A stretch of DNA of 28,354 nucleotides, taken from IMG/VR virus record IMGVR_UViG_3300036398_000939, positions 1-28,354 of that record. One strand, given 5' to 3'. This DNA is from a virus. Below, piece by piece: positions 1 through 28,354 of the stretch. The notes under the pieces are model-generated. The model did no database searches, was not told the DNA's origin, and worked only from the letters and a program-made list of their open reading frames with translations. A program made the position numbers and the translations under genes. Position 1 is the first letter of the stretch, and the number at the start of each line of letters is the position of its first letter.

Positions 1-373
1 CCGGTTGCTTCGCGCCGGCGTTACCGATGTAGGCATTCGCTTTCGCTAGATCGGCTGGGTTGCTGGTGGCATCGATCAGGATCCAGGGGGCCGACTTGCC
101 TGGCTTTGCTGTTCCTTGTCCGATGCGAGCTAGGACTCGCTGTCCTACTTTATTCTTTAGCGCGTTCTTTAGCGCCACGTTGAAGAACAGGATGTTTTCG
201 TGTTCTTCGTTTGTGTCCAGGTTTGTCACTCGGACTTCGATGGCATCGGTTTCCCCATGCACCGTTTGGATTCCGGTCTTGTATTCGACCGGGGTGATGA
301 TGAGCAGCTGGTTTGCAAGGTCAGCGACTTTAGGCTGATCTCCCCCAGTGCTTAGTTCTGCGAAGTTTGACAT
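1..373 (-). CDS. SSB-like / OB-fold-type replication protein, partial (runs off the left edge)
   Basis: The reading frame is open from an ATG at 373 to the window edge, so the C-terminus is missing. The visible part has a beta-rich segment (ITPVEYKTGIQTVHGETDAI), then FFNVALKNAL, then GQRVLARIGQG and a PWILIDAT block. This order resembles small actinophage proteins annotated as single-stranded-DNA-binding or OB-fold-like; that is recall of the family, not a search. The start at 373 was preferred to an in-frame ATG at 379 because it sits at a proper distance from an AAGGGGG ribosome-binding site. Its first bases overlap the end of the preceding gene. Placement after a RecB/Cas4-like nuclease fits DNA replication or recombination. 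Confidence 0.6.
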   Translation of the reverse strand, partial: MSNFAELSTGGDQPKVADLANQLLIITPVEYKTGIQTVHGETDAIEVRVTNLDTNEEHENILFFNVALKNALKNKVGQRVLARIGQGTAKPGKSAPWILIDATSNPADLAKANAYIGNAGAKQP

Positions 374-666
374 TCGCATTCCCCCTTCTCTGTTTGGGTG
401 TTGCTTTGTTGGTTTGCCAACGCTGTTTCTTTCATTTCCTTGACGACGTCGCTCATCGTCTTCATTGGAATATCTGTCGTGCGGCTGTTTATTTCATTCA
501 TTCTGTTTTGCGCTTCTTGTAGTTTGACAATGAACTGGTCAACAAGTTTCGCGCTAATTTCTATCTGATCGTCGTTGCCCAGATCGGAGATTCGGATTTG
601 ATCTCCGTAAAGTGATATCGCGATATCAATTCCGCCGACCTGTGCTTGGCTTGAATAGATGCTCAT
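352..666 (-). CDS. Hypothetical protein, 104 aa, in recombination operon
   Basis: I do not recognise a family. The protein begins MSIYSSQAQVGG, continues with a beta-type region (IDIAISLYGDQIRISDL), then a predicted amphipathic helix around residues 35-60, and ends in a polar tail containing a CEC motif. The start was chosen at 666 because its ATG overlaps the TGA of the upstream nuclease gene as ATGA, which indicates translational coupling. A longer frame reaching 738 would lie inside the nuclease gene and has no reason to be used. The tail overlaps the start of the SSB-like gene. Co-transcription with nuclease and SSB-like genes suggests a role in phage DNA metabolism, but nothing in the sequence proves it. 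Confidence 0.7.
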   Translation of the reverse strand: MSIYSSQAQVGGIDIAISLYGDQIRISDLGNDDQIEISAKLVDQFIVKLQEAQNRMNEINSRTTDIPMKTMSDVVKEMKETALANQQSNTQTEKGECECQTSQN

Positions 667-1397
667 GGCTTTGTGTCTCCGTTGCATGCCTTCGCTAGGT
701 CTTCGCTGAATGGTTGGAAGTACGGGCAGTAGTTGCATAGGCGATCGGCGCTCGCTGGTATCAGTGACCAGAGATCCGGGCTGTTCTCGACGTCCACCGT
801 CGCAAGCAAGGAATAAACGTTATCGAGACGTTCTAACGCTTTGATCGCAACGCTTTCGTCGTAATCGTGAAGTTCCACATGCATGTCGTCGAGGCTGCCC
901 CCGGTAGGCAGGTAGACCAGCGCCACTTGATTGACTTCGGATCCGCTTTGTGCTTTGCCGTAGCCGTAGAGCTGTACTTGGACTAGCTGCTGTTGCGTCG
1001 CGCCTTCTTTGCGTCGCTTCTCTAATCCAGTGCTGCCTGTGGTTTTCCAGTCCATCACGATTCCGCGCCGCTTGTCGAAGAGGTCGACGGTTCCGGTGAG
1101 ATTGGCACGAATCGTCACCTTCTGCTCGACTTCGTAATCTTCAAGTTTGGCGAAGATATCTGCTAGATGTGCATGGATCGCTGTTCCTACCTGCGCTGCC
1201 CAGTTGCCCCCACCCATCTCGTTTGGCTTATCCCAGTCGAGAAGTTTGTAGGCAATCCTTCGGGTGCATTCGTGTCCGATTTCGCTTGGCCCTATGTAGA
1301 CCTGTTTCGATCTCGGTGTCCAGGTTCCTGCTCTGGTGATTATTGCTGCGAGTTCATCGCCCAGCGCTTTGCCTGGTGCATGTGGTGATACAAACAT
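663..1397 (-). CDS. PD-(D/E)XK exonuclease, Cas4/RecB-like, with four conserved-type cysteines
   Basis: This 244-residue protein carries the motifs of the RecB/Cas4 nuclease superfamily in order: GTAIHAH (His75), TGTVD (Asp105), MDWKT (Asp116, Lys118) and QVQLYGYG (Gln140, Tyr144). One cysteine lies near the N-terminus (Cys44, in HECTRR) and three near the C-terminus (Cys221, Cys224, Cys238). That one-plus-three layout is how Cas4 and AddB-type nucleases hold a [4Fe-4S] cluster. The likely activity is metal-dependent DNA exonuclease, used in phage recombination or end processing. It follows a 29-codon gene directly and ends in an ATGA overlap with the next gene. No CRISPR array or other cas gene is visible, so a recombination role is more likely than adaptation. 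Confidence 0.85.
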   Translation of the reverse strand: MFVSPHAPGKALGDELAAIITRAGTWTPRSKQVYIGPSEIGHECTRRIAYKLLDWDKPNEMGGGNWAAQVGTAIHAHLADIFAKLEDYEVEQKVTIRANLTGTVDLFDKRRGIVMDWKTTGSTGLEKRRKEGATQQQLVQVQLYGYGKAQSGSEVNQVALVYLPTGGSLDDMHVELHDYDESVAIKALERLDNVYSLLATVDVENSPDLWSLIPASADRLCNYCPYFQPFSEDLAKACNGDTKP

Positions 1398-1487
1398 CTA
1401 TTCGTCATCCTCATCTTCGAACGGGTCGTAGCTGGGAATGTCGATCTCTGGTATTCCTGGCTGTGGCAGAATGTACGGGATACTCAT
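1398..1487 (-). CDS. Small acidic protein, 29 aa
   Basis: The frame starts MSIPYILPQP and ends in a strongly acidic tail (PFEDEDDE). Its ATG overlaps the TGA of the upstream gene as ATGA, an AGGACGG ribosome-binding site lies upstream, and its stop abuts the start of the nuclease gene, so it fills an otherwise empty slot exactly. No family is recognised. An acidic, proline-rich short peptide beside a nuclease could be an accessory or DNA-mimic-like factor, but that is speculation. The tight packing is the main argument that it is real. Confidence 0.5.
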   Translation of the reverse strand: MSIPYILPQPGIPEIDIPSYDPFEDEDDE

Positions 1488-1804
1488 TGTCCGTCCTGCT
1501 CTACCATAGTGAAGCGCCGGCTTTGACTTACGACTTCTAGTAGGTCGATTACCTGCGCTGGCAGAATCTCCCTTGCCTTCTTTGTATCGAAGCGCCGGCT
1601 CTCGACTGTTGTCCATCGAACCACTGGTTGGTTTTTATAGAGTGCAAGTTCTGCGCTCCCCATTGCCGATTCGATGTGCGATCGTGCTATGTCTGCGACT
1701 TCTTCCCATCGCGCTATCTCTGCTTTCGCTGCTCGATATTGCTTGAGCCATTGCGCGATGCCATCGTCGAAGTCGACGACGCCTGGTGTTCCTTCTGTGC
1801 TCAT
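1484..1804 (-). CDS. Conserved phage protein associated with recombination nucleases, 106 aa
   Basis: The N-terminal half is helical (IAQWLKQYRAAKAEIARWEE), followed by HIESAMGSAE, a VVRWTTVESRRFDTKKAREI block and a final RRFTMVEQDG. This layout, with a long helix pair and then a W-T-x(3)-SRR-D motif and a second SRRF, resembles the C-terminal region or partner of YqaJ-type phage exonucleases as I remember them. Here the nuclease is encoded separately just downstream, so this may be its accessory subunit. The ATG at 1804 is preceded by a run of six G as ribosome-binding site, beside the stop of the transglycosylase-like gene. Its end overlaps the 29-residue gene as ATGA. Confidence 0.7.
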   Translation of the reverse strand: MSTEGTPGVVDFDDGIAQWLKQYRAAKAEIARWEEVADIARSHIESAMGSAELALYKNQPVVRWTTVESRRFDTKKAREILPAQVIDLLEVVSQSRRFTMVEQDGQ

Positions 1805-1813
1805 GTTGCCCCC

Positions 1814-2200
1814 CTAGTACCAGCCGTAGCCGGTCGTTTGCTTTTGATGTTTCCAGTGAGTCCATGCCGCGCATGGGCCGCCGGATCCGTATTTTCTTCC
1901 AATATACGCCAGAGCTGCGACAACCTGGCTTACCCTGCTTTCGGGGTGTCGCATTCCTAGATTCTTGTATGTTCCGGCAAGTAGCTGTCCGACTCCGGCT
2001 GCGCTGGATGTTGGATTGTTGACTGATCTCCATGCGCTCTCCTTGCCTACGAGCTGCGTGAAGCATTGGTATTGCTTTGGCTTTAGTAGTTCTTCTGCGA
2101 GCTGCTTCGGGTCGATGTGTTGCATCGCTGTGCGCTTCTCGTAGACGACCGGGATCGCCGGGGTTGGATTTAGTGCTAGTTGCAGGATCGTTGCTGTCAT
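1814..2200 (-). CDS. Lytic transglycosylase-like (SLT/lysozyme-fold) protein, 128 aa
   Basis: The core contains KESAW (Glu54 as candidate catalytic acid), the NPTSSAAGVGQL block (residues 62-73) and an AYIGRKYG motif followed by AWTHWKHQKQTTGYGWY at the C-terminus. These are the signatures of the small actinobacterial SLT-type domain, which cuts peptidoglycan glycan strands. The N-terminus (MTATILQLALNPTPAIPVV) is mildly hydrophobic but lacks a clear signal peptide. The gene overlaps the WhiB gene as ATGA and is far from the lysis cassette at about 8 kb, which is unusual. It could act in cell-wall remodelling or DNA entry rather than final lysis. Confidence 0.75.
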   Translation of the reverse strand: MTATILQLALNPTPAIPVVYEKRTAMQHIDPKQLAEELLKPKQYQCFTQLVGKESAWRSVNNPTSSAAGVGQLLAGTYKNLGMRHPESRVSQVVAALAYIGRKYGSGGPCAAWTHWKHQKQTTGYGWY

Positions 2201-2703
2201 TGCGCTGATCCCAACGGTGACGACGAATCGTCTGATTGCGTACTTCTCTTCGGGTTTGATTGGTCTTCTCGCTTCCTTGCCTGATTCGCTTCGGTGAATA
2301 TGCGGTACACATAGGTCACTTTCAGGTGCATCAATTTGGCAATATCTTCGGCTGAGACTCCCTTGCTTCGTAGCTTTACTATTCGCTCGGCTCTTATGCT
2401 TCGCTGGCTACGTTGCCTGTCCTGTCCTCTTTCAAGTGGCGTCTTGCCACCAAAGAATCCATACGGGATCTCTTCTCTGATTGCGTATTCCAAGCATTCC
2501 TTTCTTTCGGTACAGGCTCCGCAAATTCTACGAAGTTCTGGGAGGCGCTTTGCCTCTTCGACTTTCCCATCTGGGAAGAATAAATCTGGGTCTTTGGTCT
2601 CTGCGCATAGTGCGTTTCTAAATAATGGGATTCTTTGTAGGAATGTCGCCGGTGCTATCACTGTTTGCGAGCCATCCATTGCTCTAGGTTTTCTACGACC
2701 CAT
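2197..2703 (-). CDS. WhiB-family Fe-S transcription factor with C-terminal helix-turn-helix-like region
   Basis: Cys33 is followed by DPDLFFP, then Cys61-x2-Cys64-x5-Cys70, which is the WhiB cluster-binding pattern. The usual G-[VI]-W-G-G turn appears as GFFGG (residues 82-86), so the tryptophan is replaced by Phe. WhiB proteins bind a [4Fe-4S] cluster and regulate transcription with the principal sigma factor. Beyond the WhiB domain, residues 104-138 (RAERIVKLRSKGVSAEDIAK and onward) look like a helix-turn-helix, and the tail is polar and low-complexity. The start at 2703 has a GAAGG site; an in-frame ATG at 2679 lacks one. The start overlaps the nuclease gene upstream by 46 bases. It is probably a regulator of host or phage genes. 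Confidence 0.88.
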   Translation of the reverse strand: MGRRKPRAMDGSQTVIAPATFLQRIPLFRNALCAETKDPDLFFPDGKVEEAKRLPELRRICGACTERKECLEYAIREEIPYGFFGGKTPLERGQDRQRSQRSIRAERIVKLRSKGVSAEDIAKLMHLKVTYVYRIFTEANQARKREDQSNPKRSTQSDDSSSPLGSAQ

Positions 2704-3008
2704 GCCTTCTCAATGCCGGCGTTGCGTCTTTTAATGATCACATACGCCGGGGGTGTTTCATCTAGGTTTCTTGCCTTTGCGTAGTTCTTTGCTTCGGTGA
2801 CAGCTTCATCCCAGAATGCAGGAAGTGTAATCGCTTTCCTATTTTTTAGTTCTAGAATGTAAGTTTCGCCGGCGACGATGCATACGATGTCGCCTTCGTC
2901 GTTGCTTCCTGCCTTGCTCAATCTTTCCGCGCTCGCTCCAACGGATCGCAGCCACTTCATCACTGCTGTCTCGAATAATGCGCCTTTGCGTCCGTTTGGG
3001 TTTGCCAT
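2658..3008 (-). CDS. Holliday-junction-resolvase-like PD-(D/E)XK nuclease, 116 aa
   Basis: The sequence runs KGALFETAVMKWLRSVG, then SKAGSNDEGDIV, then YILELKNRKAI, giving Glu13, Asp40 and Glu53-x-Lys55 as the metal-binding and catalytic set of the PD-(D/E)XK fold. The short length and motif spacing match archaeal-type Hjc/RecU-like phage resolvases or VRR-NUC-like nucleases. The C-terminal part (PPAYVIIKRRNAGIEKAWVV) completes the beta-sheet core. It probably resolves branched DNA during recombination or before packaging. The start is directly adjacent to the upstream stop, and the 3' end is overlapped by the WhiB gene. The exact substrate is inferred. Confidence 0.8.
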   Translation of the reverse strand: MANPNGRKGALFETAVMKWLRSVGASAERLSKAGSNDEGDIVCIVAGETYILELKNRKAITLPAFWDEAVTEAKNYAKARNLDETPPAYVIIKRRNAGIEKAWVVENLEQWMARKQ

Positions 3009-3347
3009 TTATTTTACGATCTCCAGGAATGTCACGTTGCGCTTCTTCCTGACTGTCGCGATTATTGCCTGCGCTAAATCAAGTGCTTCGTTCTCTGTCA
3101 TCGTTGCTACTTTGACTGCTGTTTCTGGCATGTTGTATCTAAGATACTCATAAGTTTGGATTCCAAACTGAGTTCCTAGTTCTTTGGGATGGCTGGCGTC
3201 AGTCAGGTTTTTAATGAATTCGAATCCAAGTTCTTTCCCTGTTTCTGATATCAGATCTGCAATCGCATCTGCTTCTTCCAGGTATAGCTGATATGCGCCG
3301 GTGCTTTCGGAATAATAAATTGAGAAGAGTGTTTTTTGTTTTCTCAT
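3009..3347 (-). CDS. Hypothetical protein, 112 aa
   Basis: I do not recognise a family. The N-terminus is basic (MRKQKTLFSIYYSESTGAY), the middle is mixed alpha/beta with several acidic residues, and the C-terminus has a helix (ENEALDLAQAIIATVRKKRN). There is no signal peptide or membrane segment. Its ATG overlaps the TGA of the upstream 52-residue membrane protein as ATGA, and its stop is adjacent to the resolvase start, so it belongs to the leftward replication and recombination operon. It may be an accessory factor, but no role can be read from the sequence. Confidence 0.7.
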   Translation of the reverse strand: MRKQKTLFSIYYSESTGAYQLYLEEADAIADLISETGKELGFEFIKNLTDASHPKELGTQFGIQTYEYLRYNMPETAVKVATMTENEALDLAQAIIATVRKKRNVTFLEIVK

Positions 3348-3502
3348 TCTTCGATTGCCTTCTTCATGCGCTTCTGCTTGCTTTCGTACAGCTGTGCTTC
3401 TTCAATCTCTCTGCCGATCGGGTCGTCGGTGTATTTCAGTATTAGGTACAGAGCTGAGCAAGCTGCTATCGCTCCGGCGAATATGACGTACTGGGTTTGC
3501 AT
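3344..3502 (-). CDS. Small single-span membrane protein, 52 aa; first gene of the leftward operon
   Basis: Translation from the ATG at 3502 gives MQTQYVIFAGAIAACSALYL followed by a charged cytoplasmic-type tail rich in Glu, Lys and Arg. Residues 5-22 form one likely transmembrane helix. An AAGGGGGAA ribosome-binding site lies six bases upstream. The stop overlaps the next start as ATGA. It is the promoter-proximal gene of the leftward operon facing the divergent intergenic region, so it may be made early. No family is recognised; a membrane-acting early function such as superinfection exclusion is possible but unproven. Confidence 0.65.
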   Translation of the reverse strand: MQTQYVIFAGAIAACSALYLILKYTDDPIGREIEEAQLYESKQKRMKKAIEE

Positions 3503-3568
3503 TGGTTCCCCCTTCTTTGGGTGGCCAGGTGGCCTTAGTCGCCTTAGTTTGACCTAATTCTGGCTAAT

Positions 3569-3607
3569 GTGGCGGTCGCCACGCCGCTGCTTCGCCGGGG
3601 CGGTGGC
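3569..3607. repeat. GC-rich inverted repeats (candidate operator or hairpin)
   Basis: GTGGCGGTCGCCAC at 3569-3582 forms a five- or six-base stem with a minimal loop. Its right arm GCCAC is again complementary to GTGGC at 3603-3607, giving an alternative longer stem-loop across CCGCTGCTTCGCCGGGGCGG. Two mutually exclusive foldings of the same arms are seen. It could be an operator, a replication-related structure or an attenuator; there is no T-tract, so it is not a simple terminator. Confidence 0.45.
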
Positions 3608-3668
3608 AAACACGCTCAATCTGGCCCCAGCTGGTCAAATATTCACAGGATTAAATGTGGGTTTCGTA

Positions 3669-3697
3669 TTGCTCTTTGTCCGTACGCATGCTTTAAT
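3669..3697 (+). promoter_or_regulatory. Candidate promoter for the rightward small-gene cassette
   Basis: TTGCTC at 3669-3674 and TTTAAT at 3692-3697 are separated by 17 bases, the usual spacing for a housekeeping sigma-factor promoter. The -10 matches five of six consensus bases but lacks the conserved second A, and the -35 is weak. Transcription would start near 3704, just upstream of a ribosome-binding site. It is a plausible but unproven call. Confidence 0.3.
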
Positions 3698-3718
3698 TCT
3701 CTTATCGGCAAGGAGCGA

Positions 3719-3751
3719 ATGTCTCAGCCGGTAGGGGGATTCAAATGTTAG
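3719..3751 (+). CDS. Ten-residue leader mini-ORF (MSQPVGGFKC)
   Basis: A strong AAGGAG site at 3709-3714 precedes ATG at 3719. The frame encodes MSQPVGGFKC and stops at 3749-3751, overlapping the ATG of the next gene at 3745. A G-rich second site (TAGGGGGAT) inside the mini-ORF would serve that next gene. The arrangement suggests a translated leader that couples or gates initiation of the cassette. It may instead be an accident of two nearby ribosome-binding sites. Confidence 0.35.
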   Translation: MSQPVGGFKC

Positions 3752-4050
3752 TTCTTGATCTAGAAAGTCTAATCATCGAAGCTGCTACAGAGCTTGCTAT
3801 CTCTGGCGAGTGCGATCTTCCAGTCGGCAACAAATGGCATGGCGTTGATCTTGTTGCTCCTGGTTATTACGAAGGTATCGCTGATCCAAACAACATGCTT
3901 CTTATCAATGGCGTGCGTCTTGCTGTCGAAGATGAATCAATTCATATTTACAAGTTCGAACAATATGGCGTCGCTGCTTCTGCTTCATTCAAGGGCAAGA
4001 CAATCTCTTCTTCTGTACTCGTTGCGATCGCAAAGGAATGGTTAGCATAA
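3745..4050 (+). CDS. Hypothetical protein, 101 aa; first full gene of the rightward cassette
   Basis: The protein MLVLDLESLIIEAATELAIS... has an N-terminal helix, a Gly/Pro-containing middle (GNKWHGVDLVAPGYYEGI), a beta-type region (IHIYKFEQYG) and a C-terminal helix (SVLVAIAKEWLA). No family is recognised. A GGGGGAT ribosome-binding site precedes the start, which overlaps the mini-ORF stop. The stop overlaps the next start as TAATG. Cassette position suggests an early, host-interaction or control role, which is inference. Confidence 0.7.
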   Translation: MLVLDLESLIIEAATELAISGECDLPVGNKWHGVDLVAPGYYEGIADPNNMLLINGVRLAVEDESIHIYKFEQYGVAASASFKGKTISSSVLVAIAKEWLA

Positions 4051-4304
4051 TGACTCTTAATGACCTTATCGAGCAGCTGCAAGATCTTGTTGATGAATGT
4101 CCTGAGCTCGGCGATCGCGATGTCATGATCGCTACTCAACCTTCTTATCCACTTACTGCTGTTATTGATTGCGTCTCTGTCGTTGATGAAGATGACGAAG
4201 ATGACGAAGATGCTGTGGGTACTGTCTGGATTGCCACTTCTGAAATCGGCTCTTCTTCTTCAGTTTCGCCTTATGCTCCACGAGCTGCATGGGAAGGTTG
4301 CTAA
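4050..4304 (+). CDS. Conserved phage protein of unknown function with acidic linker, 84 aa
   Basis: The start at 4050 was chosen because it overlaps the upstream stop as TAATG; an in-frame ATG at 4038 lies inside the previous gene. The sequence MTLNDLIEQLQDLVDECPEL followed by RDVMIATQPSYPL resembles a small phage family I have seen, in which an N-terminal helix is followed by a Q-P-[SW]-[WY]-P-L strand. A poly-acidic run (DEDDEDDED) follows at about residues 46-54, then a VWIATSEIG strand. The function of the family is unknown to me. Confidence 0.72.
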   Translation: MTLNDLIEQLQDLVDECPELGDRDVMIATQPSYPLTAVIDCVSVVDEDDEDDEDAVGTVWIATSEIGSSSSVSPYAPRAAWEGC

Positions 4305-4306
4305 TC

Positions 4307-4480
4307 ATGCTCGGACAAACAGTTAGCAAGCATCCTGGTCTTCCTGATTGCGATGCCTGCGATGGTCGCTGGCAGGCGCTTTACAAGCGTCAATATCAAC
4401 ATCCAAATGGCGAGCGTTACTGGATGAATGTCTGCGTCTTCTGTGCTCGCAAGAATTGGGATTTCGAGGTGAAGTCATGA
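4307..4480 (+). CDS. Small zinc-ribbon protein, 57 aa
   Basis: Two CxxC pairs (Cys15/Cys18 in DCDACDG and Cys43/Cys46 in VCVFCARK) bracket a 24-residue region, the layout of a zinc ribbon. The start ATG at 4307 lies two bases after the preceding stop with AAGG upstream; the longer frame from 4289 would overlap the previous gene. Its end overlaps the next gene as ATGA. Small zinc ribbons in phage often bind nucleic acid or host proteins. The specific role is unknown. Confidence 0.72.
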   Translation: MLGQTVSKHPGLPDCDACDGRWQALYKRQYQHPNGERYWMNVCVFCARKNWDFEVKS

Positions 4481-4632
4481 GTCATGTTTCCTTCTTCCGC
4501 GAATGCGCCATGTGTGGCACGAATGCGACTTTGGTTCAACGTTGGTTTCGCTATGACAATGGGCAGCAAGAGCTGTTGCCGGTTTGCCCTGGCTGCGCTG
4601 ATCTTCATTCTTCTCTAGTGAAAGGTAAATAA
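4477..4632 (+). CDS. Second small zinc-ribbon protein, 51 aa
   Basis: Cys10/Cys13 (ECAMCGTNA) and Cys37/Cys40 (VCPGCADLH) form a second four-cysteine zinc-ribbon candidate, coupled to the first by an ATGA overlap. Between the pairs lies an aromatic, basic stretch (QRWFRYDNGQQELL). The two proteins share the fold type but little sequence, so they are not an obvious recent duplication. Nucleic-acid or protein binding is likely; the target is unknown. Confidence 0.7.
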   Translation: MSHVSFFRECAMCGTNATLVQRWFRYDNGQQELLPVCPGCADLHSSLVKGK

Positions 4633-4806
4633 ATGGGTGCTATGAAGTCTTTGCTTATCGATATCAGCGATGCCATGACTTTGGCTGGTCGCAATCTTGT
4701 TGATGCTTCGGATTCTCAGGATCCTGAATTGATGGAGGCGGTCTTGGTAAATGTCTTGCATGCGCTCCCTTCTTATCTGGAAGTTTTGCGCCAGGTGAAG
4801 CCATGA
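4633..4806 (+). CDS. Hypothetical helical protein, 57 aa
   Basis: Translation from the ATG at 4633, directly after the preceding TAA, gives MGAMKSLLIDISDAMTLAGR and then an acidic middle (DASDSQDPELMEAV) and a hydrophobic helix (LVNVLHALPSYLEVLRQV). It looks like a small soluble helical protein. It ends in an ATGA overlap with the next gene. No family is recognised; gap-free packing in the cassette supports it being real. Confidence 0.62.
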   Translation: MGAMKSLLIDISDAMTLAGRNLVDASDSQDPELMEAVLVNVLHALPSYLEVLRQVKP

Positions 4807-4970
4807 ATATGGATCCCAAGTTTGTCCGTCGTCGTCGGATCGTAGCTGCGATCGTCGGTGCTCTGGTGCTTAGCTTGTTTACCTACGCCACCGGCGATAT
4901 CTGCTGGACTGAATCTGGCTACGGATCGTGTTCCCAAATGATCGAGGAGGAGGTTAATCGTGGCCGTTAA
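4803..4970 (+). CDS. Small single-span membrane protein, 55 aa
   Basis: The protein begins MNMDPKFVRRRR, a basic stretch consistent with an inside N-terminus, followed by a transmembrane segment (IVAAIVGALVLSLFTYAT) and an outside part with two cysteines (ICWTES, GSCSQM) that could form a disulfide. It starts in an ATGA overlap with the upstream gene. Its last codons overlap the start of the ribbon-helix-helix gene, whose ribosome-binding site lies inside it. Function is unknown; an envelope-acting early protein is possible. Confidence 0.62.
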   Translation: MNMDPKFVRRRRIVAAIVGALVLSLFTYATGDICWTESGYGSCSQMIEEEVNRGR

Positions 4971-5091
4971 GAAGGCTCGTTCTGTCCGAGTTTCGGATCC
5001 CCTGTGGGCTGCTGTCAAAGCCAAAGCCGCTGCCGATAAAGTTTCGGTCTCTGAGGTCATCGTTGATGCGCTAAAGGCGTATATCCGATGA
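4960..5091 (+). CDS. Ribbon-helix-helix DNA-binding protein, 43 aa, GTG start
   Basis: From GTG at 4960 the protein has a short strand (ARSVRVSDP) followed by two helices (LWAAVKAKAAADK and VSEVIVDALKAYIR). This is the Arc/MetJ/CopG ribbon-helix-helix plan at its minimum size; the strand residues would contact DNA bases in a dimer. A strong GAGGAGGAGG site lies about seven bases upstream. The end overlaps the next gene as ATGA. Such proteins usually repress transcription, often of their own operon, so the inverted repeats at 3569-3607 are candidate sites. The short length and GTG start make it easy to miss. Confidence 0.75.
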   Translation: MAVKKARSVRVSDPLWAAVKAKAAADKVSVSEVIVDALKAYIR

Positions 5092-5330
5092 GCTGGTGGA
5101 ACCTTCTGGCTGCACCGATCGCTGGCGTTCTAGCTCTGGCTTATGGTCGCCGTCTTTCCTTCTGGATTCTCTTTGCCCTTTGCTTCGGCTTCTGGTCTTT
5201 GCTGATTATTCTTCTGCCGCGCAAAGAGCTGCGCATTCCTACTCTTCCTTCCTGGTTGCTTGTTTTCTGGGGCAACCGGCAGATCGCTCGAATCATGCGT
5301 CCGATTCGAGATCCGTCCGATTTGATCTAG
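5088..5330 (+). CDS. Two-span membrane protein, 80 aa; last gene of the rightward cassette
   Basis: Two hydrophobic segments are seen: LLAAPIAGVLALAYG (residues 6-20) and FWILFALCFGFWSLLIILL (residues 25-43), separated by a short basic turn (RRLS). A Trp-rich stretch and a basic tail (NRQIARIMRPIR) follow. The start overlaps the ribbon-helix-helix gene as ATGA. A rho-independent terminator follows closely. No family is recognised; membrane proteins beside a repressor-like gene can act in superinfection exclusion, but that is only an inference here. Confidence 0.7.
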   Translation: MSWWNLLAAPIAGVLALAYGRRLSFWILFALCFGFWSLLIILLPRKELRIPTLPSWLLVFWGNRQIARIMRPIRDPSDLI

Positions 5331-5344
5331 GGACAGGGACGCGC

Positions 5345-5389
5345 AAAGCCCCCCATCGCTCGTAGACGGCGGTGGGGGGTTTTGCTTTG
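5345..5389 (+). terminator. Rho-independent terminator of the rightward cassette
   Basis: CCCCCCATCGC at 5349-5359 pairs with GCGGTGGGGGG at 5369-5379 (eleven pairs including one G-U wobble) around a nine-base loop, followed by TTTTGCTTT. It lies just after the 5330 stop and between converging operons. The opposite strand has no T-tract after the stem, so it works best rightward. The rest of the gap (5331-5441) holds nothing else recognisable. Confidence 0.88.
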
Positions 5390-5441
5390 CTATTGCCCTG
5401 GTGCTTCGATGTCGGTCTCATGGATCTCCGAGCACTCGGTT

Positions 5442-6302
5442 TCACGCTAATGCTCTGGCGATGCCCTCTTCTAGGCTTATCTTTGGCACATAAACTTCCA
5501 GCATCTTTGTTGGGTTGCCCACTCTGTATTCGACTCCGCTTGGCTTGTTTGGGTGGTTCTTGATCGGCGCTAGGTAGCCTGCCTGCATCATCGCCATCTC
5601 TGCCAGCTCGATGAACGATGTGGCTCTTCCGGTGCAGAGGTTTAGGGTCTTCACGCGGTTGGTTATGCACTCAAACGTAGCTGCGACGATGTCGTCGATG
5701 TGGATGAAATCTCTGGTTTGTTGCCCTGTTCCCCATACTTCGAATGGAGTTTGTTGCGCCTTTGCGCGTGCTATTAGCGATGGGAATGGGTAGTCAAGCG
5801 CCTGGTCGCTGCCGTATCCGCTGAATGGGCGAAGGACGGTGACGTTTAGTCCTTCGTTCCTGGCGTATCTGGCTAGGGTTTCGCCGGTCAATTTTGCCCA
5901 GCCGTAGCTCAGATCTGGCGTGCGAATGTGGTCTAGGTTGATGTCGCCTTCTCGCAGCTGTTGCTTGTATGCCAGTCTCTGTAGGTAGATTGGGTAGGCT
6001 GCCGAGCTGCTGAAATAAACTAGGTGCTTTGGCTTCGTCCTTATCGCCCACTGGAACATGTCGGAATCGATGGCGAGGTCGCTGGCGACCGCCAATGGGT
6101 TGCCTTCGATCGTGGCCCTGCCCCCGACAATCGCCGCCAGATGGATGACGACGTCGTATCTGGTGCTGTCTGTCTTAAAGAAATCTCGGCAATCTTTGCC
6201 ATTGGCTAGGTCGATGCCGGTGATGTCGTTGCCTTTGTCATCGAGCGCTCGGTGAAATGCTCTGCCTACGAATCCTGCGTCGCCTGTTATGAGTATCTTC
6301 AT
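5442..6302 (-). CDS. NAD-dependent nucleotide-sugar epimerase/dehydratase (extended SDR)
   Basis: The N-terminus MKILITGDAGFVGRAF gives the GxxGxxG Rossmann motif (Gly7, Gly10, Gly13). HLAA at 54-57, the YFSSSAAY stretch around 96-103 and Tyr133-x3-Lys137 (YGWAK) are the active-site elements of extended short-chain dehydrogenases such as UDP-sugar epimerases and GDP-fucose or dTDP-glucose enzymes. LRPFSGYG and the RDFIHIDDIV block (substrate side) are typical of the family. The start at 6302 overlaps the upstream TGA as ATGA and gives the expected N-terminus; an ATG at 6311 would add three residues. With two glycosyltransferases upstream it probably supplies a sugar for virion, DNA or cell-surface modification. 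Confidence 0.87.
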   Translation of the reverse strand: MKILITGDAGFVGRAFHRALDDKGNDITGIDLANGKDCRDFFKTDSTRYDVVIHLAAIVGGRATIEGNPLAVASDLAIDSDMFQWAIRTKPKHLVYFSSSAAYPIYLQRLAYKQQLREGDINLDHIRTPDLSYGWAKLTGETLARYARNEGLNVTVLRPFSGYGSDQALDYPFPSLIARAKAQQTPFEVWGTGQQTRDFIHIDDIVAATFECITNRVKTLNLCTGRATSFIELAEMAMMQAGYLAPIKNHPNKPSGVEYRVGNPTKMLEVYVPKISLEEGIARALA

Positions 6303-7021
6303 GCGAGCCATTCTGCCAGATATCTGTCGCTGCCTGTTTCGGCTTTAGCTCTTTGCTGGTCTACGTCGAAGATGTAGCGGTCATTCTCGTCCAGAGCTGC
6401 GCCAATGTGATGCAGGGTTGCTTCTTTGGCCATTGGGAATGTCTTGACGGCCGATATTCCTTCTGCCTGGCTGTCGTATGTTTCGTCATGGATTAGGCAG
6501 CTGTCTTTGATCCGGGGCCAGATTTCGGCGGCCAGCCAGTCCTGGTCTTGCGTGTAATAATCCTTGCTCTGTTGCTCTTCTAACAGCTGCGCTATCTCTG
6601 GAATCGCCCCTTTACGAGCTGCGAACATTCCTGCACTGATCTTGTAATTGTGGCCGATCGGGTGGTCTTTCATGATGTGAAAGTCTAGTTTGCTGGCTAG
6701 AAAGTCTTCGTGGGCGATGCGCTCTCGCCTGGTTAGCCTGGCGTCTGCGTCTCTGCTTAGCACCACGTCTGCTTCTTCATCGGCTAGGGCGGCAAATCGC
6801 CAGAGTTTGGCTGTGTGGTCTTCGGAACCTTCGCACCTAACGATTTTAACGTTTGGAAGCAATTGCAACGTGCTTGTTACCCATTCTGGCACGCTTGCCC
6901 CGGTGTAGAATCGTATTTCGTATCCGAAGAAGTGCTTCTGCGCCAGGATCGCGTTCTTGATGGCTCCGATTGTGTATCGTTCCTGGCTGCCGTATAGCGA
7001 ATAGGCGATGACCTGCTTCAT
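6299..7021 (-). CDS. GT-A-type glycosyltransferase, 240 aa
   Basis: The protein starts MKQVIAYSLYGSQERYTIGA, has a WRFAAL stretch at 74-79 and then VVLSRDADARL, where Asp91-x-Asp93 is the DxD metal and nucleotide-sugar site of GT-A glycosyltransferases. The second half has a DWLAAEIWP block and several His and Asp residues. It resembles capsule- or teichoic-acid-type transferases that act on a nucleotide-sugar donor. It overlaps the GT upstream as an ATGA-type junction at 7018-7021 and the epimerase at 6299-6302. The acceptor is not evident. Confidence 0.78.
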   Translation of the reverse strand: MKQVIAYSLYGSQERYTIGAIKNAILAQKHFFGYEIRFYTGASVPEWVTSTLQLLPNVKIVRCEGSEDHTAKLWRFAALADEEADVVLSRDADARLTRRERIAHEDFLASKLDFHIMKDHPIGHNYKISAGMFAARKGAIPEIAQLLEEQQSKDYYTQDQDWLAAEIWPRIKDSCLIHDETYDSQAEGISAVKTFPMAKEATLHHIGAALDENDRYIFDVDQQRAKAETGSDRYLAEWLA

Positions 7022-7695
7022 CGCGTGATCTTCTTCTTCAGAGCTGCGTAGGCTTCGCTTTCGATGTAGTTCTTGTAAGCCAGGGCGTCAAATGAGTAGA
7101 TTTCCTGCGCGTTTACCGCTTTGTAGCCTTCATCCCATTCGGCCTTGCCTGCCACCGGGTGCATGTGTTCTACGATCACGTCGTCCAGGTAGGTCAATGC
7201 GTCCAGATCTTCTCCGAGCTTCTTCCAGAAATTGTCCAGATATAGGTGCTTCATCTTTGGCGGAACCATTCCGTCTAACGCCTTTACGATGTCGCTGGTC
7301 ATTGCGATCATCGTCGGCAGTCGTTTCCCCTGTAGTAGGTCGTTGCCGTAGGCCATTGACGGCCGCCGTTGCATGGCCGCTATCAGCTGCGCATCCCACC
7401 CGGCTGTGCGTGGGCGGTGGTCGTCGCCGAGGAAGGCGAAATACTGATATTGATTTTGCTTTACGATCGCAGCTGCTGCCTTGTTTATTGGGTAGGCCAT
7501 TCCCCTTGTTTCGTTCTCGATCGTGATGCAGCGCTCTGCGCCTACTTCGTATTCGTACTGGTCATGCTCTGGGTCATTGGCATCAATTACGAATAAAAGG
7601 TCGCTGGCTGTGGAGAGTTCTTCGTGGACGGCTAGTAGCTGTGTTGCGCTCATTGGGCGGCCGCGAGTGGGAACGAGGATGATCATCGGGTTCAT
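7018..7695 (-). CDS. Glycosyltransferase-like protein, 225 aa
   Basis: The N-terminus MNPMIILVPTRGRP is the opening strand of GT2-type enzymes, followed by LLFVIDANDP, TRGMAYPINKAAAAI and FAFLGDDHRPR, where Gly90-Asp91-Asp92-His93 stands where the DxD motif is expected. The C-terminal third is more variable. It may transfer a sugar or act as a related nucleotide-sugar-binding protein. The start at 7695 was chosen because it overlaps the upstream TGA as ATGA; a longer start at 7707 lies inside the previous gene. It is part of a three-gene sugar module ending with the epimerase. Confidence 0.75.
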   Translation of the reverse strand: MNPMIILVPTRGRPMSATQLLAVHEELSTASDLLFVIDANDPEHDQYEYEVGAERCITIENETRGMAYPINKAAAAIVKQNQYQYFAFLGDDHRPRTAGWDAQLIAAMQRRPSMAYGNDLLQGKRLPTMIAMTSDIVKALDGMVPPKMKHLYLDNFWKKLGEDLDALTYLDDVIVEHMHPVAGKAEWDEGYKAVNAQEIYSFDALAYKNYIESEAYAALKKKITR

Positions 7696-7961
7696 TCCTG
7701 GCTCCAAGTTGCCAATTCGCCGGCTATCGCTGCGTAGGCGGCTAGATCTATGAACGAGTCTTCAGTCTGGGTTTCCATCAGGCGTGCGACTTTGACCAGG
7801 GCCATGCAGATCGCTACTTGCTCTGGTGCTATCTCTGTTTCCAGGTAGGTCGTCCAAAGCGCTGCTATCCGGCAGTGGTTGGTTCTGGGATCCCCGTATG
7901 TTTTCTGGCGATCGGTGGCGGTGAGTCTTGCTGCTTCTTTAAGAATATCCCCCCGATTCAT
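7692..7961 (-). CDS. DUF6378-like phage protein, 89 aa
   Basis: The sequence has the pattern ILKEAARLTATDRQKTYGDP, then NHCRIAALWTTYL, PEQVAICMALVKVARL and DSFIDLAAYAAIAGEL. I recognise this all-helical pattern as the phage family DUF6378. The conserved Asp, His and Lys/Arg residues on the helices are reminiscent of small all-alpha nucleotide pyrophosphohydrolases, but that link is inference. It lies between the lysis cassette and the sugar genes and is coupled to the glycosyltransferase by ATGA. Confidence 0.75.
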   Translation of the reverse strand: MNRGDILKEAARLTATDRQKTYGDPRTNHCRIAALWTTYLETEIAPEQVAICMALVKVARLMETQTEDSFIDLAAYAAIAGELATWSQE

Positions 7962-7964
7962 AAA

Positions 7965-8159
7965 TTATTTCGCTCCGCGTCCGAAATCGCTGGACTTGCT
8001 ATCAAGTGCCTTTAGCACTGGCCCGGCGATGGCTGCCAATCCTGCTGCCAGGTAGTTCTTTAGCGGCTGGTTTGGGCTGGCCAGATATAGAGCTGCTACG
8101 GCTGCTGCTGCTGCTCGTAGGTAGGTCTTTCCGATTGCTTCTAGCTTTGCTCTGTTCAT
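7965..8159 (-). CDS. Holin-like small membrane protein, 64 aa
   Basis: The protein runs MNRAKLEAIGKTYLRAAAAA and has two moderately hydrophobic segments: AAAAAVAALYLA (about 16-27) and YLAAGLAAIAGPVLKAL (about 36-52), then a basic polar tail. This is the pattern of a family commonly annotated as holin in actinophages and located beside the endolysin. It overlaps the endolysin stop as ATGA and has a strong AAGGAG site of its own. Holins open the membrane for endolysin release. The other candidate lies on the far side of the endolysin. Confidence 0.7.
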   Translation of the reverse strand: MNRAKLEAIGKTYLRAAAAAVAALYLASPNQPLKNYLAAGLAAIAGPVLKALDSKSSDFGRGAK

Positions 8160-8659
8160 TCTGTCTCCTTAAAAGTAGGCTTGCCGAAGCCGACAATGGC
8201 GACTGCCAATGATGGCTTTAACTTGCCTCGGTTCTTTGCCTTGTACGCTCTGATCTTACGGCATACTTCGCCGCCATTGCGTTGATCGCCCTTCTTATCA
8301 GGTGCGGTGTTTCCTTCAATAGTCGTTACTGTGCCGTCTTGATTGTCCTTGACGACGATCCCGACGTGGCTGATTCTGTCTAACGCGTCGCCTGGAAAGT
8401 CAAAGAACACGATGTCGCCTGGCTCTGGCGTTGCCACAGCTGCGTCTTGCCACTTCTTTTTGTCCATAAAGGCGACCGCCCCTGCCGGGGTGTAGGTGCA
8501 ATTCGGGATCTTCACGCCTGCCTGCTTTGCCACCCAGTTTACAAATGCTCCACACCAGGGGACGTTTGCCTTCTGGTATTTTGTGTGGTTTTCGGCTGGC
8601 CCTTCGATGTATCCGATCTCAGCTGTTGCGATCGCGATCATCTGTTCTCTTTGGCTCAT
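8156..8659 (-). CDS. CHAP-domain endolysin, 167 aa
   Basis: The CHAP (NlpC/P60-like) motifs are present: VPWCGAFVNW with Cys36, ISHVGIVV with His98 and TTIEGNT with Glu115 and Asn117. CHAP enzymes are cysteine peptidases or amidases that cut peptidoglycan stem peptides or crossbridges. PEPGDIVFFD is also a typical CHAP element. The enzyme domain fills the whole protein; no separate cell-wall-binding domain is visible, so binding may be intrinsic. There is no signal peptide, which fits release through a holin. It sits between two small membrane-protein genes. Confidence 0.88.
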   Translation of the reverse strand: MSQREQMIAIATAEIGYIEGPAENHTKYQKANVPWCGAFVNWVAKQAGVKIPNCTYTPAGAVAFMDKKKWQDAAVATPEPGDIVFFDFPGDALDRISHVGIVVKDNQDGTVTTIEGNTAPDKKGDQRNGGEVCRKIRAYKAKNRGKLKPSLAVAIVGFGKPTFKETE

Positions 8660-8874
8660 TTCCTGGCCCCTTTGGTTTTGTTATTTTCTAGCAAAAGGCT
8701 GTATATGTCGTCGACTCTGTTTTCTACCCTGGTCATTCGGTCGTTCATCGAGCTGCCGCCGTTTGGCTTTAATTCTGTCAGGTAGTGCTTTACGAGCCAT
8801 CTGGTCATTGCTGCGAATGCGCCGGCGATCGTAAGGATGGAAACCGTCAGAGCTGCGTAGTCCTGCGCGGTCAT
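8656..8874 (-). CDS. Second holin candidate: membrane anchor plus coiled coil, 72 aa
   Basis: The N-terminal half has one transmembrane segment (YAALTVSILTIAGAFAAMTR), followed by a WLVKHYLTELKPNGGSS linker and a coiled-coil-type helix (MNDRMTRVENRVDDIYSLLL), then a basic tail. This layout is common in small actinophage proteins upstream of endolysins, annotated as holin or spanin-like membrane proteins. It starts in an ATGA overlap with the gene upstream and ends in one with the endolysin. It may be the true holin, an antiholin or a partner of the 64-residue protein. Confidence 0.7.
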   Translation of the reverse strand: MTAQDYAALTVSILTIAGAFAAMTRWLVKHYLTELKPNGGSSMNDRMTRVENRVDDIYSLLLENNKTKGARK

Positions 8875-9125
8875 TTTCCGATTGCCATCACATTCATGAT
8901 GACGGTTCCGGAGCTGGTGATTGCCCAGATTCCGTTTGCCTTGTTCTCGATCACGATTTTGTCGCCATTATCCATGCGGTATCCGGTGCTGCTGGTCACA
9001 TCGCTATTTCCCAAGAAGCAAGTTCCGCTTACGCTGTGTAAATAAACCATTTCGGCTTCTGTCGTCGCGTCAACGAGCGCTGTTGCTGTCGTTCCCACTG
9101 TTACTTGGCGTGTGCTGATTCCCAT
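8871..9125 (-). CDS. Small beta-rich structural protein, probable tail-tip or fibre accessory, 84 aa
   Basis: The protein MGISTRQVTVGTTATALVDA... is made of short beta strands with many Thr, Ser and Gly residues, including VYLHSVSGTCFLGNSDV and TSSTGYRMDNGDKIVIEN. It resembles small beta-sandwich proteins found beside tail fibres or in virion decorations. An AGGAGAG ribosome-binding site precedes the start. It lies between tail-tip genes and the lysis cassette, which supports a virion role. The exact structure is unknown. Confidence 0.6.
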   Translation of the reverse strand: MGISTRQVTVGTTATALVDATTEAEMVYLHSVSGTCFLGNSDVTSSTGYRMDNGDKIVIENKANGIWAITSSGTVIMNVMAIGK

Positions 9126-9143
9126 TGATCTCTCCTGGCTTAT

Positions 9144-9230
9144 TTAGATTATTGATGCTTCGGATTCGTCGACGGCATCGTCTATTGTCCTGGTTGGTTC
9201 CCTGGTGCAATTGCCATCGGCGTAGGTCAT
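9144..9230 (-). CDS. Small ORF, 28 aa, coupled by TAATG
   Basis: The ATG at 9230 overlaps the TAA of the gene upstream, and the frame MTYADGNCTREPTRTIDDAV and onward runs to a TAA at 9144, just before the ribosome-binding site of the next gene. It fills a 100-base gap exactly. There is no separate ribosome-binding site, so translation would depend on coupling. The peptide is acidic with one cysteine and matches nothing I know. It could be spacer DNA with a chance frame. Confidence 0.42.
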   Translation of the reverse strand: MTYADGNCTREPTRTIDDAVDESEASII

Positions 9231-9463
9231 TAGTTTGTTAGAGCTGCGATCTCTTCGCCAGTCAATCCAAGTGCCTGGAGTTTCGCCTGTGCTGCGAGTT
9301 TGGCGTCTGCCTTAGCTGCTGCTTCTGCTTCGCGTGCTGCCTGCTCTTCGGCTGCGGCGATGGCGTCTACTTCGCGCTGTTGGATTTCGGCTGCTGTTAG
9401 CGGAACCTCTACGGCAATGCCTGTTTCGCAATTGACTTCGATCTTGATCGGTGTGTCAGACAT
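9230..9463 (-). CDS. Coiled-coil tail accessory protein, 77 aa
   Basis: A short beta-type opening (PIKIEVNCETGIAVEVPLT) is followed by a long alanine- and glutamate-rich helix (residues 23-68, with repeated AAEEQAAREAEAAAKADAK-type heptads) and an ending LQALGLTGEEIAALTN. This layout is frequent in small proteins beside phage tail fibres. It may be a fibre assembly chaperone or a small fibre-associated structural piece. An AAGGAG site precedes the start. It overlaps the preceding gene by eight bases. Confidence 0.65.
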   Translation of the reverse strand: MSDTPIKIEVNCETGIAVEVPLTAAEIQQREVDAIAAAEEQAAREAEAAAKADAKLAAQAKLQALGLTGEEIAALTN

Positions 9464-9764
9464 TCTCTATCTCCTTGATTGTATGGTCTTTGTTTGCGCA
9501 ATCCCATTGGCAGGTTGCTTCATTTAGCGTTGCTTCTTCATGGCATTTAGGGGATATAAATGCGTCTCGATTGGCGTCGTAGGTATCTCCGATGCCTGCG
9601 TATTTCTTTCTAATTACTGAGTTGTAGCTTGTCTGTAGCCAGACACCGCCCAGGCCAAGTTCATCGGCTAGGAATTCTTGTCCTCGGTGCTCTTCTTCGT
9701 TTGGTACAACCAAGACTCGCAATACGGTTCCACCGTTTGGATCGATCTCTGCGAAATGACTCAC
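9456..9764 (-). CDS. Conserved aquatic-phage tail-region protein, 102 aa, GTG start
   Basis: MSHFAEIDPNGGTVLRVLVV, followed by a TSYNSVIRKKYAGIGDTYDA block and NEATCQWDC near the end, matches a family common in cyanophages and other aquatic phages, in which MSHFA, RKNYAGIG and LNE.T..W are the hallmarks. The usual proline- and tryptophan-rich stretch is replaced here by ISPKCHEEATLNE. The start codon is GTG at 9764, overlapping the preceding stop as GTGA. The function is unknown; the position among tail-tip genes suggests a virion or fibre-assembly role. Confidence 0.75.
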   Translation of the reverse strand: MSHFAEIDPNGGTVLRVLVVPNEEEHRGQEFLADELGLGGVWLQTSYNSVIRKKYAGIGDTYDANRDAFISPKCHEEATLNEATCQWDCANKDHTIKEIENV

Positions 9765-11086
9765 GCTAAATACCTCACAATAACTAGACCGCTGCCACCG
9801 TTGCCAGCAGTTACGGATGTGCTGCTTACACCGCCTGCACCTGAACCTGTGTTTGCTGTTGCGTTGCTTGATGCGGTGCTTAATGAACCTGCTGTGCCGC
9901 CACCTGATCCAGCTGCGCCTTGAGTTCCTGCGTTAGTTGATGATCCGCCACCGCCGCCGGCGATGTATCCGCTAACGCCATAATTTGTTGCTGTGAAAAC
10001 TGCTGCCAGAGCGCCCCAGTTGGTTACGGTATTAACGCCATCGCCACCTGCGCCGCCCAAGCCGCTAGTTGCGTTTCCGTTGCCACCGGCGCTGCCCTTG
10101 CCGCCGCCGCCGCCATTGGCAAGATAGGTTCCATTATTGGAAGTTCCACCTGCGTTGCCTTGACCCGATGTAGCTGCTCCTGCTGTTCCTGTCCAACCTG
10201 CTCCGCCACCCGAACCGCCTGTTCCGCCATTGGCTGTTCCTGATTGGCTTCCGCCTGCGCCACCGCCAACGGATGCAGTTAGAGATGCGAATTGTGAGTT
10301 AGTGCCACCGGCGTTGCTGGAGCCACCTGCTCCAACGGTTACTGTGTAAGAAGTTGCTGTTAAAGATTGAGAAGCAAATGCTAGAACGCCACCGGCTCCG
10401 CCGCCGCCACCGTTGTTTCGCATTCCGCCACCACCGCCGCCTGCAACAACCAAGACATCAGCGGTCAATGAAGTTGTAGGAACAAATGCGCCTGTTGCGT
10501 TGAAAAGGTGATAATAATAAGTTGAATCAGTATAAACAAAACCGCCTGCTGCCTTTGGCGCTTTTGTTGGCGTCACGCCAACGGCTGCGACACCATAAAG
10601 AGAAAAGGTTGAGTGTTGAAGCCAAGTGCCTGAAGCAGGAGCAAGACCAACGCTATTTATTGCAGTTGTGGTACTCCATAAACCAGCAGTTATAGTTTGA
10701 TAAGCTGTTGTTCCATTATTTTCAACTACTGAATCTATTGAAAATGATTTGTTATTTGAACCTGTATAGTTTGGAATATAAATTGAAGCATTGCCAAATG
10801 TTGATGCGGTAGCAGCATTGCCCTGATAAACAAAAATTGTGTTTACCGCACCATTGGTACTTGAAGCAGATGAACCATTTCCATAAGCATCTCTATAAGA
10901 AAATGTTGAAGAACTACCATTAAAAGTAATTTTTCCATAATCAGCAAAAGCACCCGATTGACTTGAACGACAAGAAACTTGCACCACTAAATCGGTGTAA
11001 CTAGATGGAATCCCGCTAAATGTTATTGAAGATGCCCCGCCAACGGGTACAGTAATTGTTTCAATAAGTGTATATGTATTAGCCAT
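9761..11086 (-). CDS. Receptor-binding/tail fibre-type protein with glycine-rich C-terminal half, 441 aa
   Basis: The first 170 residues form a beta-rich module (YTLIETITVPVGGASSITFS, then IPSSYTDLVVQVS... and ending in FSLYGVAAV) shared with the two genes upstream. A linker (KAAGGFVYTDSTYYYHLFNA) and LTADVLVVAGGGGGG lead into a long poly-glycine, Asn, Ser and Thr-rich region from about residue 210, ending GSGLVIVRYLA. Such glycine-rich regions occur in phage adhesins, where they may form polyglycine-II bundles, and in tail-tip glycine-rich domains. The protein probably contacts the host surface. An AAGGGGAAAC site precedes the start. No GAGCTGC motif occurs in this gene. Confidence 0.72.
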   Translation of the reverse strand: MANTYTLIETITVPVGGASSITFSGIPSSYTDLVVQVSCRSSQSGAFADYGKITFNGSSSTFSYRDAYGNGSSASSTNGAVNTIFVYQGNAATASTFGNASIYIPNYTGSNNKSFSIDSVVENNGTTAYQTITAGLWSTTTAINSVGLAPASGTWLQHSTFSLYGVAAVGVTPTKAPKAAGGFVYTDSTYYYHLFNATGAFVPTTSLTADVLVVAGGGGGGMRNNGGGGGAGGVLAFASQSLTATSYTVTVGAGGSSNAGGTNSQFASLTASVGGGAGGSQSGTANGGTGGSGGGAGWTGTAGAATSGQGNAGGTSNNGTYLANGGGGGKGSAGGNGNATSGLGGAGGDGVNTVTNWGALAAVFTATNYGVSGYIAGGGGGSSTNAGTQGAAGSGGGTAGSLSTASSNATANTGSGAGGVSSTSVTAGNGGSGLVIVRYLA

Positions 11087-11097
11087 TTAGTTTCCCC

Positions 11098-11580
11098 TTA
11101 TGCTGCCGTGATGCCGTAGAGATTGAATGTTGTTCCACTTGCGTAAGTAGTGCTAGTCATAGTTGCAGTAAAACTATTAACAGCAGCAGTTGAACGCCAC
11201 AATCCTATAATTGCGTGAACATAACCAGATGGGGTAGTTGTTCTGCATAAATGATTTTTAAATGTGGTGGTATTTGCATAGTTTGGAATTTGAACAACCA
11301 AAGTGCTGTTGGTGTAAAACTCGCCAAGCCACATAAAGTTAGAAGAAGTTTGTCTATTGCTTGCCGCTGTTGAACCAGTTCCATAAATTTGAGTTGCAGA
11401 ATAATTAGTCGCAGTATCTCCATTAAATTGCAAATAAGCAGTATTATTAGAAGTTGCAGAACCATTAACAACCAACACTAAATCAGTATAAGTTGCAGGG
11501 ATGTTTGAGAATGTGACACTTGCTGATGTTGTGGCAAGAGTAGTTGAGGCTATTTGTGAATATGTATTGCCTGCTGGCAT
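11098..11580 (-). CDS. Receptor-binding-type module, 160 aa (paralogue)
   Basis: The module begins YSQIASTTLATTSASVTFSN and continues IPATYTDLVLVVNGSA, then LQFNGDTATNY, a VVQIPNYANT stretch and an ending FNLYGITAA. The same landmarks in the same order appear in both neighbours, so this is one member of three tandem paralogues. It consists only of that module, without a glycine-rich tail or extra N-terminal part. It is probably a beta-sandwich on the tail tip. An AAGGGGTAAC site precedes the start. The DNA here is visibly more A/T-rich than the flanking genes. Confidence 0.68.
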   Translation of the reverse strand: MPAGNTYSQIASTTLATTSASVTFSNIPATYTDLVLVVNGSATSNNTAYLQFNGDTATNYSATQIYGTGSTAASNRQTSSNFMWLGEFYTNSTLVVQIPNYANTTTFKNHLCRTTTPSGYVHAIIGLWRSTAAVNSFTATMTSTTYASGTTFNLYGITAA

Positions 11581-11585
11581 TATCG

Positions 11586-12149
11586 TTACCCCTTAATTCC
11601 GTATAAAGCCCAATGGCTGTTGGCGGTAAAATTAGGCCCATTTGCCGGAACAATGGTAATGGTGTTAATTGCTGCCGTATTCATCCATAAGCCAGAACTA
11701 AGGCGAACTTGCCCTGCTCCATTGTTATCATATCCATTAAGCGAACGAACAGTTTTATATTTATTGGTGTTAGCATAATCAAGAATATCAATTATGCCTG
11801 CACCAAAGACTCCAGATGTAGCCGATGCTGCTGCTACTACTGAGCGAGTGTTAAATGTAATGGATGAGCCATCTGAAAAAGAACTAGCAGTTGCGCCATC
11901 ACCATATAAAACGTGTGCCGCATAATTGCCAGCAGAGTCAGAATTAAAGCGTAATTGAATGTTATCTTCTTGGTTAGCTCTATCTGTTCTTCCTATAAAT
12001 CGAATCTGCAAGTGACGATAGGTAGCAGGAATTGAACTAAACACAACAGTTGAAGTGGTCGTATAAGGCGTAACTGTCGCAATGCTTTCGTAGCTATTTG
12101 TGGCTAAATTGCCAGAAATGCTAGAGGCTATTATTCCTAAGTTTGGCAT
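11586..12149 (-). CDS. Receptor-binding-type module, 187 aa (paralogue)
   Basis: After an N-terminal extension (MPNLGIIASSISGNLATNSY) the shared module follows: ESIATVTPYTTTSTVVFSSI, PATYRHLQIRFIGR, QLRFNSDSAGNYAAHVLYGD, a long middle with IDILDYANTNKYKTVRSL, and an ending SHWALYGIKG. It is longer and less like the other two. The start overlaps the preceding stop as TAATG. It is likely a tail-tip beta-sandwich protein; the extension could attach it to the tail fibre. Confidence 0.68.
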   Translation of the reverse strand: MPNLGIIASSISGNLATNSYESIATVTPYTTTSTVVFSSIPATYRHLQIRFIGRTDRANQEDNIQLRFNSDSAGNYAAHVLYGDGATASSFSDGSSITFNTRSVVAAASATSGVFGAGIIDILDYANTNKYKTVRSLNGYDNNGAGQVRLSSGLWMNTAAINTITIVPANGPNFTANSHWALYGIKG

Positions 12150-12850
12150 TAGGCAATATCACCTGTCACCAGCCAGATGTCGGTTGCGATCTTGATGCAA
12201 GAAGCAACCGAATTGACCACACGAAGTTTCGGCGCTGTGCTGGTTGCGCCGGTGCTGAGCACTGTTGTTGTTCCGCTTGTTACTGCGTTGATCGTTGGTT
12301 GTCCTGCGCCGGTGATCCAGGCGACGTTTATCTGCGTTCCCACAGGGTAGGCAACGGATGCGTTTGTTGGAATTGACAGCGTTTGCGCTGAGGCGTTATT
12401 CGATGTTACTAGCTTGCCGTTATCAGCTAGAACGAAAGTGTAGGTTGTTGCGGTGTTTGCGTTGATGCCGAGATTGATCAATGGCGAAGTCAAAGTCTTA
12501 TTGGTTAGCGTTTGGGCAGTTGTCAGATCGACTGTTGTTCCTGTATCGATTGAAAGGGTGACCGCGCCCGAGCTGCCGCCGCCTGTCAATCCTGTGCCGG
12601 CTGTTACTCCGGTGATGTCTCCTGGGTTGGAAACTGATTGCCACGCTGCGCCGTCGTAGTATTCGAAGGCGTTTGTATCGGCCAGATATGAGAACATTCC
12701 TTCGACCACGACGCCACTGAGAGCTGTGTTTCTTGCAGTGCTGCTCGCAAAGTACATGATTGTCTGGTTTTGCAGGTTGTATTGCACCTGAGCTGCTGTT
12801 AGCACGTCTCCTGTGACGAATAACTTATATCCGGCGTTTGCTGTTGGCAT
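12149..12850 (-). CDS. Tail fibre protein, 233 aa
   Basis: The protein begins MPTANAGYKLFVTGDVLTAA, then has FEYYDGAAWQSV and GDITGVTAGTGLTGGGSSGA, a repeat motif widespread in phage tail fibres, followed by TLTNKTLTSPLIN (another tail-fibre signature). The remainder is beta-rich with many Thr and Ser residues. It is probably a trimeric side or tip fibre. A TAAGGAG site that overlaps the previous stop precedes the start. It is upstream of the three receptor-binding-type paralogues, which suggests one tail-tip operon. Confidence 0.82.
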   Translation of the reverse strand: MPTANAGYKLFVTGDVLTAAQVQYNLQNQTIMYFASSTARNTALSGVVVEGMFSYLADTNAFEYYDGAAWQSVSNPGDITGVTAGTGLTGGGSSGAVTLSIDTGTTVDLTTAQTLTNKTLTSPLINLGINANTATTYTFVLADNGKLVTSNNASAQTLSIPTNASVAYPVGTQINVAWITGAGQPTINAVTSGTTTVLSTGATSTAPKLRVVNSVASCIKIATDIWLVTGDIA

Positions 12851-12858
12851 GGTTCTCC

Positions 12859-14121
12859 TTAGTAGCTCAGGATTCCTGAGTCTAGCAGTCCTTGTAAATT
12901 AGAATCTAAAATAAAGGCTTGAATGATTGGCTCAGAAGTTAGCAGCTTCGTTTGCCATGTTTGTGGGGTTATGTCGTGCTGTATTCCTTGTACGAATAGT
13001 TCTCTGGTCATTGCGGATCCGCCGGGGGCGGTTTTGGTTATATTTACCAGCCCAAAGATGTCAAGGCTTAACCCTGCGTCTATTCTTGCTGGCTCTGTTG
13101 CTTCCATTAAGTTCAGAGTCATCGAGTCGATGCGTATCGTGGCATTCTCGCGTGATCCTAGAATCATGCTTGCCTGGCTTAGCGCTTCATCGTCGGTTTG
13201 TACGAGGATCCCTTCTCGCTTTCCAGAGTGGATGAAGAAGGTTTCGATGCTGCTTGTCGATTGAACATTCTGCGCAACGCCGTTTAGTCTGGTCACTGTC
13301 ACATCGTTCAGAATGAGTGTGTCGTCGAAGGCGAAGTCGATACCCTGGTAGGAGATTCCTGTGCCGGTGTCGCTAAACACTACTGGCGTTGCGTCTGCCT
13401 TCTTGCTTACTGTGTCGCGTGATAGGAATGTCGCGTTGCCTTCTGGGTCTAGGTAGAAGCCGCCAAATTCGCTGTTCTCGACTGTTTGTATAGCTGTGAG
13501 CAGGTCGCGCTCGGTTCCTGGATCTGCTTGCATCTGGCTGTTTCCGGCATTGATCACTCGTTGCGAATTGGGCCATGAAGCCACGTCAAGTAGGTCTTCA
13601 ATTCTGGCTCCGCTGAGCTGCCCTGCACTGGTTCCTGCGACTGTGGATATGCCTACGCTGTTAAGCAGGCGGAATCCGTCCACGCAGGACAGGGTCACTG
13701 TTGATATCTCTTCTGCGCCAAGCACGAATCCGGTGTCGTAGGAAATGATGTAGCCAGAATAAAGGTAGTACTGCTGCGTTCCTGTGCCATCGTCGTAGTC
13801 TGCCCAGACTCTTATTTTGCGCAGTGGTAGCAGTTTGCCGTAGTAGGGCGATGCGGTATTGAGTGGATTCCAGTCGCCTGTCGTATCTTCTAATACGATG
13901 GTTGCTGATCCTGCTTCGAATTTGTTGAGGATTCGGTTTCGACCGCGTCGTATGCTCACTCGTAGCGCGATGTCTGATACGTCGACGGTGTCTGCTGGCA
14001 CGTCAGCCAGGATTCCGAATCCGAGGCGTCCTGAAACGGTGTCGTCTAGTACGAGTGGGTTGCCGAATGCTGGGCCGTTTGCAAAGTCAACGCTTACTCC
14101 GAGATGTGGCGTTCCTGGCAT
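12859..14121 (-). CDS. Minor tail protein (tail hub/distal-tail type), 420 aa
   Basis: The gene directly follows the tape measure, coupled by TAATG, where siphoviruses encode distal-tail and baseplate-hub proteins. The sequence has an SIRRGRNRILNKFEAGSATI block, a TTGDWNPLNTASPYYGKLLP segment and a beta-rich second half (ITKTAPGGSAMTRELFVQG). I recognise this opening, with the GRNRxLxxFxAGxAxIxLxN pattern, as typical of actinophage minor tail proteins. It likely forms part of the tail tip around the tape measure. Exact subunit identity is not resolved. Confidence 0.8.
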   Translation of the reverse strand: MPGTPHLGVSVDFANGPAFGNPLVLDDTVSGRLGFGILADVPADTVDVSDIALRVSIRRGRNRILNKFEAGSATIVLEDTTGDWNPLNTASPYYGKLLPLRKIRVWADYDDGTGTQQYYLYSGYIISYDTGFVLGAEEISTVTLSCVDGFRLLNSVGISTVAGTSAGQLSGARIEDLLDVASWPNSQRVINAGNSQMQADPGTERDLLTAIQTVENSEFGGFYLDPEGNATFLSRDTVSKKADATPVVFSDTGTGISYQGIDFAFDDTLILNDVTVTRLNGVAQNVQSTSSIETFFIHSGKREGILVQTDDEALSQASMILGSRENATIRIDSMTLNLMEATEPARIDAGLSLDIFGLVNITKTAPGGSAMTRELFVQGIQHDITPQTWQTKLLTSEPIIQAFILDSNLQGLLDSGILSY

Positions 14122-16562
14122 TAGATCAGGATCGCATTCTTAACGATGGCTTGGCCGTTATTTTGTCCTTGCAGTAGCGCGTTTCGGATTGTGTTAACCA
14201 GATCGCCTTCGCTGGTGACGCTGCCGTTAACTGTTAGGTTAATCGTTGTTCCGCCCATTGATCCCATCTGTCCTAGTGGGATTACAGCTTCTGGCCCTGC
14301 TTCACCGATCATGGCGATCGTCGGTGTCTTTACGATGCCGCCTGATGCTAGAGCTGGATATTCAAAGATGCCACCATAATTAGGCCCAATAGGTTGACCG
14401 CCAGCGCCAAAGCCAGGTGGCAAAATTTTTGGCGGTTCTACTGGCGGTATTACTGGCGGTGTCACGATTGTTGCGTTTGCTGCCGCTGCTGCGTAAGCAG
14501 ATAGAGCTGCTGCTGCCGAGATCCAGCCGATGGCAGCTGCGTCGGATCCGTCTGTGATGCTTGGATCGTAAGTAAAGGTTCCTTCGGCAATTTCCTTGTA
14601 CGCATCGACGGTTCCGTATGCCGCTATCCATCCTTCTTCGGCGGTAAGTGGCGCGTCGAAGAGTGAAGGGTCATATCCAAATTCTTCAAGGATCTTAGCT
14701 GCGTATGCCTTTGCTTCGTCAATTGTAAGACCCCACTTGTCAGCGAGTCCTACTATTTCGGTATAGTCAATCTTTCCGTCATCGGCTGCTGCGAATACTG
14801 CTGCGTAATCGACTACTGCTTTACTTGTAAATCCCCATTGAGTTTGAAGTTTGCCAATTTCCTCTGGTGATAAATAACCATCATTTAGTGCCTGGAAGAA
14901 GGATAGGTACTTCGCTGCTTGTTCGTATGTAACTCCCCATTGCTCAGCCAGAGCTGCTACGTCAGCAGCGCTAATCTGATTGTCTTGTATTGAGATTATT
15001 GATTGGACATAGAGTTGCGCTGCGTTTGTAGTGATTCCCCATTTCAGAGCAAGCACTTGAAATTCTTCAGATGTAATTTTGGTATCAGCAAGTGCTACGA
15101 GTATGTCGTTATATCGTTGCGCTGCTTTGGCTGCTTCTTCTGCTGCGACTCTAGCTTGTAATAGTTGTGTGATTCTTTGCGCTTCTGCCATGTTGCTTTG
15201 TTTGACCAGGTTGAGCCGAGCTGCTTCCAGTTGAATTGGATCTGTTTCGGTAGTTGCAGTTTTGCCACCTAGTTTTGCAAGCGCTGCTTGTAACGCAATA
15301 AGTAGTTTCTGTTCTTTGGTAAGCGCCTTTGTTGCACCTGTTGCTTTACCAAGATTTATATTCATTCCCTTTAGGTTAGAAAGGAAATCAGCAGTGGTTC
15401 CGTTTAGTCCTTCAAATGAAAATTCTAGATCCTTGCCAGTTGTTTCAAGTTTGTCCATCGCGCCATTGGCGGTTTTTACTGCCAGGTAAAGTCCACCGAG
15501 TGTCGCTGTGAAGGCTGCTACTCCGGCTACGGCTGCGGCTACGGAGATTCCACCTGTTGCTGCTGCCTGTGCCGCTGCCGCGCCTAGTGCTGCTGCTCGA
15601 ATTGCTTTGTATGCCTTTACCAGTCCTTGTATCGCTGTTACAAATGCGATGACTTTGCTGGCTACAAATGTCGCTGCGAAGATTGCGCCTAGCGCTGTAA
15701 AGATTGTTTTGTTTTTTGCTACGAATGAGAACACTTTGAATATAACAAAGCCAAATCCGACAACCGCTTTGATTGCGGCGGTGAATACTGCTATGAGTTT
15801 GTCGCCGTTCTCGGCAAGCCATCCCTGAATTGCTGGGATGATCTTCGTTACAATGATTGTGAATAATTCTTCCATGACTGGCATGAGTGCTGTGCCTAGT
15901 GTTTCTTTCGCTTCATCTAAGGCGATGTTTAAGCGTTTCATTCTGAATTCGAATGTGTTTGCCCTTGTCGCAGCTGCTCCGCCGAAGGTCTTTGCTGTCA
16001 AAGCAAGTACGGCGTTTAGGTCTTTGGATTTGACCATTGCGTCGGTAATTGGAACGCCTAGATTCTTTAGCGCTTTGTAGTTGCCCTGTAGCGCCTTCGT
16101 TACTGCGTTTGTCGCTGCGTTCAGATCCACGCTTCCGCCGGCTGAGACATCCAGGGCCAATCCGAGAAGGCCCTGGGCGGTTGCCACGCTTCCTGTCATT
16201 GAGGCTAGTTTTGCCAGCGCCGGGCGAAGTTCGTCATCGACGACTCCAAATGCTCGCTGAGTCTGATCAATATATGCTTCTGTTGCGGCTATCGCTGCGT
16301 CTGTTGCCCCTGTTGTATTTCGTAGAGAATTGGCTAGTAGCGCCTGGGACTTCTCATCGGCTATCGCTGCCTTGACGGAGTCGATTCCGATCTTGATGGC
16401 AAATGCCGCGCTTGCCGCAGCTGCTAGTCCAAATGCTTTGCCTACTTTGCCGGCAAATTTGTCAAAGGATTTTCCCAGTTTGTTGATGTCTCTGGATGCT
16501 GCCTTGCTGCCCTTGTCCGAATACTGGGTGATGATCCGGGCTACTACTGCTCCTACTGCCAC
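14121..16562 (-). CDS. Tail tape measure protein, 813 aa, GTG start
   Basis: The start is GTG at 16562, preceded by AGAAGGG. The N-terminal part is helical and Lys/Ala-rich, and residues 255-365 are hydrophobic with several membrane-type stretches (AVVGFGFVIFKVFSFVA, ALGAIFAATFVASKVIAFVT), as expected for a protein that sets tail length and helps DNA cross the membrane. A 34-residue repeat with WG at 508, 542, 576 and 610 follows. The C-terminus contains ASGGIVKTPTIAMIGEAGPE, the common phage tape-measure ending. A proline-rich linker (TPPVIPPVEPPKILPP) lies at about 701-716. It ends in a TAATG overlap with the minor tail gene. Confidence 0.93.
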   Translation of the reverse strand: MAVGAVVARIITQYSDKGSKAASRDINKLGKSFDKFAGKVGKAFGLAAAASAAFAIKIGIDSVKAAIADEKSQALLANSLRNTTGATDAAIAATEAYIDQTQRAFGVVDDELRPALAKLASMTGSVATAQGLLGLALDVSAGGSVDLNAATNAVTKALQGNYKALKNLGVPITDAMVKSKDLNAVLALTAKTFGGAAATRANTFEFRMKRLNIALDEAKETLGTALMPVMEELFTIIVTKIIPAIQGWLAENGDKLIAVFTAAIKAVVGFGFVIFKVFSFVAKNKTIFTALGAIFAATFVASKVIAFVTAIQGLVKAYKAIRAAALGAAAAQAAATGGISVAAAVAGVAAFTATLGGLYLAVKTANGAMDKLETTGKDLEFSFEGLNGTTADFLSNLKGMNINLGKATGATKALTKEQKLLIALQAALAKLGGKTATTETDPIQLEAARLNLVKQSNMAEAQRITQLLQARVAAEEAAKAAQRYNDILVALADTKITSEEFQVLALKWGITTNAAQLYVQSIISIQDNQISAADVAALAEQWGVTYEQAAKYLSFFQALNDGYLSPEEIGKLQTQWGFTSKAVVDYAAVFAAADDGKIDYTEIVGLADKWGLTIDEAKAYAAKILEEFGYDPSLFDAPLTAEEGWIAAYGTVDAYKEIAEGTFTYDPSITDGSDAAAIGWISAAAALSAYAAAAANATIVTPPVIPPVEPPKILPPGFGAGGQPIGPNYGGIFEYPALASGGIVKTPTIAMIGEAGPEAVIPLGQMGSMGGTTINLTVNGSVTSEGDLVNTIRNALLQGQNNGQAIVKNAILI
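14685..15092 (-). repeat. Four 34-residue repeats inside the tape measure
   Basis: Residues 491-626 hold four units spaced exactly 34 residues (102 bases) apart. Each has the core D/N-G/N-x-I-x-x-x-E/D-[FVI]-x-x-L-x-x-x-W-G-[IVFL]-T. The unit resembles half of an EF-hand loop followed by a helix. Two looser GW-containing units follow at residues 644-690. Confidence 0.8.
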
Positions 16563-16567
16563 TTGGA

Positions 16568-17113
16568 TTATCCCTTCTCTTTATTCAGATTGGCTTGTAA
16601 AATCTTCTTTGCGTCGTCCATTGCGCTTCTTACGTTGCGAAGGATTCTATCTGAGTCGCGATCGACGACGGCCCAAATGCCACGTGATGCGCCCTTGAAT
16701 CTTTCGTTGAGCACGCCAATCATGTTTCGGCCCCTGCCTTCGCCTGAGCTGCGTCGTCCTGCTACTTCCCAAATTGCACCTGCTGCGCTCTTCTGGGTTA
16801 GTGCTCCGGCGCTCGTCGTATAATCGCCTCTTACTTTGCCCTGGGATCTGGTCTTGACGATCCCCTGGCGGATGGTTCCGGCTTCCCATGCTGGCCAGCC
16901 TGCGCCACCGCGTGTCTTGCCATTGGTTGCGGCTACGGTGCGCCAGCCACTCATTGGCGGCTTATCTTCTATCTTTCCGCGTGCGTCAGATTCGGCTAGG
17001 GACAGCTCGTCATTTATTACTTTATTCAAACGACGAGCTGCCGCCTTGTCGAACTTCTTTAGAGCGTCGGTGGTTTCTTTGATGCCGGAAATCACTACTG
17101 CATTATCCGCCAT
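16568..17113 (-). CDS. HK97 gp10-like neck/tail protein, 181 aa
   Basis: The N-terminus VVISGIKETTDALKKFDKAA, then ARRLNKVINDELSLAESDAR and SGWRTVAA, followed by a GGAGWPAWEA stretch and GRNMIGVLNE, resembles the HK97 gp10-like family (neck or tail-completion proteins). In most siphoviruses such a gene lies before the major tail protein; here it lies between the tail chaperones and the tape measure. The protein is rich in basic residues. Its start overlaps the end of the frameshifted chaperone frame by 11 bases. Assignment is from motif memory. Confidence 0.65.
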   Translation of the reverse strand: MADNAVVISGIKETTDALKKFDKAAARRLNKVINDELSLAESDARGKIEDKPPMSGWRTVAATNGKTRGGAGWPAWEAGTIRQGIVKTRSQGKVRGDYTTSAGALTQKSAAGAIWEVAGRRSSGEGRGRNMIGVLNERFKGASRGIWAVVDRDSDRILRNVRSAMDDAKKILQANLNKEKG

Positions 17114-17518
17114 GCTTCTTTGCCGCCTTTGCTCGTTCTTTCAGGTAGATCACGATTGCTTCTAGTATGCCATCTGGTGCATCTAGCAGGCTTATCGGGT
17201 CAATGCCTGTCTCCACAGAAACTGCTGCTATTGAATAGGTCAGGCTGTCTCTGTGGATTCGGAATTTGGGTCAGTGTCCAGCGATACAGCTTCTAGCGTA
17301 TCAAGGAAGTCTGGCCCGAACGGTTTTACTACTTTACCGTTTGCGCGAAGTGCGAGCCAACCTAAATAATAGATGTGCTCTAACTTCTGTTCTTCGCCAA
17401 GAAGTTTGGCGAGTCCTTTTCCGTACTTCTGTTCAAAGTCAACGATGATTCTTGGTCGCAACGAATATGTTGCTTCCACTCCATCTGTTGTTTTTACTTT
17501 GACATGTAATCCATCCAT
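17103..17518 (-). CDS. Frameshifted tail assembly chaperone (G-T-type fusion), about 138 aa
   Basis: A -1 shift at C CCA AAT (17264-17270) moves ribosomes from the short chaperone frame into a second frame that continues FRIHRDSLTYSIAAV, TGIDPISLLDAPDG and LKERAKAAKKHGG, stopping at 17103. The second frame overlaps the end of the first and has no start of its own. This is the standard arrangement of siphovirus tail chaperones, where a minor long form helps load the tape measure. The gene lies directly before the gp10-like gene and the tape measure. The site and both frames are seen in sequence; the shift itself is inferred. Confidence 0.82.
17240..17518 (-). CDS. Tail assembly chaperone (short, G-type), 92 aa
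   Basis: The protein MDGLHVKVKTTDGVEATYSL has a beta-type opening, then RPRIIVDFEQKYGKGLAKLL and HIYYLGWLALRANG, followed by FGPDFLDTLEAVSLD. This is the typical layout of actinophage G-type chaperones: a strand pair, a helix beginning D-F/W-E-x-K-x-G-x-x-L and a Y-x-L-A/G-W helix. It assists tape-measure folding during tail assembly. The start has an AAGGGGGAA site. The last codons contain the slippery heptamer used for the long form. Confidence 0.87.
   Translation of the reverse strand: MDGLHVKVKTTDGVEATYSLRPRIIVDFEQKYGKGLAKLLGEEQKLEHIYYLGWLALRANGKVVKPFGPDFLDTLEAVSLDTDPNSESTETA
17264..17270 (-). other. Slippery site C CCA AAT for -1 frameshifting
   Basis: In the frame of the short chaperone the codons read GAC CCA AAT, so the heptamer fits X-XXY-YYZ with X=C, Y=A, Z=T. 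After slipping, reading resumes in the frame of the second chaperone. The zero-frame stop follows nine codons' length later at 17240-17242. No clear downstream pseudoknot was worked out by eye. Confidence 0.8.
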
Positions 17519-17536
17519 GAGTTCCCCCTTGTTTGT

Positions 17537-17947
17537 TTAGGCTGATGTTGTCTTTGTGATTGCGCCGCTGATTGGCCAGGTGACCGATGCGGTTGCTAGT
17601 TCACCAACGGATCCGTTTAGAGGAGTCCATTCGGAAACTAATGTTGAGAATGCGTATTGCGGATTTACTGCACTTGTTGCTGTGTTGACTGGCTTGACTG
17701 CCACTGTCACTGCTGTTCCAAGTAGTGGATAGATTGTTTGTTCAACGCTGCTTGTTGCGTAGTCCTGGTGGAATTCGAAACTTACAGAATTGTCTGCTAA
17801 TCCGGCAATACGTGTCTTTGCTGTGTTTCCAAAAGCAGTGGTTTCAACGATGTCGAAAGTTGTATTAAGTGTGACTGACGAAATATGGTCGCTAAGATCG
17901 GTGGTTCCAAATACAACGTATGCGTTTGTTAGAACGATTCTGGCCAT
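17537..17947 (-). CDS. Major tail protein, second tandem copy, 136 aa
   Basis: MARIVLTNAYVVFGTTDLSD opens a beta-rich protein that matches its upstream neighbour almost throughout, with identical blocks such as FHQDYATS and ISGAITK-type endings. The LSD.I.SVTL...FD.VETTAF..TAKTR.AGL.D pattern is that of a siphovirus major tail tube protein. The start was set at 17947 because it overlaps the upstream stop as TAATG and gives the same N-terminus as the first copy; a longer frame reaching 17986 lies inside the first copy. One of the two copies probably builds most of the tube; the other may be a variant subunit. Confidence 0.88.
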   Translation of the reverse strand: MARIVLTNAYVVFGTTDLSDHISSVTLNTTFDIVETTAFGNTAKTRIAGLADNSVSFEFHQDYATSSVEQTIYPLLGTAVTVAVKPVNTATSAVNPQYAFSTLVSEWTPLNGSVGELATASVTWPISGAITKTTSA

Positions 17948-18357
17948 TATACGACCGCCTTTGTGATTGCTCCGGTTACTGGCCATGTCACGCTTGCTGT
18001 TGCTAATTCACCAACGGATCCGTTTAGCGGAGTCCATTCTGAAATAACAGCGCTGCATGTATATGACGGATTGAATGCGCTTGTTGTTGAACCGTTTGGC
18101 TTAACAATCACTGTCGCTACTGTTCCTAGTAATGGATAGATTGTTTGCTCTACTTCGCTTGTTGCGTAGTCTTGATGGAATTCCAGTGCTACTGAATTAT
18201 CCGCCAATCCTGCCAGGCGAGTCTTAGCTGCTGTGGATGAGAACGCTGTTGTTTCAACAACGTCGAATGTCGAATTGAGTGTTACTGATGCGACCAAATC
18301 GCTCAGATCCACTCCACCGACAGATATGAATGCGTTAGTTAGGACTAAGCGTGCCAT
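17947..18357 (-). CDS. Major tail protein, first tandem copy, 136 aa
   Basis: MARLVLTNAFISVGGVDLSD is followed by LVASVTLNSTFDVVETTAFS and the shared blocks LAGLADNSVALEFHQDYATS and VGELATASVTWP. Tail-tube proteins of this type polymerise as rings around the tape measure. The start overlaps the previous stop as TAATG and the end does the same with the second copy, so all three genes are translationally coupled. The position just upstream of the tail chaperones is standard. The two copies differ most near residues 88-103, the segment between GT...V.VKP and SEWTPLN, which could be a surface loop. Confidence 0.88.
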   Translation of the reverse strand: MARLVLTNAFISVGGVDLSDLVASVTLNSTFDVVETTAFSSTAAKTRLAGLADNSVALEFHQDYATSEVEQTIYPLLGTVATVIVKPNGSTTSAFNPSYTCSAVISEWTPLNGSVGELATASVTWPVTGAITKAVV

Positions 18358-18563
18358 TATGCGGTCGCTCCTTCTTTGGTTTCTTGTTTGATGGATGATA
18401 CTACTGTTTGTGCTGTTTGTGCTGTTCCTGCTATTGCTTTGATGTGGTTACCAGCGATCAGAGTTTCTGCGCTGACACCTGCGTCTTGCAATTCTTTGTT
18501 TGTGAGCGAATCGCCCTTTTGTTTTTCGCAGACAGTTCTGTCTGAAATTATTGTGTATGACAT
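18357..18563 (-). CDS. Small tail-region protein of unknown function, 68 aa
   Basis: The protein MSYTIISDRTVCEKQKGDSL is polar, with a middle AGVSAETLIAGNHIKAIAG. The ATG at 18563 has a well-placed TAGGAG site; a TTG at 18581 in the same frame lies in the preceding gene and is not needed. Its stop overlaps the first major tail gene as TAATG. No family is recognised. Small proteins between terminator and tube genes can be tail-completion accessories, so a virion-assembly role is likely but not shown. Confidence 0.65.
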   Translation of the reverse strand: MSYTIISDRTVCEKQKGDSLTNKELQDAGVSAETLIAGNHIKAIAGTAQTAQTVVSSIKQETKEGATA

Positions 18564-18571
18564 TGGTTCTC

Positions 18572-18970
18572 CTATCCCCAAATCGTTAGACGGTATCGGT
18601 AAGAAAGGAACAGATTGTCCTGCGAGGTATAGGTTCCGGATTCGGCTCCTGTTACTCGCAATGTGTTTACTGTTCCGCCAAGCGTTCTGTCTCCTTCGAT
18701 CGCTGTTTTTATTGAGCTGGAGCCGGAGCCTGCTAGGTATGCATCGAGCTTGTCCTGCCCTGCTCTATCTGAGAAGCGCTGGACGATCACATAAATATCA
18801 ACGTTTGCCTGGTCTAGCCCTCTGGCATTATCAATATCGAATGTGAAATCTAGTTGTCCTACGACCGCGCATGGTGGCGTCGGTGTTTCTGGTATCAGGT
18901 CATATACGCGTAGCCCTGTGATCGTCTGCAAGCGTGTTTTGAGACCGTCTCGGACTTGGCTTGGGTTCAT
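18572..18970 (-). CDS. Tail terminator / tail completion protein, 132 aa
   Basis: MNPSQVRDGLKTRLQTITGL followed by RVYDLIPETPTPPCAVVGQL and a YVIVQRFSDRAGQDKLDAYL segment matches the fold and motif order of siphovirus tail terminator proteins: an N-terminal helix, then a sheet with P-T-P-P-x-[AV]-[VI] and an R-x-S-x-x-x-A-Q-x-x-L-D stretch. Such proteins cap the tail tube and join it to the neck. The position, after the head-tail connector and before the tail tube genes, agrees. It abuts the connector stop. Confidence 0.82.
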   Translation of the reverse strand: MNPSQVRDGLKTRLQTITGLRVYDLIPETPTPPCAVVGQLDFTFDIDNARGLDQANVDIYVIVQRFSDRAGQDKLDAYLAGSGSSSIKTAIEGDRTLGGTVNTLRVTGAESGTYTSQDNLFLSYRYRLTIWG

Positions 18971-19579
18971 CTACTTGGCCAGTCCGTTATTCTTCTTAAA
19001 TGGGCGCAGGAGGGTTTCTACGTCTGCGTCTAGTTTGGCGCTGAGTCGTACTGTGCCTAAGTCCGGGCTTCCTGCTATTCCAAATGGCGACTGGCGTCTG
19101 GTGAATAGCCGAGCTGCCTGGATCAGCGTTGCCATGTTGACTTCGGCTGGTACGGCTGCCCATCCCCAGATTCCGGTGATCTTGCATGCCTGGGGTAAAT
19201 AATAAGGCCAGACGTATCGGCCGATTGCCAGGATGCGGTTGACTGGCCATCCGCGCTGTGGGTTATTTACTGGCTCTAGCATGTAGTCACTCGTTGCCCA
19301 GACGGTATCCCATGTCTGATTGAAGTTGTCATCCGTTGCTACCTGGGTGATCGTGTAGTTATCGTCCATGTTCATCGTCCAGGGATCGAGTGGGGTGTAG
19401 TAGCGCGATACTGGTACTTGAGCTGTGCCGTTCTGGTAGAAGAAGCGCCCGGTATAGTCGTCGATCATTCGGCTTGTAGCTGTGATCGCTGCTTCCAGGG
19501 GTGTGTCGTCAATACTGTCTGCGATCGCGAGCGATGCCTTTAATTCGGCAAGTGTGCAGTAGCCGTTAGTTATTGCCAC
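18971..19579 (-). CDS. Head-tail connector (gp6-like), 202 aa, GTG start
   Basis: MAITNGYCTLAELKASLAIA opens with the TLAELKxxL helix seen in phage head-tail connector proteins. ATSRMIDDYTGRFFYQ (helix ending in TGRxF) is a second hallmark, followed by beta strands (ITQVATDDNFNQTWDT) and an ending helix pair (ATLIQAARLFTRRQSPFGIA). These proteins form the ring under the portal. The start is GTG at 19579. The gene lies between capsid and tail terminator genes, as expected. Confidence 0.85.
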   Translation of the reverse strand: MAITNGYCTLAELKASLAIADSIDDTPLEAAITATSRMIDDYTGRFFYQNGTAQVPVSRYYTPLDPWTMNMDDNYTITQVATDDNFNQTWDTVWATSDYMLEPVNNPQRGWPVNRILAIGRYVWPYYLPQACKITGIWGWAAVPAEVNMATLIQAARLFTRRQSPFGIAGSPDLGTVRLSAKLDADVETLLRPFKKNNGLAK

Positions 19580-19691
19580 GCTTTATCCTTCTTTCCAGTT
19601 TTGGCAACATTGCTCGCTCTAGTTCTGGTTGCGCTGTTGCCGTCTCTTTGTCTGGCCTTAGCCAGATTCGTTTAATCTTTCCAAATATCAT
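19566..19691 (-). CDS. Small basic protein, 41 aa
   Basis: The frame MIFGKIKRIWLRPDKETATA and onward ends KLERRIKRGNN at 19566, overlapping the connector start by 14 bases; the start overlaps the glycosyltransferase end by 20 bases. It fills the only unclaimed space between the two. The composition is basic and helical. An in-frame ATG at 19703 would add four residues. No clear ribosome-binding site is seen, which lowers confidence. It may be a head-completion accessory. Confidence 0.48.
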   Translation of the reverse strand: MIFGKIKRIWLRPDKETATAQPELERAMLPKLERRIKRGNN

Positions 19692-20355
19692 TATGGATTT
19701 CATCCATCCAAAAGGTCTTCTGGTGCGGTAGTACAGCTGCTGTGTTCACGTGGATCTTGAATCCTAGTGCCTTTGCCCTACGGCAGAATAATAGATCTTC
19801 TCCGATCCATTCGCCTGCTACTGGCCCATCCCAGAACCAGCACCAGTCTTGGCCTTGATTCGGATCTGCTACTTCGCGCATCTTCTCTAGGACGCTTCTA
19901 TGTACCATCAGGCATCCTGTTCCTGCTGCGTCTATTTCAAAGACGGAGTTTTTATCGTATTTGTAGAGTGGCAGGAATCCCTTATCAGAATCTTGAAAGA
20001 TTGCTGGTACTGGTTTTGGGTAAGGTTTTCCTACCACTCCGAATCCTGCGAATACCAATCCGGCGACAATTGGTCTTTCTTTATCGTGCGCTGTTTCTAT
20101 GAGCGCGTCGAATGCTGGCACTGTCAATTGCTCATCTGAGTCAATCATCAAAAGCCAATCTGAATTTGTGTTATCTAGAAATTGCTTCACTACTCGGTTG
20201 CGCTGTTTTGATAGTAGTCCTGATCCTTTGATTCTTACGAATGGGCCAAGTCTGCTACTTCTTGCCTGTGCTAATTGGATCAGTCGATATGCGAAGGATC
20301 CATTTACTGATCCTGGATCGCATGATCCGATTGTTACTTTGTGTCCTGATTTCAT
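19672..20355 (-). CDS. GT2-type glycosyltransferase inside the head-gene cluster, 227 aa
   Basis: The protein has VTIGSCDPGSVNGSFA, SKQRNRVVKQFL and WLLMIDSDEQLTV, where Asp72-x-Asp74 is the DxD motif. AAGTGCLMVHRSVLEKM and GEDLLFCRRAKALGFKIHV (acidic residue of the acceptor-side loop) are typical of GT2 enzymes. It probably adds a sugar to a virion protein or host molecule using a nucleotide-sugar donor. It sits between the capsid gene and the connector, directly after a strong hairpin and with a GGGGGAAG site. Proximity to the capsid gene suggests capsid or tail glycosylation. Confidence 0.85.
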   Translation of the reverse strand: MKSGHKVTIGSCDPGSVNGSFAYRLIQLAQARSSRLGPFVRIKGSGLLSKQRNRVVKQFLDNTNSDWLLMIDSDEQLTVPAFDALIETAHDKERPIVAGLVFAGFGVVGKPYPKPVPAIFQDSDKGFLPLYKYDKNSVFEIDAAGTGCLMVHRSVLEKMREVADPNQGQDWCWFWDGPVAGEWIGEDLLFCRRAKALGFKIHVNTAAVLPHQKTFWMDEIHNDIWKD

Positions 20356-20373
20356 ACTTCCCCCTGTTTAGAA

Positions 20374-20416
20374 GTGCAGAGCGAGTGAGTCGGGGGGTGG
20401 CCCACTCGCTCTGCAC
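20374..20416 (-). terminator. Long perfect hairpin downstream of the capsid gene
   Basis: GTGCAGAGCGAGTG (20374-20387) and CACTCGCTCTGCAC (20403-20416) form a 14-base perfect stem around a 15-base loop. It lies 20 bases after the capsid stop, and its far arm ends about ten bases before the ribosome-binding site of the glycosyltransferase. There is no T-tract after it, so it may be an attenuator, an RNA-stabilising 3' end or an RNase processing site that lets the capsid be made in excess. Full termination is less likely because genes continue beyond it. Confidence 0.7.
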
Positions 20417-20436
20417 AATTTAGTGCTGTGCTTCTT

Positions 20437-21786
20437 CTAGAAGCTTGGCGCGCTGAGACCAGAACCTGAGATTATCGAGGCTGCTAGTGGGTAGCGCTCT
20501 GCTGTATATGCGGCGTAGCCGTATACGACAGACTTGAGTGTTAGGTTTCCAGCGCCTGTCGCATCAAAGCGAAGTGCGAATGGTGATCCTGGTTGCTCCC
20601 ATAGATGAGATTCGCTTGCTGTTACGCAATAAATTTCATCCTGGTTTGTTGTAGTTCCGTATGTGGTTCCGATGCTTGCATCGGTGATGATTGGAAGTCC
20701 AAGCATCTGATAGCCGGAGTTTCCGTAGATAGGTGCTCCGCCAACGCCTACTGCGTTCATCGCACCGTTTGCTGCTGGTACTACTAATGGACGGTTTGTG
20801 CTGTCCACAGCTGCAAGCAAAAATGCTAGGCGACGTGGATGAAGTACCCAGTGTGAAGGTGAAACAAATGCGTTTGTTTGAATCTGTTGGATCGCATCTG
20901 CGAGCTTTGGATATAGCAGGCCGACTGTTGGCGCTGTTGATGTGAATGTAACTGCATTGCCACCTGAGTTGCGAAGGCCCTTGATTGTGCCGGCTGTTCC
21001 TGCACCGTTTAGGATCTGTGAATCAAGTGTTGTATGCCATGACTTGATCAAGTCTGCAACGACGAATGTGTCGATGCCTGTTCCTCTTTCAATCGCCTGG
21101 CGTGAAATATCTTGCTGTCCAGCAATTGTACGAACATTAATTGTTAACAATGTATCGTCAACGTCTGTTTCTGATACTGCATCGTTCTGTGTTACCTGTA
21201 CGGCTGTTGAACTTCCAGTCGTCATGCGAGAAATATTCAGGGTCATTCCACTTGGTGGAAGTGCCATCTTGTTTGTCGCGAAGTCTGCGAATGGGCGTCC
21301 TGCGCGTGCGAATGGAGCTGCGAGGTCTACGAGATATTGTGGAATTACAAGACCTTCGAACTGCGCTGTTCCAACATCGCGGCGTTCGATTGCTTCTTCA
21401 CGCATGTGGCGTGATAGGCGCTCGTTTGCTGCGTAGTCATTTGCGAACTGTGCGTTGAATGCGTCCTTCACGAAAGATGCATCTGATGCTGGTGAGTATG
21501 TGCGCTCTTCGCGTGTCACTGTTGCTCCGCCAACCTTTGGCATTGCTACATCGGCTACAGCTGCGCGGATCTCGTTTGTCTTTGCATCTGCATCTGCCTG
21601 TGCCTTCATTCTTTCAATCTTTGAATCAAGTGTGCGTGATTCTTCAACAAGGGTATCTACCTTTGCTGTTTCATCTGCTGTTAAGTCGGTGCGATCTTCG
21701 GTTGCTACTGCTTCCAAGATTGCGTCCATCTCTGTCTTAACTGCATCACGACGCTCGATCAATTTGTCAAGGAAAGTCTTTGACAT
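20437..21786 (-). CDS. Major capsid protein, HK97 fold, 449 aa
   Basis: The first 75-130 residues are a charged coiled coil (LDKLIERRDAVKTEMDAILE, VDTLVEESRTLDSKIERMKA), the delta or scaffold domain that the protease removes. From about residue 140 the HK97 fold begins, with GLVIPQYLVDLA, a TIAGQQDISRQAIERG stretch (spine helix region), WVLHPRRLAFLLAA and an end containing EIYCVTASESHLWEQPGSPF and VVYGYAAYTAERYP. It assembles the icosahedral head. An AAGGAG site precedes the start. The gene lies between the protease and the hairpin, the usual order. Confidence 0.95.
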   Translation of the reverse strand: MSKTFLDKLIERRDAVKTEMDAILEAVATEDRTDLTADETAKVDTLVEESRTLDSKIERMKAQADADAKTNEIRAAVADVAMPKVGGATVTREERTYSPASDASFVKDAFNAQFANDYAANERLSRHMREEAIERRDVGTAQFEGLVIPQYLVDLAAPFARAGRPFADFATNKMALPPSGMTLNISRMTTGSSTAVQVTQNDAVSETDVDDTLLTINVRTIAGQQDISRQAIERGTGIDTFVVADLIKSWHTTLDSQILNGAGTAGTIKGLRNSGGNAVTFTSTAPTVGLLYPKLADAIQQIQTNAFVSPSHWVLHPRRLAFLLAAVDSTNRPLVVPAANGAMNAVGVGGAPIYGNSGYQMLGLPIITDASIGTTYGTTTNQDEIYCVTASESHLWEQPGSPFALRFDATGAGNLTLKSVVYGYAAYTAERYPLAASIISGSGLSAPSF

Positions 21787-21900
21787 TTATTTGATCTCCT
21801 TCTGAGTTGGTTTTGTGTCAAGGTGGTGGCGGTGGTATTCGCGGCGCTTTCAGGGTGCGAATGTCGCTCCGACTTTGTCTCTGCTGATTGCAGCAGAATG
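21787..21900. other. Short non-coding gap between protease and capsid genes
   Basis: About 114 bases separate the two genes. It contains a six-base inverted repeat CTGCTG-ATTG-CAGCAG at 21881-21896 and the AAGGAG site of the capsid gene near 21793. No gene of useful size is seen. It may hold a promoter for high capsid expression, but no clear -35/-10 pair was found. Confidence 0.6.
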
Positions 21901-22902
21901 CTAGTTTGTATTATTAACGATTGCTTTCGCAAGTCGAAGAGAAATCTTGCGCTCTGCTTCTTCTGCACTTGGTTCTGGTAGCGCATCGATCGCTGTGAGT
22001 GTGGATGCTTTGTGTCCTACCAATGTATCCGTTGCAACGTATCCATCTCTCAATTCGCGATAGAGGCGAATCAAAACAGCAGGATCGTCTTCTTCTGCGT
22101 TGATTGTGAAATCGGTTTCTGGAACATTGAGGGAGCCTTCTCGAACGACTCGTTCAATCTTTCCGCGTGCTGTTCCGCCAGAACTATCCCAGGATACGAA
22201 ACTGCCGACTGTGTCGACTGCGCGATCTTCTTCTTCATCTTCCATGTATGTGGAGTCTTCCATCGTCATAAATTCGCCCATGATCTGAGCTGCCTTCATG
22301 ATGTATTCGTGGCCTTCTGAAAGATCGGAGAAAATATTTTCTAGAACCATCATCGTTTCTGGACTGATATCGCGTCCTTCTTTGACTGCCTGCATTGCTG
22401 CCTTCAATTGCTCTCTAGCTTCGACTGTGGTCGTTGGATATGCTGGGTAAGTTACGACTGAGACGTCGCCGTCTGCCAGCGATAATTCTGTGAGGGTGCG
22501 CTCGGTTCTTCCTTCGTTCCACTTCTGGCGAATCACTCTGAATGCGAAACTCATCTGGTCTACATCTCCGCGTTCTACTAGTGTGTAGAGATCGCGAGCT
22601 GCCTGCGTATCTGGAAGATCTGCGTCCATGTAGAGGCCGGTTTCATCTTCTTTAAGTCGAAGTGTTCCGTTCTTCGTTCTGGCCATAGGCAATCCTTCGT
22701 GGTTTATTAATAATCTCACGTCTGGTGTTTCTGTCAGGGTCTTTCGAAATGCGCCGGGTGCGATTCTTTCGATGAATGGAAGTGGCACGCTGTCGTCGTT
22801 AAATACTGCTGCGTATCCAGAGAGGCGCATCGTTCCGTCGTCTGCCTGGCGTGCTTCTACGTTCTTAATTGTAAAAGTGCGGCGTTCAATTTTCTTTGTC
22901 AT
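21901..22902 (-). CDS. Probable internally started short form of the prohead protease, 333 aa
   Basis: Met180 of the long protein (MTKKIERRTFTIKNVEARQA) is preceded by a near-perfect AAGGAG site at 22907-22912 with correct spacing. Starting here gives a protein that begins right at the normal N-terminus of HK97-type proteases, without the extra N-terminal module. Two products in one frame, as in the lambda C/Nu3 pair, are therefore likely. The short one would be the canonical protease; the long one could be a minor variant carrying the N-terminal domain. Confidence 0.6.
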   Translation of the reverse strand: MTKKIERRTFTIKNVEARQADDGTMRLSGYAAVFNDDSVPLPFIERIAPGAFRKTLTETPDVRLLINHEGLPMARTKNGTLRLKEDETGLYMDADLPDTQAARDLYTLVERGDVDQMSFAFRVIRQKWNEGRTERTLTELSLADGDVSVVTYPAYPTTTVEAREQLKAAMQAVKEGRDISPETMMVLENIFSDLSEGHEYIMKAAQIMGEFMTMEDSTYMEDEEEDRAVDTVGSFVSWDSSGGTARGKIERVVREGSLNVPETDFTINAEEDDPAVLIRLYRELRDGYVATDTLVGHKASTLTAIDALPEPSAEEAERKISLRLAKAIVNNTN

Positions 22903-23439
22903 TTTGCTCCTTGAGTCTTCTTCTGCGTCGAGTGCGTCTATTTTTCTTTGCGCCCAGTCTTGTGCTCGGTCGCTGAAGTTGGAATCTCCGCCCCATAAAA
23001 GCCAAGCCACTAATCCTGCGCCTGGATATCCTGGATCGGATTGGTTGCTGTTCTTCGGTGCTTGCCCATCAACTTTGTGCCTGGCAAACCAGGGGGCCAT
23101 CTTCCTTACTTTGTTTTCAGTTATTCTTCCTGCTGCCATCTCGCGTGCTTCACGCTTTGTTGCATCTGTGAGTCCATCTCCGCCATAGCCTTCTTGCAGA
23201 TATTTCAATCCGCGTTCTGCGTTTGCTCGGATAAATGCTGGCGCACTCAGATCTACTGCCCTGTTGCTTACTTCTCCGCCTGGTTCCATATCCTCTGAAA
23301 TTGATATTGCAACCATCTGGTCTATTGCGTCTTGCTTATTTTCGTGGCATCCGATTGTCGTATATGTGCCGTCGGTTTCTTCTTTGACGGTTGCCCATCC
23401 TGCGCAGTCGCTCTGGCTATCGCTTATGAAATATGGCAT
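21901..23439 (-). CDS. Prohead protease (HK97/U35 type) with extra N- and C-terminal domains, 512 aa
   Basis: Three parts are seen. Residues 1-175 begin PYFISDSQSDCAGWATVKEE, then GCHENK, and RAVDLSAPAFIRANAERGLK, with KMAPWFARHKVDG and WLLWGGDSNF; this is a phage-associated module of unknown role. Residues 180-345 are the protease: SGYAAVFND, RLLINHEGLPMART (His247), DVDQMSFAFRV (Ser297) and LADGDVSVVTYPAYP (acidic third residue candidate). Residues 411-490 begin VGSFVSWDSSGGTARGKIER, a small Tudor/SH3-like module that ends LVGHKASTLTAI. The protease matures the capsid by removing the delta domain. A second start at 22902 is likely (see separate entry). Confidence 0.9.
   Translation of the reverse strand: MPYFISDSQSDCAGWATVKEETDGTYTTIGCHENKQDAIDQMVAISISEDMEPGGEVSNRAVDLSAPAFIRANAERGLKYLQEGYGGDGLTDATKREAREMAAGRITENKVRKMAPWFARHKVDGQAPKNSNQSDPGYPGAGLVAWLLWGGDSNFSDRAQDWAQRKIDALDAEEDSRSKMTKKIERRTFTIKNVEARQADDGTMRLSGYAAVFNDDSVPLPFIERIAPGAFRKTLTETPDVRLLINHEGLPMARTKNGTLRLKEDETGLYMDADLPDTQAARDLYTLVERGDVDQMSFAFRVIRQKWNEGRTERTLTELSLADGDVSVVTYPAYPTTTVEAREQLKAAMQAVKEGRDISPETMMVLENIFSDLSEGHEYIMKAAQIMGEFMTMEDSTYMEDEEEDRAVDTVGSFVSWDSSGGTARGKIERVVREGSLNVPETDFTINAEEDDPAVLIRLYRELRDGYVATDTLVGHKASTLTAIDALPEPSAEEAERKISLRLAKAIVNNTN
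22907..22912 (-). promoter_or_regulatory. Internal ribosome-binding site AAGGAG before Met180 of the protease
   Basis: The hexamer lies four bases from the ATG at 22902 and is stronger than the site at the upstream start at 23439, where no comparable motif was seen. It decides that initiation inside the long frame is likely. Confidence 0.65.
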
Positions 23440-24837
23440 TTATTCCACCTCATAAACCGATGCTGGATCTGCTGGATCGATAGTTGAGACTTGCTGTAGC
23501 TGGCTGCTTGGCACGCCTGTGTGTGTCATCGCTGGCAATCCTACGGCTTCTGTTACTGCCTTTGGATCAAAGCCGACCTGGATCAGAGCTGCTGCTATCT
23601 CTGCGCGTAGCTTGAGTCCTACGTCGCGTGCGTCTGCTGCGTCGATGTTCTGTAGTGGCACTCGGTACTGATCGCCTGCTTCGCCTAGCGGTGCTAGATC
23701 TTCTACGGATCGCACATCGTTTAGGGATAGGAAGCCTTCGCGCAATCCCTTTGTGTACGCATCGAAGCGTTCTAGCGTCGTTCCGCGTAGTAGTGCGTCC
23801 AGATTGAATTTAATAAATCCTTCTGGTTCTGGAAGTAATGTTGAAAGTGCTTGTTCCAGTCTTTCCAGTAATGGGCGAAGGCTGTGCTGTACGAATGAAA
23901 GGTTCTGCGCTTCTACGCTGGCGAATGACATTGAGCCGGCGACTGGGTGTCCGAGGAGGCTTAGTGGAACGCGGAATAATCTGGCAACGTCTTCGACATT
24001 GAACCTTCGGGCTTCTAGCAGCTGTGCGTCTGCTGCGTTGAGTGTCAGCGGACGGAAGGTTGCTCCGCCCGAAAGGATTCCGATCTTGCCTGCTCTGTAT
24101 GGCCCTGTGTGGGTGATGTTCCAGTCGCGTCCGATATCGCTTGCTTGCTCTTCGGTTAATTCGTTTGGTACTTCGATCACTCCGCCTGGGTTTGCCGCGT
24201 TGCCGAAGTAGGCAGCTGCGTAGGTGTCTGCTGCCATTGCTGCGCCGATTGTCAGACGAGCTGCGCCGATTGGCCCTAGACCGTATAACGATCCTGGCAA
24301 GCGGAACATCGGAATGTGAAGCATTTCCTTATTTGTCAAGATTCTTGAATATGTTCCAACCGAATCACGCATCTTGTAAATGATTGGTTCGCCTGGCCCT
24401 AGTCGCTCAATGCGTACGTCGTCTGGGTGAATGCAATAAAGTTCTATCACTTCGTCCATGTCGTCACGCACTGTCAAAATAAATGCGTTTCCATGAATGT
24501 TAAGTGATGAGATTACTTGCTCAAAGAATTCCAGCCTTGTTGCTTCTGGGTTTGGACGGTTTATCCATGCTGGCTGTTCTCCGAATGCTGATATGTAAGA
24601 GATTCGGTTTCTTCCTCTTCGCACGTATGCGCCAAGTGGAAGTGATGAAATCGTGTCGCCTAACAATCTTACGCAGGAATATACAGTTGACATTCTGATT
24701 GCCGAGTCTGCGTTAACTTCAATTCCCGAAGGAGCCATGTACGCCGGGCGTCCAGGGATCAGTGGCTCAACCCATTGGCTGCTGTTGGTATTGGTTCGCT
24801 TCTGATCTGCTGCTTTTATTCTCTTTGATAAACTCAT
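23440..24837 (-). CDS. Portal protein, HK97 family, 465 aa
   Basis: The N-terminus is basic, followed by VNADSAIRMSTVYSCVRLLG, an A-M-x-x-S-x-V-x-x-C-V-x-x-L block that marks HK97-type portals. FFEQVISSLNIHGNAFI, ELYCIHPDDVRIERL and FNVEDVARLFRVPLSLLGHP are further family landmarks, with the ending VEAQNLSFVQHSLRPLLERL. Twelve copies form the ring through which DNA is packaged and ejected. Its ATG overlaps the stop of a small membrane protein as TGATG and its end adjoins the protease start. Length is within the usual range. Confidence 0.95.
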   Translation of the reverse strand: MSLSKRIKAADQKRTNTNSSQWVEPLIPGRPAYMAPSGIEVNADSAIRMSTVYSCVRLLGDTISSLPLGAYVRRGRNRISYISAFGEQPAWINRPNPEATRLEFFEQVISSLNIHGNAFILTVRDDMDEVIELYCIHPDDVRIERLGPGEPIIYKMRDSVGTYSRILTNKEMLHIPMFRLPGSLYGLGPIGAARLTIGAAMAADTYAAAYFGNAANPGGVIEVPNELTEEQASDIGRDWNITHTGPYRAGKIGILSGGATFRPLTLNAADAQLLEARRFNVEDVARLFRVPLSLLGHPVAGSMSFASVEAQNLSFVQHSLRPLLERLEQALSTLLPEPEGFIKFNLDALLRGTTLERFDAYTKGLREGFLSLNDVRSVEDLAPLGEAGDQYRVPLQNIDAADARDVGLKLRAEIAAALIQVGFDPKAVTEAVGLPAMTHTGVPSSQLQQVSTIDPADPASVYEVE

Positions 24838-24977
24838 CAGTTAGCCTTTTCCGTAATCCAGATTAAGAAAGATCCTAGCGCAATCATCGCAATTGGAAGT
24901 GAGAACATCGCAAGTCCTGCGCTGGCTAATGCTACTCCAGTGATCTCTGCGATCAGTGTAAAGTCTATTTTCTTCAT
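24837..24977 (-). CDS. Small two-span membrane protein, 46 aa, between terminase and portal
   Basis: Translation from the ATG at 24977 gives MKKIDFTLIAEITGVALASA and then GLAMFSLPIAMIALGSFLIW, ending ITEKAN. Two hydrophobic segments (about 8-24 and 27-40) are visible. An AGGAG site precedes it and its stop overlaps the portal start as TGATG. Small membrane proteins occupy this position in many actinophages, with unknown function. It fills a gap that would otherwise be empty. Confidence 0.72.
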   Translation of the reverse strand: MKKIDFTLIAEITGVALASAGLAMFSLPIAMIALGSFLIWITEKAN

Positions 24978-24984
24978 TGCGCTC

Positions 24985-26520
24985 CTAAAGTTCTAGTGAG
25001 AAGAATCTGGCTACTGGTTTCTTTGGTTCTGCTGGTTGCGTTGCTCTGTCGTATCCAAAGATACTGGCAACAGCTGCGTCGACTTTGCGTTTGGAGCTTG
25101 CCTTTGCCACCATGACTCCGCGTGAAGATTGCTTTGTGACGCAGTTGGAGATGTGGCGAGCAAGGCGTTCATCGCCGTCATGAGTAAAGGATTCATTAAC
25201 AACGGCTTCGTAAAACTTCTGAGTGGCTGGAACCATTCTTTCGGCTGAGTTTGGATATTGGACAACGGGTAGTCCTTCCTCATCCAAGATCATGAATGTT
25301 CTTTGCCATCTTGCTGGGTCAAATACTATTTCCTTGACTGAGAATCTGCCGTCTCTGGCTGTGTCAATAATTGTTTGCTCGACTTCTGCGACCGGCACGT
25401 GCCATCCTTGTTCTGCGTCGTCTGGTCTTTCCCAGAGTCCTACGACCATCAAGTGCGGTTTCTCTCCGCCTAGCAGCCATGCCACCAGTGCTGTGCTGTC
25501 GTTCGAGAACGCTCCGTCGAATGCCAGGATCACATCTTCGCCTGGCTCTGGCATGCGTTCTTTATCTATCAGCTGCTCCCATGCCCCTGTTGGTAGCCAT
25601 GCGGTTGCTGTTGAAACGAATGTGTTGGTTCTCTTCGTTCTGAATTCTGCTTCTGGCGTTCTCAGAACTGCGCTTTCGAAATCCTCTGCATCGACAATGT
25701 CTGCGAAGCCGGGGTTGGATTCGATCCAGAGCTGCTTGTTTCGGTGATCTCCTTCTGGGTTCTTCGGTTCCCACCAGGCGAAGAAGAACGATGGATCTAC
25801 CAGTTCTCCCTTTACCAGCTTCTGTCCGTATTGATAAAGCGAATAGCACAGGCTGTCTTGCCCATTTGATTGCGTCTTTACTCCTGCTGTTGTTATGCCG
25901 AGGAGAAGTGAATCGGCGCGTGCTCCGCCGGCGAGCGACATAACATCCCAGAGTTCTCGGTTTGGCTGCGCATGCACTTCGTCGAAGATAACGATTGGAG
26001 AAGGGTTGAGTCCTTCTTTCGTATATGCCTCTGCTGATAGCACTCGGTAAACGGATCCCTTGTCTTTGTACTCAATTACGTCTTTGTAAAGAGTAAACAT
26101 TGACGACAGTTCTTCGTCTAGTTCAACCATTCTTCGAGCTGTGCCGAATACGATTCTTGCTTGATCTCTGTCTGCTGCGCACGAATAAATTTCTGATCCG
26201 TTGCCGCCAAGTGTTAGCGCAGATAATCCTGCCGATGCTGCGAGTGCGGACTTTCCATTCTTTCGCGCCATTCCAATCAGCGCCACTCTGTGTTTGAAGC
26301 GGCCGTCTGATCTGCGTGCTAGTGCGTGATTTAGAAGTTCCTTCTGCCATCCTCGCAAGTCTAGAAGTTGTCCTGCTGGTGCTGCCACTGAGTCTTTAGT
26401 TACTCGGCATACTGCTTCGGCAAATTCTGAATAGAGTGGGCCGTCTCCGCGTTTGCGGTCGCGCCAATCTACGGGCGTCAACCAACGCGGTGGCCATGAT
26501 TCTATTTTTTTACTAGCCAC
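24985..26520 (-). CDS. terL: Terminase large subunit, 511 aa, GTG start
   Basis: The ATPase part has Walker A at residues 83-91 (GMARKNGKS) and Walker B at 176-181 (IVIFDE), with a coupling-type TTAGVKTQ stretch afterwards (residues 210-217). The nuclease part has AFDGAFSNDST (Asp335) and VDAAVA (Asp481), the acidic residues of an RNase H-like fold. The enzyme cuts and pumps DNA into the head. The sequence belongs with the HK97-type Terminase_1 group. The start is GTG at 26520, overlapping the small subunit by eight bases; length matches the family. Confidence 0.95.
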   Translation of the reverse strand: MASKKIESWPPRWLTPVDWRDRKRGDGPLYSEFAEAVCRVTKDSVAAPAGQLLDLRGWQKELLNHALARRSDGRFKHRVALIGMARKNGKSALAASAGLSALTLGGNGSEIYSCAADRDQARIVFGTARRMVELDEELSSMFTLYKDVIEYKDKGSVYRVLSAEAYTKEGLNPSPIVIFDEVHAQPNRELWDVMSLAGGARADSLLLGITTAGVKTQSNGQDSLCYSLYQYGQKLVKGELVDPSFFFAWWEPKNPEGDHRNKQLWIESNPGFADIVDAEDFESAVLRTPEAEFRTKRTNTFVSTATAWLPTGAWEQLIDKERMPEPGEDVILAFDGAFSNDSTALVAWLLGGEKPHLMVVGLWERPDDAEQGWHVPVAEVEQTIIDTARDGRFSVKEIVFDPARWQRTFMILDEEGLPVVQYPNSAERMVPATQKFYEAVVNESFTHDGDERLARHISNCVTKQSSRGVMVAKASSKRKVDAAVASIFGYDRATQPAEPKKPVARFFSLEL

Positions 26521-26950
26521 GTGATCGCTGCATTAATTCCTGGATGCGTGTTTGTGCTACTACTTCAGCTAGTCCTAGTCGCGATCTTTCGACCGGGTTG
26601 AATGCGATTAGTGAAAGCATGTTTGTGATCTGGTAGTCCAATTGTCTGAGTGCTACGCGATCTCTCCATTCGCCACCGCGAAACACTACGGCGCGTAGTT
26701 GGATTCGTTCATCCATAGTTTCGCAGAGCATCATCACTTGCTCGATGTCTGTCGTAGGCGAGATCCATGCGCGTCCTGCTTGCCAGATTCGTTCCCACAT
26801 CTTTGTGCCTTCTGGCCCTAGTGGGCGCAGTGGATCTGGCGTGTGCTGCGCCATTGGCAGAGCTATTACTTTGCTCTTCTCTGGCAATGGTCGCTTACCT
26901 GGGTTCCCCAATTTACGTTTCTGTTCTATCGGTTTGGGTGGATTAGCCAT
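26513..26950 (-). CDS. terS: Terminase small subunit, P27 type, 145 aa
   Basis: The opening RKLGNPGKRPLPEKSKVIAL with proline-rich linker, then GPEGTKMWERIWQAGRAWIS and DIEQVMMLCETMDE, and a C-terminal helix with FNPVERSRLGLAEV, is the pattern of the P27 small terminase family. It recognises the packaging site and recruits the large subunit. It directly precedes the large subunit with an eight-base overlap, and follows the methyltransferase gene with another eight-base overlap, so it is co-transcribed with both. Confidence 0.9.
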   Translation of the reverse strand: MANPPKPIEQKRKLGNPGKRPLPEKSKVIALPMAQHTPDPLRPLGPEGTKMWERIWQAGRAWISPTTDIEQVMMLCETMDERIQLRAVVFRGGEWRDRVALRQLDYQITNMLSLIAFNPVERSRLGLAEVVAQTRIQELMQRSRG

Positions 26951-28268
26951 TTTCGCTTCCTATGAAATCGTATGTCTTTCCAGTGAGTTCATTGATTGGT
27001 TGAACTCCGGTTAGCAGCTGCCATCGTTTACAGATTACATCTGCGTAGATTGGGTCAAGTTCTACGATCGCTGACTTCATTCCTAGAGAATGAGCTGCGA
27101 TCAGTGTCGATCCTGATCCGCCGAATGGATCCAGCACTAGCGATTCGCTGTTTGCTGAATTGCTTAGGATTCTGGTTATCAAGTTTACTGGCTTCATCGT
27201 TGGATGTTCTGAGTTCCGGCGTGGTCTTGGTTCTCTTATCACTGTTGATGTGCTTCGTGCTGTTTCAATAATGTTTACGAGTTCTGTTTTGCTTAGGGTT
27301 TCTAGTTCCTTTGTTGCAAAGTCTAGAACTGTTGAATCGTTGAATGGCCCATACCAAGGATGTGCTGCGCCTGGCTTCCATCCGTAGATGATTGGTTCAT
27401 GTTGCCAGTTGTAATCTTGGCGGCTAAGTACGAAGTTGTCTTTCACCCAAATCAGTATTTGTTTGAGCATCCATCCTGCACCGGCAAGTGTCGTTCTGAA
27501 TGCTTGGCCGCTTGAGTCTGCGTGGCAAACATAGATTGGGCATCCTGCTTTCGCGTTCTGGTACATGGCTGCGTAGACCGCGAGCAGGAAGGATTCAAAT
27601 TCTAGTTCTGTCATTGCGTCGTTCTGGATTGTTAGTCCTTCACTGGTTCCGCCTGTGTATGCGACGTTGTATGGCGGATCTGTGAAGATGCAATCTGCCA
27701 GTTTGTTATCTAGCGCCTTTGCCAGGATCGCTGGATCCGTTGAGTCTCCAACCACTAATCTGTGCGGCCCTAGAATCCATACGTCGCCTTCGATGCTGTG
27801 CGCCTGGCGTGGTTTGCCTGGTGCTTCATCTAGATCGCCAGTCATCGGTATCTCTTCTACCGGTATTTTCAGAATCTCTGCGATCGCTTCTGCGCTGTAG
27901 CCTGCGTCGCTTACCAATTCGGGATCGACGTTTACGAGCTGCGAGATCATTTCGCGAAGCGCTTCTTCGTCGTAGGTTCCAAGTTCCGCTGTGCGGTTAT
28001 CGGCTAGTGCGAATGCTTTAGCTGTGCTGTCGTCATCGTCTGTCCAGACGACCGCGATCTCTGTCCAGCCAAGTTGCTTCGCTGCTTTCCATGTGTGGTT
28101 GCCGGCGATGATGGTTCCGTCGCTGTGTCTGGCCACCACCGGCTTTCGCTGTCCGAAGCGTTCTAGCGATCGGGCTACGGCGGCCACGTCGCCTATGCGT
28201 GGGTTTCCTGGCAGTGGATGCAGATCGTCGATCGGCGTTGCCAGAGCTTGCAGGTTTTCATTGATCAT
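26943..28268 (-). CDS. ParB/Srx-like domain fused to a DNA methyltransferase, 441 aa
   Basis: Residues 1-95 are a ParB N-terminal-like domain (IDDLHPLPGNPRIGDV, then RKPVVARHSDGTIIAGNHTW), often fused to phage methyltransferases. From about 160 comes the catalytic part: FTDPPYNVAYTG with DPPY at 197-200, then HPTMKP at 355-360 and DPFGGSGST (380-388), the AdoMet-binding motif. DPPY lying N-terminal to FGGSGS is the beta-class order. It probably methylates adenine N6 or cytosine N4 to protect phage DNA or to mark packaging sites. An AAGGGGGAA site precedes the start. It is the first gene of the packaging operon. Confidence 0.92.
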   Translation of the reverse strand: MINENLQALATPIDDLHPLPGNPRIGDVAAVARSLERFGQRKPVVARHSDGTIIAGNHTWKAAKQLGWTEIAVVWTDDDDSTAKAFALADNRTAELGTYDEEALREMISQLVNVDPELVSDAGYSAEAIAEILKIPVEEIPMTGDLDEAPGKPRQAHSIEGDVWILGPHRLVVGDSTDPAILAKALDNKLADCIFTDPPYNVAYTGGTSEGLTIQNDAMTELEFESFLLAVYAAMYQNAKAGCPIYVCHADSSGQAFRTTLAGAGWMLKQILIWVKDNFVLSRQDYNWQHEPIIYGWKPGAAHPWYGPFNDSTVLDFATKELETLSKTELVNIIETARSTSTVIREPRPRRNSEHPTMKPVNLITRILSNSANSESLVLDPFGGSGSTLIAAHSLGMKSAIVELDPIYADVICKRWQLLTGVQPINELTGKTYDFIGSENG

Positions 28269-28354
28269 ATTTCCCCCTTGTTTTTATTCTATCGTGCCAA
28301 CCCTAAAAATCCCTGAACTGCGCAGATGTGCGAAGTCGGGGCGTCGGGGTGAAC
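28269..28354 (-). promoter_or_regulatory. Upstream region of the packaging operon with a possible -10 box
   Basis: TAGAAT (minus strand, 28286-28291) matches five of six bases of a -10 box, ten bases or so before an AAGGGGGAA ribosome-binding site. No good -35 was found at normal spacing (AGGGAT is the nearest). The rest is GC-rich DNA running off the window. Confidence 0.3.

Follow-up and report, generated by a model that had tools for sequence, protein, structure and literature searches.

A covarying RNA hairpin leader at the head of a variable small-gene cassette in uncultured phages of probable actinobacterial hosts

Related systems and the phage genome

The nearest described sequence elements to the leader analysed here are SAS and extended SAS (ESAS) of the cluster K mycobacteriophages, with the 13-bp sequence GGGATAGGAGCCC in 11–19 copies per genome, for which RNA pairing is unsupported by the authors' account (PMC3203893). 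In both cases, conserved inverted repeats stand just upstream of the starts of small non-structural genes in actinobacteriophages. Our leader differs in its sequence, in its number (a single copy per genome, except for one phage with two), in its clear RNA covariation and in being tied to the head of one operon. A scan for GGGATAGGAGCCC in the window, i.e. the whole stretch of DNA analysed, which is a linear IMG/VR virus record of 28,354 bases, gave two matches with 2 mismatches (0.37 expected), neither of them in the cassette. Structured RNAs preceding phage genes are also known from cyanophages: manA, wcaG and PhotoRC-II are conserved and may be parts of 5′ UTRs (PMC2864571). Their hosts, gene contexts and structures are different from those found here, and our leader had no Rfam match. 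The 5′-terminal stem-loops of ompA and papA are described as stabilising mRNA in work referred to in PMC3997798. They share with the leader a hairpin that lies at or very near the 5′ end (inferred here) and not far from the ribosome site, whereas in our case the loop and internal loop sequences are conserved as well and the element precedes different genes.

The take-over module of SPO1 consists of 26 genes in the terminal region of the genome, which were experimentally found to be early and partly toxic and which have strong promoters (PMC6873191). Our cassette likewise comprises small non-structural genes in one block, mostly of unknown function and apart from the structural and replication genes; no sequence common to both was found, however. 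Among CopG/Arc-type regulators, the product of the seventh cassette gene is a minimal ribbon-helix-helix (RHH) domain; unlike the known regulators, it belongs to the constant portion of an otherwise variable operon. We rate the structured leader as new, the accessory operon as being of a familiar general type and phage leader RNAs as such as known.

The window represents a siphovirus-type genome with genes on the − strand for the small and large terminase, portal, protease, capsid and tail proteins, an endolysin-like gene, glycosyltransferase-like genes and an epimerase. Past the cassette lie genes for a resolvase, a WhiB-like regulator and a Cas4/RecB-type exonuclease. The structural gene names were read from the sequences, that of the terminase also from a search for relatives. 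The best relative of the large terminase was that of Pontimonas phage phiPsal1 (48%), and many other relatives came from actinobacterial phages. Both the WhiB gene and this best terminase relative point to an actinobacterial host. The uncultured phages bearing the cassette probably infect aquatic actinobacteria; a search for a host genome found none. The gene order of phiPsal1 is broadly similar and includes WhiB and Holliday-junction resolvase genes, but where the cassette would lie, this phage carries just one HTH gene on the opposite strand, and it lacks both the cassette and the hairpin. A DNA search of phage records gave a sole match, 50 bp to mycobacteriophages at 7777–7826, outside the cassette, and a tRNA search of the window gave none. 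An ORF at 26943–28268 (−), upstream of the small terminase gene, resembles, judged by its sequence, a ParB-type N-terminal part fused to an N6 DNA methyltransferase. Among 25 related records, some of them fragments, only L009 encodes a 265-aa tyrosine recombinase, located between its tail and lysis genes (12536–13333, −) and absent from the 24 others.

A small-gene cassette with a constant tail and an exchangeable head

The preliminary description of the locus as a reversed, tightly coupled block of eight small genes with defined boundaries was borne out. The eight ORFs (Table 1) tile 3745–5330 of the + strand with overlaps or few-base gaps; those phage genes that could be recognised in the window are on the other strand. 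The cassette extends from a 242-bp divergent region on one side to an 18-pair terminator on the other. These coordinates hold for the genes and not for the start of the transcription unit, as a promoter-like stretch and the hairpin lie just outside them.

Table 1 Features of the cassette locus in the window
Feature	Position	Strand	Remarks
Conserved box ATTCACAGGA	3641–3650	+	From the leader alignment; close to the left end of the 130-nt unit of L019
Putative promoter	3669–3697	+	−35-like TTGCTC (3669–3674), 17-bp spacer, −10-like TTTAAT (3692–3697)
Two-helix RNA hairpin leader	3704–3732	+	Covariation; three loop classes
Helix 1 of the leader	3704–3709 with 3727–3732	+
Helix 2 of the leader	3713–3715 with 3723–3725	+
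Shine-Dalgarno GGGGG of the first gene	3734–3738	+	1 nt past the hairpin
g1, family F5	3745–4050	+	101 aa; fast-evolving; 39/51 cassettes; dN/dS 0.35
g2, family F7	4050–4304	+	84 aa; acidic; unrelated F9 gene instead in L003
g3, family F4	4307–4480	+	57 aa; CxxC...CxxC (zinc-ribbon-like)
g4, family F4	4477–4632	+	51 aa; CxxC...CxxC; clusters with g3
g5, family F3	4633–4806	+	57 aa; mostly constant tail gene; 48/51 cassettes
g6, family F0	4803–4970	+	55 aa; 51/51 cassettes
g7, family F1	4960–5091	+	43 aa; predicted RHH protein; 51/51 cassettes
g8, family F2	5088–5330	+	80 aa; predicted membrane protein; constant last gene; 51/51 cassettes
Intrinsic terminator of the cassette	5343–5385	+	18-pair stem with T-run

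Homologous cassettes, collected by searches with g1, g8 and the leader element, were found at the same genomic place in about 59 IMG/VR contigs. A convergent epimerase gene lies 3′ of the cassette, and a strong terminator hairpin directly follows the last gene, in 60/60 loci with sequence on that side; the divergent gene h52 lies upstream in 39/39 loci with sequence there (one contig enters these counts twice). Purifying selection was detected in all twelve families measured, with median dN/dS of 0.07–0.35, and the small ORFs are therefore considered real genes. The RHH family had the lowest value of the tail genes (0.09) and g1 the highest overall.

Automated tiling and clustering of 51 cassettes, in which two strings represent both leaders of L019, yielded 35 families and 41 distinct gene strings. 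The tail families, F3 (in 48 of the 51) followed by F0, F1 and F2 (in all 51), always stand at the end and in this order, with a rare extra gene in between. One to about seven genes, drawn from about 30 small families, several of which contain CxxC pairs, form the head that precedes this tail. The window and L003 differ in g2, which is replaced by an unrelated gene, despite flanks that are 92–95% identical, so that the exchange must be recent; compared with the window, L004 contains one additional gene and its g3 is different. The fixed ends mark the locus as a collecting place for small phage genes, which are often missed by standard gene calling, and most of the about 35 families obtained from the 51 cassettes have no known family.

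The junction GCATAATG, found in the window at 4045–4052, combines the ribosome site of the next gene with an overlapping stop/start. It occurs in 16 copies in 48 kb of cassette sequence and in none in 128 kb of flanks. Head genes of at least nine unrelated families end alike, often in K-[AV]-[GV]-A, because they have this junction in common, and it may serve as a common linker aiding exchange.

The g1 protein is predicted to fold into a helix, a three-strand sheet and a helix (model pLDDT 87); the search with this fold against structures gave no confident relative. Its residues 43–55 (window 3871–3909) form a short hypervariable segment in an otherwise conserved family, differing even between the nearest phages, and are possibly a contact surface under changing selection. 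The two zinc ribbons originally proposed for the block stand, in g3 and g4, as far as the cysteine motifs are concerned, but neither protein matched a Pfam zinc family at its cut-off. The 43-residue g7 protein is predicted to bind DNA, as had been suggested: it scored 22.1 bits against Pfam RHH_1 (cut-off 20.5) and matched the PHROG 'Arc-like repressor' phrog_6506 (5e-12), while a search of its sequence against solved structures was negative. Its designation as miniature was dropped, since 43 residues are not exceptionally small for this fold; CopG of pMV158 has 45. The two membrane proteins were recognised again, g6 with one putative membrane helix, a basic N-terminus and two conserved Cys residues, and g8 with about two hydrophobic helices. 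The g8 model, of modest confidence (pLDDT 70, pTM 0.29), has helices at residues 3–19, 23–42 and 55–74, and relatives of g8 were absent among 84,980 GTDB species genomes.

The hairpin leader and its promoter region

No DNA of the locus is better conserved than the leader ATCGGCAARGAGCGRATGTCTCRGCCGGT (95–97% vs 50–60% for the gene behind it in the leader alignment), which is non-coding and adjoins the G-rich Shine-Dalgarno sequence. The Shine-Dalgarno sequence is kept in all leaders, helix 1 ends 0–1 nt from it, and the hairpin abuts it whichever gene stands first. In class I, the loop and internal loop are nearly invariant and the pairing score was above 500 shuffles. In L024 and L050, the arms of helix 1 of this class, ATCGGC/GCCGGT, have become GTGGGC on one side and GTCTAC or GCCTAC on the other; all pairs are kept and two pairs are altered on both sides. 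The leaders of these two phages are chimeric, with a class II promoter and outer stem and a class I inner hairpin. More distant cassettes gave two further classes, class II (GTGGGC AAGA GRGGA AAY TCCYC RAG GCCTAC) and class III (ATCGGT AAA GGGG AAAYG CTCC AA ACCGAG), in which the loops are replaced and both helices and their position are kept. An A-rich internal loop is present in all classes.

In an alignment of 13 rows, helix 1 was fully paired with a covariation score of 0.458, which was unmatched by 500 shuffles or by any slid register. Helix 2 was fully paired in a 17-row alignment, with A-U to G-C changes; three rows of this alignment are misaligned in helix 1, which lowers the helix 1 count. 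The leader sequences are related and the covariation counts represent non-independent events, but several pairs in the two helices and three loop classes contribute. Since the energy obtained by single-sequence folding was only modestly below that of shuffled sequences, the case for an RNA is based on covariation. The frequent G-U wobbles spoil the DNA palindrome yet keep the RNA helix, which indicates that the constraint acts on RNA. The leader thus has conserved helices with compensatory changes, as is characteristic of structured cis-regulatory RNAs, and the comparison of leaders demonstrates two-helix pairing in the predicted transcript.

Among the viral contigs searched, the element was seen solely with the cassette; its 17-nt core was found in 11 further contigs as chance matches without stems. 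The exact core was absent from the 84,980 GTDB species genomes, and the hairpin from phiPsal1, the nearest isolate. The Rfam 15 covariance models gave chance-level matches and none at the gathering score. Several other readings of the leader were rejected. A tRNA or attP origin is contradicted by the lack of a tRNA in the window, by a resemblance that ends after the stem and by a 3′ flank that is not conserved, and an intrinsic terminator or attenuator by the lack of a U-run after the hairpin. Mimicry of a cellular leader disagrees with the absence of both the core and relatives of the last gene from the species genomes.

A host σA-type promoter probably precedes the hairpin. In 46 distinct leaders, the spacer is 17 bp in 43 and 18 bp in 3, the −35-like hexamer is TTGCTN or TGGTCA, and the −10-like box, mostly CAAGAT or TAAGTT, is separated from the first paired base by 6 nt in every case, with the −10 frame set by eye. 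With this fixed spacing, transcription would begin at the first hairpin base. A consensus promoter scan flagged no promoter at 3669–3697. A palindrome in the promoter spacer, a candidate CopG-type operator, is present in some leaders and missing in others. The conserved box ATTCACAGGA lies about 55–65 nt upstream of the hairpin; some relatives have TTATTCACA instead, which is DnaA box-like.

In L019, a promoter-hairpin unit of 130 nt is present in two copies, which lie 930 bp apart and share 93% identity. Beginning near the ATTCACAGGA box, the unit includes the hairpin and reaches the first codons, and its second copy precedes a later gene. Because of these two copies, we consider the unit portable.

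Possible roles of the leader and the operon

The host-facing accessory role suggested in the preliminary description was upheld in part. It agrees with the fast swapping of the head genes, none of which looks structural, and is at odds with the constant tail of three to four genes and with the lack of any defence or anti-defence match. The cassette content of relatives, with 41 gene strings in 51 cassettes, favours an accessory host-facing operon, and a single conserved gene set with structural roles was not seen among them. Searches of the cassette proteins against PADLOC, NCBIfam, Pfam and PHROGs matched no defence or anti-defence family (PADLOC models gave 0 matches with the eight proteins at E up to 1), and profile searches found no match to known take-over or exclusion families. 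Assignment of a specific protein function by profiles, by the g1 fold or by structures for g7 was also tried and gave nothing beyond the RHH domain. Since the head genes are small, fast-swapped, non-structural and located outside the replication and late operons, they are probably host-facing, comparable in this to the SPO1 take-over module (PMC6873191).

We give about an even chance to the view that the locus is an accessory operon on a fixed frame, whose shared 5′ hairpin makes the mRNA more stable and governs its translation. In this scheme, for which we infer the early timing, the effect of the hairpin and the functions of the proteins, a host σA-type promoter would start an mRNA whose first nucleotides fold into the two-helix hairpin. 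As a common 5′ cap, the hairpin would shield the mRNA end from decay and would present or insulate the first ribosome site alike whatever head gene follows; this is the simplest mechanism, and one known for 5′-terminal stem-loops (references in PMC3997798). The head would provide changing small host-interaction proteins (for take-over, exclusion or anti-defence) made early, and the tail an RHH regulator, most likely autoregulatory on the promoter, together with two small membrane proteins.

The class I loop sequence is far more conserved than a passive stabiliser needs, which speaks against the hairpin acting as a passive cap. In the main rival view, the hairpin works as a switch. A specific factor, such as a small RNA, an RNA-binding protein of the host or one of the tail or zinc-ribbon proteins encoded in the cassette, would bind it and thereby toggle translation of the whole operon. 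This can be put forward tentatively: it would account for the nearly invariant loop and internal loop of class I, for the A-rich internal loop kept in all classes, for the closeness of helix 1 to the Shine-Dalgarno sequence and for the duplication of the unit before a second gene in L019, but it does not easily fit the replacement of the loop at a retained position in classes II and III, nor the lack of an Rfam relative. It is somewhat doubtful that the portable promoter-hairpin unit represents a novel regulatory RNA class, recognised by a factor and putting captured small genes under one translational switch; if true, such a start module would make newly captured genes at the locus immediately usable. 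The G-U combinations in the arms, breaking the DNA dyad and keeping the RNA helix, and the covariation of both arms in two helices make it quite unlikely that the conserved stretch is a DNA operator, with the inverted repeat as a protein site, e.g. for the RHH protein, even though the RHH gene is present in every cassette and the site lies at the promoter.

The cassette might also serve temperate phages as an immunity or lysogeny module, in which the RHH protein is the repressor and the other genes are lysogenic conversion genes. It lies on the opposite strand between the late and early operons, where phiPsal1 has its single HTH gene of cI/cro type, and g7 matches the PHROG Arc-like repressor. 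This interpretation is nevertheless unlikely, as an integrase, of the one type sought, was found in 1/25 records (several of them fragments), a lytic life style has been described for phiPsal1 (PMC6106888) and no relatives of the last gene occur in the species genomes. That the leader is conserved as the coding sequence of a regulatory mini-peptide (MSQPVGGFKC, 3719–3751 in the window) is very improbable: the frame to the first gene varies between phages (26 or 27 nt), covariation of the stem alters the codons (CCG GTG to TCT ACG) and an AUG is lacking at this place in classes II and III, despite the resemblance of AAGGAG-CGA-ATG to a start site and the end of the ten-codon ORF of the window on the g1 start.

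The hairpin pattern and covariance model provide a handle in the search for further cassettes, and the leader RNA is a compact test case for constant expression despite gene exchange. Directly after the cassette terminator of L019, about 26 copies of the 11-nt repeat GCTCAATCATC occur at 6340–6700, and a single stretch related to it is located in the divergent region of the window (3614–3626).
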